Shown in pieces: positions 1 through 64,000 of a stretch of DNA of 64,000 nt; position 1 is the stretch's first letter; each line of letters begins with the position of its first letter. The translations under genes were made by a program, and so were the position numbers. This DNA is from Micromonospora inositola (GTDB lineage: Bacteria; Actinomycetota; Actinomycetes; Mycobacteriales; Micromonosporaceae). Location of the stretch: positions 1,922,001-1,986,000 of the forward strand of contig NZ_LT607754.1 in assembly GCF_900090285.1 (NCBI RefSeq), in the 5' to 3' direction. The notes under the pieces were generated by a model, which was given only the letters and a program-made list of their open reading frames with translations, searched no databases and was not told where the DNA came from.

Positions 1-1787
<1,787 letters not shown>

Positions 1788-2022
1788 CCTCGGCCACTTT
1801 CTCGCGCCGACCGCGCCAAGGCGCGGGGGCGCGGGTTCGGCGGACAGGACGCGACGTCGGCGCGCACGGACCGGCCCCGGATTCTCCAGGTCACGGATCG
1901 CGTACGCCGGTCGCCGCGGTTGCCCGCGGATCGCGATCGGCTAGACCCGATCCGGGACAATGATCAAGGGCCCTCGGGGGCCCGTGTCCGTCGCTCCGGC
2001 TCGGGTCTTCGTCTCGCCATCA

Positions 2023-2051
2023 ATCTTACTGTGCGCACACGACTAAACCGC
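2023..2051 (-). promoter_or_regulatory. candidate gyrB promoter
   Basis: Read on the minus strand, TAAGAT (2023-2028) is a good -10. A 10-bp palindrome TGTGCGCACA (2030-2039) sits just upstream, where spacer and -35 would be. The -35 is poor. The leader to the gyrB start would be about 230 nt. The rest of the gap between gyrB and 2316 shows no coding signal on either strand. Confidence 0.35.
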
Positions 2052-2315
2052 CACTCGGCACCCCTGCGGGGCGGCTGAGACCTCCGTAGCGGGCCGAACC
2101 GTGCTGTCTGCGACTCCCCCTACACGCCAGGCCCTGATCGAGGGCGCGACCGCCCACCGGATCGGTACCGGGGCGTAACCGCCCAGGGGTCGCGGCCGGA
2201 CCGGCCGTGCCGTACCTTTTGCGGCGCCCGCCGCAGCGGTCTTGATCTTTCCCGGGCTGAACCGGGACGATCGACCCGATCGGTCCGACAACGTGCTTGT
2301 AAGAGGTGACGCCAG

Positions 2316-2870
2316 ATGGGGCTGGACAATGTCGCGGTGCACTGGCCGCGGACCGGCCGCTTCTACGACCCGGTCGCGCCGGCCGAGTTCGTCGACTTCG
2401 GCGAGATCGTCGACCTGCCCCGGATCTCCGCCCCGACCGCGGCGCTCGCCGAGCTGATCGCCAAGACCGGCACGGTGCGGGCGACCGCGTACACCGAACT
2501 GGTCGACCTGATCCTCGGACTGGAAAATGTGCTCTACGCCACTGATGCCGCCGCCGAGGACGAGGATCCGGTGATCGACCCCGACGGGTGCTCGTGGATC
2601 GCCGGCGGGGTGGAGAAGTTCGTCGCCCAGCACCGGCCGTTCGGCGAGGCGGTGACCTTCGAGTCGGTCGGCGAGGTGCTCCGCTCGCTGATGGCCGACG
2701 GTCGCCTCGCCGAGCAGCAGCTCCGCTGGCTCGACACCCGCCTGGACGGGCTGCGCGACGAGAACGGCGACCCGCCGCAGTGGAACTTCACCTGCGCCGA
2801 GCTGAGCGTGCTCGCCGCCTTCTATCGCCGCTGCGCCGACCGCGGCTTCGCCGTCTACGCCGACGCCTGA
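2316..2870 (+). CDS. hypothetical protein between gyrB and dciA
   Basis: This encodes 184 residues of an acidic soluble protein with no signal peptide or membrane segment. I recognise no family. The start ATG follows AAGAGGTGAC, a usable Shine-Dalgarno with good spacing. Codons are strongly G/C-ending over the full length and end cleanly before a hairpin, so it looks like a real gene. It reads rightward, against gyrB and dciA, and breaks the usual dciA-gyrB adjacency (Rv0004-Rv0005 in M. tuberculosis). The C-terminal part (FTCAELSVLAAFYRRCADRG) resembles a helical module. Function unknown. Confidence 0.8.
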   Translation: MGLDNVAVHWPRTGRFYDPVAPAEFVDFGEIVDLPRISAPTAALAELIAKTGTVRATAYTELVDLILGLENVLYATDAAAEDEDPVIDPDGCSWIAGGVEKFVAQHRPFGEAVTFESVGEVLRSLMADGRLAEQQLRWLDTRLDGLRDENGDPPQWNFTCAELSVLAAFYRRCADRGFAVYADA

Positions 2871-2897
2871 TCCCCTCACGCCGGTCGCCAGCGCTCT

Positions 2898-2943
2898 GCG
2901 GCATGTCGCGGTGTCCCATCCCCGGGAAGCCGCGACATGCCGC
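2898..2943. terminator. bidirectional terminator-like hairpin
   Basis: A perfect 14-bp inverted repeat (GCGGCATGTCGCGG at 2898-2911 and its complement at 2930-2943) has an 18-nt loop. It lies between the convergent genes ending at 2870 and 2968. A partial third copy of the arm (CGCATGTCGAG) follows at 2942-2952. There is no T-run on either side. Confidence 0.6.
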
Positions 2944-2967
2944 ATGTCGAGTGGATCAGCGGCTGCG

Positions 2968-3747
2968 TCAGCCGTAGGTGTCGCGGGGGCCACGGCCGCG
3001 GACGCGGCGGGGGCCGCGGGACCAGGACGGCGCGGCCGGGCCGTGGATGTGCAGCTTGCGCACCACGTTGTGGCCGACCTCGCTGGCGATCTGCTTGATC
3101 AGCGAGCCGGCTAGCAGCCGCAGCTGGGTCGCCCAGGCGGTGGAGCGGGCCTCCACGGTCAGCTCGCCGTTCTCCAACTTCATCGGGCGGCTGTGCTGGG
3201 CCACCTCCGGCCCCACCACCCGCTCCCAGGCGCCGAAGACCGTCGCCTCGGCCGCCGGCTGCTGCCAGCCGCGCGCCTTCACCAGCCGGTTCAGCACCGC
3301 ACCGAGCGGTTGCGGGTCGCGCGGGTCCGGCCCCGGCCCGGAGTAGCCACGCAGCCGGCGCTCGGCACCACCGCCGTCGCCGCCCCCCGCGCTCCGGCGC
3401 GGCCGGGCCGCCGCCTGTCGGCGGGCCTTCGCCGCGTCCAGCACCGCCCGGGCCAGCTCCGGCCCGGACGCCCCGGCCGGGCCCGCAGCGCCGTCGGTCA
3501 CGCCCGTCGGCGCCTGCTCACGGGCCGACGAAGCCTGCCCGCCGGCCGGGTCCGTGCCGCCCCGTCCGGCCGCGCCGCCCGCCGCGGCCGCGTCGTCGGC
3601 CCGCCCGTCCGCCGGGCGCGCGCCACGCCCACGTCCGCCGGAAGCGGTTCCCGCCCGCCCGGCCCGATCGTCCGATCCGCTTCCGGCGGTACGGCCACCG
3701 CGCGCCGGCCCCAGCCGGGCCGGTGGAAGCTGCGGCTCATCCGACAC
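2968..3747 (-). CDS. dciA: DUF721 / DciA family protein
   Basis: About 259 residues. The C-terminal 120 carry the DUF721 (DciA) domain, seen as [32 protein letters not shown] and [19 protein letters not shown]. DciA proteins load or assist the replicative helicase in bacteria lacking DnaC or DnaI; the role here is inferred from family and position. The N-terminal half is low-complexity, rich in Ala, Gly, Arg and Asp, and probably disordered. I prefer GTG 3747, preceded by GAAGGGACGG, over an upstream TTG at 3768. With GTG 3747 the gene overlaps the recF end by 11 bp, indicating translational coupling. The neighbour order recF-DUF721 is standard in actinobacteria. Confidence 0.9.
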
Positions 3748-4870
3748 GGCGTACCGTCCCTTCGCCAACCTCGTACCGGGTGCCGCGCAGGGTCGCCGGC
3801 ACGTCGTCGTCCACCGCGCAGGTCACCAGGAGCTGGTTCGCCCCGCCCACCAGCTCGGCCAGCCGCTCCCGGCGGCCGACGTCCAGCTCGGCGAAGACGT
3901 CGTCCAGCACCAGCACCGGCTCGATGCCGTCCGCGCGCAGCAGGTCGTACCCGGCCAGCCGCAGGGCCAGCGCGTACGACCAGGACTCGCCGTGGCTGGC
4001 GTACCCCTTGGCGGGCAGCGGCCCCAGGGTGAGCGCCAGATCGTCCCGGTGCGGCCCGACCAGCGTGGTGCCGCGCTCGATCTCCGCCGACTGCGACTCG
4101 GCCAGCGCGGCGGTCAGCGCCTCGGCCAGCGTGGCCCGGTCCACGGTCGGGTCGGGCAGCTCCAGCGACGACCGGTACGCGATCCCGGCCGCCCCCCTGC
4201 CCGCCGCCACCGCGTCGTACGCCTTGGTCACGTGCGGCGCGAGCGCGGCGACCAGCTCCAGCCGGCCGGCGAGCAGCTCCGCGCCATGCTGCGCCAGGTG
4301 GGTGTCCCAGACGGCGAGGGTGGACAGGTCCCCGCCCCGCGACCCGCCCGTCTTGCGGGCCAGGTACGCCGTCCGGAGCAGGGCGTTGCGCTGCTTGACC
4401 ACCCGCTCGTAGTCGGCGCGCACCCCGGCGTATCGGGGCTGCCGGGTGACCAGCAGATCGTCCAGGTAGCGGCGGCGCTCGGCCGGATCGCCCCGGACGA
4501 GTTCCAGGTCCTCCGGGGCGAAGAGCACCAGGCGCAGCGCGCCGAGCACGTCCCGGGCGCGGCGGGCCGGCGAGCGGCCGAGCCGGGCCCGGTTGGCCTT
4601 GCCCGGGACGATCTCCAGCTCGACCAGGAGTTCCCGGCCGTCGTGCACCACGGCGCAGCGGATCACCGCCGAGGAGGCGCCCATTCGGACCAGGGGGGCG
4701 TCGGTGGCGACCCGGTGCGAGTCCAGGGTCGCCACGTAGCCCAACGCCTCGACCAGGTTGGTCTTGCCGACACCGTTGGCGCCGATCAGCACGTTCGGGC
4801 CCGGCTCCAGGTCGACCCCGACCCGCTCGTACGAGCGGAAGTCGACCAGTTCCAGCCGGCGGACGTACAC
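3737..4870 (-). CDS. recF: DNA replication and repair protein RecF
   Basis: RecF (377 aa, usual length) is an SMC-like ATPase that helps load RecA at single-strand gaps. The start [17 protein letters not shown] is canonical. The Walker A motif [10 protein letters not shown] is near residue 32, the signature VGPHRDDL near 270, and the Walker B region [12 protein letters not shown] near 320. The start is GTG, 16 nt after the gnd stop; the 3' end overlaps dciA. It is co-oriented with dnaN and gyrB, leading away from oriC. Confidence 0.97.
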
Positions 4871-4886
4871 AGGGTGTGGATACCGG

Positions 4887-5762
4887 TCAGCTCTTGCGGA
4901 CGACCGCGTGCCCGCCGAACTGCTGGCGCAGCGCGGCGACCGCCTTCATCGCGGGCGAGTCCTCCTGCCGGGAGGCGAACCGGGCGAAGAGCGAGGCGGT
5001 GATGACGTTCAGCGGCACAGCGAGCCGGACCGCCTCGTCGACGGTCCACCGGCCCTCGCCGGTGTCCTCGGTGTAGCCGCTCAGCTCGGCCAGCTCCGGG
5101 TCCTCGTCCAGCGCGCGGTCGAGCAGGTCGAGCAGCCAGGACCGGACCACCGTGCCCTCGCGCCACGACTTGAAGACGCCCGGCACGTTGGTCACCAGTT
5201 CGGAGGCGGCAAGCAGCTCGTAGCCCTCGGCGTAGGCGTGCATCAGGCCGTACTCGATGCCGTTGTGCACCATCTTGGCGTAGTGCCCGGCGCCGACCGG
5301 CCCGGCGTGCACGAAGCCGAACTCGCCCTCGGGCTTGAGCGCCTCGAAGATCGGCATCAGCCGCGCGACGTGCTCCTGGGCGCCGCCGACCATCAGGGCG
5401 TACCCGTTCTGCCGGCCCCAGACGCCGCCCGAGACCCCGGCGTCGAGGTAGCCGATGCCCCGCTCGTTCAGCCGCTCGGCGCGCGGGCCGTCGTCACTGA
5501 ACCGCGAGTTGCCGCCGTCGATGATGATGTCGCCCGCGCCGAGCACGCCGGCCAGCTCGTCGATGGTGGCGTCGGTGACGCCGGCCGGGACCATCACCCA
5601 GACCGCGCGCGGCGACTCCAGCTTCTCGGCCAGCTCCGCCATGGTCGCGACGTCGCTCAGCTCCGCGTTGCGGTCGAAGCCGACCACCTCGTGACCGGCG
5701 GCACGCAACCGCTCGCGCATGTTGCCACCCATCCGGCCGAGTCCTACCAGGCCGAGCTGCAT
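4887..5762 (-). CDS. gnd: 6-phosphogluconate dehydrogenase, decarboxylating
   Basis: A 291-aa protein that oxidises and decarboxylates 6-phosphogluconate to ribulose 5-phosphate in the pentose phosphate pathway. It is the short YqeC-like form, probably NAD-preferring (inference). Seen are the Rossmann start [15 protein letters not shown], the substrate loop [21 protein letters not shown] and the catalytic region [17 protein letters not shown]. The ATG follows a strong GGAGG. It sits between dnaN and recF, as in Streptomyces, so its expression is tied to replication genes. Confidence 0.96.
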
Positions 5763-5803
5763 CTGCTCCTACCTCCGTGCGTCGGTGGTCTGCTGGGGCG
5801 CGA

Positions 5804-6937
5804 TCAGCGGGACACGCGGATCGGCATGATGAGGTACCGGTACCCCGGGATGACCTCGCCATCCTCACCGGCGGGGGAAATCACTGCCGGTTTGAAGGCG
5901 TCGACGAACGAGAGCAGGGCGTGCTGGGCACCCAGGTTGGCCAGGCCGTCGATCAGGTACTGCGGGTTGAAGCCGATGGTCAGCGCGTCACCGGTGAAGG
6001 TGGCCTCCATCGCCTCGCTGGCCCGGGCCTCCTCGGTGCCGCCGGCCTCGACGACCAGCCCGTCCGCGCTGAAGCTCAGCAGCACCGGCGTGGTCCGCTC
6101 GGCGACCAACGCGACCCGCTTGACCACCTCGATCAGGGTGCTCACCTGGACCCGCGCCTCCGCGTTGTGGCTGGCCGGGAAGAGCGAGCGCACCGGCGGG
6201 TAGTTGGCGCCGTCGAGCAGCCGGCTGGTGGTCCGGCGGGTGCCGCCGGAGAAGCCGATCATGCCCTCGCCGGCGCCGCCCTGGGACAGCGCCATGGTGA
6301 CCTGACCGCCGAGCGGGCCGAGCGCCTTCGCCGTGTCGTTCAGGGTCCGGGCCGGCACCAGGGCGTTGATGCTCACCTCGGGGTCGTCCGGATTCCACTC
6401 CATCTCGCGCAGCGCGAGGCGGTACCGGTCGGTGGCGAGCATGGCGAGCGTGCCGCCGGAGAGCTCGAGGCGTACGCCGGTCATCATCGGCAGCGTCTCG
6501 TCGCGGCCGGCGGCGACGGCGACCTGGGCGACGGCGGCCGCGAACGCGGCGGCGTCGACCGTGCCGGCGCTCTCCGGCATCTCCGGCAGGGCCGGGTAGT
6601 CCTCCACCGGCATGGTCGGCAGGGTGAAGCGGGCGCTGCCGCAGACCAGCTCCAGGTGAGCGCCGACCGCGGCGATGTCCACCGGCTTGGCGGGCAGCGC
6701 CTTGGTGATTTCGGCGAGGAGGCGACCGGAGACCAGGGCGGCGCCGTCGGCGTCCCCCTGCACCTCGACGGTCACCTGGCTGGAGACCTCGTAGTCAAAG
6801 CCGGAAACCTGGAGGTTGCCGTCGGTGACTCGGAGCATCACCCCGGCAAGCACCGGTACGGAGGGTCGGTTGGGCAGGCTCTTGGCGGTCCACGCAACCG
6901 CCTCGGCGAGCGCGTCGCGCTCCACTCGGAACTTCAT
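5804..6937 (-). CDS. dnaN: DNA polymerase III sliding clamp (beta)
   Basis: 377 aa, the usual length for the beta clamp that tethers the replicative polymerase. The start MKFRVERDALAEAVAW is canonical and is preceded by GGAGG at the right spacing. The frame stays open upstream to 7189, but that part is oriC-side sequence without family similarity. Three clamp domains follow; the C-terminus (YRYLIMPIRVSR) is the typical clamp end. It is the first gene of the leftward group, with oriC directly upstream. Confidence 0.98.
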   Translation of the reverse strand: MKFRVERDALAEAVAWTAKSLPNRPSVPVLAGVMLRVTDGNLQVSGFDYEVSSQVTVEVQGDADGAALVSGRLLAEITKALPAKPVDIAAVGAHLELVCGSARFTLPTMPVEDYPALPEMPESAGTVDAAAFAAAVAQVAVAAGRDETLPMMTGVRLELSGGTLAMLATDRYRLALREMEWNPDDPEVSINALVPARTLNDTAKALGPLGGQVTMALSQGGAGEGMIGFSGGTRRTTSRLLDGANYPPVRSLFPASHNAEARVQVSTLIEVVKRVALVAERTTPVLLSFSADGLVVEAGGTEEARASEAMEATFTGDALTIGFNPQYLIDGLANLGAQHALLSFVDAFKPAVISPAGEDGEVIPGYRYLIMPIRVSR

Positions 6938-7128
6938 CAATGCCTCCGCGTCGACGTCAGCGACAACTCTCTCATGCCGACCGCTGCCCACCGCCCCGCC
7001 CGACCGTGCGGGTACCCATCGCACCTTAGGGCGCGTGGGCATCGGCTGTGCGCCCGACCCCGTGGATCCAGGTGCCCGGGCGACTGCCGACGGCAGCGGT
7101 TCGGCCCGATCCACAGGAAGTCCAACGG

Positions 7129-7176
7129 TGATGATTGGTTTTTGTTGTTTTAGAAGAGATAACTCATCGTCTTCAT
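7129..7176. other. candidate DNA unwinding element of oriC
   Basis: A strikingly AT-rich stretch for this genome, with runs of T and TTTTAGAAGAGATAACTC, lies at the dnaN-proximal edge of the DnaA-box array. Position and composition fit the duplex-opening element. This is inferred from composition only. Confidence 0.55.
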
Positions 7177-7191
7177 CGCACCTGTGCAAAC

Positions 7192-7586
7192 TGTGGAGAA
7201 CCGATGTCCGCGCAGGTCAGACAGGTTATCCACCGGTGGGTTGGCTGTGGAGAACCAGGGGTACAACCCGTGTTTCTCTCCACAGGCGCCGCCGACCCCC
7301 AGGTTTTCCACGGTTGTCCACCGGTTGTCCACCGGTAATCCACGGGGTTTCTCCCCAACGTTGTGGACGGGGCGGACGACGTTGATCGACGTCGTCCCCA
7401 GAACCTTCAACAGGCCGCCCACAGGTCGACCGTCGTCGGTGGACAACTCCGCCGTCGTCCCCAGGCGTCCACAGGCTCGTCCCCAGGAGTTGTCCACAGT
7501 CTGTGGGTAACCAGGCCTGGACGGAGCGTGGTTTTCCACCGCCTGTGGAACAGGGGATGTGGACAACCGGGTGGTCCTGTGGACGA
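7192..7586. other. oriC: chromosomal replication origin oriC (DnaA-box array)
   Basis: The dnaN-dnaA intergenic region holds many 9-mers close to the actinobacterial DnaA box TTGTCCACA. Forward copies: 7226 (TTATCCACC), 7276 (weak), 7304, 7314, 7325, 7336, 7465, 7490 (exact) and 7532. Reverse copies begin at 7192, 7246, 7362, 7438, 7502, 7544, 7558 (exact) and 7578. Four forward boxes at 7304-7344 are spaced 10, 11 and 11 bp, on one helical face. Left-half boxes are mainly forward and right-half boxes mainly reverse, giving a two-sided array. No ORF in this interval looks real. Confidence 0.95.
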
Positions 7587-7652
7587 ACATGACGGCAATC
7601 CTCGGCCCTGAAGCCGGTGCAGGGTCAACCCCAGGGCTGCCACAGACGCGAA

Positions 7653-7683
7653 GAACGCCCGGCCGAGGCTCGGCCGGGCGTTC
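7653..7683. terminator. dnaA terminator hairpin
   Basis: A near-perfect 15-bp inverted repeat (GAACGCCCGGCCGAG and its complement, 1-nt centre) lies 40 bp beyond the dnaA stop, between dnaA and the DnaA-box array. It should keep dnaA transcription out of oriC. Confidence 0.75.
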
Positions 7684-7722
7684 CTGGTGCCAGCTCCGGC
7701 GGGCGCCGGCGTGGCGTACGAC

Positions 7723-9588
7723 TCAGGTGTTCTGCTTGATCCGGTTGGTCAGCTCGGCGATCTGGTTGTAGAGCGAGCGCCGCTCCGCCATCTGCTGGCG
7801 GATCTTCCGGTCGGCGTGCATGACGGTGGTGTGGTCCCGGCCGCCGAAGGCCTGCCCGATCCGGGGCAGCGACAGGTCGGTCAGCTCCCGGCACAGGTAC
7901 ATGGCCACCTGGCGGGCGTTGACCAGCACCCGGGAGCGGGAGTGACCGCGCAGGTCCTCCAGGCTCACCCCGAAGTAGTCCGCGGTGGACACCATGATCT
8001 GGTCGGCGGTGATCTCCGGACCGCCGCCGTCCGGGATGAAGTCCCGCAGCACCTCCTCGGCGAGCGACAGCTCCACCGACGAGCGGGTGAGGCTGGCGAA
8101 CGCGGTGACCCGGATCAGCGCCCCCTCCAGTTCCCGGATCGAGTTCGACACCCGGGAGGCGATGAACTCCAGCACGTCCGGCGGGGCGTAGAGCCGCTCC
8201 TGCGCCGCCTTCTTCTGCAGGATCGCGATCCGGGTCTCCAGGTCCGGCGGCTGGATGTCGGCCAGCAGGCCCCACTCGAACCGGGTACGCAGCCGGTCCT
8301 CCAGCGTCGCCAGCTGCTTCGGGGAGCGGTCGGAGGTGATGACGATCTGCTTGTTGGCGTTGTGCAGGGTGTTGAAGGTGTGGAAGAACTCCTCCTGCGT
8401 CCGCTCGCGGCTCTCCAGGAACTGGATGTCGTCGATCAGGAGGATGTCGACGTCGCGGTAGCGGCGCTGGAAGGCGCTGGTCTTGTCGTCCCGGAGCGAG
8501 TTGATGAAGTCGTTGGTGAACTCCTCGGTCGAGACGTACCGGACCGAGCGGGCGTTGCCCAGCGTCGTGGCGTAGTGCCCGATGGCGTGCAGCAGGTGGG
8601 TCTTGCCCAGCCCGGAACTGCCGTAGATGAAGAGCGGGTTGTACGCCTTCGCCGGTGACTCGGCCACGGCGACGCTCGCCGCGTGGGCGAACCGGTTCGA
8701 CGAGCCGATGACGAACGTCTCGAACATGTACTTCGGGTTGAGCCGGTTGCCGCTCTCCGCGCCGCCGGGCAACCGGCGGTCGTCCCGGCCACCCGGTCGG
8801 TGATCCACCCCGCTGCGACCCGGTCCGCTGTCGGTACCGCCGTCCCGGGGGAGGCCGCGCAGCGGCTGCGGGTCCGCGGCGGCGTTCTCCCGGTACCGGG
8901 GCTCGTACCCGCGGGTGTCGGGGGCCGGCGGCTCGACCCGGGCGGCTCGTTCGTCGAAGCCCCGGCGCTCGGCGGCGGGCCGGGCGCCGCGCAGCGGCTC
9001 GGCGAAGGCGGCACCGAACAGCGTGTCCTGGCCGTCCCGGCTGGCCGGGATGAGCTGCGGCCGGCCGCCGTCGGCGGTGCGCTGCCGCGGCGTCGGTTCC
9101 TCGGCCGGCGGCTCGGGGCGCTCCTCCGGGTAACCGGCTTCGTCGGGCCGGGACGGGTAGCCGGGCGCGTCGGGCCGGGACGGGTAGCCGGACCCGGGGA
9201 AGGCGGGGGCGTCCGGGGCGGGGCCGGTCTGGTCGAAGCCGGCGAGCAGGTCCTGGGGGGCCTCGAGGTCGCCCGGTTCGGGGCCGCTGCGGTAGCCGAT
9301 GCTGGCGGGCCGGGCGGCGCCGGGGCCCTCGGCGACCCGCACGGTGACGGCGACCTGGATGGGCCGGCCGAGCCGCCGGCTGAGCGCGTCGGTGATGGCC
9401 GGGCGGAGCCGCGACTCGATCACGTCCCGGGTGAAGGCGTCCGGGACGGAGAGCAGGGCGGTGTCCTCGACGATCGCCCGCAGCCGGGTGAGGCGCAGGT
9501 ACGCCCGCTGCTGCGCGGAGATGATCTCGTCGGCGAGTTCGTCGGTCGCCGCCGCCCACACCGCGGCGAGGTCGGTCGCTCCGGTCAC
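7723..9588 (-). CDS. dnaA: chromosomal replication initiator DnaA
   Basis: 621 aa from GTG 9588 ([20 protein letters not shown]), preceded by GAGGGGGTGG; the frame is open further up to 9657 but without family similarity. Domain I covers about residues 1-85. A long Pro/Asp/Arg-rich domain II (about 85-285) contains a short tandem repeat, PGYPSRPD twice. The AAA+ domain III has Walker [11 protein letters not shown] (about 320) and Walker [10 protein letters not shown]. Domain IV has the DNA-binding signature [15 protein letters not shown]. It is longer than the roughly 450-500 aa of most bacteria because of domain II, as in other actinobacteria. It is read toward oriC. Confidence 0.98.
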
Positions 9589-9714
9589 CGTCGTGCCACC
9601 CCCTCGCCTCTGCTCCCGGCCGCCGCTGCTGTCCAGCGACCGTTCCGGGCCCGCCACCGCGTTCGCGCGGGTGTACGCATGTACGTCACACCCACCCGGA
9701 CGGCTGACCGGTCG

Positions 9715-9734
9715 TCATCCACAAGTTATCCACA
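9715..9734 (+). promoter_or_regulatory. two DnaA boxes upstream of dnaA
   Basis: TCATCCACA (9715-9723) and the exact box TTATCCACA (9726-9734) are 11 bp apart, 130 bp before the dnaA start. They are probably sites for DnaA autoregulation, as known for many dnaA promoters; that role is inferred. Confidence 0.7.
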
Positions 9735-10018
9735 GCCTGTGTACCGACCGATTGTGGCCGCCCACCGGACGCGGGTCGGACCTGCCCCCTGACCTACGGG
9801 AGGCGCTGAAGCGGGTTCACCGTGCCGAACGATTCACTACCTTGTCCGGTCTTGCCTGTCAGCGACAACCCGGACCCCCGACGCTGACCGCAATCCGGCA
9901 CGCTAACAGCGCAGGCCCCGCGTCTTCAACCGTCGAGGCGGTGGCACCCTTGTCAACATCAGTGAAAACCGCCCCTTCGGTCGCGCTTCCGGCGCGGCGG
10001 AACGCCTCGGTGTGATGT

Positions 10019-10047
10019 TTGACGGTCGTTGCCCCCCTGCGTAGGCT
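10019..10047 (+). promoter_or_regulatory. rpmH operon promoter
   Basis: TTGACG (10019-10024), 17-bp spacer, TAGGCT (10042-10047): the best housekeeping-type promoter in the window. A second -10-like TAGGGT lies at 10074-10079. Leader to rpmH is about 180 nt. The remaining dnaA-rpmH gap holds no other recognisable feature. Confidence 0.75.
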
Positions 10048-10233
10048 GGAGCGGCTGCTCTCTCGCCCTCTGCTAGGGTGATGGGTGCTTGCTGTCCGCG
10101 GTCGCTTCCCCGCAACGCCGAGGTCCCGTATCGCCGGGCAGCACCGATCGGGGGTCACCGCCGAGGTGGCCCGGACCAGCACACGACCCCGGGCGATCCC
10201 CCGCGTGGGGCGTACGAAAACGGAGAGCCTGAC

Positions 10234-10371
10234 GTGAGCAAGCGCACCTACCAGCCGAACAACCGCCGGCGCGCGAAGACCCACGGCTTCCGGCTGCGCA
10301 TGCGCACCCGTGCCGGCCGTGCCATCCTCTCGACCCGTCGCGCCAAGGGCCGCACCCGCCTGTCGGCCTGA
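10234..10371 (+). CDS. rpmH: 50S ribosomal protein bL34
   Basis: 45 aa, the full length of bL34: [18 protein letters not shown] at the start, then a basic C-terminus. GTG start. First gene of the rpmH-rnpA-yidD-yidC-jag-rsmG group leading rightward from oriC. Confidence 0.98.
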
Positions 10372-10406
10372 GGCCGACCGGTCCGGTTCGGGGGACGTGG
10401 GCAGTC

Positions 10407-10820
10407 GTGCTGGCCGCCGCACAGCGACTGCGGCGCAGTAGCGACTTCGCCGCAGCGGTCCGGGGTGGCCGACGCGTCGGCCGTGGCGCCGTCGTGGTGC
10501 ACCTGACCCTCCCCCCGACCACCGGACCCACCGCGACAACCTCGCCGGAGCCGGCGCGGAACACCGGTGCGGAGCCCTCCGCACCGAGCCGCGCCGGCTT
10601 CGTCGTGTCCAAGGCGGTCGGCAACGCCGTGGTCCGGAACAAGGTCCGACGTCGGCTCCGGCACCTGGTTCGCGAGCGGCTCGACCAGCTCCCCGCCGGG
10701 AGCACCCTGGTGGTACGGGCCCTGCCCGCTGCCACCGAGGCGTCGTACGCCCGACTCGGGGCCGACCTGGACGCCGCCGTCGCCGCCGCGCGGGCCCCCC
10801 GGGATCGGCGGTCCCGGTGA
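10407..10820 (+). CDS. rnpA: ribonuclease P protein component
   Basis: 137 aa; protein subunit of RNase P, which matures tRNA 5' ends. Visible are [20 protein letters not shown] and the RNR motif region [22 protein letters not shown] Pro/Thr/Ala insertion (about residues 36-60) between them makes it slightly longer than usual. GTG start; its TGA overlaps the yidD GTG by four bases. Confidence 0.96.
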
Positions 10821-11107
10821 GCGGCGGAAAGGCCGCCCCGCGGCCCCTGACAACCGGTGCCCGAGTGCTGCTGGTGCCCATCGTCGCGTACCGTCGTTGG
10901 ATAAGCCCGGCGCTGCCGGCCCGCTGTCGGTTCTACCCGTCGTGCAGCGCCTACGCCGTGGAGGCGGTCTCCCGGCACGGCGCGCTCCGGGGAGCCTGGC
11001 TGACGGTCCGACGGCTGTCGCGCTGCCACCCCTTTCACCCAGGTGGACATGACCCGGTGCCGGAGCCGGGCGGTCACCGCCGTGCCGATGTGACTGGAGC
11101 CCTGTAG
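10817..11107 (+). CDS. yidD: membrane protein insertion efficiency factor YidD
   Basis: 96 aa. Small factor that assists YidC-dependent membrane insertion. Contains the family core [20 protein letters not shown] and the following [15 protein letters not shown], then [16 protein letters not shown] start overlaps rnpA (GTGA); the stop overlaps the yidC start by one base (TAGTG). Confidence 0.95.
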
Positions 11108-12099
11108 TGAGTCTGAGTCTCGACTGGATCTACTACGCGATCTCGTGGATCCTGCTGACCTGGCACTCGGCCTGGGACGCCATCGGGGTGCCGGTCGGAG
11201 CCGTGCTCGGGACGAACTGGTCCTGGATCCTGGCCATCATCTTCCTGGTGGTCACGGTCCGGGTGATCCTGTTCCCGGTCTTCGTCAAGCAGATCAAGTC
11301 GCAGCGGGCGATGCAGGCGCTCCAGCCGAAGGTCAAGGAGCTGCAGGAGAAGCACAAGGGTGACCGGGAGACGCTCCAGAAGGAGATGATGGAGCTCTAC
11401 CGGAAGGAAAAGGCCAACCCGCTGATGGGCTGCCTTCCGATGTTCCTCCAGATCCCCGTGTTCCTTGGCCTGTTCCACACCCTCAAGCGGCTCAACCCGA
11501 ACGCCAAGGACCAGTACAAGGTCCTGTACGGGTGGACCGCCGGACAGTTCGAGAACGCCGCGCACGCGAAGCTGTTCAACGCCCCGATCTCCGGGAAGTT
11601 CGGATCGACCGCCGCGGAGCTGGCTAGCCTGGGGGCCAGCGCCCACACCGTCAAGATCGTCGCGGGCGTCCTGGTGGCGATCATGATCGCCACCACGTAC
11701 CTCACCAGCCGGCAGATGATCCTCAAGACCGGGTGGGCAGAGGACCCGCAGCAGCGGATGGTGCAGCGGTTGATGCTCTACGGCATCCCGGTGTCGCTGC
11801 TGGTCTCCGGCTCGATCTTCCCGATCGGTGTGATCATCTACTGGGTCACCAACAACCTCTTCACCCTCGGCCAGCAGCAGTGGGTGCTCCGCAAGTTCCC
11901 GCCGCTGGTGCCGCCCAAGACCGGCGCCGCCGCCGGCCGAACCGGCGCCCAGCCGGCGAAGACCGGCGGCCTGCTCGGCCGCAAGGCCGCCCCGGCACCG
12001 GCGAAGCCGCAGGTGACCACCCCCAAGGTGGCCGGACCGAAGCCCGGCGCGAAGCCGGTCAACCCGAAGAAGACCCGCCCGGCCAAGCGGCAGGGCTGA
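11107..12099 (+). CDS. yidC: membrane protein insertase YidC (Oxa1 family)
   Basis: 330 aa. Inserts and folds inner-membrane proteins. Five membrane segments can be traced: about residues 30-55, then GCLPMFLQIPVFLGLFHTL, a pair near 180-240, and SIFPIGVIIYWVTNNLFTL near 235-255. The long polar loop with KQIKSQRAMQALQPKVKELQ is typical. The C-terminal 65 residues are basic and rich in Lys, Pro and Ala, a tail that may bind ribosomes (inference). Short Gram-positive-type form without the large periplasmic domain. Confidence 0.96.
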   Translation: MSLSLDWIYYAISWILLTWHSAWDAIGVPVGAVLGTNWSWILAIIFLVVTVRVILFPVFVKQIKSQRAMQALQPKVKELQEKHKGDRETLQKEMMELYRKEKANPLMGCLPMFLQIPVFLGLFHTLKRLNPNAKDQYKVLYGWTAGQFENAAHAKLFNAPISGKFGSTAAELASLGASAHTVKIVAGVLVAIMIATTYLTSRQMILKTGWAEDPQQRMVQRLMLYGIPVSLLVSGSIFPIGVIIYWVTNNLFTLGQQQWVLRKFPPLVPPKTGAAAGRTGAQPAKTGGLLGRKAAPAPAKPQVTTPKVAGPKPGAKPVNPKKTRPAKRQG

Positions 12100-12105
12100 G
12101 CCCCC

Positions 12106-12136
12106 GGGCCGCCGCCGGAATTCCTGGCGGCGGCCC
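12106..12136. terminator. hairpin after yidC
   Basis: An 11-bp GC-only inverted repeat (12106-12116 and 12126-12136) with a self-complementary loop, 7 bp after the yidC stop. No T-run, so it may be an attenuator within the operon rather than an end point. Confidence 0.5.
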
Positions 12137-12314
12137 CTTCCGGCCCCGTGCAGCCACCGTACGGTCGGCGCCGGGCCGGAACCGCCGCGCGCAGCGCGGT
12201 CACGGGTGAAACTGCCCGTACAGACGTGCCCGTGGGCACCGGCGAGACCTCCCCGCCGGCCCCGGGAGACCAGCGGACCCGACGGTCCGGCCGAGCGAGT
12301 ACGGAGATGAGACC

Positions 12315-12890
12315 GTGACCGACACCAGCATCCCCAGCGCCGACCAGTCCCTGGACGAGGAGACCGCGCCGGCCGCCGTCGCCGACGAGGCCGAGGCCGG
12401 CTCGAGCCAGGAGAAGAAGGCGCCGGCCGAGAGCGACCTGTTCCGGCAGAGCGAGATCGCGGCGGACTACGTCGAGGGCCTGCTCGACATCCTCGACTAC
12501 GACGGCGACATCGACGAGCTGGTCTCCGGCGGCCGTCCGGTCGTCGAGGTCGTCGGTGCCCACCTGCAGAACCTGGTCGGCCAGCGCGGCGCCACCCTGG
12601 AGGCGCTCCAGGAGCTGGCCCGGCTGGCGGTGTTCCGGCAGACCGGCACGCCGAGCCGGCTGCTGCTCGACGTCGGTGGCTACCGGGCCACCCGACGCAA
12701 GGAGCTGGCCGCCGTCGCCAAGAACGCGGTCGAGAAGGTCAAGGAGTACGGCGAGCCGGTGCGCCTCGAGCCGATGTCCGCGTTCGAGCGCAAGTGCGTG
12801 CACGACGTGGTGAACGCGATGAGCGGCGTGGAGAGCGAGTCCGAGGGCGTCGAGCCGAACCGGCGCATCATCGTCCGGCCGGCGGACTGA
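12315..12890 (+). CDS. jag: Jag / KhpB-like RNA-binding protein (KH-R3H)
   Basis: 191 aa. Family members bind RNA and influence cell elongation and division. The acidic N-terminus (about 1-50) leads into a KH-like fold (ADYVEGLLDILDYDGDIDEL and following) and a C-terminal R3H domain with MSAFERKCVHDVVNAM. GTG start is preceded by GGAGATGAGACC. It lies 215 bp after yidC in the conserved yidC-jag-rsmG order. Confidence 0.92.
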   Translation: MTDTSIPSADQSLDEETAPAAVADEAEAGSSQEKKAPAESDLFRQSEIAADYVEGLLDILDYDGDIDELVSGGRPVVEVVGAHLQNLVGQRGATLEALQELARLAVFRQTGTPSRLLLDVGGYRATRRKELAAVAKNAVEKVKEYGEPVRLEPMSAFERKCVHDVVNAMSGVESESEGVEPNRRIIVRPAD

Positions 12891-12894
12891 CCGG

Positions 12895-14157
12895 GTGACT
12901 CACGACGAGACGACGGCGGGCGCCGCGTCCGGCCCGGGCGGTACGCCGTCCGGGCCGTCGCCTGTCCGGCCCGACCCTGCCGCCGAACCGGGCGCGCCCG
13001 CGCCGCTCTTCTCCGACCGCACGACCGACGCCGCGACTCCACCCCCGGCCGGGCCGACCGCGCCGGCCGACGCGCCCTTCTCGGGTACGCCGTCCGGCCC
13101 CCCGGATGAGCCGGTCCCGGCCACTCCGGCGGGCTCGGTCGAGACGACCTTCTCCGGTCCGCCGACCGCCGATCCCGCCCTCGGCGACGCTCCGACCGGG
13201 TCGGTCGACCCGGCTTTCGTCGACGTTCCGACCGAGCCGACCGTCGTCGACGTTCCGACCGGGTCGGCCGATCGGGCCGCCGCCGACGCGTCCGCCGCCG
13301 CCGTCGATCCGGCGGTGGCCGACGGTGTCGATCCGGCCCACCCGGCCGACGAGCCGGCGACCGGCGTCGCGACCGCGGCGGACGGTCCCGCCGGTCCCGA
13401 CGATCGTCCGTCTCCCGCGGAGGTGACGCTTCCGCCCGAGCTGGCGGAGGCAGCTCGTACCCTCTTCGGCGACCGGCTCGACCTCGCCGCCGCGTACGCC
13501 GAGCTGCTGGCGACCGACGGCGTGGTCCGCGGCCTGATCGGCCCCCGGGAGGCACCCCGGATCTGGGAGCGGCACCTGCTCAACTGCGCCGCGATGGCCG
13601 AGCGGATCCCCGAGAACGCGACCGTGCTCGACGTCGGCTCCGGCGCCGGGCTGCCCGGCCTGGTGCTCGCGATCGCCCGACCCGACCTGACCGTCACGCT
13701 GATCGAGCCGCTCGCCCGGCGCACCTCCTTCCTCATCGAGGCGGTGCAGCACCTGGGCCTGACAAAGATGGTGCGGGTCTTCCGGGGACGGGCGGACGAG
13801 GCGGCGGCCGGCTCGCGCGACACCGCGCCGCTCAGCGGCGACATCGTCACCGCCCGCGCGGTGGCCCCGCTGGACCGGCTCGCCGCCTGGTGTCTGCCGC
13901 TGGTGGTGCCCGGCGGCCGGTTGGTCGCCCTGAAGGGTGCCTCCGCCGCCGACGAGGTCGCCGAACACGCCGAGGCGGTGGCCCGGCTCGGTGGTGGGCA
14001 GCCGGAGGTGCACCGCTGCGGCGTCGGCGTGATCGAGCCACCCGCGACGGTGATCGAGGTGGTGCGGGAGCGGGTCGTCGGTCCGGCCCGCAAGAAGGCC
14101 GCCGCGAAGCGGTCACGGGGCGGCCGCCGCGGTGGCCGCGGTGGCCGGGATCGCTGA
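12895..14157 (+). CDS. rsmG: 16S rRNA (guanine-N7) methyltransferase RsmG with long N-terminal extension
   Basis: 420 aa. The last 240 residues are RsmG (GidB), which methylates a 16S rRNA guanine near the decoding centre. Seen are LIGPREAPRIWERHLLNC, the SAM-binding LDVGSGAGLPGLVLA and TARAVAPLDRLAAW. The first about 176 residues are an acidic Pro/Asp/Thr/Ala-rich extension with a 9-residue repeat (FVDVPTEPT, VVDVPTGSA). The frame has no stops, G/C-ending codons, and starts 5 nt after jag. An in-frame GTG at 13423 would give a canonical 244-aa enzyme, but its spacing to GCGGAG is too short. The C-terminus is very basic (KRSRGGRRGGRGGRDR). Confidence 0.9.
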   Translation: MTHDETTAGAASGPGGTPSGPSPVRPDPAAEPGAPAPLFSDRTTDAATPPPAGPTAPADAPFSGTPSGPPDEPVPATPAGSVETTFSGPPTADPALGDAPTGSVDPAFVDVPTEPTVVDVPTGSADRAAADASAAAVDPAVADGVDPAHPADEPATGVATAADGPAGPDDRPSPAEVTLPPELAEAARTLFGDRLDLAAAYAELLATDGVVRGLIGPREAPRIWERHLLNCAAMAERIPENATVLDVGSGAGLPGLVLAIARPDLTVTLIEPLARRTSFLIEAVQHLGLTKMVRVFRGRADEAAAGSRDTAPLSGDIVTARAVAPLDRLAAWCLPLVVPGGRLVALKGASAADEVAEHAEAVARLGGGQPEVHRCGVGVIEPPATVIEVVRERVVGPARKKAAAKRSRGGRRGGRGGRDR

Positions 14158-14255
14158 TCCCCCAACTGCTTCCGGTGGACCCTTCGGTCGTTGGAAACGG
14201 TGCGAGGTAGCTGACCGATCAGAACCCGACGTGGACCCGCTGCGCCCGTCCGCCG

Positions 14256-14280
14256 TAGGCTGGCCGCGCGTCGATAGTGT
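14256..14280 (+). promoter_or_regulatory. candidate parA promoter
   Basis: Two -10-like hexamers, TAGGCT (14256-14261) and TAGTGT (14275-14280), lie in the 248-bp rsmG-parA gap. No convincing -35 is seen. Confidence 0.35.
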
Positions 14281-14405
14281 GGAACGGCGGTGCCGGATGG
14301 CACCGGACCCCGACCGTTCCCGCCGGGCCGTACGCCGCGCCGTGAGCGCGGGACGGCCGATTGACGGGGTGCGGACCGACCATCCGGAGCGGGCAGGGAT
14401 GACAG

Positions 14406-15830
14406 GTGCATGACGACGGCAGGTACGACGATCCACGGGTGACCGGGCCAGGAGGGCGACCCTCTGCCGCCGACCCCGTTTCACGTGAAACCGACCAGCG
14501 GGGCTGGCCCGCGGGCGCGGAGTTCCGCGACCCGTCGTCCCGCCCGCCGGACCGCGAACCGGCGGCGCGCCGGGACGCTCCGCCGGTCGGTGGGCTTCAC
14601 CCGACCTCCGGCGTTCCGGCCAACCTCCCGCCCGTCGCGGGTGGGCCGCAGCCGACCTCGGGCGTACCGGCGAACCTGCCGCCCATGCGGGAAGCGCCGG
14701 GGTCGACCGGTCGTCCGGCCACCGTGGCCGACTCGCGATCGGTCCCGGCTCCGCGCGACGCCGCCGCCTCCGCCCGGTTCGAGCCGCCGCCCGCCGCACC
14801 CGGAACGCCGGTGCCCCAGCAGCCGGCGCCGCACGCGGTACCGGACGCCGGCCCGGCGACGGTGGTCCCGTCCGACGCGCCACCGGTCGCCGGCTACGAA
14901 GCCGCAGCCACCGCCAGCACGTACGTTTCACGTGAAACCCCGACGCGCGAAGAGGATGACCCACCGTTGGCTATGGAGGCTATGCGCGCCGTGCAGATCC
15001 TGAATCCCAGTGGCGAGGTGACCATGCCTCGGCCGGAACGGACCCGGGTCATGTGCGTCGCGAACCAGAAGGGCGGCGTGGGTAAGACCACGACCACGGT
15101 GAACCTGGCGGTGGCTCTGGCCCTGCACGGCAACCGGGTCCTCGTGGTCGACCTGGACCCGCAGGGCAACGCCTCCACCGGACTCAACGTCCCGCACCAC
15201 ACCGGCGTCCCCGACGTCTACGACTGCCTGATCGACAGCGTGCCGCTGGAGGAGGTCACCCAGGCCGTCGAGGGCATCCCGAACCTGTGGTGCGTACCGG
15301 CCACCATCGACCTGGCCGGTGCCGAGATCGAGCTGGTGTCGGTGGTCGCCCGGGAGTCCCGACTGGCCCGGGCCATCGCCGCCTACCCCGGCCACTTCGA
15401 CTACGTCTTCATCGACTGCCCGCCCTCGCTCGGTCTGCTGACCGTCAACGCGTTGGTGGCCGCGCAGGAGGTGCTGATCCCCATCCAGTGCGAGTACTAC
15501 GCGCTGGAGGGACTCAACCAGCTGATCAGCAACATCAACCTGGTCCGCCAGCACCTCAACCCGAAGCTCGAGGTCTCCACGATCCTGCTCACCATGTACG
15601 ACCGCCGTACCCGGCTGGCCGACGCGGTGGAACAGGACGTCCGGAACCACTTTGGCGACAAGGTGCTCCAGGCCGTGATCCCGCGGAACGTGCGGGTGTC
15701 CGAGGCGCCGAGCTACGGGCAGTCCGTGATGACCTACGATCCCGGTTCGCGGGGGGCTACGAGCTACTTCGAAGCCGCCCAGGAGATCGCCGAACGTGGG
15801 GTCAAGGAGCCGGTGAGCCGGAATGCGTAG
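14406..15830 (+). CDS. parA: chromosome partitioning ATPase ParA with N-terminal extension
   Basis: 474 aa. ParA drives segregation of ParB-parS complexes. The ATPase core (from about residue 213) has the deviant Walker A NQKGGVGKTTTTVNLA, then DLDPQGNAST and IDCPPSLGLLT. The first about 190 residues are Pro/Ala/Arg-rich. Two parS sites lie inside this extension, in frame, each read as VSRET. I took GTG 14406 because AGGGA precedes it at good spacing; an internal ATG at 14973 would give a core-only protein but lacks a Shine-Dalgarno. parB follows after 27 nt. Confidence 0.95.
   Translation: MHDDGRYDDPRVTGPGGRPSAADPVSRETDQRGWPAGAEFRDPSSRPPDREPAARRDAPPVGGLHPTSGVPANLPPVAGGPQPTSGVPANLPPMREAPGSTGRPATVADSRSVPAPRDAAASARFEPPPAAPGTPVPQQPAPHAVPDAGPATVVPSDAPPVAGYEAAATASTYVSRETPTREEDDPPLAMEAMRAVQILNPSGEVTMPRPERTRVMCVANQKGGVGKTTTTVNLAVALALHGNRVLVVDLDPQGNASTGLNVPHHTGVPDVYDCLIDSVPLEEVTQAVEGIPNLWCVPATIDLAGAEIELVSVVARESRLARAIAAYPGHFDYVFIDCPPSLGLLTVNALVAAQEVLIPIQCEYYALEGLNQLISNINLVRQHLNPKLEVSTILLTMYDRRTRLADAVEQDVRNHFGDKVLQAVIPRNVRVSEAPSYGQSVMTYDPGSRGATSYFEAAQEIAERGVKEPVSRNA
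14478..14491. other. parS: parS site 1 (inside parA)
   Basis: Exact 14-bp palindrome GTTTCACGTGAAAC, the conserved ParB-binding site. It lies in the parA coding sequence, in frame, giving residues VSRET. Confidence 0.95.
14925..14938. other. parS: parS site 2 (inside parA)
   Basis: Exact GTTTCACGTGAAAC, again in frame as VSRET, 447 bp from site 1 and upstream of the ATPase core. Confidence 0.95.
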
Positions 15831-15857
15831 CGCGGAGAAGTCGCTGGGAGGCGTCGC

Positions 15858-16880
15858 ATGAAAAACCGTCCTCGTGGCGGTCTGGGCCGGGGACTCGGGG
15901 CATTGATCCCGACGGCACCGGTGGAGCCGGCCGTTCCGGCGGCCGGTGAGTCGGAGGCCGTTGCCCCGGCCACGGCGGGAACGGCCGCGCCGCCGCCCTC
16001 GGCGGCCGCGGCGTCCATCGCCCCTGCGGTGGAGGCCGGACCACAGTTGAGTCCGGTGCCGGGAGCCCGGTTCGCCGAGATCCCGGTCGACGCGATCGTG
16101 CCGAACCCGAAGCAGCCCCGTCAGGTCTTCGACGAGGAGGCGCTGGAAGAGCTGAAGACCTCCATCCAGGAGGTCGGGTTCCTCCAGCCGATCGTCGTAC
16201 GCCAGCTCGACGGCGAGAAGTACGAACTCGTCATGGGTGAGCGGCGCTGGCGGGCGGCTCAGGCGGTCGGCCGGGAGAGCATCCCGGCCATCGTCCGGGA
16301 CACCAAGGACGACGCGATGCTCCGGGACGCGCTGCTGGAGAACATCCACCGCGCCAACCTGAACCCGTTGGAGGAGGCGGCCGCGTACCAGCAGCTGCTG
16401 GAGGAGTTCGGCGCGACCCACGAGGAGTTGGCGCGCCGCATCGGCCGGAGCCGGCCGCAGATCTCCAACACGATCCGCTTGATGAACCTCCCGGCGCAGG
16501 TGCAGCGGCGGGTCGCCGCCGGCGTGCTCTCTGCCGGCCACGCCCGGGCGCTGCTCAGTCTGGACGACGCCGAGGCCCAGGAGCAGCTCGCGCTGCGGAT
16601 CGTCGCCGAGGGCATCTCGGTACGCGCGACCGAGGAACTGGTCGCCCTGGCGCTGGCCGACGGGCCGGCGAAGAACCCGGCGGCCAAGCGTCGGCCCAAG
16701 CCGCACGCCCCGGCGCTGACCGACCTGGCCGACCGGCTCTCCGACCGCTTCGACACCCGGGTGAAGGTCGACATCGGCCGGAGCAAGGGAAAGATCACGA
16801 TTGAATTCGCCACGGTCGACGATCTGGAGCGGATCGTCGGGATCATCGGTGTCGAGCAGGAGGAGCAGCCCGAGGACTGA
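15858..16880 (+). CDS. parB: chromosome partitioning protein ParB
   Basis: 340 aa. CTP-dependent parS-binding clamp that organises the origin region. N-terminal ParA-interacting start [19 protein letters not shown], an Ala/Pro linker (about 20-65), the ParB/Srx box [14 protein letters not shown], the [20 protein letters not shown] segment, the helix-turn-helix [14 protein letters not shown], and a C-terminal dimer domain ending [19 protein letters not shown]. Five parS sites surround it. Confidence 0.97.
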
Positions 16881-16900
16881 GCACTTCCCCCGACGGCCTC

Positions 16901-16933
16901 GGCCGCGTGGTCCTGCACCAGGACCACGCGGCC
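16901..16933 (+). terminator. parB terminator hairpin
   Basis: Perfect 15-bp stem (GGCCGCGTGGTCCTG and its complement) with a CAC loop, 20 bp after the parB stop. It is the first of two related hairpins in a 46-bp direct repeat. Confidence 0.75.
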
Positions 16934-16998
16934 GATCCGTTCCACCGGGCGGGTGGTCCTGCACCAGGACCACGCGGCCGATCCGTTCCACCGGGCGG
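16907..16998. repeat. 46-bp tandem direct repeat with hairpins
   Basis: Two identical 46-bp units (16907-16952 and 16953-16998). Each contains GTGGTCCTG-CAC-CAGGACCAC, so the parB terminator is largely duplicated; the second hairpin has a 9-bp stem. Confidence 0.9.
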
Positions 16999-17254
16999 GC
17001 GGCCCGACCGCATCCGACCGCCACAGGGCTCTCAGCGGGGTCAGAGCGATCTTCTCCTGCCCCGCATACCGGATCCACTCCCCGATGGCCGTGCTGGGCC
17101 ACTGAGGGCCCTTTCCGCACGAGCTGCGCACGTCCCTCAGCCTGCCCGACGCCGCTGCGGGTGGCGTTCCGGCCGAGGCGTGCCCGGACGACACCCGTTC
17201 GAGCTGCCTGCTCCACGTGCCGCCAGCCGCGGGTTCGGGTTCCAACCGAGCGCC

Positions 17255-17268
17255 GTTTCACGTGAAAC
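17255..17268. other. parS: parS site 3
   Basis: Exact GTTTCACGTGAAAC in non-coding DNA downstream of parB. Confidence 0.95.
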
Positions 17269-17692
17269 GTTGATCCGGCTGTTCGACACCGGCGGGTGCG
17301 CGGGCGAAGAGGATGAGGAACATGCGGGGACTCACTGGGGTGGGGGTGGCCCGGGTGGGTCCGACCGCTGGATTCGTTTCTGAGGTGCTCGAGGCGCCGG
17401 CCACGTTCCGGAGCGACTCGCCCTGAGGGTCAGGACCGAGCAGGGCGGCGCGTATCTGTCGGGCGTCGCGGCGGCCGTCCGAGGAAACGCGGTCACCTTC
17501 CGACTGGTCGCCTCGCGGAGGCGCTCTCCGGCAGATCTCCGGTCGGCAGCCGCTGCTGCGGCCGAGCTCCTACGTTGCACGCGGGGCGGTGAGCGGCCGC
17601 TGACCGACGACGCCATCATGCATGGTGCGCCGCGGCGAAGAAGTTGACGGCCGGATCAGGCTGATCGCGAGCCGTCCCGAAAGTCGCTCCCG

Positions 17693-17706
17693 GTTTCACG
17701 TGAAAC
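17693..17706. other. parS: parS site 4
   Basis: Exact GTTTCACGTGAAAC in non-coding DNA, 438 bp from site 3. Confidence 0.95.
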
Positions 17707-18290
17707 GCCCCCGCGCTCCGCACAGTTCCCGACGTGCGCTCACCGCGCCCGCACCGATGTGATGCCATGGCCCACGTCCGCCCGGGTTTGGCGTGCCACC
17801 TCCCGCCCCGGGGGTTGCGTCCCCGCGCTCGAGCGGGCAGGGCATCCCCACGCCTGCCCGGGCTCCGACGCGGCGTCGATGTCCGCTCGAGCTCCGGCGT
17901 GGCCCCGAACATTCAGACTTCGGCAGGGGCCGCCGCCAGGCAACAACGGGACTTCGGCATGAGAGACGCCTGCTTCGTCGCCGATCCTCGCTTGGTCGCT
18001 CGGCTCGGTGAGTCGCCGGCACGCCGTCCCGGTAGCCCGCCCTCAGGAAGCGGGGCACCCCGGCAGCACCGGGTCAGCCGCCCTCACGCCGGCAACACGG
18101 CCGTGCTCGCCCCCTGCGACCGCTTCGACCAGATCGACCGCGCCGGTGCCCGATTACGGAAACCGCCCTTCCAGGTCGCTCGGAAAGAGGCGATCCGAGG
18201 CGGTGCCGATCCGAGGCCGGCTCGTTAGGAAGAAGGGGCTCAGCGGGAGGCGCGGCAGGGACGGAGAACGCCGGACCAGCCGCAGCTCGG

Positions 18291-18405
18291 TTATCCACAG
18301 CGGTTTTCCACAGGCACCCCTCGTTTCACGTGAAACAGCGCTGAGAAACGTGTCTTGACCTGTGGATGACGCGGTGTGGTGGTGACCCCATCGGCCTGTG
18401 GACAA
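18291..18405. promoter_or_regulatory. DnaA-box cluster outside oriC
   Basis: TTATCCACA (18291-18299, exact) and TTTTCCACA (18304-18312) lie on the plus strand. The complements of TCATCCACA (18361-18369) and TTGTCCACA (18397-18405) follow. Four boxes in 115 bp flank parS site 5. Confidence 0.65.
18323..18336. other. parS: parS site 5
   Basis: Exact GTTTCACGTGAAAC, placed between DnaA-box-like sequences at 18291-18312 and 18361-18405. Confidence 0.95.
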
Positions 18406-18546
18406 CGCGGTGGACGGGGGCCGTGCGGCACCGAGCGGGACCGTTGGCCCGCCCCGCCTGATCGACGAGGAGCGCTGCGCGTTCGCGGCGACGGATGGCG
18501 AATCAGGGTAGGGACAGGCGTCCTCGTCTCGGTTAGGGTCAGCGTC

Positions 18547-19344
18547 GTGCAGGACACCCCTCCCTCAGTTCCGGACTTCACCCAGTGGCCCTCCTTCCCC
18601 TTCGAGGGCCACCTTCGCGTCAAGCAGCTCGACGATCTGGTCCCGGTCGAACCTCCCCGTCGCGGTGAGGGGAATCGGGAATGCACCGCCTGTAACGCTC
18701 CCGACGAGGCCTACATCTGGGTGGGTGAGCGATGGCGGGTGCGGGCGATGGACCGTCCCACCGGCCTGCCGATGGTGCTGATCCTCGAGTCGCGGTCGCA
18801 TCTCGACCTCGGCGACCTGCCCAACCTCCTCGCCGCCGAGCTGGGCGTGATGACCGTGCGCCTTGAACGCGCCATCCGGTCCCTCGACGGCGTCGCCCGG
18901 GTCCACGTCAACCGTTGGGGTGACGGCTCGGCGCACCTGCACATCTGGTTCCTCGCCCGGCCGTCCGGGCGGCTTCAGCTGCGCGGCACGTTCCTCTCGC
19001 TCTGGGATTCGATCCTGCCGCCGATCTCCGAGGCGCAGTGGCGGGAAAACCTCGCCATGGTCGCCGCCTGGCTGGCCGAGTTCGGCGGTCGCCCGCTGGC
19101 CGAGCCGCCGCGTATCCAGTGGCAGGCGCCGTCGCGTCTTTCTGCGGTCACGGCCGCGGATGCCGTCGCCGGTGAGGAGGAGGCCGTCTCCGTCGTCGAG
19201 GCGGCCGAAGAGATCCCGGAGCCGGAGAGCGGGACCGACGAACAACCGGAGAGCGGAAGCGAAGAAAGGCCGGGGAGCGAAGGCGACGAGGAGCCGGGAA
19301 GCGGGAGCGAGGAGAAGTCGGAGAGCGGCTCCCGCCTGAGCTGA
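18547..19344 (+). CDS. conserved hypothetical protein, HIT-like
   Basis: 265 aa from GTG 18547, which is preceded by TAGGGT (18534-18539) at leaderless spacing; the frame is open further upstream but crosses the DnaA-box cluster. The middle has a CTAC pair, WVGERWRVRAM, then HVNRWGDGSAHLHIWFLARP. The HxH arrangement and strand pattern resemble the histidine-triad nucleotide-binding fold, though the full HxHxHxx motif is not there; this is a tentative link. The last 45 residues are acidic repeats rich in Glu, Ser and Gly (ESGTDEQPESGSEERPG). It follows parAB, where M. tuberculosis has Rv3916c and Streptomyces has an unknown gene. Confidence 0.8.
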   Translation: MQDTPPSVPDFTQWPSFPFEGHLRVKQLDDLVPVEPPRRGEGNRECTACNAPDEAYIWVGERWRVRAMDRPTGLPMVLILESRSHLDLGDLPNLLAAELGVMTVRLERAIRSLDGVARVHVNRWGDGSAHLHIWFLARPSGRLQLRGTFLSLWDSILPPISEAQWRENLAMVAAWLAEFGGRPLAEPPRIQWQAPSRLSAVTAADAVAGEEEAVSVVEAAEEIPEPESGTDEQPESGSEERPGSEGDEEPGSGSEEKSESGSRLS

Positions 19345-19464
19345 GAACGGGGGCCCGGACGGCACGCCGGCGAGCCGGGGGCGCTCGGGGTCGGCGCGAG
19401 CAACACCGGATCCCTCCGAAACCCGACGTCTCCGTGCGGAGGCCCGGTGCCGCCCGGCGAACGG

Positions 19465-20463
19465 TCAGGGGCGGCGGGCGGCGGCTCGGGTCACCAGCGA
19501 CCCGAGCACCCGGCCGAAGTCCAGGCCGGCCGCCTGGATGGCCAGCGGCAGCAGCGAGGTCTCCGTCATCCCCGGGGAGACGTTGACCTCCAGCACGTGC
19601 GGCTGCCCCGAGGCGTCGACGATCAGGTCGACCCGGGAGAGGTCCCGCAGGCCGAGCGCGGTGTGCGCGGCGAGCGCCACCTCGGCGACCCGCGCGGTCA
19701 CCTCCGGGTCGAGCCGGGCCGGGGCGTGCCAGGTGGTCCGGCCGGCGGTGTAGCGGGCGGCGTAGTCGTAGACGCCGTTGCGGGGCACGATCTCCACCGG
19801 GGGGAGCGCCTGCGGGCCCTCGCCGAGGTCGAGCACCGACACCGCCACGTCCATGCCGGGCACGTAGCGCTCGACCAGCGCCGTCTGGTCGTACGCGAAG
19901 CAGCCCACCATTGCGGCCGGGAGCGACCCGGCGTCCCGGACCACCGCGGCGCCGAGTCCGGAGCCGCCCTGCGCGGGCTTGACCATCAGCGGCAGGCCGA
20001 GCCGGTCGACGATCCGGTCCAGCACCGCCACCGCGCCCAGCTCGGAGAAGCGGTCGTGCGGCAGGGCCACCCAGTCGGGGGTGGGGATGCCGGCCTCGCG
20101 GAGCACCGCCTTCGCGGACGGCTTGTCCCAGGCGAGCCGGGAGGCGCGGGCGTCACATCCCACGTACGGGACGTCGCAGAGGTCGAGCACGCCCCGGAGC
20201 GAGCCGTCCTCGCCGGTGGCGCCGTGCAGGGCGATCACCACCGCGTCCGGCGGGTCGGCCGCCAGGGCCGGGAGCAGGGCCACGTCGGCGTCCCGCAGTT
20301 CGGCCTCCACGCCCACGGCCCGCAGCGCGTCGAGCACCCGCCGGCCGGACCGGAGCGAGACGTCCCGCTCGTAGGAGAGGCCACCGGCGAGCACCAGGAC
20401 GTGCAGTTCGGCGGTGACGGCGGGATCGGTCACGAGAGTCCGGGCAGCGGAGGTGACAGCCAT
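19465..20463 (-). CDS. ddl: D-alanine--D-alanine ligase family protein
   Basis: 332 aa ATP-grasp enzyme forming the D-Ala-D-Ala dipeptide of peptidoglycan precursors. Seen are LAGGLSYERDVSLRSGRRVL, HGATGEDGSLRGVLDL, VKPAQGGSGLGAAVV and the metal-binding VLEVNVSPGMTETSLLP. It has a typical fold length but may be a second, non-MurF-linked paralogue, since essential ddl is often elsewhere in actinobacteria; substrate is inferred. It follows the aminotransferase gene by 7 bp, so they form an operon. Confidence 0.85.
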   Translation of the reverse strand: MAVTSAARTLVTDPAVTAELHVLVLAGGLSYERDVSLRSGRRVLDALRAVGVEAELRDADVALLPALAADPPDAVVIALHGATGEDGSLRGVLDLCDVPYVGCDARASRLAWDKPSAKAVLREAGIPTPDWVALPHDRFSELGAVAVLDRIVDRLGLPLMVKPAQGGSGLGAAVVRDAGSLPAAMVGCFAYDQTALVERYVPGMDVAVSVLDLGEGPQALPPVEIVPRNGVYDYAARYTAGRTTWHAPARLDPEVTARVAEVALAAHTALGLRDLSRVDLIVDASGQPHVLEVNVSPGMTETSLLPLAIQAAGLDFGRVLGSLVTRAAARRP

Positions 20464-20470
20464 GCGGGAA

Positions 20471-21784
20471 TCATGCCAAGTCGGGACCGGGCGCGTCGGA
20501 GCCGCCCTGTCGGCGACGCACCTCGGACCCGCCGACCGTGCCGAAGACCCGGCGCATGGCGATGTCCTGCTCCATCACGCCGGCCAGCCGGCGCACGCCC
20601 TCCCGGATCCGCTCCGGCGGCGGGAAGGAGAAGTTGAGCCGCATGTTGCCGCCGCCCGCGCCGTCGGCGTAGAAGCCGGTGCCTGGCACGTACGCCACCC
20701 GGGCGGCGATGGCCCGCGGCATCATCGCCTTCGAGTCGAGGCCGTCGGGCAGGGAAGCCCAGACGAAGAGGCCACCGCCCGGGTTGGTCCAGGTCGTGCC
20801 GTCCGGCATGAGGTCCTCCAGCGCCTCCAGCATGGCGTCGCGGCGCTCCCGGTAGACCTCCCGGTACACCTTCAGCTGCTCCCGCCAGGGCATGGTGCCG
20901 AGGTACGTCGAGACGGCCGCCTGGGCGTACCCGCTGGGGCAGAGGATCTGCGCCTCGCTGGCGATGACCAGCTTGTCGCGGACCGCGTGCGGGGCCAGGA
21001 TCCACCCCACCCGCAGGCCGGGGGCGAAAGTCTTGGAGAAGGTGCTCAGGTAGAAGACCCCGTTCCGGCGGCGGGCCCGCAGCGGCGCGGGGGCCTCTTC
21101 CTCGAAACCGAGCTGGCCGTACGGGTCGTCCTCCACCACCAGCAGGCCGGCCCGCTCGCAGATGTCGAGCACCTGGTCGCGGCGTTCCTCGCTCAGTGTC
21201 ACGCCGGTGGGGTTCTGGTAGGTCGGGATGGTGTAGAGGAACTTCACCCGCCGCCCGGCCCGGGCCAGGTCGGCGATGGCCGTCTCCAGCGCCTCCGGGA
21301 TCAGCCCGTCGCCGTCCATCGGCACGTGCACGACCTGAGCCTGGGCGGCCTGGAACACCCCGAGTGCCCCGACGTAGGTCGGGCCCTCGGCGAGCACCAC
21401 GTCGCCCGGGTCGAGGAAGAGCCGGGCCACCAGGTCCAGCGCCTGCTGGCCGCCGACGGTCACCACCACGTCCTCCGGCGAGGCGCCGCAGGACGCGTCG
21501 ATGCCCGAGAGGGCCATCACCTCGCAGATCCGCTCGCGCAGCTCCAAGGTGCCCTGGCCGATCCCGTACTGCAGGGTGGTGGCGCCGTGCTCCGAGCCGA
21601 GCCGGCCGAGCATTTCACCGACCGCGTCCAGCGGCAGCGCCGCGATGTAGGGGGCCCCACCGGCGAGCGAGACGACCTCCGGCCGGCTGGCCACCGCGAA
21701 GAGCGCCCGGATCTCGGAGGCGGTCATCCCCCGGACCCGGCGGGCGTACCGGTCGGTGTAGTCGTCGAGCGTCGTGCCGGTCAT
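20471..21784 (-). CDS. PLP-dependent aminotransferase (class I/II)
   Basis: 437 aa from ATG 21784, preceded by GAGGTGACGTC; the frame is open further up to 22108 without similarity. Class I/II fold with VVSLAGGAPY, VTVGGQQALDLVARL, TIPTYQNPTG, VEDDPYGQL and the PLP lysine in STFSKTFAPGLRVGW. This resembles the aminoadipate or alanine aminotransferase group (LysN/AlaA-like), but substrate cannot be fixed. No N-terminal MocR-type winged helix. Co-transcription with ddl suggests D-Ala or cell-wall amino acid supply (inference). Confidence 0.88.
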   Translation of the reverse strand: MTGTTLDDYTDRYARRVRGMTASEIRALFAVASRPEVVSLAGGAPYIAALPLDAVGEMLGRLGSEHGATTLQYGIGQGTLELRERICEVMALSGIDASCGASPEDVVVTVGGQQALDLVARLFLDPGDVVLAEGPTYVGALGVFQAAQAQVVHVPMDGDGLIPEALETAIADLARAGRRVKFLYTIPTYQNPTGVTLSEERRDQVLDICERAGLLVVEDDPYGQLGFEEEAPAPLRARRRNGVFYLSTFSKTFAPGLRVGWILAPHAVRDKLVIASEAQILCPSGYAQAAVSTYLGTMPWREQLKVYREVYRERRDAMLEALEDLMPDGTTWTNPGGGLFVWASLPDGLDSKAMMPRAIAARVAYVPGTGFYADGAGGGNMRLNFSFPPPERIREGVRRLAGVMEQDIAMRRVFGTVGGSEVRRRQGGSDAPGPDLA

Positions 21785-22073
21785 GACGTCACCTCGATCG
21801 GGTGTCGGCGGGGCTGCCGCGTGGTGTGGTACCCGCGATGCCGGCGACCATGGCGGCACGGGGCCGGTTGCCCGATGGTAGTCCGCGCCGGCCCGCGGGC
21901 GGCGTGGTGTCCGGGGGCGGGTCCACATCCCGGACCGGCCGGCACCGGTCGGGTGGCCATTCGCGCGTCCACTCCCACCCGATCGGGTAACGGCGTACGA
22001 TCGCTCGTCGGGGGCAGGAAAGCGGCGCCGGACCGCGTGTTTCCTCTCCGAGCCTAGTTGTGGGGATGCGCTG

Positions 22074-22739
22074 ATGTCGCGACGTCTGGTCAGTCTGACC
22101 CTCGACACCCTGGAAGACCTGCCCCGCCCGTGCCGGCAGTGCGTCTACTGGGAGCTGGATCCGGTCTCCGCCGACCGGGCGTGCGCCGCCGGTGACCCCG
22201 GCCTGGAGAAGGAGGCCTGGGTCTCCCAGACACTGCTGGAGTGGGGTTCCTGCGGCAAGCTCGCGTACGTCGACGGGATGCCGGCCGGCTTCGTCATGTA
22301 CGCCCCGCCGGCGTACGTCCCGCGCTCGATGGCCTTCCCCACCTCGCCGGTCTCCGCGGACGCCGCGCTGCTGATGACCGCCAACGTGGTCCCCGCCTTC
22401 GCCGGTGGCGGGCTGGGCCGGATGCTCGTCCAGGGCGTCGCCCGGGATCTGACCAAGCGCGGCATCAAGGCGATCGAGGCGTTCGGGGACGCCAAGTTCG
22501 GCGACGGGGACGACCCGACCCGGGCCTGCGTCGCGCCGGCCGACTTCTTCCTGTCGGTGGGCTTCAAGACGGTCCGCCCGCACCCGCGCTACCCCCGCCT
22601 GCGGCTGGAACTGCGCACCGCGCTGAGCTGGAAGTCCGACGTCGAGTACGCGCTGGAGAAGCTGCTCGGCTCGATGAGCCCGGAGACGCTGCTGCGCCCG
22701 GTACGCCCGGCCCCGGCCACCCGGTCCAGCGGGCTCTGA
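22074..22739 (+). CDS. GNAT family N-acetyltransferase
   Basis: 221 aa. Acetyl-CoA-binding GNAT core with VVPAFAGGGLGRMLVQGVARDL and the family-specific start LEDLPRPCRQCVYWELD, including a Cys pair. Acceptor unknown. ATG start, transcribed away from the aminotransferase gene and converging with the amidase gene (8-bp gap). The 290 bp upstream hold only divergent promoter space. Confidence 0.88.
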   Translation: MSRRLVSLTLDTLEDLPRPCRQCVYWELDPVSADRACAAGDPGLEKEAWVSQTLLEWGSCGKLAYVDGMPAGFVMYAPPAYVPRSMAFPTSPVSADAALLMTANVVPAFAGGGLGRMLVQGVARDLTKRGIKAIEAFGDAKFGDGDDPTRACVAPADFFLSVGFKTVRPHPRYPRLRLELRTALSWKSDVEYALEKLLGSMSPETLLRPVRPAPATRSSGL

Positions 22740-22747
22740 GGGCCGCC

Positions 22748-23908
22748 TCAGTCGACCACCGTGCCGGCGGCCACCACCGCGCGCAGCTCGCTCACGTCGA
22801 TCGAGCCGGTCGGCACGTCCCGCTCGATCGGGAAGTACATCCGCTGCACCGCGGCGATGATCGCCTCGACCACCCGGTCCCGGAACCGCGAGTCGACCAG
22901 CCGGCCGCGGTCCTCCGGGGACGTCAGGTAGCCCACCTCGACCCGGACCGCCGGCATCCTGGTCAGCCGCAGCAGGTCCCACGCCTTGGCGTGGGTACGG
23001 CAGTCCCGCAGCCCGGTCCGGGCCACGATCTCCCGCTGCACGAGGCCGGCGAGGCGTTCCCCGGTGGCCGAGGTGACGCCGTTGTCGGTGCCGTAGTGGT
23101 AGGTCGCCACCCCGTTCGCCGCCGGATTGGCGTGGCCGTCGGTGTGCAGCGAGATGAAGACGTCGGCGCCGAGCGAGTTGGCCAGCTGCGCCCGGTCGGC
23201 GTCGGGCAGGCAGGTCTGCGGGGCCGGGCCGCGGGTGAGCTGCACGCGTACCCCGGCCGCGGCGAGTCGGCCCTCCAGCCGGCTGGCCAGGTCGTGGACG
23301 AGGTCCGCCTCGGTCCAGCGCAGCCGGCCGTCGGGCACCACCACCCCCGGGTCCGTGCCGCCGTGCCCGGGGTCGATGACCACCGTCCGGCCGACCAGCG
23401 TCGGCCCGGCCTGCCGGATCGCGTCCGACTCGCGCAGCCACTGCGGACGCCCGCCGACCACCTTCCGGCCGAGGCGGCGCAGCGTACCCATGGTGTGCGG
23501 GCCGCAGGCGCCGTCCGGTTTGAGCCCCATCTCCCGCTGGAACTGGGCGACCGCGCGGGAGGTGCGGATGCCGTAGATGGCGTCGGCGTTACCCACGTCG
23601 TACCCCATCTCCAGGAGGCGTTCCTGGAGCGAGCGGACGTCCTCGCCGATCAGCGGCTGCGGTACGGCGTGGTACAGCGTGCGGGCGCCGAGCCGCCAGC
23701 GGGCCGCGTCCAGCGCCTGCCAGGTCTCCGTGCCCACCCGGCCGTCCACGCTCAGGCCACGGGACTGTTGGAACGCCCGGACGGCGCGTTCGGTCGCCAC
23801 GTCGAACTCGTCGCCGTGATCGCCGGACGGGAGCAGCTCCAGGCCGGTGAGGACGGTACGGATCTCCGTCACCGCGGGTCCCCGGTCACCGGGTCGGATC
23901 GGACGCAC
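22748..23908 (-). CDS. cwlM: CwlM-type N-acetylmuramoyl-L-alanine amidase
   Basis: 386 aa. Two peptidoglycan-binding (PGRP-type) repeats (about residues 5-65 and 90-150; GDRGPAVTEIRTVL, GEDVRSLQERLLEMGYDVG) precede an Amidase_3 domain. The domain has VVIDPGHGGTDPG, SLHTDGHAN and VRVEVGYLTSPEDRG, so zinc ligands appear intact. There is no signal peptide. In M. tuberculosis, CwlM (Rv3915) sits at the same place beside trxC and acts in the cytoplasm as a PknB-controlled activator of MurA; that role is inferred here from synteny and the lack of a signal peptide. GTG start with AGAGGGGG upstream. Confidence 0.88.
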   Translation of the reverse strand: MRPIRPGDRGPAVTEIRTVLTGLELLPSGDHGDEFDVATERAVRAFQQSRGLSVDGRVGTETWQALDAARWRLGARTLYHAVPQPLIGEDVRSLQERLLEMGYDVGNADAIYGIRTSRAVAQFQREMGLKPDGACGPHTMGTLRRLGRKVVGGRPQWLRESDAIRQAGPTLVGRTVVIDPGHGGTDPGVVVPDGRLRWTEADLVHDLASRLEGRLAAAGVRVQLTRGPAPQTCLPDADRAQLANSLGADVFISLHTDGHANPAANGVATYHYGTDNGVTSATGERLAGLVQREIVARTGLRDCRTHAKAWDLLRLTRMPAVRVEVGYLTSPEDRGRLVDSRFRDRVVEAIIAAVQRMYFPIERDVPTGSIDVSELRAVVAAGTVVD

Positions 23909-24065
23909 GCACGACCCCCTCTGCGCGGATGCTGGCTGGCCAGGCCCCGCGGTCGCACGAGGCGGGACTCTGCGGATGCTTACGGAGCGTACCGTGACCG
24001 GTCACCGACCGACTCCGGGTTGGCGCAGGTCAGCGGTTTCGACCGGTGGACGTCGATGAAAGCCA

Positions 24066-24102
24066 GGAACCCCCGGGCCCGAAGGTCGGGCACGGGGGTT
24101 CC
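24066..24102. terminator. trxA terminator hairpin
   Basis: Inverted repeat GGAACCCCCG (24066-24075) and CGGGGGTTCC (24093-24102) with further pairing inside (CCCG/CGGG), 18 bp beyond the trxA stop. Confidence 0.7.
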
Positions 24103-24119
24103 GCGGTCGGGGTTCGGCG

Positions 24120-24443
24120 CTACAGCGCCGACTCGATGAGCTTGACCAGCTCGCCCTTCGGCTTGGCGCCGGCGATGGACTGCACCGGCTCGCCGTTCTT
24201 GAAGACGGTGAGGGTCGGCACGGACATCACCCGGTAGGTCCGGGCGGTCTCGGGGTTCTCATCGATGTTGAGCTTGACGATGGTGACCTGGTCACCCATC
24301 TCGCCCGCGATCTCTTCCAGCAGCGGCGACACCTTGCGGCACGGCCCGCACCACTCCGCCCAGAAGTCCACCAGCACCGGCTTGTCGGACTTCAGCACGT
24401 CGCTCGCGAAGCTCGCGTCGGTGACCGCCTTGGTTGTTCCCAC
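24120..24443 (-). CDS. trxA: thioredoxin
   Basis: 107 aa, full thioredoxin length. Active site WAEWCGPCRKVSP; the cis-proline region MSVPTLTVFKNG is intact. Reduces protein disulfides using electrons from TrxB. It starts 36 bp after the trxB stop, so the genes form a trxBA operon, as in Streptomyces. Confidence 0.97.
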   Translation of the reverse strand: MGTTKAVTDASFASDVLKSDKPVLVDFWAEWCGPCRKVSPLLEEIAGEMGDQVTIVKLNIDENPETARTYRVMSVPTLTVFKNGEPVQSIAGAKPKGELVKLIESAL

Positions 24444-24479
24444 TATGAACCCCTCCTCCGGGACCTTCTTGAAGATGTT

Positions 24480-25433
24480 TCAGCTTTCCAGGGTGGCGAT
24501 GAAGCGCTCGGCGTCCAGGGCCGCAGCGCAGCCCGTACCGGCCGCCGTGATCGCCTGCCGGTAGGTGTGGTCGACGACGTCGCCGGCGGCGAAGACACCC
24601 GGAATGCTGGTCCGGGTGCTCGGCGCCTGCACCTTCACGTAGCCCTCGTCGTCGAGTTCCACCTGTCCGCGGAAGAGTTCGCTGCGCGGGTCGTGGCCGA
24701 TCGCCACGAAGACGCCGGTGACGTCCAGCACCTTGATCTCGCCGGTGTGCACGTTGCGGACCCGGACCCCGCTGACCTTGCCGTCGGAGCCGAGGATCTC
24801 CTCGACGGTGGTGTTCCACTCGACCTTGATCTTGTCGTTGCCGAGCGCCCGCCCGGCCATGATCTTGCTGGCCCGGAAAGAATCGCGGCGGTGGATGATG
24901 GTGACGGAGTCCGCGAACCGGGTCAGGAAGCTGGCCTCCTCCATCGCCGAGTCGCCACCGCCGACCACCACGATGTGCTGGTTGCGGAAGAAGAAGCCGT
25001 CACAGGTGGCGCAGGACGACACGCCGTGGCCCAGGTACTCCTGCTCGCCGGGTACGCCCAGCGGACGCCAGGCGGAGCCGGTGGAGAGGATCACGGCCTT
25101 CGCCCGGTACGCGGTCTCGCCCACCCACACGGTGCTGGTGGCGCCGGAGCCGGTGTCGCCGGTGTCCGTCAGCTCGACCCGGGTGACGTCGTCGGTCAGG
25201 AACTCGGCGCCGAACCGCTCGGCCTGCTTGCGCATGTTGTCCATCAGCTCGGGGCCGAGGATGCCGTCCGCGAAACCGGGGAAGTTCTCCACCTCGGTGG
25301 TGGTCATCAGCGCGCCGCCGGACTGCACGCCCTCGATGACGAGCGGCTTGAGGTTGGCGCGCGCGGCATAGACCGCCGCCGTGTAACCGGCCGGCCCGGA
25401 GCCGATGATGATCAGGTTGCGGACCTCGTCCAC
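24480..25433 (-). CDS. trxB: thioredoxin-disulfide reductase
   Basis: 317 aa flavoenzyme passing electrons from NADPH to thioredoxin. FAD-binding [18 protein letters not shown] at the N-terminus, redox-active CATC in [18 protein letters not shown]-binding [13 protein letters not shown]-terminal [20 protein letters not shown] SigR-like promoter lies about 110 bp upstream. Confidence 0.97.
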
Positions 25434-25540
25434 TGCCGTCTCCCGATGTGTGTGTTCGTCATCCGTTCCGGCCGCTCAGCCGCCGGGACGATGCCGATCC
25501 GAGTGCCGACGGCTCAGCGGCGTCGGCGCCTGACTTGCAG

Positions 25541-25567
25541 AACGTCATCGTACGAAGCGGCGATTCC
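25541..25567 (-). promoter_or_regulatory. candidate SigR-type (thiol-stress) promoter for trxBA
   Basis: On the minus strand GGGAATC (-35, GGAAT at 25563-25567) is followed by CGTT (-10, 25541-25544) with 18 nt between GGAAT and CGTT. The Streptomyces SigR consensus is GGAAT, about 18 nt, GTT, and trxBA is its classical target. Sequence match is seen; use by SigR or SigH is inferred. Confidence 0.55.
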
Positions 25568-25626
25568 CGAACCGGTCATCCGGTGGGTCACGTCACGTGG
25601 AACGGCAGCCGCCGATTACCGCGATC

Positions 25627-26625
25627 TCACCCTACCCGCGTTCGGAAGCGGGTGTCCGCGCCGGACCCGGGCACGCCGCACTCCGGTCCGCTCACCCACG
25701 CCCAGCGTGCGCCGCCCGCGTCGACGAAGGTGACGACCAGCGCCGGTCGGCCCTGGAACGACGCGTAGTCGACCAGGTCCACGGCCACCGCCCCGCTCCC
25801 GTGCTCTGCGGTGATCTCCCTCAGGCAGGCGTCCAGCGCGTCCCGGCCGGTGAGCCGGTCGAGCCCGCCGGCGACGGAGAGCCGCTCGCCCTCCGGCGCC
25901 GCCGCCGCGGTCTCCGGGACGCCGCTGCCCGCCGCCGGGGGCACCTTGAACCGGCTCCCGCCGGACAACTGCTCCGGGGTGTAGTCCGTGCCGCTGCGAC
26001 GCGGCGGGCCGGTCGTCCGGAACGGCTCGGCCGCCAGCGGGGCGGGTGCACCGGCATTGTCGGCCCGGCCGCGGTCGGCCGTCACCGCCGTGTCGTTCCG
26101 GGTGGCGACCAGCTGGTTGAGGCCCAGTCCGACGGCAGCGACCGAGGCCGCCGCGAGGGCGACCGGACCGGCGATCCGGGCCCAGCGCCGTGGCCCGCGC
26201 CCCGGCCCAGTGCCGCGGCCCGTGCCCTCGGCCGGTCGGACCGCGCCGGTACGCCGCTGGCCGGTCGCCCGCGTCGGCACGGTGCCCGACCCGGCGTGCC
26301 CGCCCGCACGAAGCCCCCTGCCCTCGACCGGTCCCGCGTCGTCGCTGCCCGGTCGGCTCGGGGCCGGCCCGGCGCCGGCCAGCGTCGCGGCGATCCGGTC
26401 CGCGACGGCCAGCGGCATGTCGGGTACGGGGGCGGCGGCCCAGTCGGCCAGGTCGGCCCGGACCAGCTCCATCGCCGGTGCCAGCGCGGCGTGCGCCCCG
26501 GCCCACGCCGGGTCCTCCTCGATCAGGCGGGCGACCGTGACCTGCTCCGGGGTGCCGTCCAGCGCCCCGCCGACGTAGTCGGCGAGCAGGTCGTGGTCGA
26601 CCTCGCTGAACTTCCCGGGGGTCAC
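25627..26625 (-). CDS. anti-sigma factor partner of SigM (membrane)
   Basis: 332 aa from GTG 26625, which overlaps the sigma factor stop (GTGA) and follows a strong GAGGAGGAGAC. The N-terminal about 90 residues (HDLLADYVGGALDGTPEQ, then VARLIEEDPAW) form a helical anti-sigma-like domain without the zinc HxxxCxxC motif. An Arg/Gly/Pro-rich linker, one membrane segment (PVALAAASVAAVGLGLNQLV, about 175-195) and an extracytoplasmic domain follow. It corresponds to Rv3912 of M. tuberculosis by position. Coupled translation supports binding to the adjacent sigma factor. Confidence 0.85.
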   Translation of the reverse strand: MTPGKFSEVDHDLLADYVGGALDGTPEQVTVARLIEEDPAWAGAHAALAPAMELVRADLADWAAAPVPDMPLAVADRIAATLAGAGPAPSRPGSDDAGPVEGRGLRAGGHAGSGTVPTRATGQRRTGAVRPAEGTGRGTGPGRGPRRWARIAGPVALAAASVAAVGLGLNQLVATRNDTAVTADRGRADNAGAPAPLAAEPFRTTGPPRRSGTDYTPEQLSGGSRFKVPPAAGSGVPETAAAAPEGERLSVAGGLDRLTGRDALDACLREITAEHGSGAVAVDLVDYASFQGRPALVVTFVDAGGARWAWVSGPECGVPGSGADTRFRTRVG

Positions 26626-27410
26626 GTCTCCTCCTCGTTCGCGGCCCGGGACCATCCCGGCGCCGATTCGACGCCCTCCGGCGGTCGCGGGTTCCCCGCC
26701 GTGACGCGCGGCACGCCGGCGGCGGTACGGCCGGCCGGGCGCGGCACCGACGGCGGGTCGTCGGCGCCCGTCCGCAGGTGACCGAGGAGCGCGGCCAGCC
26801 GGGCCCGACCGCGGGCGCAGCGGCTCTTGACGGTCCCCTCGGCGACACCGAGGATGCGGGCCACCTCGGCCACCGGATAACCCTGCACGTCCACCAGGAT
26901 CAGCGCGGCACGCTGCTCGACCGGCAGCTCGGCCAGGGCCTGCCGCACCACCAGCGCGGTGTCGTGGTCCCGGACCGGGGCGGCCGGCTCCACCCCGCCG
27001 GTGTGCCGGCCGGGCTCGCCGTCGGTGTGCACGCCGTCCGGCAGCGGGACCGTGGCGTGCGCCTGCCGCCGGCGGATCCGGTCCAGGCAGGCGTTCACCA
27101 CGATCCGGTGCAGCCAGGTGGTCACCGCGGAGTCACCCCGGAAGCGGGCCGCCGCGCGGTGCGCGGAGAGCAGGGCGTCCTGGAGGGCGTCGGCGGCCTC
27201 CTCCCGGTCGCCGAGCGTGCGCAGCGCCACCGCCCAGAGCCGGTCCCGGTGCCGGTGGAACAGCTCGGTGAAGGCGTCCCGGTCGCCCGCCACGTGGGCG
27301 CGGAGCAGCTCCATGTCGGTCGTCCCGGCACCCGGCCCGGCGCGGGTCGGCACGGCCACCGGTGCGCCGCCCGTCGGCCCGCCGGCCCGTCCCTCGCCGC
27401 GGTCGTCCAT
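26622..27410 (-). CDS. sigM: ECF RNA polymerase sigma factor, SigM-like
   Basis: 262 aa from ATG 27410; another in-frame start at 27485 would overlap the pseudokinase gene end and lacks better signals. Region 2 reads DAFTELFHRHRDRLWAVALR and following EEAADALQDALLSAH. Region 4 reads LPVEQRAALILVDVQGYPVA and following GVAEGTVKSRCARGRARL. The interregion linker is long (about 40 residues of Pro/Gly). It lies downstream of murJ and the pseudokinase and upstream of its anti-sigma gene and trxBA, as Rv3911 does. Target genes unknown. Confidence 0.92.
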   Translation of the reverse strand: MDDRGEGRAGGPTGGAPVAVPTRAGPGAGTTDMELLRAHVAGDRDAFTELFHRHRDRLWAVALRTLGDREEAADALQDALLSAHRAAARFRGDSAVTTWLHRIVVNACLDRIRRRQAHATVPLPDGVHTDGEPGRHTGGVEPAAPVRDHDTALVVRQALAELPVEQRAALILVDVQGYPVAEVARILGVAEGTVKSRCARGRARLAALLGHLRTGADDPPSVPRPAGRTAAGVPRVTAGNPRPPEGVESAPGWSRAANEEET

Positions 27411-27453
27411 CACCACGTCCGGCGGGAGTGGTGCCCGGACAGCGGCGGCCGGT

Positions 27454-29073
27454 TCACGACCCCTGGACGGTGATCTCCTGGACACCGATCTTGTAGCCGC
27501 CGCCGCTGTCTTTCTGCGGCAGCTCGGTGAGCCAGAAGAGCAGGTACCGGTACTTCTTGTCCGGGTCGAAGCCGTTGCTGAAGGTCAGCGTGCTGCCCTC
27601 GGACCGAGCGAACTCCTCGATCCGGTTGTTCGTCGTGACGTACTGGGTGTAGAGCTTTTTGTCGCCGGACGAGCTGGAGTCCGGGTCGGTGGTGCCGGTG
27701 TAGAGATGGGCGGTTGCGCCGCTGGCGGAGAGGACGGCCTGCACCGACTTCACCGTGTGCTCGGCGCCGAGGTCGATCCAGACACCCATGCCGCGCTTGA
27801 AGTTGCCGAACTTCGCGGTGGTGTAGGTGTCGGTCTCCCAGCCCTCGTCCTCGCTGCCGTCGATCACCTTCTCGGCGTCGCTCAGCTCGTCGCGGCTCTT
27901 GCTGTCCGGGTCGATGATCCGGACGTCCTTGACCGCCAGCTTCCGCACCGCGGCGGCGGGCTGGGTGGGCTGGTCGGCCGGCGCGCTGCTGGACGGGCGG
28001 GCCATCGACTCGGTCTTCGGGTCCTTGTCGTCGCCGCCCAGCGCGCTGATGCCGATGAGCAGGCCGACCAGGGCCACCGCGAGCAGCCCGGCGATGCCGA
28101 GGGCCATCTTGCGGCCACCGGCGACGGCCAGCGGCGACGGCTCCTCCTCGGCGTCCGCCGTGAAGCGCAGCGGGCCCGCCTGGTCCAGGAAGTGCTCGTC
28201 GGCGGGGATGTCCAGCCGGCCCAACTCGGCCGCGAGCACGTCCGAGGAGGGCGGGGCGATCTCCGGGTCGAGCAGGTCCATGGTCAGGTCGTCGAGGTAC
28301 GCGGGCACCCCGGCCCGGACCTGACGGGGGGCGGCGATCGCGCCGCCGGCGTCGCGTACGGCGTCCGGGATGGCGGCCCGGCCGTGCCCGGCGGTGGCGC
28401 CGTGCAGCGGCGCCTCCCCGTGCGGCCAGTGCCCGGTGAGGGCAAAGTAGAGCACCCCGCCGACCGCTCGGATGTCGTTCTCCTGGCTGTCCGCGCCGTC
28501 GGTCCGCGCGTCGGCCAGCACCACCCGGCCGTCGTCGCTGATCATCACGGTGCCGGGGTGGACGTTGCCGTGCACCATGCCGGTCGCGTGCACCGCGGCG
28601 AGGGCGCTGGCGACGGCGTTGCCGATGGCGGTCGCCCGGGCCGGGTCCAGCGGCCCGTGGGCGGTGACCAGGTCGCGCAGGGACTGGCCGTCCACCCACT
28701 CGCGGACCACGTACGCCCGGTCCGCCTCGTCGATCGCGTCGTAGACGCCGACCAGGTTGGGGTGGATGACCCGGCTGGCCGCGACGGCGGCCTGGAGCAT
28801 CTCGGTGGCGGAGTCGCCACCCGGGTAGCGGAGGACCACCGCTACGGGACGGCGTAGCACGACGTCGACTCCGCGCCAGACCAGCCGGCCCGCGCTGTCG
28901 TTGTTGATGTGCTCGACCAGCTCGTACCGCTCGGCAAGGATCTCACCGGCCGTGGGAGCACCGAAGGTCAGGACCGGCGGAGCTGTCTCCTCCGCCTCCT
29001 GACCCTCGCCGACCTGGGTCACCCGTCCTCCCTCGGTGATCGTGTCGATCGATGGACCCGTGCTGCTGGGCAT
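27454..29073 (-). CDS. membrane pseudokinase (MviN C-terminal-like)
   Basis: 539 aa. Kinase-like domain about residues 45-270, but key residues are missing: the VAIK lysine position reads VAVVLRY (Arg), HRD reads HGN in MVHGNVHPG, and DFG reads ADA. A membrane segment (IAGLLAVALVGLLIGISALG, about 322-342) leads to an extracytoplasmic domain of about 190 residues resembling a discoidin/galactose-binding fold. In M. tuberculosis the matching pseudokinase is fused to MurJ (MviN, Rv3910), is phosphorylated by PknB and binds FhaA. Here it is a separate gene 447 bp after murJ. A scaffold role in peptidoglycan export is inferred. Confidence 0.88.
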   Translation of the reverse strand: MPSSTGPSIDTITEGGRVTQVGEGQEAEETAPPVLTFGAPTAGEILAERYELVEHINNDSAGRLVWRGVDVVLRRPVAVVLRYPGGDSATEMLQAAVAASRVIHPNLVGVYDAIDEADRAYVVREWVDGQSLRDLVTAHGPLDPARATAIGNAVASALAAVHATGMVHGNVHPGTVMISDDGRVVLADARTDGADSQENDIRAVGGVLYFALTGHWPHGEAPLHGATAGHGRAAIPDAVRDAGGAIAAPRQVRAGVPAYLDDLTMDLLDPEIAPPSSDVLAAELGRLDIPADEHFLDQAGPLRFTADAEEEPSPLAVAGGRKMALGIAGLLAVALVGLLIGISALGGDDKDPKTESMARPSSSAPADQPTQPAAAVRKLAVKDVRIIDPDSKSRDELSDAEKVIDGSEDEGWETDTYTTAKFGNFKRGMGVWIDLGAEHTVKSVQAVLSASGATAHLYTGTTDPDSSSSGDKKLYTQYVTTNNRIEEFARSEGSTLTFSNGFDPDKKYRYLLFWLTELPQKDSGGGYKIGVQEITVQGS

Positions 29074-29281
29074 GTGGCTTCCCGCTCTGCCTTCGAAGGA
29101 ACCGGCAGACCGGCGCCGACGCCCGCGTCGGTACCTGCCGTACCCGTCGAGTGCGACCTTACCCGGGATGCCCGGTTCCCCGACATGTCATCTTCCCGCC
29201 GCGGCCGGTGGGGCGCCAGCCACGGGCCGCCCGGTCCGGTTACGACCGTTGTCAGCCACGTTGCTGGTACCTGCACCAGCC

Positions 29282-29309
29282 AATCTAGAGGTTGACCGCA
29301 AGTAGTCGA
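29282..29309 (-). promoter_or_regulatory. candidate pseudokinase promoter
   Basis: On the minus strand TCGACT (29304-29309), 16-bp spacer, TAGATT (29282-29287). The leader would be about 200 nt. The murJ-pseudokinase gap (447 bp) also holds two DnaA boxes and no other recognisable feature. Confidence 0.35.
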
Positions 29310-29395
29310 CGGAGGGGCGCACCGGGAGTGGCGGCCTCCCCGACGCCCGGTTGAATTCCCCCCGATCGGCCCCGCACCCTCACCCGTACGGTTGG

Positions 29396-29447
29396 TTGTC
29401 CACAGGCCGGGAGGATGGCTGAGCGGGGAAACGCGGAGTTATCCACA
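29396..29447 (+). promoter_or_regulatory. two DnaA boxes between murJ and the pseudokinase gene
   Basis: Exact TTGTCCACA (29396-29404) and exact TTATCCACA (29439-29447), 43 bp apart, about 22 kb from oriC. Confidence 0.65.
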
Positions 29448-29520
29448 GCCCCATCCCCAGGTTGGTGATCCTCGTTCACCGTCCGTGGTCGACGGTCCGG
29501 ACGACTCCGGCGGACCGGGG

Positions 29521-31281
29521 TCAGCGGCCGAGGCGGCGGCGGACCATCCCGACCACCTCGGTGATCTCGCCGATCCGCAGCACCATGGCCAGCCCCAGGT
29601 ACGTCCCGCCGATCACCGCGCCACCCACCACCAGCTGGACGGCCGCCGCGAACCAGCTGAGGTCGGCCGGGTCGCCGGGGAGCAGCTTGACGACGAGCAG
29701 GCCCACCAGCGCGGCGCCCAGCGCGGCGACGACCACCCGACCCATGGTCCGCATGATGCCGCCGAGGCCGATCCGGCCCACCCGGGGCCGCAGCAGCAGC
29801 GCCGAGATCACCGCGGCGGCCAGGTACGAGACGGCGTTGCCGAGCATCATGCCGGCCGCCGCGAAGGTGGCGGAGAAGGCGAGGAAGAGCCCGATCTGGA
29901 GGAGCACCCGCAGCGCCACCACCGGGATGTTGATCAGGGCCGGGGTGCGGGTGTCCGGCAGCGCGTAGAAGGCGAAGGTGAACAGCTGGCTGATCGCGAA
30001 CGGCACGAGCCCCACCGCGGCGACCAGCAGCACGGTCGACGTGGCCCGGGCGTTGTTGCCGTCGAACGCGCCGTACTGGAAGATCACCCGGGCGATCGGC
30101 CCGGCCAGCACCGCGTAGCAGACCGCGATCGGGGCGAGCACCGCGGTGACCATCCGGGTGCCACGGGACAGGTCCGCGGTCACCTCGCGGAGCCGGCCTT
30201 CGGCGGCCGCGGCGCTCATCCGGGGCATCAACGCGGTGATGATCGAGACGGCGATGATGCCGTGCGCCATCATCAGCAGCAGGAAGACGTTGTTGTAGAT
30301 CAGGATGCCGGCCCGGGTCTTGCCGTCGCCGTTCTCGCCGGCCGCCCGGGTGAGCAGGTTGACCACCACGAAGAGGCCGAGCTGGTTGACCGCCACGTAG
30401 CAGAACATCCAGGCCCCGAGCTTGCCCAGCTCGCGCAGGCCCAGCTCGCGGAAGTCGAACCGCCACTTCCAGCGGAACCCCACCTTGCGCAGCGCCGGCA
30501 GCAGGCCGGCGGCCTGGATCGCGACACCGACCAGGGTGCCGCCGCCGATCAGCAGGATCCGGCCCCAGCCCATCTCGGCGGGCTTGAGGATCTTCGCCCC
30601 GTAGACCGCGATGTACAGCCCGCAGGTGCCGATGACGACGAGGTTGTTCAGGATCGGCGCCCACATCGGCGCAGCGAAGTGCCCCCGGGTGTTCAGCACC
30701 GCGGCGATCAGCGCGCTGACGCCGGTGAAGAAGAGCATCGGCAGCATCAGGTAGGACAGGTTGTTGACCAGCCCCGTGTAGTCGGCGCCCTTGCCGCTCG
30801 CGTACAGCGCGGTCAGCACCGGCGCCAGGGCGACCGCGATCAGCGCGGCGGCGGCCAGCGAGAGCACCGCCAGGGTGAGCAGCCGCTGCGCGTACGCCTC
30901 GCCCTTGTCCGCGTCGACCTTGCGCCGGCGCACCAGCACCGGGATCAGCACGCTGGTGAGCACCCCGCCGAGCAAAAACTCGTACACCTGGTTCGGCAGG
31001 AACTGCGCGGTCGTGTACGCGTTGCCGACCAGGCCGCCGCCGAGGGCCGCGCCGATCATCAGGTTGCGGATGAAGCCCGTACCCCGGCTGACCAGGCTGC
31101 CGACCGCCATCACCGCGCTGTTCGCCGCGGCGCTGGCCTCCCCCACCTGCTCCGGCGGTGGCGCGGTGGCCTCCACCGCCGGCTGGTTGAGCGGCTCGGC
31201 CGAGATGAAGGTCGCCTCTCCGGTGGGAGGGATCGCGCCGTCCGGCGTGGCGTTCGCGCTGCGGTAGAGCCCGCCGCTCAT
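29521..31281 (-). CDS. murJ: lipid II flippase MurJ
   Basis: 586 aa from ATG 31281 (MSGGLYRSANATPDGA), preceded by GGAGGCTGGAG; the longer open frame above it overlaps pcnA. About 14 membrane segments of the MOP superfamily; seen are SLVSRGTGFIRNLMIGAALG, FLPNQVYEFLLGGVLTSVLI and NTRGHFAAPMWAPILNNLVV. It flips lipid-linked peptidoglycan precursor outward. A 65-residue polar N-terminal cytoplasmic stretch precedes the first segment. Unlike the mycobacterial protein it ends after the membrane domain. Confidence 0.94.
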   Translation of the reverse strand: MSGGLYRSANATPDGAIPPTGEATFISAEPLNQPAVEATAPPPEQVGEASAAANSAVMAVGSLVSRGTGFIRNLMIGAALGGGLVGNAYTTAQFLPNQVYEFLLGGVLTSVLIPVLVRRRKVDADKGEAYAQRLLTLAVLSLAAAALIAVALAPVLTALYASGKGADYTGLVNNLSYLMLPMLFFTGVSALIAAVLNTRGHFAAPMWAPILNNLVVIGTCGLYIAVYGAKILKPAEMGWGRILLIGGGTLVGVAIQAAGLLPALRKVGFRWKWRFDFRELGLRELGKLGAWMFCYVAVNQLGLFVVVNLLTRAAGENGDGKTRAGILIYNNVFLLLMMAHGIIAVSIITALMPRMSAAAAEGRLREVTADLSRGTRMVTAVLAPIAVCYAVLAGPIARVIFQYGAFDGNNARATSTVLLVAAVGLVPFAISQLFTFAFYALPDTRTPALINIPVVALRVLLQIGLFLAFSATFAAAGMMLGNAVSYLAAAVISALLLRPRVGRIGLGGIMRTMGRVVVAALGAALVGLLVVKLLPGDPADLSWFAAAVQLVVGGAVIGGTYLGLAMVLRIGEITEVVGMVRRRLGR

Positions 31282-31393
31282 CTCCAGCCTCCCAAGGGGT
31301 ACGTCGGGGCCGGGCACCGTCCCGACGGTCAAGACCTTAGTCAACCTGTACCTCTTACCCGCGCCCGGCGGCGGAGTTCCCGGGCCGGACCGA

Positions 31394-31399
31394 TAGGCT
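31394..31399 (+). promoter_or_regulatory. leaderless -10 of pcnA
   Basis: TAGGCT ends 9 nt before the pcnA ATG, and no Shine-Dalgarno is present, so the transcript probably begins at or beside the start codon. Confidence 0.6.
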
Positions 31400-31408
31400 G
31401 GCGATCCC

Positions 31409-32869
31409 ATGTCCGAAGCCTCCGCATCCCACGCCGCCGACCGCCGCGAGCTCACCGCCGCGCAGCGCAACGCCGTCGCCGAGCTGCTCCGCGTCTCGCC
31501 GGTCGCCGACGAGCTCGGTCGCCGGTTCGTCGCGGCGGGCCACGAACTGCACCTGGTGGGCGGTTCGGTCCGGGACGCGCTGCTCGGCCGGCTCGGCGAG
31601 GACCTGGACTTCTGCACCGACGCGCACCCCGACGAGACGCTGCGGATCATCAAGGGCTGGGCCGAGTCGATCTGGGAGACCGGTCGGGAGTTCGGCACCA
31701 TCGGCCTGCAGCGCGACGGGCTCCGCCTGGAGATCACCACCTTCCGCGCGGAGGCGTACGACCAGGTCAGCCGTAACCCGATCGTCGAGTACGGGACCAG
31801 CCTGGAAGACGACCTCAAGCGGCGGGACTTCACCATCAACGCGATGGCGGTGAGCCTCCCCGACCACCGCTTCACCGACCCGCACGGCGGCCTGGCCGAC
31901 CTCGCGGCCAAGGCCATCCGTACTCCCGGCACGCCTCAGGAGTCGTTCCGCGACGACCCGCTGCGGATGCTGCGGGCGGCCCGGTTCACCGCCCAGCTCC
32001 GCTTCGCCGTCCACCCGGACGTCCGCGAGGCGATGACCCGGATGGCCGCCGACCTGGACCGGATCACCGCCGAGCGGATTCGGGACGAGTTCACCAAGCT
32101 GCTCTGCGGCGCGGACCCGATCACCGGGTTGCGGCTGCTGGTCGACACCGGGCTGGGCGAGCGGTTCCTGCCCGAGCTGACCGGGCTGAAGCTGACGATC
32201 GACGAGCACGCCCAGCACAAGGACGTGTACGAGCACACCCTCACCGTGGTCGAGAACGCCATGTCGATGGAGGAGGACGGCTGCGACTTCGTGCTGCGGA
32301 TGGCCGCGCTGATGCACGACGTCGGCAAGCCGGCCACCAAGGCGGTCGGCCCCGACGGCCGGGTCAGCTTCCACCACCACGAGGTGGTCGGGGCCCGGCT
32401 GACCAAGGCCCGGATGAAGGCCATGCGGTACCCGAAGGACGTCACCTCGAAGGTGGTCGCCCTGGTCGCGCTGCACCTGCGTTTCTACGGGTACGGCCGG
32501 GGCGAGTGGACCGACTCGGCGGTGCGCCGGTACGTCGCGGACGCCGGTGACCTGCTGCCCCGGCTGCACAAGCTGACCCGGTCGGACTGCACCACCCGCA
32601 ACCGGCGCAAGGCGGCCGCGCTGGCCGCCGACTACGACGCGCTGGAGGAGCGGATCGCCCGGATCGCCGCCGAGGAGGACCTGGCCCGGGTTCGCCCCGA
32701 CCTGGACGGCAACGCGATCATGGAGTTGCTCGGCGTACCGCCGGGACCGGTGGTGGGGAAGGCCTGGCAGCACCTGAAGGAGCAGCGCCTGGAGCGCGGC
32801 CCGCTGGACCGCGACGAGGCCGAGGCGGAGCTGCTGCGCTGGGCCCGGGAGCAGGGCGTCCTGGACTGA
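31409..32869 (+). CDS. pcnA: CCA tRNA nucleotidyltransferase / poly(A) polymerase family
   Basis: 486 aa. Adds or repairs the CCA end of tRNA. Nucleotidyltransferase core LVGGSVRDALLGRLGEDLDF with the DxD metal site, then DDLKRRDFTINAMAV, and a C-terminal HD domain with RMAALMHDVGKPATK. Annotated as PcnA in mycobacteria (Rv3907c). Divergent from murJ; the intervening MutT4 and Rv3909-like genes of M. tuberculosis are absent here. Confidence 0.95.
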   Translation: MSEASASHAADRRELTAAQRNAVAELLRVSPVADELGRRFVAAGHELHLVGGSVRDALLGRLGEDLDFCTDAHPDETLRIIKGWAESIWETGREFGTIGLQRDGLRLEITTFRAEAYDQVSRNPIVEYGTSLEDDLKRRDFTINAMAVSLPDHRFTDPHGGLADLAAKAIRTPGTPQESFRDDPLRMLRAARFTAQLRFAVHPDVREAMTRMAADLDRITAERIRDEFTKLLCGADPITGLRLLVDTGLGERFLPELTGLKLTIDEHAQHKDVYEHTLTVVENAMSMEEDGCDFVLRMAALMHDVGKPATKAVGPDGRVSFHHHEVVGARLTKARMKAMRYPKDVTSKVVALVALHLRFYGYGRGEWTDSAVRRYVADAGDLLPRLHKLTRSDCTTRNRRKAAALAADYDALEERIARIAAEEDLARVRPDLDGNAIMELLGVPPGPVVGKAWQHLKEQRLERGPLDRDEAEAELLRWAREQGVLD

Positions 32870-32900
32870 GCGCGGCGAACCGGCGACCTTGCGTGACGGC

Positions 32901-33065
32901 TCACCGCGGGGCCACCGTCACGGCCCGGTCGACCAGTTCCTTCGGCAGCGGTTGGCGGACCAGTTCCCGGCCGGTCAGGTCGGCGAGGACGAAGTCGCGG
33001 GACCCGTACTGCCACCGTCCACCTCCGTATTGGAGACGCGATCCGGCGGCCGAAGTTTGCCTCAC
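32901..33065 (-). CDS. possible small protein or gene remnant
   Basis: A 54-residue open frame from GTG 33065 with strongly G/C-ending codons and a protein-like sequence (RLQYGGGRWQYGSRDFVLAD, then GRELVRQPLPKELVDRAV). No clear Shine-Dalgarno. It may be a small gene or the surviving 3' end of a larger one. I know no family for it. Confidence 0.35.
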   Translation of the reverse strand: MRQTSAAGSRLQYGGGRWQYGSRDFVLADLTGRELVRQPLPKELVDRAVTVAPR

Positions 33066-33169
33066 CGGCGCAGACGGTGGGGCGGGAGGCCGTGACGTCG
33101 GGCGCTGTCCGGCTGTTCACACCAGTGACGCCCCTGAGCCCGCCGACAGGGACAAGACGGAGACGACGG

Positions 33170-33412
33170 ATGTCATCGGACACGCTCACCACCGCGGGAA
33201 TCCTGCTGATCACCGTCGTCGCGGTGGCCTACGGCGGCCTGACCCTGCTCACCCACCTGGCCCGACGCAAGCCCGGTTACCTGGACAACCCGGTCCGGCG
33301 GGGGCTGTGGACGGCCGGCCACGCGCACGCCGGCGTCCTTGTCCTGCTGGTTCTGGTCGCCCTGCCCTGCCTCGACCAGGCCGAGGCGCTGCTGGGTGTC
33401 GCGCTGCTCTGA
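33170..33412 (+). CDS. small membrane protein, possibly truncated
   Basis: 80 aa from ATG 33170. One membrane segment at the start (ILLITVVAVAYGGLTLLTHL) and a second after GHAHAGVLVLLVLVALPC. Proteins of this kind that I recall are longer (about 130-150 aa) with further segments, so the frame may be prematurely ended after LLGVALL. It has its own start and normal codon use. Function unknown. Confidence 0.55.
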   Translation: MSSDTLTTAGILLITVVAVAYGGLTLLTHLARRKPGYLDNPVRRGLWTAGHAHAGVLVLLVLVALPCLDQAEALLGVALL

Positions 33413-33445
33413 CGGCCCCGCGGTGGCGTTCCGGGCTCCGCGCGG

Positions 33446-33451
33446 GACAAT
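33446..33451 (+). promoter_or_regulatory. leaderless -10 of ogt
   Basis: GACAAT ends 6 nt before the ogt ATG and there is no Shine-Dalgarno. Confidence 0.45.
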
Positions 33452-33457
33452 CGGGTC

Positions 33458-33937
33458 ATGCGCTGGACCGTGCTCGACTCGCCGATTGGGGAGTTCTCCG
33501 TGGCCACCGACGACGAGGCGGTCTGCGGGGCGCACTTCGGGCGGGTGGAGTCGGCGACCGACGAGCCCGTCGGCGGGCTGGCCGGCCGGTCGGTGGCCGA
33601 GCTACGGGCGTACTTCGCCGGTGAGCTGACCGAGTTCACCGTGCCGGTGGCGGTGCGCCGGGGGTCCGACTTCGAGCGGGCGGTCTGGGGGGAGATGACC
33701 CGCATCCCGTACGGGGAGACGCTCACCTACGGCGAGGTGGCGAGGGCGGTCGGCGAGCCGGGCGCGGCCCGGGCGGTCGGGGTCGCCTGCAACCGGAACC
33801 CGATTCCGGTGATCGTGCCCTGCCACCGGATCGTCGGGGCGGGCGGCAAGCTGGTCGGCTTCGGCGGCGGGCTGCCGCGCAAGGTGACGCTCCTGGAGTT
33901 GGAGGCCGGCGTCGCCCTGCAACGCGCCTGGTCGTGA
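33458..33937 (+). CDS. ogt: methylated-DNA--protein-cysteine methyltransferase
   Basis: 159 aa suicide enzyme that takes methyl groups from O6-methylguanine onto its own cysteine. Active-site motif PVIVPCHRIVGAGG (Cys in PCHR), helix-turn-helix region FERAVWGEMTRIPYGETLTY with the Arg/Tyr typical of the fold. Single ATase domain, no Ada regulator domain. Confidence 0.95.
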   Translation: MRWTVLDSPIGEFSVATDDEAVCGAHFGRVESATDEPVGGLAGRSVAELRAYFAGELTEFTVPVAVRRGSDFERAVWGEMTRIPYGETLTYGEVARAVGEPGAARAVGVACNRNPIPVIVPCHRIVGAGGKLVGFGGGLPRKVTLLELEAGVALQRAWS

Positions 33938-33963
33938 CGTACCTCCGGGTCGTCTGAACGCGC

Positions 33964-33993
33964 GAGGGCCGGGTCCGTGCGGACCCGGCCCTC
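33964..33993. terminator. bidirectional terminator between ogt and ino1
   Basis: 13-bp perfect stem GAGGGCCGGGTCC with complement, 4-nt loop GTGC, between convergent genes. Confidence 0.75.
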
Positions 33994-34014
33994 GACGCTG
34001 CTGTGGTCAGCGCG

Positions 34015-35094
34015 TCAGCGCTCGACCTCGCCGGCGATGAACGCCTCGACGGCGGCGTGCGCGTCGTGGTCGGCGTACTGCTTGGGCGGGGACTTCATGA
34101 AGTACGACGAGGCCGACAGGATCGGGCCGCCGATCTTGCGGTCCAGCGCGATCTTCGCGGCCCGGACGGCGTCGATGATGACACCGGCCGAGTTCGGCGA
34201 GTCCCACACCTCGAGCTTGAGCTCGGCGTTGAGCGGGGTGTCGCCGAAGGAGCGGCCTTCCAGGCGGATGTACGCCCACTTGCGGTCGTCGAGCCACGGC
34301 ACGTGGTCCGACGGGCCGATGTGCACGTCGCTCTTGCTCATCTCGTGCGGGATCTGGGAGGTCACCGACTGGGTCTTCGAGATCTTCTTCGAGACCAGGC
34401 GGGTGCGCTCCAGCATGTTCATGAAGTCCATGTTGCCGCCGAAGTTGAGCTGGTACGTGCGCAGCAGCTCGACACCGCGGTCCTCGAAGAGCTTCGCCAG
34501 GGCGCGGTGCACGATGGTGGCGCCGACCTGGCTCTTGATGTCGTCGCCGACGATCGGCAGACCCGCGTCTTCGAACTTCTTCGCCCACTCGGGGTCGGAG
34601 GCGATGAAGACCGGCAGGGCGTTCACGAACGCGCAGCCGGCGTCGATCGCGGCCTGGGCGTAGAACTTGTCGGCCTGCTCGGAGCCGACCGGCAGGTAGG
34701 AGACGACGACGTCGACCTGCGCGTCGCGCAGCGCCTTGGCCACATCGACCGGCTCGGTGTCCGACTCCTCGATGATCTCGCGGTAGTACTGGCCCAGACC
34801 GTCGAAGGTCGGACCGCGCTGCACGCTGACGCCGGTCGGCGGCACGTCGCAGAGCTTGATGGTGTTGTTCTCGCTGGCGACGATCGCCTCCGCGAGGTCC
34901 ATGCCCACCTTCTTGGCGTCCACGTCGAACGCCGCGACAAACTCCACGTCCGAGACGTGGTAGTCGCCGAAGGTGACGTGCATGAGACCCGGGACGCGGT
35001 CGTTCGGATCGGCGTTCCGGTAGTACTCCACGCCCTGTACGAGGGACGAGGCGCAGTTACCCACACCGACGATGGCGACGCGGACGGAGCCCAT
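34015..35094 (-). CDS. ino1: inositol-3-phosphate synthase
   Basis: 359 aa from ATG 35094 ([20 protein letters not shown]), preceded by AAGAAGGAGG. Converts glucose 6-phosphate to inositol 3-phosphate, the first step to phosphatidylinositol lipids and mycothiol. Rossmann NAD site [28 protein letters not shown] and [18 protein letters not shown] match the actinobacterial class. It starts 23 bp after padR. Confidence 0.96.
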
Positions 35095-35117
35095 AGCGTC
35101 TGCCTCCTTCTTCTTCA

Positions 35118-35756
35118 TCACGGCCGCTCTTTCCTGGACTCGCCAGGCGGGGGCGGGCTGTTGTCATCTCGTCGGCCGCCGGCTGTCCCGGGTAGCGGGA
35201 CGGTCGGGGCACGGCCGGAGCGCTCATTGGCGATGAGCTCCTCCAGCCAGCGGACCTCACGCTCACAGGCGTCGAGGCCGTGGCGCTGCAGTTCCAGGGT
35301 GTACGCGTCGAGGCGCTCGGCTGCCCGGCCGAGCACGTCACGAAGACCTTCGCGACGCTCCTCGATCTTGCGGCGACGACCTTCCAGGATCCGGAGCCGG
35401 GTGGCCTGGTCGGTCCGGGCGAAGAACGCGAAGTGCACGCCGAAGCCCGTGTCGTCGTACGTCTCGGGACCAGCCTGCGCTATCAGTTGGGCGAAGCGTT
35501 CCTTGCCCTCCGCGGTAATGGTGTAGACCACCCGACCACGTCGGCTGGTCAGCGCGGGAACCTCCTCGGCGGTCGCGGGTGTCTCGGCGGCTTCGGTGAT
35601 CCAGCCCGCCGCCTGCAGCCGGCGCAGGGTCGGGTAGAGCGAGCCGTAGCTGATCGCCGCCCGGATGGCGCCGAGCTTGGCGGTCAGCTCCTTGCGCAGC
35701 TCGTAGCCGTGCATCGGAGCCTCCTGCAGGAGGCCCAGGATGGCGAACTCGAGCAT
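35118..35756 (-). CDS. PadR family transcriptional regulator
   Basis: 212 aa from ATG 35756 ([20 protein letters not shown]); an ATG two codons upstream at 35762 is possible, but AGAAGGG is better spaced for 35756. N-terminal winged helix with [19 protein letters not shown]-terminal coiled coil [24 protein letters not shown] helices. A 25-bp palindrome before its start is the likely operator, so it should regulate itself and the downstream ino1. Corresponds to Rv0047c next to ino1 in M. tuberculosis. Confidence 0.92.
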
Positions 35757-35796
35757 GCCCATCCCTTCTTACCCCCGCCATCGAGCGGTAACCGCC

Positions 35797-35821
35797 GCGA
35801 TGTATCGGACCGATACATCGC
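35797..35821. promoter_or_regulatory. PadR operator palindrome
   Basis: Perfect 12-bp arms, GCGATGTATCGG at 35797-35808 and its complement at 35810-35821, around one central A. It contains the ATGT/ACAT ends common to PadR operators. It is 35 bp upstream of padR. Confidence 0.7.
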
Positions 35822-35915
35822 ACGTTAGCGGAGACCCATGATCAGGGCAAACCCCCGTTCCGAGGTGCTGCCGTCACGGATCGTCACGGCGGTCGCCTCG
35901 TCCGGCCGGACCGCG

Positions 35916-35921
35916 TACCCT
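35916..35921 (+). promoter_or_regulatory. leaderless -10 of the DUF5318 gene
   Basis: TACCCT ends 7 nt before the ATG; no Shine-Dalgarno. Confidence 0.55.
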
Positions 35922-35928
35922 TTGCCGC

Positions 35929-36393
35929 ATGCGTACGTCTCGCCAGGTCGTCGACTACTCGCTCCAGAAGCGAGCGGTGCTGCGCGAGCTCCTCGCCGGC
36001 CGGGTCGGCACGTACGACGTCTGCGACGCCTCGCCGTACCTGAAGAACGCCGCCCGGTTCCACGGCGAACCCACCGAGGAGCGCTGCCCGATCTGCCGCA
36101 GCGAGAACCTCATCCACGTCCACTACATTTACGGGGACGAACTCAAGCAGTCCGCCGGCCAGGCGCGTACCCGGGCCGAGTTGCCCGTCCTGGCGATGAC
36201 GTTGCGTGAGTTCCAGGTCTTCGTGGTGGAGGTGTGCCTCGGCTGTGACTGGAACCATCTCGTCGAGCAGTTCCTGCTCGGCCGGGACGGGCTGGCCGGC
36301 GGCACGGAGGACGGGGCGGAGCGGGGCGCGGTGAGCGGCCCGTCCGCCCCGAACGGTTCCACCCCTCGTCGAAGGCGAGAGGCGCAACGGTGA
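35929..36393 (+). CDS. DUF5318 family zinc-ribbon-like protein
   Basis: 154 aa. Conserved core RQVVDYSLQKRAVLRELLAG, VCDASPYLKNAARFHGEP, and two Cys pairs, CPICR and CLGCDWNHLV, probably binding zinc. It matches Rv0049 in sequence type and in position before the penicillin-binding protein. Function unknown. The C-terminal 30 residues are disordered and basic. Confidence 0.88.
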   Translation: MRTSRQVVDYSLQKRAVLRELLAGRVGTYDVCDASPYLKNAARFHGEPTEERCPICRSENLIHVHYIYGDELKQSAGQARTRAELPVLAMTLREFQVFVVEVCLGCDWNHLVEQFLLGRDGLAGGTEDGAERGAVSGPSAPNGSTPRRRREAQR

Positions 36394-36590
36394 TTCGAGC
36401 TGTATCGGCCGACCCCGGCCCGGACGACGACGGGTGGGCGGACCGACAGCTTCGACGTCTGATTAGTCCGATTGCTTTGGATTCGACGCCTGCGCCCCGG
36501 CACGCCCGGGGTGTAGCGTCTCGTGGTCCAGCTCACGGCAACCCGGTGGCGGCGTGTCCGCGCCCCACCGCGACCGGCAGGGTGTGAGGA

Positions 36591-39362
36591 ATGAACTACG
36601 GCGATCCCAGTTCTTCGCGTGGGCGGGCCCAGATCCCGGGCCCCAACGGCGACCCCGGTTCCGGTGGGAGCCCGCACGGGAACGGCTGGTCATCAGCCCC
36701 GGAGGGTGGGGCCTCGGCCCGCGCCTCCGTCCCGCCCCGGGGGTCCGCGTCCGGTGGACGGGCCTCCGTCGGCGGCGCGGCTCCGGCACCGCGCGGCGGT
36801 GCGGCGGGCTCGGCCTCGGTGGGCCGGGCCGGCGCGGGACGGGCCTCGGTGCCCGTCTCCCCGGCCCCCGGTGGCGCCTCGGGTCGGGCCGGCGCGGGCC
36901 GCGCCTCGGTCGGCGCGGCCGCGGTGGGCTCGGCCGGGCGGGCGAGCGTCGGCTCGGCGGCCGTGGGTGGTCGGGCCTCGGTGGCCCGCGCCGGGGTGCC
37001 GGGCATGGCGGGCAGTGGTCCCGGCGGTCCCGGTGGGCCGAACGGTCCCGGCCGCCGCGGTGGCCGCGGTGACGACCCGGGCGCGGCGGCCCGGGCGAAG
37101 AAGCGCCGGCGGATCAACATGCTGATCGCCAGCTTTGCCGTCTTCATCATGCTCGCCGGCATCGGCGTGGTCGGCTTCACCTACTACTCCACCAACGTCA
37201 TCCTCCCCGAGGACACCACCCCGCCGCTCGCCAGCACCATCTACGCGGGTGACGGCAAGACACCCATCGCCAAGGTCGGCGCGGAGAACCGCGCCTTCGT
37301 CGCCATCAAGGACATCCCGCAGTGGGTGCAGGACGCGGTCGCCGCGGCGGAGGACCGGAACTTCTACCGGCACTCCGGTGTGGACTACAAGGGCATCGCC
37401 CGGGCCGCCTGGAACAACTTCACCGGCGGCGACAAGCAGGGCGCCTCGACCATCACCCAGCAGTACGCCCGCAACGCCTACGACAACCTGAAGCAGGACA
37501 CGTACGCGCGGAAGGTGAAGGAGGCGATCCTCGCCTCCAAGCTGAACGACAAGTACGACAAGCCGACGATCATGCAGCACTACCTGAACATCGTCTACTT
37601 CGGGCGGGGCGCGTACGGCATCGAGGCGGCGGCCCAGACGTACTTCGGCAAGCCGACGAAGAACCTGACCGTGGCAGAGGCAGCGGTGCTCGCGGCGCTG
37701 ATCAAGCAGCCGGAGCCGAGCGCCACGCACAAGGGCTACGACCCGGCGATCAACCAGGCGGCCGCGCTGGACCGGTGGAACTACGTGATCAGCGGCATGA
37801 TCACCGAGGGCTGGTTGGACGCGCCGGGCAAGCAACCGCACCCGACTGAATACCCGCTCAAGTCGCTCAAGAAGCCCAACTCGAGGGGCGTCGGGGTCGA
37901 CTTCGGCGTCAACACGCCGTACGGCAACGTGATCAACTATGTCGCGCAGGAGATGCGGGAGAAGAAGCTCTGCACCGACAACGACGCCGACGTCACCGAC
38001 AACAAGCCGCTCTGCTCGCAGGCGCTCAGCAAGGGCGGCTACCGGATCACCACCACCATCGACACCAAGATGCAGAAGGCGGCGCTCGAGGCGGCCCAGC
38101 GCGCCACCAAGGGCTCCGAGTTGGACGGTCAGCCGAAGAACCTGATGGCGGCCGTGGTGTCGATCGATCCCAGGACCGGCGGTGTGCGTGCCTACTACGG
38201 CGGTGACAACGGCACCGGCACCGACTACGCCGGCAAGAACTACGACAACGGCGTCGTCAGCGGCGGCCACTCGCCCGGTTCGAGTTTCAAGATCTACACG
38301 CTGGCCGCGGCGCTCAAGGCCGGCAAGTCCCTCGAGTCCCGGTGGAAGGGCAAGGCGTTCACCCCGGAGGGGGTCACCTGGAAGGTCAGCAACGCCGGCA
38401 CCGACAACCCGTCCTGCGGCAACTCCTGCACCCTCGAGGTGTCGACGCTGAAGTCGCTGAACGTGCCGTTCTACTACGTGACCCAGGAGATCGGCCCGGA
38501 CAAGGTCGTCGAGATGGCCAGGAACGCCGGCGTCACGATGATGTGGCAGACGGACACCAACCCGGCGAAGCCGCACGACCTCACCAAGGAGAAGCCGCAG
38601 GACCTCGCGCCGGCGCCCTTCTACCACGTCGTCGGCTACGGCCAGTACCCGATCACCGTGCTGGACCACGCCAACGGCGTCGCCACCTTCGCCAACGGCG
38701 GGAAGTACATCAAGGCGCACTTCGTGAAGCTGGTGGAGAAGCAGGACCAGCAGACCGGTACGTGGCGGAAGCTGGGCGGTGAGCAGGTCAAGCCGGTGCA
38801 GCGAATCGACCAGGACATCGTCCGCGACGTGACCTCGGTACTGGAGAAGTACCCGGCCGCCGTGAACCGCCGGCTCGCCGACGGCCGCAAGGCCGCCGAG
38901 AAGACCGGTACCTGGGAGCAGAAGCCGGGGACCACCGAGAACGGCGACGCCTGGATGATCGGCTACACCCCCCAGCTCGCGACCGCGGTCTGGGTCGGCA
39001 ACGTCAAGAACCGTCTACCGATCAAGGACAAGAGCGGCGCGAAGATCAGCGGCGCCAAGATGCCGGGCGCCATCTTCCAACGGTTCATGAACGAGGCGCT
39101 CAAGGGCGAGAAGGAGATGGACTTCCTGGAGGCCGCGCACGTCGGCGACCCGAACTCCGGCAACGGGGAGGCCCCGCCGCCGACGGCGCCGCCCGTGATG
39201 CCGGGCTGCCCGGACCCGCTGAACCCGTTCTGCCCGGTCAACGGTGGCGGCAACGGCAACGGCAACGGCGGGCCGACCAACCCGTTCGATCCGCGACCCG
39301 GCGGTGGTGGCGGTGGTGGCGGCGGGATCCTCCCGACCACACCACCACGGCAGACGTACTGA
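36591..39362 (+). CDS. ponA: class A penicillin-binding protein (PonA1-like)
   Basis: 923 aa bifunctional peptidoglycan glycosyltransferase and transpeptidase. A cytoplasmic N-terminus of about 165 residues carries repeated GRASVG-like motifs and Gly/Pro. One membrane segment (MLIASFAVFIMLAGIGVVGF, about 180-200). GT51 motifs AAEDRNFYRHSGVDYKGIAR and GASTITQQYARN. Transpeptidase motifs SSFK (about 564), SLN, and KTGTW (about 770). C-terminal Pro/Gly tail with poly-Gly. ATG after GTGAGGA. Matches Rv0050. Confidence 0.95.
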   Translation: MNYGDPSSSRGRAQIPGPNGDPGSGGSPHGNGWSSAPEGGASARASVPPRGSASGGRASVGGAAPAPRGGAAGSASVGRAGAGRASVPVSPAPGGASGRAGAGRASVGAAAVGSAGRASVGSAAVGGRASVARAGVPGMAGSGPGGPGGPNGPGRRGGRGDDPGAAARAKKRRRINMLIASFAVFIMLAGIGVVGFTYYSTNVILPEDTTPPLASTIYAGDGKTPIAKVGAENRAFVAIKDIPQWVQDAVAAAEDRNFYRHSGVDYKGIARAAWNNFTGGDKQGASTITQQYARNAYDNLKQDTYARKVKEAILASKLNDKYDKPTIMQHYLNIVYFGRGAYGIEAAAQTYFGKPTKNLTVAEAAVLAALIKQPEPSATHKGYDPAINQAAALDRWNYVISGMITEGWLDAPGKQPHPTEYPLKSLKKPNSRGVGVDFGVNTPYGNVINYVAQEMREKKLCTDNDADVTDNKPLCSQALSKGGYRITTTIDTKMQKAALEAAQRATKGSELDGQPKNLMAAVVSIDPRTGGVRAYYGGDNGTGTDYAGKNYDNGVVSGGHSPGSSFKIYTLAAALKAGKSLESRWKGKAFTPEGVTWKVSNAGTDNPSCGNSCTLEVSTLKSLNVPFYYVTQEIGPDKVVEMARNAGVTMMWQTDTNPAKPHDLTKEKPQDLAPAPFYHVVGYGQYPITVLDHANGVATFANGGKYIKAHFVKLVEKQDQQTGTWRKLGGEQVKPVQRIDQDIVRDVTSVLEKYPAAVNRRLADGRKAAEKTGTWEQKPGTTENGDAWMIGYTPQLATAVWVGNVKNRLPIKDKSGAKISGAKMPGAIFQRFMNEALKGEKEMDFLEAAHVGDPNSGNGEAPPPTAPPVMPGCPDPLNPFCPVNGGGNGNGNGGPTNPFDPRPGGGGGGGGGILPTTPPRQTY

Positions 39363-39373
39363 ACTCCAAGCAC

Positions 39374-39414
39374 CGCCGACGGCGGCCGGACCACGCGTCC
39401 GGCCGCCGTCGGCG
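39374..39414. terminator. ponA terminator hairpin
   Basis: Perfect 17-bp stem (39374-39390 and 39398-39414) with a 7-nt loop CCACGCG, 12 bp after the ponA stop. Confidence 0.75.
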
Positions 39415-39483
39415 TATCCGCCTACCGGAATTGTGCGGGTGAGGCGGGACGCCGACCCCCGCCGTACGGCAGGATTCCTCTCC

Positions 39484-41016
39484 ATGAGCACCCAGTCGAC
39501 GGCAGGCATCGACGGCGCCGAAACCACCGACCACCCGTCCCGCTCGGACGGCTTCGTCCGCGGCGTCTCCGAGGTGATCGGCGGACCGCTGGGCGACCAC
39601 GCGGTCGCGCTGGACCGGCCCGCCGGCCGGGAGGGGCGCTTCTGGACGGCCGCCCGGATCGTGCTGGCCCTGGTCTGCCTGACCCTCGCCCTGCACTGGG
39701 TGCAGAAGTCGCCCTGCCAGGACGGCGCCTGGCAGAACAACGTGCAGTACACCCGGCTCTGCTACACCGACGTGCTGGCGCTCTACTACGCCGAGGGGCT
39801 GAACGAGGGCAAGGTGCCCTACGTCGACCACCCCGTCGAGTACCCGGTGCTGACCGGCTACCTCATGGGCGCGCTGGGGCTGCCGGTGCACGCCCTCGGC
39901 GTCGACAACCCCGGCATCAACCAGGGCCGGTGGTTCTACAACCTGAACGCGCTGGTGCTCAGCGCGCTCGCGGTGGCCACCGTAGCGGTCATCCTCGCCC
40001 TACGGCGACGACGACCCTGGGACGCGGCGCTCTTCGCGCTCGCCCCCGCACTGCTGCTCACCGCCACGGTCAACTGGGACCTGCTCGCGGTCGGGCTGGC
40101 CGCGTTCGGACTGCTGGCCTGGGCGCGGTCCGAACCCAGCCTGTACGGTGCCGTGCTGGCCGCCCTGGCCGGGGTGCTGCTCGGGCTCGGCGGCGCGGCG
40201 AAGATGTGGCCGCTGTTCATCCTCGGGCCGATCCTGGTGCTCGCGGTCCGCGCCGGCCGGGTCTGGGCCGCACTCCTGTCCATCATCACGGCCGCGATGA
40301 CGGTGGTGTTGGTGAACCTGCCGGTGGCGATTCCCTACCGGGAAAGCTGGGGGCGCTTCTTCGAGCTGAACACCACTCGGCCGATCGACTGGGGCACGCT
40401 CTGGTACATCGGCCGCTACCTGGACGGCAAGGTGAGCCCGTCGGCCCCGGGCAAGCTCGGGCCGTTCGAGTGGCTGAACGCCAACATCCCCACCCTCAAC
40501 TGGCTGTCGTACGCCCTCTTCGGGCTGGCCTGCCTCGGCATTGCCGCGCTGGCGCTGCTCGCGCCGCGGCGGCCCCGGCTGGCCCAGCTCGCCTTCCTGG
40601 TGGTCGCCGTCTTCCTGATCTTCAGCAAGGTCTGGTCCCAGCAGTTCGTGCTCTGGTTGCTCCCGCTCGCGGTGCTCGCCCGACCGCGCTGGGGCGCCTT
40701 CCTGGCCTGGCAGCTCGCCGAGGTGTGCTACTTCGCCGCGTTCTACGGCGAGCTGCTCGGCGCGGCGACCAACCGGCCGGTCTTCCCGGAGGGCGTCTTC
40801 GTGCTGGCCGCCAGCCTCCGGCTGATCACCGTCGCGGTGCTCTGCGGCTTCGTGATCCGGGACATCCTGCGGCCCGAGCGCGACGTGGTCCGCCACACCT
40901 ATGCCGACGACCCGGACGGTGGCGTCCTCGACGGCTCCCCCGACGCCCCCTGGTACGTCCGCTGGCGCGACCGCTCCTCGACGGGCTCCGCGCCGGCCGA
41001 TCCCGTCACGGTGTAG
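39484..41016 (+). CDS. polytopic glycosyltransferase, GT87-like (Rv0051-type)
   Basis: 510 aa from ATG 39484 (MSTQSTAGIDGAETTD); the upstream in-frame sequence is the ponA tail region. About 11 membrane segments. The first outside loop has the acidic HPVEYPVLTGYLMGALGLP typical of DUF2029/GT87 enzymes using polyprenyl-phosphate sugars. A cytoplasmic tail of about 45 residues follows. Follows ponA as Rv0051 does. Sugar and acceptor unknown. CAGGAT (39470-39475) is 8 nt before ATG. Confidence 0.85.
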   Translation: MSTQSTAGIDGAETTDHPSRSDGFVRGVSEVIGGPLGDHAVALDRPAGREGRFWTAARIVLALVCLTLALHWVQKSPCQDGAWQNNVQYTRLCYTDVLALYYAEGLNEGKVPYVDHPVEYPVLTGYLMGALGLPVHALGVDNPGINQGRWFYNLNALVLSALAVATVAVILALRRRRPWDAALFALAPALLLTATVNWDLLAVGLAAFGLLAWARSEPSLYGAVLAALAGVLLGLGGAAKMWPLFILGPILVLAVRAGRVWAALLSIITAAMTVVLVNLPVAIPYRESWGRFFELNTTRPIDWGTLWYIGRYLDGKVSPSAPGKLGPFEWLNANIPTLNWLSYALFGLACLGIAALALLAPRRPRLAQLAFLVVAVFLIFSKVWSQQFVLWLLPLAVLARPRWGAFLAWQLAEVCYFAAFYGELLGAATNRPVFPEGVFVLAASLRLITVAVLCGFVIRDILRPERDVVRHTYADDPDGGVLDGSPDAPWYVRWRDRSSTGSAPADPVTV

Positions 41017-41033
41017 GCGGGGCCACAGCCCGG

Positions 41034-43316
41034 TCAGAGGCGGTAGACGACCGCGTCGCCGACCTCCTCGCGGGTGATGCCCAGCCCGTCGACCGGGTTG
41101 TCGACGATCCGCTCCCAGGGTGTGCCGGCCAGCTGGTCACGCAGGATCACCACGTTGCGGACGCCCAGGGAGCGCAGGTAGTCGACGCTGGACTGGTCCG
41201 GGAAGCCGAGGGTCAGCTCGCGGACCCGGGCCTGGCTGTCCGGGGTGAAGCCGCTGCCCCCGTTGACCATGTCCTGGAACCGGCTGGTCGACCAGAGCAT
41301 CACCGGCTGGTCCAGGTTCTGGCTGCTCGGCAGGACCAGCATCGGACCGTCCACGGTGCGCAGGGCGGCCGGCTGCACCGGTACCACCGGGTGCGGGGTG
41401 GTGTTCAGCCCCTCGACGAGCACCAGTAGCAGCGGCAACAGGGTGGCCAGCCGCAGCCAGGGCCCGGGCCAGGGCGGCACCCGCTCGGCGGCCAGCTCGC
41501 GGACGCGGGCGCAGAACGCGGTCACCGCGCCCGCGGCGAGCAGGCCGAGCAGCAGGGTCGTCCAGAGCATCATCCGGCCGGGCGTCCGCAACCCGTTCCA
41601 GCCGGGCAGGTGCTCGAAGAGCGGCACGTAGGTGAAGGTGCCGTGGAAGAACCGGGTCCCCATGGCCAGGGCCATCGTCACCAGCACCCCGGCGAGCAGC
41701 AGCAGCCGGTGGCGCAGCCGCCAGACCGAGAAGAAGAGGCCGCCGGCGGCCAGCGCGTAGAGCACGAAGCCGGGCAGCAGCGTCATCTCCGGATGCCAGG
41801 GCAGCGCGGCCCGCGCCCCCTCGTGCAGGTCGCCCCAGATCCGCGACTCGGCCGGCGCGGTGAAGAAGCCGCTCGCCGGCGGTGAGTAGATGGCGATGTC
41901 GCCGATCGTCCGCTCCGCGTTCGGGTGCAGCTCGGCGACCGTGAAATACGGCACGGCCAGCAGCGCGCCCACCGCGGCGAAGAGCGCGCCGCCGATCACG
42001 TCGGCGAGGAGCAGCCGGACGCCGAACGGTCGCCGCACCGGCCGGACCAGCCAGCGCCGGGTGAACCAGACGACCGCCGAGACCAGCACGATGCCGGCCA
42101 GCAGGTACGCGAACGGCAGCCCGATACCGAAGCCCAGGCTGAGCTGCCACGCCGCCACCATCCAGCCGGCGTACGCCCACCCGGCGTGCCGGCGACCCGG
42201 GCGGTACCCGTACCGCAGGGACCAGCCGTGTCCCCGGGCGAGCATGGCCAGGGCCAGCGGGATGCCGCCGTTGGAGACGATGTGCAGGTGCCCGGCCTGG
42301 GCCAGCAGCCACGGGGCGTACGCGTAGCTCACCCCGGCCACCGCGGCGCCGATCCGGCCCGCCCCCAGCTGCCGCGCCAACGCGTACGCCCCCAGCGTGG
42401 CGAGCGCGTGGGCCAGCACGAACATGATGTTGTAGCGCAGCACCGCCGCCTCGGGGCCGGTGCCGAGCATGCCGGCGGGGGCGTACCCGAGCAGGGTGTC
42501 GGAGAAGGCGAAGCTCCACTTCTCCGGGAAGAACGTGTTGGCGTGCCAGAGCTGCGCCGGGTCGGTCAGCAGGATGTGCCCGGACCAGGCCATCTGCCAC
42601 GACTGCAGGCTCGGGTCCCAGTAGTCCTGCGGCAGGGTGTAGAGCGGGTAGCGCAGCGTCGGCCAGGTGAGCAGGACGGCCAGGGCCAGCGCGGCGACGA
42701 CTGCCAGGGTCCACTCGTGCACCAGGAACCGGCCCACCGCGCGGACCGCCCGGCGGGGCCGGGTGAGCACCGGGTCGGGGGCGGGACCGAAGGCGGACCA
42801 GGGGTCGGCTTTCGCCGTACCCTCGGCGGGCGCATCCTTGCCGGCGGCGCCGTCCTTGCCGTCCTTCCCGGTCTTTCCGGTGGCGGTCCCGGCACCGTCG
42901 CCTTCGTCGGCGGCGGTGCTGGCCCCGCCGCCCGTTCCGGCGGGCTCGTCCTTCCCGGCGGTGGTCGCGTCCGTCGTGGTGGCCGCGTTCCGGTCGGTGG
43001 CGGGGCTGTCGCCCTCGGCGGTCCTCCCGGCAGCCGGTCCGTCCCCGGCGGCCTTTCCCGCGGCGGGCCCGCCGATGGCTGTCGCCGCGGCGACCGGCTG
43101 GTCCTTGGTGGTGGCCGCGACGGCTTGCTCGGCCTTCGCGGTCGCCGCGGCGGACGACCGCTCCTTCGTGGGCTCTTCCGCGGTGGTGTCGTCCGTCGCC
43201 CGGGCGGTGGCGCTGGCGTCGGTGCCGGCCGCCTCGGGAGGCGGCGGGTTGTCGCCGTTGATGGTCGAGCCGGCCCGGCCGCCGCTGTCCGTCGCGTCCG
43301 ACTGCTCCGTGGTCAT
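41034..43316 (-). CDS. large membrane protein with long Ala/Thr/Gly N-terminal tail (GT-C-like)
   Basis: 760 aa from ATG 43316, overlapping the nfo stop (ATGA). The first about 180 residues are low-complexity, rich in Ala, Thr, Gly, Asp and Lys (GKTGKDGKDGAAGKDAP). About 12 membrane segments follow, with PQDYWDPSLQSWQMAWSGHI and WHANTFFPEKWSFAFSDTL in the first outside loop, resembling polyprenyl-linked GT-C glycosyltransferases of the YfhO or DUF6541 type. The C-terminal soluble part has LPSSQNLDQPVMLWSTSRFQ. Substrate unknown. Confidence 0.8.
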   Translation of the reverse strand: MTTEQSDATDSGGRAGSTINGDNPPPPEAAGTDASATARATDDTTAEEPTKERSSAAATAKAEQAVAATTKDQPVAAATAIGGPAAGKAAGDGPAAGRTAEGDSPATDRNAATTTDATTAGKDEPAGTGGGASTAADEGDGAGTATGKTGKDGKDGAAGKDAPAEGTAKADPWSAFGPAPDPVLTRPRRAVRAVGRFLVHEWTLAVVAALALAVLLTWPTLRYPLYTLPQDYWDPSLQSWQMAWSGHILLTDPAQLWHANTFFPEKWSFAFSDTLLGYAPAGMLGTGPEAAVLRYNIMFVLAHALATLGAYALARQLGAGRIGAAVAGVSYAYAPWLLAQAGHLHIVSNGGIPLALAMLARGHGWSLRYGYRPGRRHAGWAYAGWMVAAWQLSLGFGIGLPFAYLLAGIVLVSAVVWFTRRWLVRPVRRPFGVRLLLADVIGGALFAAVGALLAVPYFTVAELHPNAERTIGDIAIYSPPASGFFTAPAESRIWGDLHEGARAALPWHPEMTLLPGFVLYALAAGGLFFSVWRLRHRLLLLAGVLVTMALAMGTRFFHGTFTYVPLFEHLPGWNGLRTPGRMMLWTTLLLGLLAAGAVTAFCARVRELAAERVPPWPGPWLRLATLLPLLLVLVEGLNTTPHPVVPVQPAALRTVDGPMLVLPSSQNLDQPVMLWSTSRFQDMVNGGSGFTPDSQARVRELTLGFPDQSSVDYLRSLGVRNVVILRDQLAGTPWERIVDNPVDGLGITREEVGDAVVYRL

Positions 43317-44104
43317 GCGGCCGACGTCCCCGTGCCGAGCTGCCCGCGCAGGAAGGCGACGTCCGCCGCCTGGCCGTCGACCCCGCCGGGCGTCTCCACG
43401 ATGACCGGGGCGCCGGCGGCGCGGATCACCGCCACCACCAGCTCGGGGTCGATCGTGCCGCCGTCGAGGTTGTCGTGCCGGTCCTGCCCCGAGTTGAAGG
43501 CGCCCTTGGAGTTGTTCGCGTGCACCAGGTCGATCCGGCCGGTGATCGCCTTGACCCGGTCGACCAGCCCCAGCAGCTCCTCGCCGCCGGCGTGGGCGTG
43601 GCAGGTGTCCAGGCAGAAGCCCACCTCGTAGTCGCCGAGGGCGTCCCAGAGCCGGGCCAGCGCGTCGAGGTGCCGGGCGCAGGCGTTGTCGCCACCGGCG
43701 GTGTTCTCGATCAGGACCGGGACCGGAAAGCCGCCGGAGTCGGCGGCGTACGCGAAGGTCTTGCGCCAGTTGTCGAAGCCGACCGCCAGGTCGTCGCCGG
43801 CGTTGACGTGGCCGCCGTGCACGATCAGCCCCTTCGCGCCGATCGCCGCCGCCGCCGTGGCATGGCTCAGCAGCAGCTTCCGGCTCGGGATCCGGATCCG
43901 ATTGTTGAGCGTGGCCACGTTGATGACGTACGGCGCGTGGACGTAGAGGTCGACGTCCGCGCCGCGCAGCCGGTCGGCGTCCGCCCGGGGCTTCGGGGCC
44001 TTCCATCCCTGTGGATCGGAGAGGAAGAACTGCACGGCCTCGGCGTCACGGGCGGCCGCCTCGGCCAGCGGGTCGGTCGGATCGACGTGGGCTCCGATAC
44101 GCAT
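43313..44104 (-). CDS. nfo: endonuclease IV (AP endonuclease)
   Basis: 263 aa TIM-barrel enzyme cleaving at abasic sites in base-excision repair. Zinc-site motifs are intact: IVHGGHVNAG, LIENTAGG, CLDTCHAHAGG, VHANNSKGAFNSGQDRHDN and VIVETPG. ATG start. The downstream membrane protein gene overlaps it by 4 bp. Confidence 0.94.
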   Translation of the reverse strand: MRIGAHVDPTDPLAEAAARDAEAVQFFLSDPQGWKAPKPRADADRLRGADVDLYVHAPYVINVATLNNRIRIPSRKLLLSHATAAAAIGAKGLIVHGGHVNAGDDLAVGFDNWRKTFAYAADSGGFPVPVLIENTAGGDNACARHLDALARLWDALGDYEVGFCLDTCHAHAGGEELLGLVDRVKAITGRIDLVHANNSKGAFNSGQDRHDNLDGGTIDPELVVAVIRAAGAPVIVETPGGVDGQAADVAFLRGQLGTGTSAA

Positions 44105-44316
44105 GCAGGGGAGCCTACGTCGCGCCCCCTGCGTGCGGGGTGACGGCGGCGCGCCGGGTGTTCCGGCGACCGGATCGGCGGGGACCGGCGCCGTGGGCGG
44201 CGACGGAACGCGTCACCCGGCGGGCGGGCGGTCGTTGTGCGAGGTGGGATTGATGGTCGACGCCCCACCCGGGCACGGTCACCCGCGGCCCGGGCGGGGA
44301 GACCCCGGAAATGGCT

Positions 44317-44348
44317 CGCCCCGTCGTGCGGCCCGGCACGACGGGGCG
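44317..44348. repeat. strong hairpin in the nfo-rpsF gap
   Basis: Perfect 13-bp inverted repeat CGCCCCGTCGTGC (44317-44329) and complement (44336-44348), 6-nt loop. It lies in a divergent region, so it ends no known gene. The stretch 44105-44310 shows nothing recognisable. Confidence 0.5.
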
Positions 44349-44431
44349 GGATCCGACTCGCGCCGCCGGTGACCGATCGGCAGCGCGGTCGGGGCAATTC
44401 CTCCATTTACCCCAACAGGTGACGAGAGCCG

Positions 44432-44461
44432 TTGTATGGTCAGATCAGCTGACAACACTAT
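44432..44461 (+). promoter_or_regulatory. candidate upstream promoter of the rpsF region
   Basis: TTGTAT (44432-44437), 18-bp spacer, CACTAT (44456-44461). The spacer holds GTCAG-ATCAG-CTGAC (44439-44453), an operator-like palindrome. The region is AT-rich for this genome. The predicted start (about 44468) coincides with the first base of a 13-bp RNA stem. Confidence 0.45.
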
Positions 44462-44465
44462 AAAG

Positions 44466-44610
44466 CTCCGCGGGGCGTCCTCGATCCAACCTCATCGGTG
44501 TGGTCGTTCCTCCCCAGGTCCCACCCAAGGAATGCGGACGGGACGCCCCGCGGCCTCCTGGACAGGGGTCCACCTCCGGTGCTCGAAGCCGGCGGTGGAC
44601 CCCTGTCACC
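44466..44610 (+). ncRNA. candidate structured RNA upstream of rpsF
   Basis: Two perfect long-range stems: CCGCGGGGCGTCC (44468-44480) pairs with its complement at 44541-44553 around a 60-nt loop. GACAGGGGTCCACC (44561-44574) pairs with its complement at 44594-44607, with CCGG/CCGG pairing inside. No reading frame here looks coding. It may be an independent small RNA or the 5' part of a long rpsF leader. The second hairpin lacks a T-run. Confidence 0.35.
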
Positions 44611-44650
44611 GCGCCCGGCCGGTCCCGCCGACCGCCCCGGGCATGATCGT

Positions 44651-44673
44651 CCGGACCGGGTATCCTGGTCCGG
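44651..44673 (+). promoter_or_regulatory. rpsF proximal promoter -10 within a palindrome
   Basis: TATCCT (44661-44666) lies inside the 7-bp inverted repeat CCGGACC (44651-44657) / GGTCCGG (44667-44673). A weak -35. Leader to rpsF about 105 nt. Confidence 0.5.
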
Positions 44674-44723
44674 TTGTCCGCGTCCGGCCGGGTCCCCCCG
44701 GTACCGGGCGGGCCACGACGCAG

Positions 44724-44768
44724 ACCTCCTGCCACGGAAGGACCGTGGCCGCATAGCCCACAGGAGGT
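44724..44768 (+). promoter_or_regulatory. rpsF translational control element (anti-Shine-Dalgarno helix)
   Basis: ACCTCCTG (44724-44731) is perfectly complementary to CAGGAGGT (44761-44768), which contains the rpsF ribosome-binding site. Between them is a hairpin GCCACGG-AAGGA-CCGTGGC (44731-44749). Folding would hide the ribosome-binding site. Autoregulation of rpsF operons by a bS6:bS18 leader motif is known in bacteria; whether this is that motif is not established here. Confidence 0.6.
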
Positions 44769-44777
44769 GAGCACGTC

Positions 44778-45068
44778 TTGCGTCATTACGAGATCATGGT
44801 GATCCTCGACCCCAGCCTCGAGGAGCGCACCGTCGCCCCGTCGCTCGACACGTACCTGAACGTGATCCGGACCGCGGGTGGCTCGGTGGAGAAGACCGAC
44901 GTGTGGGGCCGCCGGCGCCTCGCGTACGAGATCAGCAAGAAGGCCGAGGGCATCTACGCCGTCATCGACCTGCAGGCCACGCCTGCGGCCGTGGCCGAGC
45001 TGGACCGTCAGCTGCGGCTCAACGAGTCCGTGCTGCGCACCAAGGTCATCCGGCCGGAGATGCGCTAA
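44778..45068 (+). CDS. rpsF: 30S ribosomal protein bS6
   Basis: 96 aa, full length: [60 protein letters not shown] start after AGGAGGTG. First gene of rpsF-ssb-rpsR-rplI. Confidence 0.97.
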
Positions 45069-45167
45069 GCATTCAAACCCGGTTCGCCCGGATCAGCCTC
45101 ATCGGCTCTGTCGTACGGCTCTGAGAGCCTGTACGGCGGGATCTGATGAGTGCGCGAGGAGATGGTC

Positions 45168-45680
45168 ATGGCAGGAGACACCACCATCACGGTCATCGGC
45201 AACCTGACCGATGACCCCGAGTTGCGGTTCACCCCGTCCGGTGCGGCGGTCGCCAAGTTCCGGGTCGCTTCGACGCCCCGGTTCATGGACAAGACCACCA
45301 ATGAGTGGAAGGACGGCGAGCCGCTCTTCCTGGCCTGCACCGTGTGGCGGCAGGCGGCGGAGCACGTCGCCGAGTCGCTGCAGCGGGGCGCCCGCGTGAT
45401 CGTCTCGGGTCGACTGCGTCAGCGGTCGTACGAGACCCGCGAGGGTGAGAAGCGCACCGTCATCGAGCTCGAGGTCGACGAGATCGGCCCGTCGCTGCGC
45501 TACGCCACGGCGAAGGTGCAGAAGATGTCGCGCTCCGGTGGTGGCGGCGGTGGCTTCGGCTCCGGTGGTGGCGGTGGCCAGGGCGGCGGAGGCAACTTCG
45601 ACGACCCCTGGGCCTCGGCTGCCCCGGCTCCCTCGCGCGGTGGTTCGGGCGGCAACTTCGACGAGGAGCCTCCGTTCTAA
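45168..45680 (+). CDS. ssb: single-stranded DNA-binding protein
   Basis: 170 aa from ATG 45168, preceded by GAGGAG; an upstream in-frame GTG at 45150 is less likely. OB fold: [60 protein letters not shown]. Gly-rich linker, and the conserved acidic tip DEEPPF that recruits repair and replication proteins. Confidence 0.97.
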
Positions 45681-45721
45681 TGGCGCCGAGCGCCCGCGAT
45701 CGCAAACCAGGAGCACGAGCA

Positions 45722-45961
45722 ATGGCCAAGGCTGCGGCACTTCGCAAGCCGAAGAAGAAGGTGAACCCGCTCGACAAGGACGGGATCACCTACATCGACT
45801 ACAAGGACACCGCGCTGCTGCGCAAGTTCATCTCCGACCGCGGCAAGATCCGCGCTCGGCGGGTGACCGGCGTCACCTCGCAGCAGCAGCGGCAGATCGC
45901 CCGCGCGGTCAAGAACGCCCGCGAGATGGCGCTCCTGCCGTACACGGCCACGACCCGCTGA
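45722..45961 (+). CDS. rpsR: 30S ribosomal protein bS18
   Basis: 79 aa from ATG 45722 ([18 protein letters not shown]) after AGGAG; the in-frame extension upstream belongs to the ssb end. Core [20 protein letters not shown] and [20 protein letters not shown]. It lacks the zinc CXXC of some paralogues, so it is the zinc-independent type. Confidence 0.96.
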
Positions 45962-45975
45962 GAGGAGGCACCGAC

Positions 45976-46422
45976 ATGAAGATCATCCTGACTCAGGAGG
46001 TGTCCGGCCTCGGTGCCCCGGGCGACATCGTCGAGGTGAAGAACGGCTACGGCCGTAACTACCTGCTGCCGCAGGGCTTCGCGATCGCCTGGACCAAGGG
46101 CGCGGAGAAGCAGGTCACGGTCATCAAGCGGGCCCGCTCGGCCCGGGAGATCCGCGACCTCGATCACGCCAACGAGGTCAAGGCCCAGCTCGAGGGTCTC
46201 AAGGTCACCCTGAAGGTCCGCGCCGGTGAGGGCGGCCGGCTCTTCGGCTCGGTCACCCCGGCCGAGATCGTCGACGCCGTCAAGGCGGCCGGCGGTCCGG
46301 TCCTGGACCGTCGTCGGCTGGAGTTGCCCGGTCACATCAAGTCGACCGGCAGCTACCCGGTGCGCGTCAAGCTGCACCCCGAGGTGGCCGCCAAGTTCGA
46401 CCTGAACGTCGTCCAGGGCTGA
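45976..46422 (+). CDS. rplI: 50S ribosomal protein bL9
   Basis: 148 aa, full length. N-terminal [34 protein letters not shown], a linking helix, then C-terminal domain with [22 protein letters not shown] after AGAGGAGG. Confidence 0.97.
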
Positions 46423-46438
46423 CACCCGCCAGCACCAC

Positions 46439-46474
46439 GGAAAGGCCCGCACCGGAACCGGTGCGGGCCTTTCC
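46439..46474. terminator. rplI operon terminator
   Basis: Perfect 15-bp stem GGAAAGGCCCGCACC with complement, 6-nt loop GGAACC, 16 bp beyond rplI. The right arm ends CCTTTCC. Also positioned to serve the convergent gene ending at 46563. Confidence 0.85.
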
Positions 46475-46562
46475 GCATGCGGACGTCGCGGGTGGGCCGG
46501 TGCCGTACGCGTCCGGCCTCGCCGGGGCTGGGCCGTCGCTCGGCCGGTGCCGCGACGGAAAC

Positions 46563-48098
46563 TCAGCCGATCGGCTGGCCGGTCACCGCGCTGATCATCA
46601 CCGTGGAGAGACCGCCACCGACCACCGCCGCCGCCAACGCCACCGTCGCCGAGCGCCAGGTCGTCCCGACCCGGCGCAGCAGCACCGCGATGACCAGGCT
46701 GCTCACCAGCGCCAGCCCGAACCGCGGGGCCCCCGCGATCAGCGAGCCGATGGCGTGTGCCCGGGGGGAGTCGCACCCCCCGCCGGTGATGTCGGTGACG
46801 CAGCCCGGCGGCGCCTGCCCGTCGAGCGTCAGCAGCCAGACGAAGATCAGCACCGCAGGAACCAGGTAACAGGCGGCCGTGTACACCAGCGGGCGGATGG
46901 GCCCGCCCGGATCCGGGTCGAGCAGGTCGTCCTCGAGCCGGCGGCCCAACGACCCACCGCCGATCGTCTCGATCCGCCGCCGGATCGACGCCCCGACCGC
47001 ATCACGGCCAGCGTCCACCGGTTCGACTCGGCGGCGCGGTGCCGTACGCGGCCGCGGCGCGCTGTACGCGACCACCGGTGACCGCGGCGCGGACGGCGGT
47101 GCCTCCACCCAGCGCGGATCGTCGCCGGCCAACCGCGTCCCGGACCAGAAACCTTCGGCCTGCTCCGCCGACGACCACCCCTCGGCCCCCCGGTCCCGCA
47201 ACGGAGCCGGCGGCACCGTCCGGTCCCATTCGTCGACCTCGGCGTACCGGTTCCAACTGCCCGTGTCCCCGTACCGGTCCCACTGGCCGGTGTCGGTGAA
47301 CCGGTCCCACTCACCGGTGTGGTCGGACCGGTCCCAGCGCCCGGTGCCGTCCGCCTGGTCCCACCGCCCGCCGGTCACGGGGCGGTCCCAGGCATGCACC
47401 CCGGAGGCGTCCCACGGGTCGACCGCCGGCTGCTCGGCGGGATCCGGCTCGGCGGGCCGACCTCGCTCCCAGGAATCCGCCGCCGCCCGGGACCACGAGT
47501 CCGCCGCCGCCCGCCGGCTGCGCCGGGTCGGCCGCCCGGTGTCCCACCGGTCGGGCTCCCCCTCGGACGAGGTCGCGTCCTCCACGCCCGACCAGATCAC
47601 CTGGGGGCGACGGGACGGGGCGCGACGCGGCCGGCTCCGCGGGGCGGCGCCGGAGACCGGCAGGTCCTCGGCGGACTCGCCACGCCGGCTCCCGACGTAC
47701 CCCTGGTCCTGCGGGGTGTCGAGGGTCCACTCGGCGGTGTGCTCGCCGGTCGGGCCGACGCCGATGGCGCGCGACTCGCGCTCCCCGCGCCAGCCGGTGT
47801 CGGCGGACGTGCGCCATCCCTCGTCCGAACGCGGGCGGTCGAGGTCGTCGTCGTCGGGGGCGGCGTGCCGGCCCCCGCCGTCCGCGCGGCTGACTCCCGA
47901 CTCGAGTGCCCAGCGGGGAAGGTAGGCGTCGACCGGCTCCTGCTGGCCCCGCTCGACGGCGTGGCGGCGACTGGGGGTGCGGTAGCGCTCGGACGCGTAC
48001 GGGTCGACCGGGAGCGGCTCGGCGGGATCGTCCCAGGGGGCGATCGGCTGGCGCTCTCGCGGGCTGCCCTCCCCGCTTCCCCAGTCCCGGTAGCTCAC
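46563..48098 (-). CDS. hypothetical membrane protein with W-D-R repeats
   Basis: 511 aa from GTG 48098 (VSYRDWGSGEGSPRERQ). Residues 1 to about 390 are charged, disordered and rich in Arg, Asp, Trp and Ser, with a tandem repeat near TGRWDRSDHTGEWDRFTDTG and TGQWDRYGDTGSWNRY (unit about 10 residues). The C-terminus has four membrane segments (CYLVPAVLIFVWLLTL, SLIAGAPRFGLALVSSLVI, SATVALAAAVVGGGLSTVMI). No family recognised. Converges with rplI and lies upstream of dnaB in opposite orientation. Confidence 0.75.
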   Translation of the reverse strand: MSYRDWGSGEGSPRERQPIAPWDDPAEPLPVDPYASERYRTPSRRHAVERGQQEPVDAYLPRWALESGVSRADGGGRHAAPDDDDLDRPRSDEGWRTSADTGWRGERESRAIGVGPTGEHTAEWTLDTPQDQGYVGSRRGESAEDLPVSGAAPRSRPRRAPSRRPQVIWSGVEDATSSEGEPDRWDTGRPTRRSRRAAADSWSRAAADSWERGRPAEPDPAEQPAVDPWDASGVHAWDRPVTGGRWDQADGTGRWDRSDHTGEWDRFTDTGQWDRYGDTGSWNRYAEVDEWDRTVPPAPLRDRGAEGWSSAEQAEGFWSGTRLAGDDPRWVEAPPSAPRSPVVAYSAPRPRTAPRRRVEPVDAGRDAVGASIRRRIETIGGGSLGRRLEDDLLDPDPGGPIRPLVYTAACYLVPAVLIFVWLLTLDGQAPPGCVTDITGGGCDSPRAHAIGSLIAGAPRFGLALVSSLVIAVLLRRVGTTWRSATVALAAAVVGGGLSTVMISAVTGQPIG

Positions 48099-48205
48099 GG
48101 CCGGAGCGTGACCCTTCTCAACCGAAAGTGCAATCCGCTGTCCAGGTGTAGCCGTTCGCTGAGATAGTACGGGACGAACGGCCCCAAGGCTCGACCTGAA
48201 ATCTT

Positions 48206-48323
48206 CCGTCCACAGGGTGGGGATTGCAAAGGCACAGGTCAGATCGTTTCCGGGCGGAATTCCCCAGCGGTTGTCCACATGCTGTGCACACCCTGCGCAC
48301 ATGTCTGTGCACTTGCGTCCACA
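48206..48323 (+). promoter_or_regulatory. DnaA-box cluster upstream of dnaB
   Basis: CCGTCCACA (48206-48214), exact TTGTCCACA (48271-48279) and GCGTCCACA (48315-48323) lie in the 395-bp gap before dnaB. The rest of the gap shows only possible promoter sequence. Confidence 0.6.
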
Positions 48324-48493
48324 GGTTGTCCCGAGGCTCGTCCACCGGCGTTGTTGAGTGGCTGAGCTCGGGTTCCGTATCGTTGGCCCCCGACCGTCCG
48401 GCCGGTGGCCCCCGATCGACCGGAGGGTCGTCGGAAGTTGTCAGACGCCGGCGGTAGACCTGGACTGGATCCGAACGCAGTGAGGGGGGACCC

Positions 48494-49897
48494 GTGTCGG
48501 TCGCCGACGACATGCGGACGGAGCGTTCCGGTGGACAGCCGCCCGCGCCGACGCCGCGGGACGGGCAGTTCGAGAAGACCCCGCCCCAGGACGTGGCCGC
48601 CGAGCAGTGCGTCCTCGGCGGCATGCTGCTCTCCAAGGACGCCATCGCCGACGTCGTGGAGATCCTGAAGTCCAACGACTTCTACCGCCCGGTGCACGCC
48701 ACCGTCTTCGACGCGATCCTCGACATCTACGGCCGGGGCGAGCCGGCCGATCCGATCACCGTTGCGGCCGCCCTCGCCGACTCCGGCGATCTGGCCCGGG
48801 TCGGCGGCGCCCCCTACCTGCACACGCTGATCGCCAGCGTGCCCACGGCCGCGAACGCCGCGTACTACGCGCGGATCGTCGGCGAGCGCGCGGTGCTCCG
48901 CCGGCTGGTCGCGGCCGGCACCAAGATCGTCCAGCTCGGGTACGGCACCGGTCAGGGTGGCAGCCGGGACGTGGACGACATCGTCGACCTGGCCCAGCAG
49001 GCCGTCTACGACATCACCGAGCGGCGGGTCAGCGAGGACTTCGCAGTGCTCGCCGACATGCTCCAGCCGACCCTCGACGAGATCGAGGCGGTGGGGGCCC
49101 AGGGCGGGGTGATGACCGGCGTGCCGACCGGCTTCAGCGACCTCGACCGGCTCCTCAACGGCCTGCACCCGGGCCAACTTATTATCGTGGCTGGCAGGCC
49201 CGGTTTGGGCAAGTCTACGGCAAGCATGGATTTTGCCCGAAATGCTGCCATTCGCGCCAACCAGGCGGCCGCGATCTTCTCGCTGGAAATGAGCAAGGTC
49301 GAGATCGTCATGCGGCTCCTCTCGGCCGAGGCCCGGGTGCCGCTGCACGTGCTGCGCAGTGGGCAGCTCTCCGACGACGACTGGACCAAGCTGGCGCGCT
49401 GCATGGGCGAGATCAGCGAGGCGCCGCTCTTCGTCGACGACACGCCGAGCATGAACCTGATGGAGATCCGGGCCAAGGCGCGGCGGCTCAAGCAAAAGCA
49501 CGACCTCAAGATGATCGTGGTCGACTACCTCCAGCTGATGACCTCGCCAAAGCGCACCGAGAGCCGGCAGCAGGAGGTCGCCGACCTCTCCCGTGGCCTC
49601 AAGCTGCTGGCCAAGGAGGTCGGGTGCCCGGTCATCGCGGTGAGTCAGCTGAACCGTGGTCCGGAGCAGCGGACGGACAAACGTCCGCAGTTGTCTGACT
49701 TGCGTGAATCTGGGTCAATTGAACAAGATGCTGACGTAGTAATCCTTTTGCACCGCGACGACTACTACGACAAGGAGTCGCCGCGGGCGGGCGAGGCGGA
49801 TTTTATTGTTGCCAAGCACCGGAACGGTCCGACCGACACCGTGACCGTCGCCGCCCAGCTGCACCTTTCGCGCTTCGTCGACATGGCCATCGTCTGA
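48494..49897 (+). CDS. dnaB: replicative DNA helicase DnaB
   Basis: 467 aa hexameric helicase unwinding DNA at the fork. N-terminal domain AAEQCVLGGMLLSKDAIADV; RecA-like domain with Walker A GRPGLGKST (about residue 235), Walker B MIVVDYLQLM, and DLRESGSIEQDADVV. GTG start after GAGGGGGGACC. No intein is present, but codons around Walker A (49175-49252) and RESG/SIEQ (49679-49751) end in A or T far more than the rest. In M. tuberculosis the matching gene (Rv0058) carries an intein. Confidence 0.97.
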   Translation: MSVADDMRTERSGGQPPAPTPRDGQFEKTPPQDVAAEQCVLGGMLLSKDAIADVVEILKSNDFYRPVHATVFDAILDIYGRGEPADPITVAAALADSGDLARVGGAPYLHTLIASVPTAANAAYYARIVGERAVLRRLVAAGTKIVQLGYGTGQGGSRDVDDIVDLAQQAVYDITERRVSEDFAVLADMLQPTLDEIEAVGAQGGVMTGVPTGFSDLDRLLNGLHPGQLIIVAGRPGLGKSTASMDFARNAAIRANQAAAIFSLEMSKVEIVMRLLSAEARVPLHVLRSGQLSDDDWTKLARCMGEISEAPLFVDDTPSMNLMEIRAKARRLKQKHDLKMIVVDYLQLMTSPKRTESRQQEVADLSRGLKLLAKEVGCPVIAVSQLNRGPEQRTDKRPQLSDLRESGSIEQDADVVILLHRDDYYDKESPRAGEADFIVAKHRNGPTDTVTVAAQLHLSRFVDMAIV

Positions 49898-49937
49898 GCC
49901 CTGCCGGGCGAGGCGTGCGCCGGCGGCGATGAGTCTG

Positions 49938-49960
49938 CCCGCCGAGCGGTGAGCGGCGGG
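49938..49960. terminator. hairpin between dnaB and the gene ending at 49962
   Basis: 7-bp stem CCCGCCG / CGGCGGG (49938-49944 and 49954-49960), 9-nt loop, between convergent genes. Confidence 0.5.
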
Positions 49961-49961
49961 G

Positions 49962-50642
49962 TCAGCCGATCAGCGGGAACCAGCCGGCGGCCTCGCCCAG
50001 CTCCAGCCGGTCCCGGTCGGTCAGCGGCACCCGCCCGGCCGCGCGGAGCAGGTAGTCCCGGTCGTCCCAGCCGGCCGGGCGGACGGCGTCGTCGCTGAGC
50101 AGGCCGTCCATGGTGGCCGCCGCGACCCGGGTGGGCAGCTCGGCCGGGGGCGGCGCGTCGGGCAGCTCCACCACCAGGTCGAGGTGGTGGATCACCGCCT
50201 CGGTGGTCAGGGTGGCGAGCAGGTCGGTGACCCGCAGCACGTGCCCCTGGGTGGTGACGAACGCGTCCGGGGCAGCGGCGGCGGCCGCCCGGACGGCGGC
50301 GGGCGCGGTGTCCGACCAGATGCGGACCACCCCGCTGGGTCGGTCGAAGGCGGCCGCCGACCGGCGGGCCCACCAGGCGTGCTTCGCGCTGTCGCCGGCA
50401 CCGCCGCTCGGGAACGAGCGCCAGTAGCTGACATCGTCCACGTCGGCCGGGCCGTCGGCGGGGCTGGCCAGCGCGACCAGCGCCCGCTGCGCGTCGCAGA
50501 GGACGTGGAAGAGCAGGTCCGCGACCAGCCAGCCGCGGCAGCGGGTCGGTGTCTGCAGCCCCGCGTCGTCCAGGCCGGTGACCACGGCAGTGATCCCGTC
50601 GTACGCCTGCCGCAGGGCCTCGTGCTGCCGGATGGCCGTCAT
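49962..50642 (-). CDS. maleylpyruvate isomerase-like (mycothiol-dependent enzyme, TIGR03083-type)
   Basis: 226 aa from ATG 50642 (MTAIRQHEALRQAYDGITA). N-terminal DinB-like four-helix bundle of the TIGR03083 group: PTRCRGWLVADLLFHVLCDA with a metal-binding His, and later ATLTTEAVIHHLDLVVEL with His. Members are often annotated as mycothiol-dependent enzymes; the reaction here is unknown. The frame is open further upstream through another gene, without similarity. Confidence 0.82.
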   Translation of the reverse strand: MTAIRQHEALRQAYDGITAVVTGLDDAGLQTPTRCRGWLVADLLFHVLCDAQRALVALASPADGPADVDDVSYWRSFPSGGAGDSAKHAWWARRSAAAFDRPSGVVRIWSDTAPAAVRAAAAAAPDAFVTTQGHVLRVTDLLATLTTEAVIHHLDLVVELPDAPPPAELPTRVAAATMDGLLSDDAVRPAGWDDRDYLLRAAGRVPLTDRDRLELGEAAGWFPLIG

Positions 50643-50696
50643 GTGCTGCAGCGTGCCACGACCCTGACCGGTCGGCACGCCGGCCCTGACGCGGGA

Positions 50697-50729
50697 ACGG
50701 CCGGATCGGCGGGGTGCCGACCCGGCCGT
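50697..50729. terminator. terminator of the zinc-ribbon gene
   Basis: ACGGCCGG (50697-50704) and CCGGCCGT (50722-50729) enclose TCGGC-GGGGT-GCCGA; the stem totals 13 bp with small mismatches. It lies 8 bp beyond the stop at 50737. Confidence 0.65.
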
Positions 50730-50736
50730 GGCGGCT

Positions 50737-51120
50737 TCAGTCGAAGAGTTCGCCGAGGAAGCCGCCGTGGTGCTTCTTCCGCTTGTAGTGGCCGTGGTAG
50801 CCGTAGTGCTGCCCGTGGCCGTACGCGGGCTGCGCGTAGCCGTGGCCGGGCGGTGGCGGGGGCGGCGGTACGGCGCCGTACCCGGGCTGGTGCGGGGCGG
50901 GTGCGGGCGGCGGGGGCGGCGGCGGGTACCCACCGGCCGGCTGGTTCGCCTGCGCGGGGGTGGTGTGCTGCCGGTTCCAGTTCGCCTCGGCCTCGAAGAG
51001 CTTCTCGAGTTCACCGCGGTCGAGGAAGATGCCGCGGCACTCGCCGCACTGGTCGATGATGACGCCGCTGCGCTCGTACTGGCGCATGTCTCCGTGACAC
51101 TTGGGGCAGGTGAGCTGCAT
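50737..51120 (-). CDS. zinc-ribbon protein (TFIIB-type)
   Basis: 127 aa from ATG 51120 (MQLTCPKCHGDMRQYERSGV). One zinc ribbon: CPKC and CGEC, followed by RGIFLDRGELEKLF. The second half is Pro-rich, then His/Gly/Tyr-rich (GHGYAQPAYGHGQHYGYHGH) and ends with Lys/His. Soluble and of unknown role; the His/Tyr tail might bind metal. It lies 23 bp after the phosphoribosyltransferase gene. Confidence 0.85.
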   Translation of the reverse strand: MQLTCPKCHGDMRQYERSGVIIDQCGECRGIFLDRGELEKLFEAEANWNRQHTTPAQANQPAGGYPPPPPPPAPAPHQPGYGAVPPPPPPPGHGYAQPAYGHGQHYGYHGHYKRKKHHGGFLGELFD

Positions 51121-51143
51121 GACAACGAAGGTACCCGGTGGGA

Positions 51144-51776
51144 TCACGCGGTGGCGGTGAGCGCCTGCGCCACCTCGTCGTCGGAGATCTCGTGGAAGTC
51201 GTCGTAGTACGCGCCGACCGCGCCGAAGTCCGGCGGGGTCTGGGGGCAGACCACCTGGTCGGCCTCGGCGGCCAGCATCTCGTACGCCTGCTCGGAGCCG
51301 ACCGGGACGGCCACCACCACCCGGGTGGCGCCCAGGTGCCGGGCCACCTGCACGGCGGCGCGCGCGGTGGCCCCGGTGGCCAGGCCGTCGTCGACGATGA
51401 CCGCGGTGCGCCCGCGCAGGTCCAGCGGGGGTCGACCGGCGCGGTAGCGGCTCTCCCGCCGGTCCAGCTCGGCCTGCTCCCGCCGTCGCACCTCGGCCCG
51501 GTCGTGCTCGCTCAGCCCGCCGGCGATCATCTCGTTGAGCACCTGCACCCCGTCGGGGCCGAGCGCGCCGTAGGCGACCTCGGGGGCCCAGGGCATGCCG
51601 AGCTTGCGGACCACCAGCACGTCCAGCGGCGCGCCGAGCCGCTCCGCGACCACCCGGGCCACCGGGACACCGCCGCGGACCAGCCCGAGGACGACGACGT
51701 CGGGCTGCCCGGCGAGTCCGCTGAGTCGGTCGGCGAGCTCCTGGCCGGCCTCGGTCCGGTCGCGATAGGTGGTCAT
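51144..51776 (-). CDS. phosphoribosyltransferase family protein
   Basis: 210 aa. PRPP-binding motif VIVDDGLATGATARAA and N-terminal VVVLGLVRGGVPVARVVAER. This group (type I, erythromycin-cluster-like or amidophosphoribosyl-like folds) has uncertain substrate. ATG after TGAGGAC at the end of the preceding GT87-like gene, 10-bp gap. Confidence 0.88.
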   Translation of the reverse strand: MTTYRDRTEAGQELADRLSGLAGQPDVVVLGLVRGGVPVARVVAERLGAPLDVLVVRKLGMPWAPEVAYGALGPDGVQVLNEMIAGGLSEHDRAEVRRREQAELDRRESRYRAGRPPLDLRGRTAVIVDDGLATGATARAAVQVARHLGATRVVVAVPVGSEQAYEMLAAEADQVVCPQTPPDFGAVGAYYDDFHEISDDEVAQALTATA

Positions 51777-51786
51777 GTCCTCAGGT

Positions 51787-53136
51787 TTACGCCCTGTCGG
51801 CGGGCTCCGCCCCGCACTTAGCGGGAAAGCCGATCAGCGGGGGGTCTACCGGGCCTTCGGCGGCCCGGCTCCCGGCGAGCGCCAGCGCGGGGGCCCAGAC
51901 CAGCAGGGCCAGCGGGTAGAGCAGGTAGCCGAAGCGGGTCGAGGGCATCAGCAGGATCGCGGCGAGCAGCCCGTACCCGCAGATCAGCGCGGTGGCGGCG
52001 GCGGTGCGCGGCGGGCGGCGGACGAGCCGGACGGCGATCGCCGCCCCGACCGCCATCAGCAGCGCGGCGGCGAGCACCCGGCCGGCGGGCAGCAGCGTGG
52101 CGATCAGGTGGCCGGGGAACGGGGACTGCGCCGGACTGGTCACCAGCCCGTGCCCGAGCGGGAAGCGCAGCACATTCTCCACCAGGGCGTCCCGGTCGAC
52201 CAGCAGGGCGGGCAGGAGCGCGGCCACCGGCAACCCGACCGCGCCGAGGGCGGTGCGGGCGCCGGCCCGGCGGGTGACCGCCCAGCAGACCAGGACGACC
52301 GCGACGGGCCAGGCGAAGAGCTTCAGCGCGCCGGCCACCCCCACCGCGACGCCGGCCCGGCCGGGCCGGTGGGCGGCGGCGAGCGCGAGGGCCAGCAGGC
52401 AGAGCGCGAGCACGGGCAGGTCGTCGCCGCCGGTGGCCAGGGTCAGCGCGCAGACCGGCAGCACGGTGGCCGCCTGTACGCCCCGCAGCACGGCGGCGTC
52501 CCGGCGGCCCGGCGCCGGCGCGCGCCCGGCGCGCAGGGTGCCCACGGCCAGGGCGAGCACCAGCGCGGTGGCCAGGGCGAACCAGACCCGCGAGTCGGTC
52601 CACCAGGCGTCGACGGCGGCCCGGGGCAGCCCGAACAGCGCCATCCCCGGCTGGTAGGGCGTGTAGCCGAGCAACTGCTCGGCGGGGGGCAGCGCGGCGA
52701 TCGCGTCATGGCCGAGGTAGGGGGTGCCGTGTTCGGCGAGCCGGGCTCCGGCGTGCTCGACCACCACCACCTCCTCCTGGGCCCGGTCGGTACGCCCGGC
52801 CGCCCGCTGGATGCTGAGCACCGCCAACGGCAGCAGCGTCGCGGTGGCCCAGGCGAGGGCGGTCACCGCCGCGCGGGCGCTGAGCCCGGCGGCATCCGGG
52901 CGACGCCGCCGGAGCAGGAGCTGGCCGGTCACCGCGAGCGTCGCCAGCAGGTAGCCCATCGCGGCGATCGCGCCCCAGGCGCGGTGCGGCGGGAGGGTGG
53001 AGGTGGCGGCGGTGACCGCGGCGAAGAGCGCCGACACCGCGTACAGGCCGAGGTCGAGGGCGAGGCCGCCGGCGGCGGAGTCCAGGTCCTGCCAGCGCCG
53101 GCGGCTGCGGATCGTCCGTTCGGGGGTGGCGGTCAC
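51787..53136 (-). CDS. multi-spanning membrane glycosyltransferase-like protein
   Basis: 449 aa, GTG start, about 11 membrane segments. Outside loop EHGTPYLGHDAIAALPPAEQ and TPYQPGMALFGLP; GALKLFAWPVAVVLVCWAV; FGYLLYPLALLVWAPALALA. It resembles DUF2029/GT87 polyprenyl-phosphate-dependent enzymes. Donor and acceptor unknown. It lies in a run with the GGDEF-EAL gene upstream and the phosphoribosyltransferase gene downstream. Confidence 0.78.
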   Translation of the reverse strand: MTATPERTIRSRRRWQDLDSAAGGLALDLGLYAVSALFAAVTAATSTLPPHRAWGAIAAMGYLLATLAVTGQLLLRRRRPDAAGLSARAAVTALAWATATLLPLAVLSIQRAAGRTDRAQEEVVVVEHAGARLAEHGTPYLGHDAIAALPPAEQLLGYTPYQPGMALFGLPRAAVDAWWTDSRVWFALATALVLALAVGTLRAGRAPAPGRRDAAVLRGVQAATVLPVCALTLATGGDDLPVLALCLLALALAAAHRPGRAGVAVGVAGALKLFAWPVAVVLVCWAVTRRAGARTALGAVGLPVAALLPALLVDRDALVENVLRFPLGHGLVTSPAQSPFPGHLIATLLPAGRVLAAALLMAVGAAIAVRLVRRPPRTAAATALICGYGLLAAILLMPSTRFGYLLYPLALLVWAPALALAGSRAAEGPVDPPLIGFPAKCGAEPADRA

Positions 53137-53206
53137 GCCGGCCAGTCTCGCAGACCGTGGCCGCCGTACCGTCCGGCGCTCGGGGCGTCGATCCCGAGCT
53201 GGCCGG

Positions 53207-55780
53207 TCAGCGCCGCCGAGGCTCGTCGGCGGTCTGGCCGGCGGCGGTCTGGCCGGCGGCGGGCGGGGAGCCGGTCGTCCGGCCGCGACCGGCCTGGCGG
53301 CGGCCGGGCAGGCGGATCACCGCGCCCGCGTCGTGCAGCGGAGCCGCCAGGGTGCCCGGGCGCCCGCCCGCGCCGCGCTGGAGGGCGGCGAGCAGCGAGC
53401 CGGCCGGTAGCGGCCGGGCGAAGAGGTGGCCCTGCCCGGCCACGCAGCCCAGCTCCCACAGCGCCCGCCGCTGCGGCTCGCTCTCCACACCTTCGGCGAC
53501 CACGGCCAGGTCGAGGCTGCGGCCGAGGTCCAGCGTGGAGCGGATCACCGCGGCGGCCTCCGCCGAGGTCTCCATCGCGGTCACGAAGCTGCGGTCGATC
53601 TTCAGCTCGTGCACCGGGATGCGGGAGAGCAGGGAGAGCGAGGAGTAGCCGGTGCCGAAGTCGTCGAGGGCGAGCCGCACGCCGGAGTCGCGCAGTCGGC
53701 TGAGCACCCGGTCGACCACGTCCAGCTGGCTGAGCGTCAGCGTCTCGGTCAGCTCCAGCACCAGCCGGTCGGGCGGCAGGTCGTGCGCCCGCAGCCGGGC
53801 CAGCACGGCCCCGGGGAAGCGGGCGTCGAGCAGGCTCCGCGGCGAGACGTTCACCGAGACCGGCAGGTCGAAGCCGGCGGTGCGCCAACTGCCGGCCGCG
53901 ATCAACGCCTGGTCGAGGATCGCCTCGGCGAACGCGGGCAGCAGGCCGGAGCGTTCCACCGCCTCCAGGAAGCGCAGCGGGTCGATGATGCCGTGCGTCG
54001 GGTGGTGCCAGCGGGCCAGTGCCTCCGCGCCGGTGACCTGGCCGCTGGCCAGGTCGACGATCGGCTGGAAGTTGACGGTGAACTCGTGGTCGGCCACCGC
54101 CCGGGGCAGCTCACCGTTGAGGGTGAGCCGGCCGAGGTCGGCGGTGTCCCGGGTCGTCGCGTACGTGGAGATCCGCTGGCCGGCGCGCTTGGCCTGGTAC
54201 ATCGCCACGTCGGCGCGACGTAGCAGCTCGGCGACCCCGCCGGTGGCCGGCGCGACGGCGATGCCGCCGCTGGCCTCCACGCTGATCCGCATGCCGTCCA
54301 GGTGGAGCGGTTCGTGCAGGGCGGCCAGCAGGGCGTCCGCCCGGTGCGCGGCGACCGCCGGGGCCGGCAGCCCTCGCAGCAGTACGGCGAACTCGTCCCC
54401 GCCGAGCCGGGCCACCAGGTCGCCGGGGCGGGTCGCGCCGCGCAGCCGGTCGGCGACCTGGATCAGCACCTGGTCCCCGGCGCCGTGCCCGAGCGTGTCG
54501 TTGACCTCCTTGAAGTGGTTGAGGTCGATCAGCACCAGCGCGGTCACGCCGTCGGCGTGCCGGCTGGTGAGCTGCTGGGTGCCCTCGTCCAGCAGTTGAC
54601 GCCGGTTGGCCAGCCCGGTCAGGGCGTCGTGCGCGGCGGCGTGCGCGTGCTCCTCCGCGACCCGGGCCAGCTCGGCGTACGCCTGCGCGTTGCGCACCGC
54701 CGTGCAGAGGGCGGAGGCGAACGTCCGAAGGGTGTACTGCTCCCGCTCGGAGAGCTCGACCGGTCCGGCGAAGCGCAACCGCAGCACGCCGAGGTCGACG
54801 GCCCGGTCGTGCCCCTCCAGGGCCGCCGGGATGACGGTCCCGCCGACCGCGCTCGGCTCGGCGCCGGCGCCGTCGTGCCGGATGCCGGCGGTGGTGCCGC
54901 GCACGGTGCGGCCGCCCTCGTGCAGCTCGATCTCGACCTCGTCGGCGGAGAAGAGTTCGGCGGCCTGGGTGACGGCGGTGGTCAGCACCTGGTCCAGGTC
55001 GACCACGTTGAGCGCGTCCGTGGTCCGGGCGAGCCGCTGCCAGGCCTGTTGTTCGGTGCGGGTCCGGATCCGGGTGGAGTACGCGAGGTGGAGGCTGAGC
55101 ACCAGCGGTGGCACGGCGAGCAGCAGCCGGGGGTCGGCGCGGAGGATGAACAGGGTGCAGACGGCCACCACGAACCGGACGGCGAAGCCGGCGATCCGGA
55201 GGTCGAGGTTGCTGCGGAACTGCCGGGAAATCGGGGTGCCGGAGGCGAGGGCGATGACGGGCATGGCCAGTACGTCGTCCAGAACTGCGGCGACCAGATA
55301 GGTGGCGCCCAGCGCGCCGACGAGTTCGCCGACCGGGGTCGTCGACGACCAGTGCCAGTTCAACACGGCCACCGTTGCTGCGGCGCCCGCTGCGATCAGG
55401 ATGTTCTTGCCTACTCCGAAGGCCGTCTTGATCGCGGGGAGATGCAGTATCGCGGACGCTGCCGCGACCCCGACGCAGGTGCTCAGGATGACCCACGGCC
55501 AAGGCGCGACCGCCACTCCGATCACGATGGCGGTCTCGACCCAGGCGATCGCGAGGGTCGTGGAGCGTATCCGTACGGGTGTCTTGACGATCACGCTGAC
55601 CGCGATCATGAACGTCAGCGTGATCATGGTGGCGACATCCCGGACGGAACCGGGTATGTCGCGCAGGAAGAAGAGGAACGCGGAGACCGTCGCGACCGAG
55701 GCGAGTACGACGATGAGACCGACGAGCGTCACAAGGTGCCGATCGGTCCCAACAACACGTCGTCCGTCGATGTGGCTCAT
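53207..55780 (-). CDS. GGDEF-EAL cyclic-di-GMP enzyme with membrane sensor
   Basis: 857 aa. N-terminal eight or so membrane segments (about 15-230), a GAF-like linker (about 250-375), GGDEF domain (about 390-550) with intact LGGDEF, then EAL domain (about 565-815) with GAEALARW, LELTET, DDFGTGYSSL, KIDRSF and AEGVES. Both active sites look intact, so it could make or break cyclic di-GMP. The C-terminal 40 residues are disordered. The N-terminal membrane part uses more A/T-ending codons than the catalytic part. ATG start. Confidence 0.93.
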   Translation of the reverse strand: MSHIDGRRVVGTDRHLVTLVGLIVVLASVATVSAFLFFLRDIPGSVRDVATMITLTFMIAVSVIVKTPVRIRSTTLAIAWVETAIVIGVAVAPWPWVILSTCVGVAAASAILHLPAIKTAFGVGKNILIAAGAAATVAVLNWHWSSTTPVGELVGALGATYLVAAVLDDVLAMPVIALASGTPISRQFRSNLDLRIAGFAVRFVVAVCTLFILRADPRLLLAVPPLVLSLHLAYSTRIRTRTEQQAWQRLARTTDALNVVDLDQVLTTAVTQAAELFSADEVEIELHEGGRTVRGTTAGIRHDGAGAEPSAVGGTVIPAALEGHDRAVDLGVLRLRFAGPVELSEREQYTLRTFASALCTAVRNAQAYAELARVAEEHAHAAAHDALTGLANRRQLLDEGTQQLTSRHADGVTALVLIDLNHFKEVNDTLGHGAGDQVLIQVADRLRGATRPGDLVARLGGDEFAVLLRGLPAPAVAAHRADALLAALHEPLHLDGMRISVEASGGIAVAPATGGVAELLRRADVAMYQAKRAGQRISTYATTRDTADLGRLTLNGELPRAVADHEFTVNFQPIVDLASGQVTGAEALARWHHPTHGIIDPLRFLEAVERSGLLPAFAEAILDQALIAAGSWRTAGFDLPVSVNVSPRSLLDARFPGAVLARLRAHDLPPDRLVLELTETLTLSQLDVVDRVLSRLRDSGVRLALDDFGTGYSSLSLLSRIPVHELKIDRSFVTAMETSAEAAAVIRSTLDLGRSLDLAVVAEGVESEPQRRALWELGCVAGQGHLFARPLPAGSLLAALQRGAGGRPGTLAAPLHDAGAVIRLPGRRQAGRGRTTGSPPAAGQTAAGQTADEPRRR

Positions 55781-55864
55781 CCAGCTCCACGGGCTGAACG
55801 GCTGAAGCCGGGGCCGGCATCAACCAGCATTGTTGATGCCGGGAGCCTACCGTGGGAGGTTCCC

Positions 55865-56350
55865 TGCGTGAAGCGTTGAGTCAGTGCCACTCGCTGCCGC
55901 GCATCGCCTGGCTCCTTCCAGATCGTCTCTCGAAAGGTCCGCTGGGACCTTTACCGGGCGAAAGACAGATTAGGAGATGCAAGGGCACGCATAGAAGGCA
56001 TAAAAGTCGCTATGCGCAATATTAGCCAACTCTGTGACGCTTCATGACGTTCTGTCAGTAGTGGCTGTGCGGAGAGCGTCCACCCCTGAGCGAAAGGTGT
56101 CGGTCCGGTAGCCCAGTGCAATCCCGGAGGCGTCGACCGAGCCGAGGAGTGCCATCAGCCTTGCCTGTTTTCCGGCAAGTCTCATCAGCAGTTCGGGCGA
56201 CGTTTCAACGCGTTGTGGATGAACTGCGGACTCGCCGGGCCAGCCTCCTGTCGGTAGCGCCGGCCGGCGGAATTCGCTGGACTGCGCAACGGATTCATTT
56301 GTGCAGGCTGAGGAGGACTTTGGAAATCGGGCCCGGTGGCCGGAAGTGCG
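55865..56350. other. AT-richer intergenic stretch without genes
   Basis: Markedly lower GC than the surroundings, with ATATTAGCC and CATAAAAG runs. A 7-bp repeat CGCATAG (55988-55994) / CTATGCG (56010-56016) is seen. It separates the GGDEF-EAL gene from moaC and probably holds their promoters. No frame looks coding. A decayed or transferred segment is possible. Confidence 0.5.
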
Positions 56351-56364
56351 GCCAATATCCGCAC

Positions 56365-56493
56365 CTACGCCGCCAATCTCCGCCGCCTCTTCGACCGCTC
56401 GGGAGGGGGCGGCGGCTTCTTGTCCGGGAAGGCTGCGGTTACCGATGTGACCTCACCCAGGATCGGCTGGACCTGCGGCGGTTCACCAATCAA
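56365..56493 (-). CDS. possible small basic protein
   Basis: 42-residue frame from TTG 56493, preceded by GGGTGGGG. Sequence is protein-like (PPQVQPILGEVTSVTAAFPD, then a Pro run and a basic end RRRRLAA). No family known. Tentative. Confidence 0.3.
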   Translation of the reverse strand: MIGEPPQVQPILGEVTSVTAAFPDKKPPPPPERSKRRRRLAA

Positions 56494-56640
56494 TGAGCCC
56501 CACCCGTAGCCGGGTTGAGCAGGCCGAACGGCGTTATCGATTTCTTGTCGCCGGCCTGGCGGCCGTCCTCCGGCGGGTGTTGCGGGACGATTGCCGCGAC
56601 GCTGCTTCCGACGATCGCGGCACGCGTCGTACCCGAAAGA

Positions 56641-56646
56641 TAGGCT
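56641..56646 (+). promoter_or_regulatory. leaderless -10 of moaC
   Basis: TAGGCT ends 7 nt before the moaC GTG; no Shine-Dalgarno. Confidence 0.6.
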
Positions 56647-56653
56647 CGCGGCC

Positions 56654-57145
56654 GTGACCGAACCCGCGCAGCTCACCCACGTCGACCCGGCCGGCGCGGC
56701 CCGGATGGTCGACGTCTCCGCCAAGTCGGTCTCCGGCCGGCTCGCCGTCGCCGCCGGCCGGCTCCGCACCACCGCCGAGGTCGTCGACCTGCTGCGCCGC
56801 GACGGCCTGCCCAAGGGTGATGCGCTCGCCGTCGGGCGGTTGGCCGGGATCATGGGCGCCAAGCGCACCCCCGACCTGATCCCGCTCTGCCACCCCATCG
56901 CCCTGCACGGGGTCACCGTCGACCTGCGGCTCACCAGCGACACGGTGGAGATCACCGCCACCGCGAAGACCGCCGACCGGACCGGGGTCGAGATGGAGGC
57001 GCTGACCGCGGTGGCCGTCGCCGGCCTCGCCCTGGTCGACATGGTCAAGGCCGTCGACCCGGCGGCCAGCGTGGACGCGGTCCGGGTGCTCCGCAAGGAG
57101 GGCGGCAGGACCGGCGAGTGGGTCCGGCCGGAGGACCGGCCGTGA
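56654..57145 (+). CDS. moaC: cyclic pyranopterin monophosphate synthase MoaC
   Basis: 163 aa from GTG 56654 (VTEPAQLTHVDPAGAARMV). Second step of molybdenum cofactor synthesis. Motifs KRTPDLIPLCHPIAL with catalytic His region and TGVEMEALTAVAVAGLALVD. An upstream in-frame ATG (56591) lacks family similarity. Its TGA overlaps the mog start (GTGA). Confidence 0.95.
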   Translation: MTEPAQLTHVDPAGAARMVDVSAKSVSGRLAVAAGRLRTTAEVVDLLRRDGLPKGDALAVGRLAGIMGAKRTPDLIPLCHPIALHGVTVDLRLTSDTVEITATAKTADRTGVEMEALTAVAVAGLALVDMVKAVDPAASVDAVRVLRKEGGRTGEWVRPEDRP

Positions 57146-57612
57146 TCCGGGTCCGAGTGGTGGTCGCCTCCAACCGGGCGGCCGCCGGCGTCTACGCCGA
57201 CACCAGTGGTCCGTTGCTCGTCGCCGGCCTGCGCGAGCTGGGCTGTCAGGTCGACGAGCCGGTCGTGGTGCCGGACGGCGACCCGGTCGGCGAGGCGCTG
57301 CGCGCGGCCCGGGCCGACGGGGTCGACGTCGTGCTCACCAGCGGCGGCACGGGCATCACCCCGACCGACCGGACGCCGGACGTGACCCGGGCCCTGCTCG
57401 ACTACGAGATCCCCGGCATCGCCGAGGCCATCCGGGCGCACAGCCGGGACCGGGTGCCCACCTCCGCGCTCTCCAGAGGGGTCGCCGGGGTGGCGGGCCG
57501 GATGCTGGTGGTCAACCTGCCCGGGTCGACCGGCGGCGCGAAGGACGGGCTCGCCGTGCTCGGGCCGATCCTCACCCACGCCGTCGACCAGCTTCGCGGC
57601 GGCGACCACTGA
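57142..57612 (+). CDS. mog: molybdopterin adenylyltransferase-like (MogA/MoaB)
   Basis: 156 aa from GTG 57142. Binds and adenylates molybdopterin, or the MoaB variant of the fold. Motifs LTSGGTGITPTDRTPDVTRA and VVNLPGSTGGAKDGLAVL. The start overlaps moaC by 4 bp. Confidence 0.93.
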   Translation: MIRVRVVVASNRAAAGVYADTSGPLLVAGLRELGCQVDEPVVVPDGDPVGEALRAARADGVDVVLTSGGTGITPTDRTPDVTRALLDYEIPGIAEAIRAHSRDRVPTSALSRGVAGVAGRMLVVNLPGSTGGAKDGLAVLGPILTHAVDQLRGGDH

Positions 57613-57637
57613 CGCCCCGCGCCCGCCGCGCCGGCGA

Positions 57638-57643
57638 TAGGCT
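57638..57643 (+). promoter_or_regulatory. leaderless -10 of moeA
   Basis: TAGGCT ends 6 nt before the moeA ATG; no Shine-Dalgarno. Confidence 0.6.
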
Positions 57644-57649
57644 CGCCGG

Positions 57650-58909
57650 ATGAGCACGGAAACCGCAGCCGCGGCGGCCCAGGTCGCCGCGCCGCAGCCG
57701 GCCGGCTGGGAGGAGGCCCGCTCCCGGGTGTACGCCGTCGGCCTCGCCGCCGCGCTTCCCGCCGTCAACCGGCCGCTAACCGACACCGACGGCCACACCC
57801 TCGCCGAGCCGTTGACCGCCCGGACGGACCTGCCCGCGTTCCCCACCTCCAGCGTGGACGGCTGGGCGGTACGCGGGGACGGCCCGTGGGAGGTGGTGGG
57901 GCGGGTGCTCGCGGGCAACACCTCCGCCCCGCTGACCGCCGACGGCACCACCGTCGAGATCGCCACCGGCGCGATGGTCCCGGAGGGAACCACCGCCATC
58001 CTGCGGATCGAGGAGTCCACCCGGACCGCCGACGGCCGGGTCACCGGCACGCCCCGGCCGACGCCAGAGTGGCGCGAGCCGGGCGAGGAGGCGTACGCCG
58101 GGGAGGAGTTGCTCCCCGCCGGCACCCCGGTCGACCCGGCGGTGATCGGGCTGGCCGCCTCCTGCGGCCACGACACCCTGCGGGTCCGCCGGCGGCCCAA
58201 CGCCGCGCTGCTGGTCTTCGGTGACGAACTGTTGACCTCGGGCCCGCCGGCCGCCGGCCGGGTCCGGGACGCCCTCGGCCCCGCGGTGCCCGCCTGGCTG
58301 CGCCGGTACGGCTGCCAGATCCGCCCGGCCGACGTGGTCGGCCCGGTGGCGGACACCCTCCCCGCCCACGTGGCCGCCCTGCGCGCGGCGCTCGCCAACG
58401 CCGACCTGGTCTGCACCACCGGCGGCACCATGCACGGGCCGGTCGACCACCTGCACCCGACGCTCGAGGCGCTCGGCGCGGACTACGTCGTCAACACCGT
58501 CGCGGTCCGCCCCGGCTTCCCGATGCTGCTGGCCCAGCTGGTCGACGCGGACGGCCGGGTCCGGTTCGTCGCCGGTCTGCCCGGCAACCCGCAGTCCGCC
58601 ATCGTCGCGCTGGTCTCGCTGGTCGCGCCGCTGCTCGCCGGCCTGCAGGGGCGACCGATGCCGGCGCTGCCGCTGGCCACCCTCGCCGAGCCGGTGCCCG
58701 GCCGGGGCGACTACACCCATCTCGCCCTGGTCCGGCTGGACCGGGCCGCCGGCACCGCCAACCCGGTACGCCACGTCGGTTCGTCGATGCTGCGCGGCCT
58801 GGCCGGTGCGGACGGCTTCGCGGTCATCCGCCCCGGCACCAGCGGCGAGGCCGGGGCGCGGGTGCCGGTCGTACCGCTGCCGTTGACCCCCGGGGAGCGG
58901 ACGTGGTGA
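57650..58909 (+). CDS. moeA: molybdopterin molybdotransferase MoeA
   Basis: 419 aa. Inserts molybdate into adenylated molybdopterin. Motifs FPTSSVDGWAV, VEIATGAMVPEGTTAILRIE, CTTGGTMHGPVDHLHPTLEA and VAGLPGNPQSAIVALVSL. Typical length. The TGA overlaps the moaE start. Confidence 0.94.
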   Translation: MSTETAAAAAQVAAPQPAGWEEARSRVYAVGLAAALPAVNRPLTDTDGHTLAEPLTARTDLPAFPTSSVDGWAVRGDGPWEVVGRVLAGNTSAPLTADGTTVEIATGAMVPEGTTAILRIEESTRTADGRVTGTPRPTPEWREPGEEAYAGEELLPAGTPVDPAVIGLAASCGHDTLRVRRRPNAALLVFGDELLTSGPPAAGRVRDALGPAVPAWLRRYGCQIRPADVVGPVADTLPAHVAALRAALANADLVCTTGGTMHGPVDHLHPTLEALGADYVVNTVAVRPGFPMLLAQLVDADGRVRFVAGLPGNPQSAIVALVSLVAPLLAGLQGRPMPALPLATLAEPVPGRGDYTHLALVRLDRAAGTANPVRHVGSSMLRGLAGADGFAVIRPGTSGEAGARVPVVPLPLTPGERTW

Positions 58910-59337
58910 GCCCCGCCGAGACCATCGTCCACGGCACGGTCACCGACCGGCCGCTCGACCTCGCCGCCCACGAGGCGGCGGTGGCCGACCGGCGGGCTGG
59001 CGCGGTGGTCTCCTTCCAGGGCGTGGTCCGCGACCACGACCACGGCCGTCCGGTGATCAGCCTCGAGTACGAGGGCCACCCGAGCGCCGAGGCCGTGCTG
59101 CGGGAAGTCGCCGCCGAGATCGCCGCCGACCCGGACGTGTACGCGGTGGCCGTCTCGCACCGGGTCGGCCCGCTGGAGATCGGCGACGTGGCCCTCGTCG
59201 CGGCGGTCAGCACCGCCCACCGGGCCGCCGCGTTCGCGGCCTGTGCGCGGCTCGTCGACGAGGTGAAGGCGCGGCTGCCGATCTGGAAGCGGCAGGTCTT
59301 CGACGACGGCACCGAGGAGTGGGTGAACTGCCCCTGA
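58903..59337 (+). CDS. moaE: molybdopterin synthase large subunit MoaE
   Basis: 144 aa. Transfers sulfur to the pterin with MoaD. Motifs GAVVSFQGVVRDHDHGRPV, LEYEGHPSAEAVLREVAAEI, RAAAFAACARLVDEVKARLP and WKRQVFDDGTEEWVN. GTG 58903 or 58906; both follow GGGGAG. It overlaps the end of moeA. MoaD and MoaA are not in the window. Confidence 0.95.
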   Translation: MVSPAETIVHGTVTDRPLDLAAHEAAVADRRAGAVVSFQGVVRDHDHGRPVISLEYEGHPSAEAVLREVAAEIAADPDVYAVAVSHRVGPLEIGDVALVAAVSTAHRAAAFAACARLVDEVKARLPIWKRQVFDDGTEEWVNCP

Positions 59338-59361
59338 CCGGCCGACGTCCCGGCGGGACGG

Positions 59362-60807
59362 TCAGCGGCGGCCGGTGAGCTGGGCGGCGCGGAGCAGCCG
59401 GTCGTTGTAGAACGCCGGCTCCGCGCCCGGCCGCCAGGGCAGCGCCGCGACCAGCACGATCAGGGCGATCGCCAGCGAGTTCTCCATCAGCGCGCCGAAC
59501 AGGCCGTCCTGGTAGTGCGACACCTCCGGGAGCTGGTGCTCGTACGGCCAGATGGGCGAGATCAGGAAGAGCAGGTAGAGGCCGATCGCGGCCACGGCGT
59601 GCCGCAGGCCGGTGAGCGTCGGGTACCAGATCGGCGGGCGCAGCGCGTTGACCCCCGGCACCCCGCCGGCCGCCGGTGCCGTGCCGACCCGGGGCAGCAG
59701 GCCCCGGCTCGCCTCGCGGCGGCGGACCGCGGCGTCGGCCAGCACGATGATCGCCGGGATGACCCAGACCAGGTGGTGCGACCAGGAGATCGGGCTGATC
59801 ACGTTGGCGGTGAGCCCGACCAGGGTGAACGCGGTCAGCTCGTCGCCGTCGGCGCGGGCCGCGGCGGCCCGGGACAGCCCGAGCGCGAGGACCAGGACCG
59901 CGAAGGCCAGCCAGAGCAGGCCGGGCGTCTCGATCGAGTCGTAGAGCCGCGCCAGCAGGCCCGCCAGCGACTGGTTGGGGGTCATGTCCGCCGCGCCGAC
60001 CCGCTCGGTCTGCCAGAGCACGCTGCTGAAGTACGTCCGTGACTCCTCGCCGACCAGCGCGAACGTCCCGAGGGTCACGCCGATCGTGGTGCCGACCGCG
60101 GTCAGCGCGGCCCGCCACTGGCGAGTGAGCATCAGGTACGCGATGAAGAGCGCGGGCGTCAGCTTGACCGCGGTGGCCAGGCCGATGCCGGCCCCCGCCC
60201 AGGCGCCGCTGTAGACGAAGCGGGCCAGCGCCGAGTTGGCGGTGTCGTGATGGGTGCCCCGCTTCGCCCGCCAGCGCAGGCCGACCAGGTCCGCCATGAT
60301 CAGGGCGAAGAGCAGCAGGTTGACCTGCCCGTAGCCGAGGGTCTCCCGGGCCGGCTCGATGGCGACGGCCATCGGCGTGGCGATGCCGACGGTGAACCAG
60401 AGCGGCCAGCCGAGCCGGTCGACGATCGGGCGCAGCAGCGCGGCCAGGACGACCGCCACCGCGCCGATGCTGGCCAGCGCGTTGAGCCAGCCGGCGGCCT
60501 CCACCGGCAGCCAGGACATCGGCAGCATGACCAGGCCGGCGAAGGGCGGGTAGGTGAAACCCAGGGTCGTCGAGGGTGCGATGAAGTCGTACAGCTCGTC
60601 GCCGCTCGCCCACCACACCACGGCGCCGTGGTAGATCTTCATGTCGAAGAAGTTGTACGGCCGCCCGAACGCGCCGATGGCGAGCCATCCGGCGTAGGCG
60701 ACGGCGGCCACGACGCCGGTCCGTACGACTGTCCTGCGATCGATCCCACGGGTCACGCGGTGGACTGGGGCGAGGCGGTCCATCCGTCTACCGACGGTCG
60801 CCGGCAT
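59362..60807 (-). CDS. GT87 (DUF2029) polyprenyl-phosphate glycosyltransferase
   Basis: 481 aa from ATG 60807 (MPATVGRRMDRLAPVHRVT), preceded by GGGGGTGG; the frame is open to 60921 without similarity. About 11 membrane segments; DMKIYHGAVVWWASGDELYD and APSTTLGFTYPPFAGLVMLP carry the acidic and Pro motifs of mannosyltransferases such as PimE-type GT87. VISPISWSHHLVWVIPAIIV is typical. Likely adds mannose to a lipid-linked acceptor outside the membrane (inference). Confidence 0.88.
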   Translation of the reverse strand: MPATVGRRMDRLAPVHRVTRGIDRRTVVRTGVVAAVAYAGWLAIGAFGRPYNFFDMKIYHGAVVWWASGDELYDFIAPSTTLGFTYPPFAGLVMLPMSWLPVEAAGWLNALASIGAVAVVLAALLRPIVDRLGWPLWFTVGIATPMAVAIEPARETLGYGQVNLLLFALIMADLVGLRWRAKRGTHHDTANSALARFVYSGAWAGAGIGLATAVKLTPALFIAYLMLTRQWRAALTAVGTTIGVTLGTFALVGEESRTYFSSVLWQTERVGAADMTPNQSLAGLLARLYDSIETPGLLWLAFAVLVLALGLSRAAAARADGDELTAFTLVGLTANVISPISWSHHLVWVIPAIIVLADAAVRRREASRGLLPRVGTAPAAGGVPGVNALRPPIWYPTLTGLRHAVAAIGLYLLFLISPIWPYEHQLPEVSHYQDGLFGALMENSLAIALIVLVAALPWRPGAEPAFYNDRLLRAAQLTGRR

Positions 60808-61011
60808 GGCGTGGCCACCCCCGTACCAAGCTCGTCCTACCCGTCCAGGTCCCGCACGGAGCCTAGAACGGCGCCTCACGTTGTTGCCTCCCGCGTTATG
60901 CGACCGTGTCCGATCCCACACATCTTTTTGACATTTCCACCGCGTTAACGGGTGTCTGGTGGTTCAGGTAATTCGCGGCCTTGCGGGGGGAGGTGGCCGT
61001 ATTGATGCAGG

Positions 61012-61560
61012 TCAGCCCGGAAGTCGTCGGGCGGTGGCCGCCGAGCGTACGGCGATCTTCGTCTCCCGGCGCGCGGTCCGGACAGCCCGCTGCATCGAGC
61101 GTCGGGAGTGGCCGATCCGGTGGCCGGCGCGCCAGCGCAGCCCGGGCTTGCCCTCGGTGTCCGCGGCGGCGAGCAGCAGCCCGCCGAAGAGGCCGAGGTT
61201 CTTCAGGAAGTGGGTCTGGTTGTTGTTCCGCGCCGCCGGGTCGTCGTTCTTCCAGAAGGGATGGCCGGCCACGGTCACCGGCACCAGGCTCCCGGCGAGG
61301 ACCAGCGCGGCCGGACGGGTGAACTTGCCGGTGGCCAGCATCAGGCCGGCGATGAACTGGGTGGCCGAGTTGACCCGGACCAGCGTCTCGGCGTCGGTGG
61401 GGAACCGGGGGTGGACGTTCTTCTGGATCAGCGGGGCGACCCGGTCGGTCACCGGCTTGGCGGCCGGCGCCAGACGACCGGGATTCTGGAAGTTGCGGGC
61501 GCCGCTGACCACGAAGATTCCGCTCAACATCACACGGGCGAGGGAGCGCACGGGTTTCAT
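61012..61560 (-). CDS. DoxX family membrane protein
   Basis: 182 aa with four membrane segments; RVMLSGIFVVSGARNFQNPG and ATQFIAGLMLATGKFTRPAA match DoxX. The C-terminal 50 residues are basic and cytoplasmic (RRSMQRAVRTARRETKIAVR). Members are linked to redox balance or envelope assembly; role unknown. It reads away from the GNAT gene. Confidence 0.87.
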   Translation of the reverse strand: MKPVRSLARVMLSGIFVVSGARNFQNPGRLAPAAKPVTDRVAPLIQKNVHPRFPTDAETLVRVNSATQFIAGLMLATGKFTRPAALVLAGSLVPVTVAGHPFWKNDDPAARNNNQTHFLKNLGLFGGLLLAAADTEGKPGLRWRAGHRIGHSRRSMQRAVRTARRETKIAVRSAATARRLPG

Positions 61561-61693
61561 GGATCAGTCATACCCCGTGTCGGGGTCCGCTATCCCGGCA
61601 ACGCCCGAAAGGGATCGGCCGACATGGACATCCAGCGGGACGCACGCCACACCCAATTCCAGCGACCGTCGCGGATGGACCGGCCCGGCCCGG

Positions 61694-61699
61694 TAACGT
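61694..61699 (+). promoter_or_regulatory. leaderless -10 of the GNAT gene
   Basis: TAACGT ends 7 nt before GTG 61707; no Shine-Dalgarno. Confidence 0.5.
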
Positions 61700-61706
61700 C
61701 GCGCGG

Positions 61707-62252
61707 GTGACGACCCTGCGGCTCCGACCAGAGGACCCGGCGGACGAGGCGCCCGTCGCCCGGGTGCTGGCCACCGCCTTCGCCCGGCCCGACGTGACCA
61801 CCCCGCCCGAGGTGGAGCTGGTCGACGAGCTGCGGCGCAGCGACGCCTGGATCCCCGAGCTGGCCATGGTCGCCGAGTACGGCGGCGAGGTGGTCGGCTA
61901 CGCGCTGCTGACCTGGGTCCGCGTCCGGTCGGACGGGGGCGCGGCACCGGCGCTGGCGCTCGGCCCGGTGGCGGTCTCGCCGCACCGGCGGCGGGTCGGC
62001 CACGGCACGGCGGTCGTGCAGGCGGCCCTGGACGCCGCGACCGAGCTGGGCGAGCGGCTGGTGGTGGTGCTCGGCGACCCGGCCTTCTACCGCCGTTTCG
62101 GCTTCGAACGGGCCGACCGGATGGGGCTGACCAGTCCCTGGTCGGGGCTGGGGGAGCCGTGGCAGGCGCTGGTGCTGCCCCCGTCGGCCAGCGGCGAGGC
62201 GCCGCCGCCGCGCGGCGAGGTGGTCTTCCCGCCGCCCTGGGCCAAGGTCTGA
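61707..62252 (+). CDS. GNAT family N-acetyltransferase (YhbS-like)
   Basis: 181 aa. GNAT core ALALGPVAVSPHRRRVGHGT (acetyl-CoA loop) and VVVLGDPAFYRRFGFERAD, which matches the YhbS-like group. Acceptor unknown. It ends 18 bp from the convergent ATPase gene. Confidence 0.9.
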   Translation: MTTLRLRPEDPADEAPVARVLATAFARPDVTTPPEVELVDELRRSDAWIPELAMVAEYGGEVVGYALLTWVRVRSDGGAAPALALGPVAVSPHRRRVGHGTAVVQAALDAATELGERLVVVLGDPAFYRRFGFERADRMGLTSPWSGLGEPWQALVLPPSASGEAPPPRGEVVFPPPWAKV

Positions 62253-62270
62253 CCCCGGCCGGGCCCGCGG

Positions 62271-63506
62271 TCAGGCCGGCTGGGTGCGCAGGTACCGGCC
62301 GAAGTGTGGGACGGTGAAGGCGACGGTGCCCCGCTCCCCGGAGTAGATCAGCCCCTTCTTGATCAGCGCGTCCCGGGCCGGGGAGAGGCTCGCCGGCTTG
62401 CGGCCGAGCGAGCGGGCGATCTCCGCGGTGGGCACCGCGGCGTCCATGTCATCCCGACCGGTCTCCTCCCCCTCGACCAGGGAGAGCGTCGCCATCGCCC
62501 GCATGTACTCGCGCTCGGCCGGGGTGGCGCGCTCGAACCGGGAGCCGAAGAAGCCGACGGCCAGCTCCGCCTCGGCCTCCGGGGCGGCGACCCGGACGTC
62601 GGCGGCGGTGATCGGCGAGCGGGGGGCATGGTCCCAGGTGGCCTTCCCGTACGCCTGGACGAAGTAGGGGTAGCCGCCGGACTTCTCGTAGAGCAGGTCG
62701 AGCGCCTTCTGCTCGTACTCGACGTCCTCGCGCTCGGCCGGCGCGCAGAGCGCCTGGTCGGCGGCGATCCGGTCCAACCGGTCGATCCGCTGGTAGCGGA
62801 AGAGCCGTTCGGAGTAGGACTTGGCGGCGCTGAGCACGGCCGGCAGGTGCGGCAGCCCGGCGCCGACCACGATCAGCGGCGCGCCGAGCTGCGACAGCTC
62901 GTGGCAGGCGGCGCAGAGCGCCGAGACGTCCTCCGCGCCGAGGTCCTGCATCTCGTCGATGAAGACCGCGATGCCGGTGCCCACGTCGGTGGCCACCGCC
63001 GCGGCGTCGGTGAGCAGCTCGACCAGGTCGATCTCGATGTCCCCGGAGTCGGCCCGGCCGCTGCTGGCCGGCACGTCGATGCCGGGCTGCCAGCGGTCGC
63101 GCAGCCTGGGCGCGGCCGCGCCGCGGCCGCTCGGCACGGAACGCTGGGCGAACGCCTTGAGCACGCCGAGGAAGCCGTCGATCCGGTCCGGCGCGCGGTG
63201 CCGGGGGGCGAGTTCGCGGACCGCCATGTGCAGGGCGGCGGCGACCGGGCGGCGCAGCGACTGGTCGGGGCGGGCCTCGATCTTGCCGGTGCCCCAGAGG
63301 TGGTTGATCGCCTGCGAGCGGAGGGTGTTGAGCAGGACCGTCTTGCCGACGCCGCGCAGGCCGGTGAGCATCAGGCTGCGCTCGGGGCGGCCCCGGGCGA
63401 TGCGTTCCAGCACGACGTCGAAGACATCCAGCTCCCGCCCCCGCCCGGCAAGCTCGGGCGGGCGCTGCCCGGCGCCCGGGGCGTACGGGTTGCGGACCGG
63501 ATCCAC
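62271..63506 (-). CDS. AAA ATPase, Orc1/Cdc6-like nucleotide-binding protein
   Basis: 411 aa from GTG 63506 ([20 protein letters not shown]). A TACTCT -10 lies 7 nt upstream, which favours this over an upstream start at 63548. Walker A LTGLRGVGKTVLL, Walker B AVFIDEMQDL, then sensor/arginine-rich region and a C-terminal winged-helix-like end (VPTAEIARSLGRKPASLSPA). Actinobacterial ATPases of this type are mostly uncharacterised. Palindromes with CTAG lie at and upstream of its promoter. Confidence 0.88.
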   Translation of the reverse strand: MDPVRNPYAPGAGQRPPELAGRGRELDVFDVVLERIARGRPERSLMLTGLRGVGKTVLLNTLRSQAINHLWGTGKIEARPDQSLRRPVAAALHMAVRELAPRHRAPDRIDGFLGVLKAFAQRSVPSGRGAAAPRLRDRWQPGIDVPASSGRADSGDIEIDLVELLTDAAAVATDVGTGIAVFIDEMQDLGAEDVSALCAACHELSQLGAPLIVVGAGLPHLPAVLSAAKSYSERLFRYQRIDRLDRIAADQALCAPAEREDVEYEQKALDLLYEKSGGYPYFVQAYGKATWDHAPRSPITAADVRVAAPEAEAELAVGFFGSRFERATPAEREYMRAMATLSLVEGEETGRDDMDAAVPTAEIARSLGRKPASLSPARDALIKKGLIYSGERGTVAFTVPHFGRYLRTQPA

Positions 63507-63513
63507 GTATCGC

Positions 63514-63546
63514 AGAGTATCGGGCCGTCTAGCCGCGGGGCTAGAC
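63514..63546 (-). promoter_or_regulatory. ATPase promoter with CTAG operator palindrome
   Basis: -10 TACTCT (63514-63519, minus strand), 7 nt before GTG. GTCTAGCC-GCGG-GGCTAGAC (63527-63546), with perfect 8-bp arms, covers the expected -35 position, so it could be a repressor or activator site. Confidence 0.55.
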
Positions 63547-63588
63547 ATGGATAGATGGGCCTACCGGCGTGTCGGGGCCGTCGAGACG

Positions 63589-63630
63589 AAACTAGGGCTG
63601 TCTAGCCTTCACGCTAGACAGCCCTAGTTT
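63589..63630. terminator. 18-bp stem terminator with CTAG arms
   Basis: Perfect 18-bp arms, AAACTAGGGCTGTCTAGC at 63589-63606 and its complement at 63613-63630, 6-nt loop. It lies 15 bp beyond the LppU-like gene stop, so it can end that transcript. Its inner part repeats the GTCTAGCC motif of the ATPase operator. Confidence 0.7.
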
Positions 63631-63645
63631 TGCCTACGGGTGGGA

Positions 63646-64000
63646 TCAGCGCTGCTTGAGACAGAGGACGAAGTCGAGGGTGTCCAGCTCGCTGTCGAAG
63701 AAGTACCAGTTGGTGTAGCCGTCCACCTTCGCGCACTTGGCCTGGGCGTCCTTCTCCCCGCTGGTCGCGCCGTCGAAGCGGCGCAGCACCTGGTACGTCT
63801 TCGCGCCGCACCCGCTGATCAGCAACTTCGGCTTGCCGCCGGCCGGACCCTCGTTGCGGACGCACTGCCCCGCCTTGACGAACCGGGGATCCGCCGAGGA
63901 CGCCGGCGCCGGTGCCGTGGCGGCCGGGGCGTCCGGCGCGCTCGCCGCCGCCGACGGCTCCGCGCCCGGGTCGGAGGGCTGGGTGGACCCGGCCACCGGG
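63646..64000 (-). CDS. LppU/SCO3897-like protein (N-terminus beyond window)
   Basis: The visible C-terminal 116 residues run from a Pro/Ala/Ser-rich linker into a small Cys-containing domain: VKAGQCVRNEG, LLISGCGAKTYQVLRRFDG, KCAKVDGYTNWYFFDSELD and the end DFVLCLKQR. The four cysteines probably form two disulfides outside the cell. A GTG at 63996 exists, but longer N-termini with a membrane segment are usual in this family, so the gene probably starts beyond the right edge. Confidence 0.75.
   Translation of the reverse strand, partial: PVAGSTQPSDPGAEPSAAASAPDAPAATAPAPASSADPRFVKAGQCVRNEGPAGGKPKLLISGCGAKTYQVLRRFDGATSGEKDAQAKCAKVDGYTNWYFFDSELDTLDFVLCLKQR

Follow-up and report, generated by a model that had tools for sequence, protein, structure and literature searches.

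The dnaB gene in the window (the whole stretch of 64,000 nucleotides analysed here, from the 6.7 Mb genome of Micromonospora inositola) raises the question why an uninterrupted gene, spelled almost entirely with codons ending in G or C, changes its spelling at the very points where relatives carry inteins. The gene, which codes for the replicative DNA helicase (48494..49897, forward strand, GTG start), was assigned from its open reading frame and translation and from Pfam matches to DnaB N and DnaB_C (E 2.5e-105 for the latter). Its product has 467 aa and aligns end to end with uninterrupted relatives, the same-genus orthologues being 92-98 % identical to it, which agrees with the first-pass annotation in that no intein is present.

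With the stop codon counted, 52 of the 468 dnaB codons end in A or T, and 32 of the 52 lie inside three islands. Outside them the count is 20/414, i.e. the remainder is about 95 % G/C-ending. Patch 1 (49175..49252, forward strand, codons 228-253) surrounds the Walker A motif and has 13 A/T-ending codons in 26; it had been placed correctly by the first-pass annotation, which however tallied 13 in 30. Patch 2 (49679..49750, forward strand, codons 396-419), around RESG/SIEQDAD, has 15/24, exactly as had been counted. Patch 3 (49799..49828, forward strand, codons 436-445) is delimited by its fast synonymous turnover; its own A/T-ending codons are 436-439 and 445, and the core of codons 436-439 (49799-49810), already remarked on as a third short patch, is A/T-ending in 4/4. 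When the codon order was permuted 20,000 times, the peak of patch 2 (15 in 25 codons, at codon 394) was never reached and that of patch 1 (12 in 25 codons) had a p value of 0.00025, so that chance is ruled out and the patches are real. Three of the 43 coding-like ORFs in the window exceeded dnaB in their 25-codon count. The stretches concerned start at codons 2, 10 and 41 of the respective ORF after mechanical extension and are probably located at or upstream of the true start; the strongest internal island among the 43 is that of dnaB. In 160 genomes of the genus, and from codon 20 onward, more than 30 % A/T-ending outside the islands was seen at nine isolated codons only. Isolated codons of this kind include E265, R274, Y345, R367, S384 and R388 (window 49286-49657), which are A/T-ending in 45-97 % of the 160 genomes, R388 in 97 %, opposite to the usual bias.

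The P-loop and the RESG|SIEQDAD junction had been named as intein sites, and relatives confirmed both to the exact insertion point. The dnaB genes of 160 genomes were compared, codons being placed against the window protein by tblastn with three query pieces; the genus sampled is presumably Micromonospora as drawn by GTDB, with Salinispora included. In 79/160 genomes an intein is inserted exactly between K240 (AAG in the window) and S241 (TCT), at 49213/49214 on the forward strand (site 1), and in 46/160 exactly between G407 (GGG) and S408 (TCA), at 49714/49715 on the same strand (site 2). The residue after the boundary is Ser at both sites (S241 and S408), one of the three (Ser, Thr or Cys) expected there. 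Neither site is occupied in 62 genomes, site 1 only in 52, site 2 only in 19 and both in 27. On a tree of dnaB codons 1-215 and 265-385, intein state changed at least 45 times at site 1 and at least 44 times at site 2.

The 79 site-1 inteins all start with Ala and end with His-Asn, and the 46 site-2 inteins all start with Cys and are mostly about 426 aa long. The site-1 inteins are between about 270 and 510 aa long, many of them being shortened, which suggests repeated loss of the endonuclease part. In Pfam searches of three examples, a LAGLIDADG_3 match was found in a full-length and a short site-1 intein and in one site-2 intein; the full-length site-1 example also matched Hom_end and the site-2 example Intein_splicing. 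The window's own genome gave no Intein_splicing match at E <= 0.001. Three genomes with a site-1 intein (G001, G003 and G007) likewise gave no match, i.e. this type is missed by the model, and for this reason the null search cannot show the genome to be intein-free. Two site-2 inteins, of 1277 bases in L010 (G014) and 1367 bases in L096 (G088), are out of frame inside an essential gene, which is probably sequencing error and otherwise hard to explain. The dnaB of L246 (G238) has an apparent loss of frame after codon 407, at intein site 2, with nothing inserted, and this genome was left out at site 2. A second full-length DnaB, 73 % identical and with no intein, occurs in two species, at G031:C18:123526-124881 and G125:C1:5256419-5257756.

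The spelling around each site goes with the state of that site. Among codons 240-253, 46 % are A/T-ending in the 81 empty alleles and 18 % in the 79 filled ones; among codons 408-418 the values are 41 % (114 empty alleles) and 21 % (46 filled alleles). The first-pass annotation had offered three readings of the patches, and the first, that they are scars of inteins once resident and later lost, fails in its simple form because filled alleles are less recoded beside site 1 than empty ones. In filled alleles K240 is spelled AAG (77/79), S241 AGC or AGT (79/79) and I409 ATC (41/46); the prevailing spellings in empty alleles are AAA (49/81), TCN (72/81) and ATT or ATA (80/114), respectively. The site-1 core AAG|AGC was present in 75/79 filled and 4/81 empty alleles, and 21.9 of 23 independent pairs with supported branches followed the intein with none opposing (median p 4.8e-7); the site-2 core TC[G/C]ATC was present in 41/46 filled and 29/114 empty alleles, with 18.1 of 28 independent pairs following and 1.8 opposing (p 2.2e-4), both cores having been chosen after inspection of the codon tables, so that the p values are not blind. 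When the codons of one site were set against the intein at the other, median p values were 1, 1, 0.39 and 0.23. Recoding goes with the absence of the intein, and does so only at its own site. Neither the 5' half of patch 1 (codons 228-239) nor patch 3 showed a link to intein state. A site spelling that differs from that of invaded alleles and is linked to absence of the element, the mark of alleles resistant to homing, was found here for codons picked post hoc.

Empty and filled alleles usually differ at several codons at once, and in most genomes the core spelling of empty alleles is not that of the filled ones, which a scar of a lost intein would have kept. A single foreign A/T-rich block shared by descent was rejected as the source, the 81 empty alleles containing 74 distinct 12-codon haplotypes. 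A phage or plasmid source was not found: the best phage proteins were 62-64 % and plasmid proteins up to 68 % identical, with no near relative among the matches listed.

The islands also change fast. Codon variety at conserved residues was raised in the 160 genomes at codons ~225-256, 393-424 and ~433 to the C terminus, and elsewhere in dnaB the excess was at most 0.13 per block, except in block 9-16, which has a single usable codon. On a tree built from the rest of dnaB, A/T-versus-G/C flips per two-fold or Ile codon numbered 5.7 in the background and 32.0, 29.5 and 26.3 in patches 1, 2 and 3, respectively (n=160); in the 62 both-empty genomes the values were 2.1 and 11.9, 10.0 and 9.3. Silent flips in the islands are about five times as frequent as in the background. 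In pairs with ~7 % synonymous background difference, patch 1 differed at 23 % of its codons when both alleles were empty, 17 % when both were filled and 50 % when the states were mixed, and control stretches stayed near background. Among the nearest relatives of the window dnaB, G114 (site 1 filled) differs from it at 23/298 background codons and at 16/25 in patch 1, and G074, the closest both-empty relative, differs at 8/25 codons in patch 1. It had been stated in advance that the scar idea would fail if close relatives shared the patches or if the bias were common along dnaB. Neither was found: G074 has another codon at 12/23 positions of patch 2, compared to 27/296 of the background, and A/T-ending codons outside the islands are few and isolated. 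The first-pass interpretation is not refuted on these grounds.

Other conserved stretches and motifs of dnaB showed no recoding in the codon-variety scan and control stretches of the 160 genomes, and a gene-wide or motif-wide codon bias was rejected, the excess being confined to the islands. A function of the codons in translation speed, RNA structure or some other DNA-level process at the protein motifs, with no relation to inteins, is highly improbable. The patches do lie on conserved motifs, patch 3 is without an intein, and patch 1 is present in some genera where no site-1 intein was seen; however, other conserved dnaB motifs have no patches, a genus with a similar protein and few inteins lacks them, and a patch depends on the intein of its own site.

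Three other genera were searched, whole or as a sample of 60, and in these the islands follow the local abundance of inteins. Genus g41 has inteins in 2/60 genomes at site 1 and 4/60 at site 2, and its empty sites are 4 % and 3 % A/T-ending (30 loci; 30/60 genomes read). In g28 inteins occupy site 1 in 4/11 and site 2 in 0/11 genomes, with 42 % and 0 % A/T-ending at the empty sites (7/7 both-empty genomes), and in g44 the counts are 4/7 and 1/7, with 52 % and 42 % (3/3 loci). For comparison, Micromonospora has 79/160 and 46/160 with 46 % and 41 %, respectively. The site-1 rule is repeated in g28, where S241 is AGC in 4/4 filled alleles and TCN in 5 of 7 empty ones (the five printed). In the family outside the genus, S241 is TCN in 28/36 filled alleles, and AGC at this position as a universal need of the endonuclease was rejected. 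Among 80 named loci, which are the best uninterrupted matches and hence all empty by selection, dnaB is plain in Actinoplanes and Paractinoplanes (24 loci, ~5 % and 4 % A/T-ending), recoded at site 1 only in Catellatospora (4 loci) and nearly plain in Salinispora (5 loci). Nine uninterrupted dnaB genes from other families of the order have 0-5/26 A/T-ending codons at patch 1 and 0-5/23 at patch 2, with the exception of one from a less GC-rich genome, which has 9 and 7.

Sequences beside the sites are exchanged together with the intein. In close pairs of opposite state (background below 13 %), codons +1 to +4 of site 1 differ in 79 %, compared to 39 % when both are empty and 20 % when both are filled; at site 2 the corresponding values are 56, 19 and 12 %. 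The excess in opposite-state pairs is back at baseline by ~16-20 codons. Among filled alleles, the correlation of the flank 236-247 with the intein is weak (partial r 0.17, p 0.004) and there is none with the host (0.02, p 0.38); the flank 228-239 tracks both, and control stretches beside site 1 track the host. Beside site 2 the tracking of the intein was not significant, with p values from 0.07 to 0.73, except for codons 434-446 (0.014); two of the 46 site-2 inteins, with broken frames, were excluded from this comparison. Family-wide, AGY at S241 changes 8 times on the intein tree and 3 times on the host extein tree, i.e. it follows the host better.

Flank exchange is clear in another gene as well. 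A further intein lies after GDSALG in a ParE/GyrB-like protein (parE-like topoisomerase B) of other species of the genus (L266-L273, L275, L276, L278, L281 and L287), and from its sequence the insert looks like an HNH endonuclease. In filled parE the site is followed by SARVART in 13/13 printed loci and in the 6 analysed loci (5 genomes, L266 and L349 being one genome), and in empty parE by T-[S/G]-R-[M/L]-A-R-S in 20/20; of 34 loci, 8 having no N part in the retrieved stretch, all filled as judged by open frames, were excluded. Around the site, 1-6 of 28 codons are A/T-ending in the 16 empty TSRMARS alleles and 3-6 in the filled ones, and the four empty TGRLARS alleles have 2, 9, 13 and 15. 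Strong recoding was thus seen in three of the 20 empty alleles, all TGRLARS (L328 with 15, L348 with 13 and L352 with 9 of 28). The mean is 14 % in empty and 17 % in filled alleles, no higher in the empty ones. Co-conversion is clear in parE and recoding is found in a minority, and the averages alone would not support escape. At the RuvB intein site little or no recoded patch was found (28 empty, 4 filled). A RuvB P-loop intein (PPGLGK|TTLANI) occurs in other species (L292, L294, L295, L296 and L319). Inteins usually begin with Cys, Ser or Ala; the first residue of the RuvB intein is Pro in the three printed (L292, L294 and L295).

A flank that differs with gain or loss of the element and decays with distance, as a co-conversion tract does, is therefore present both in the close-pair gradient of dnaB and in the parE flank. 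One could then suppose that co-conversion is all there is: the flanks would be replaced from the recombination partner, often another species, and the patches would be mixed imported haplotypes, with no selection on cutting. The difference between opposite-state pairs, the tracking of the intein by codons 236-247 where site-1 controls track the host, and the two parE spellings all agree with this. It leaves unexplained, however, why the empty dnaB alleles are the A/T-rich ones and why flips are ~5 times more frequent in both-empty genomes as well, and 74 haplotypes in 81 empty alleles are unlike one imported block; we consider it unlikely as the sole explanation. The second reading of the first-pass annotation, gene conversion from an intein-bearing donor, is accordingly supported in part: flank haplotypes swap with state, the flank 236-247 follows the intein weakly and the parE flank travels with it. 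The recoded version belongs to the empty alleles, which means that it is not simply the flank of the donor.

Less probable still is a mutagenic origin, in which the endonuclease cuts empty alleles and error-prone repair from an uncut sister copy piles up synonymous errors, with no benefit to the host. Mutagenic repair has been proposed, beside co-conversion, for the raised polymorphism next to yeast mitochondrial mobile introns, according to the accessible part of PMC5378118. In 240-253 the commonest spelling differs between states at nine codons, at six of them by a third-base C-to-T or G-to-A transition, which plain mutation supplies. On the other hand, this process predicts more variety rather than a near-complete split by state such as that of the site-1 core, and at least two base changes separate AGC from TCN. 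Both rivals, co-conversion without selection and error-prone repair, account better for the variety than for the assignment of spellings to states.

The explanation that we favour, with a confidence somewhat above even, is that the empty alleles are survivors which have escaped the homing endonuclease by synonymous change, mixed with co-conversion of flanks as inteins come and go. The LAGLIDADG endonuclease of each intein would cut intein-free dnaB near the insertion point, and repair would copy the intein in. Alleles that had drifted to other synonymous spellings would be cut badly or not at all and would stay empty. In a G/C-rich gene the silent changes available would be mostly C-to-T and G-to-A, and A/T endings would prevail at empty sites because these are the changes that mutation supplies there. 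Gain or loss of the intein by recombination would replace a short flank too, of up to ~15 codons on each side, and filled alleles may then drift back towards G/C, which would fit their intermediate A/T level. The window dnaB would be an empty allele recoded at both sites.

Changes that stop the endonuclease from cutting were the third reading of the first-pass annotation, and it is the best supported of the three. The site-specific link to absence, the approximately 5-fold silent change and the pattern of the three further genera argue for it, as do the LAGLIDADG domains of the inteins (two site-1 and one site-2 example in Pfam) and the strong recoding of the three empty TGRLARS parE alleles. 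The sequences would suggest that recoded sites are cut less well and that they are maintained by selection, and not just by mutation. Several observations weigh against escape. The main caution comes from the reported tolerance of homing endonucleases to single synonymous changes (PMC3024317, accessible part), and haloarchaeal MCM endonucleases are described in the accessible part of PMC10643990 as also cutting the mostly synonymously different site of a related species. At ~90 bp, the affected stretch exceeds the 12-40 bp stated for homing recognition sites in the portion of PMC2814812 consulted. Turnover is fast in filled alleles too, and 18-21 % of their codons are still A/T-ending against a background of 5 %. 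Four empty alleles have the site-1 core and 29/114 the site-2 core, the AGC core is not universal outside the genus, and codons 228-239 have no link to state. In the first family sample (85/113 non-genus genomes examined), the contrast between exposed and unexposed had a p value of 0.001 by genome and 0.094 by genus, the list of exposed genera having been read by eye among the matches listed. Recoding with no site-1 intein seen was found in g32 (11/14), g48 (8/14) and g21 (6/14), one genome each, and site-1 inteins with little recoding in g51, g55 and g56. RuvB with its little or no patch, the parE averages that are not raised in empty alleles, and patch 3, which behaves alike with no intein at all, also count against escape.

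Patch 3 turns over about as fast as patches 1 and 2. At codons 432-449 no intein was found, since none of the 160 genus and 85 family alleles examined is interrupted there. Across the phylum, 134 of 139 genomes gave a match and in none of the 134 was it broken at patch 3, although among the matches listed the part after site 2 is absent from at least four. It is possible, although we hold this tentatively and think it on balance doubtful, that recoded islands outlive the parasite, and that patch 3 (codons 436-445, DFIVAKHRNG) is a third homing target whose intein or endonuclease is extinct, rare or unseen, the hosts resisting by purely synonymous recoding.

Raised exon diversity beside mobile self-splicing introns has been described in fungal mitochondria (Repar and Warnecke 2017, PMC5378118, accessible part). 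The dnaB case resembles it in having a mobile homing element and a steep, short gradient of mostly synonymous variation around the insertion site. The fungal case concerns introns within species, and in the accessible part of PMC5378118 the authors weigh co-conversion and mutagenic repair rather than escape by recoding. In dnaB, unlike what that part describes, the elements are inteins, 160 species are involved, and the composition of the site depends, site by site, on presence of the element. In haloarchaeal mcm, which also codes for a replicative helicase, as far as the accessible text of PMC10643990 goes, empty alleles resist the intein and the flanking codon is co-converted on invasion, which parE resembles here. 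Resistance there is described as a Pro at +1 that blocks splicing, with the site still recognised by the endonuclease, whereas in dnaB the candidate barrier is synonymous and leaves the protein as it was. The mycobacterial DnaB inteins DnaBi1, in the P-loop, and DnaBi2, in the H4 motif, are known from PMC7360933 (accessible part); the position of DnaBi1 matches site 1 and that of DnaBi2 is probably site 2. The inteins are present in those mycobacterial genes, whereas both sites of the window dnaB are empty.

A literature search, with most subscription papers outside its scope, recognised no report of synonymous, site-specific recoding at empty intein sites. In yeast VMA1/VDE, resistant targets reportedly exist, together with a cycle of invasion, fixation, decay and re-invasion in which empty alleles occur; dnaB is alike in that empty alleles exist alongside invasion and re-invasion. 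We know of no genus-wide recoding island in that yeast system. Raised diversity beside mobile introns, co-conversion and amino-acid resistance are already known, and the new part would be the synonymous, site-specific recoding of empty intein sites.

Part of the reason why inteins occupy the best-conserved positions of essential genes is thought to be that the host has no escape by way of a changed protein. If hosts escape by silent respelling, such sites would be no safe havens, and the origin of resistance to a homing drive could be followed in natural populations. With its 160 species, two polymorphic sites in a single gene, dozens of state changes and a six-base marker, the genus makes the question directly testable. 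If patch 3 is indeed a homing target, recoded islands would be a fossil record of homing elements, and scans for islands in GC-rich genomes would predict homing sites as yet unknown. More generally, an island of codon usage within a GC-rich gene can be the trace of an absent mobile element.
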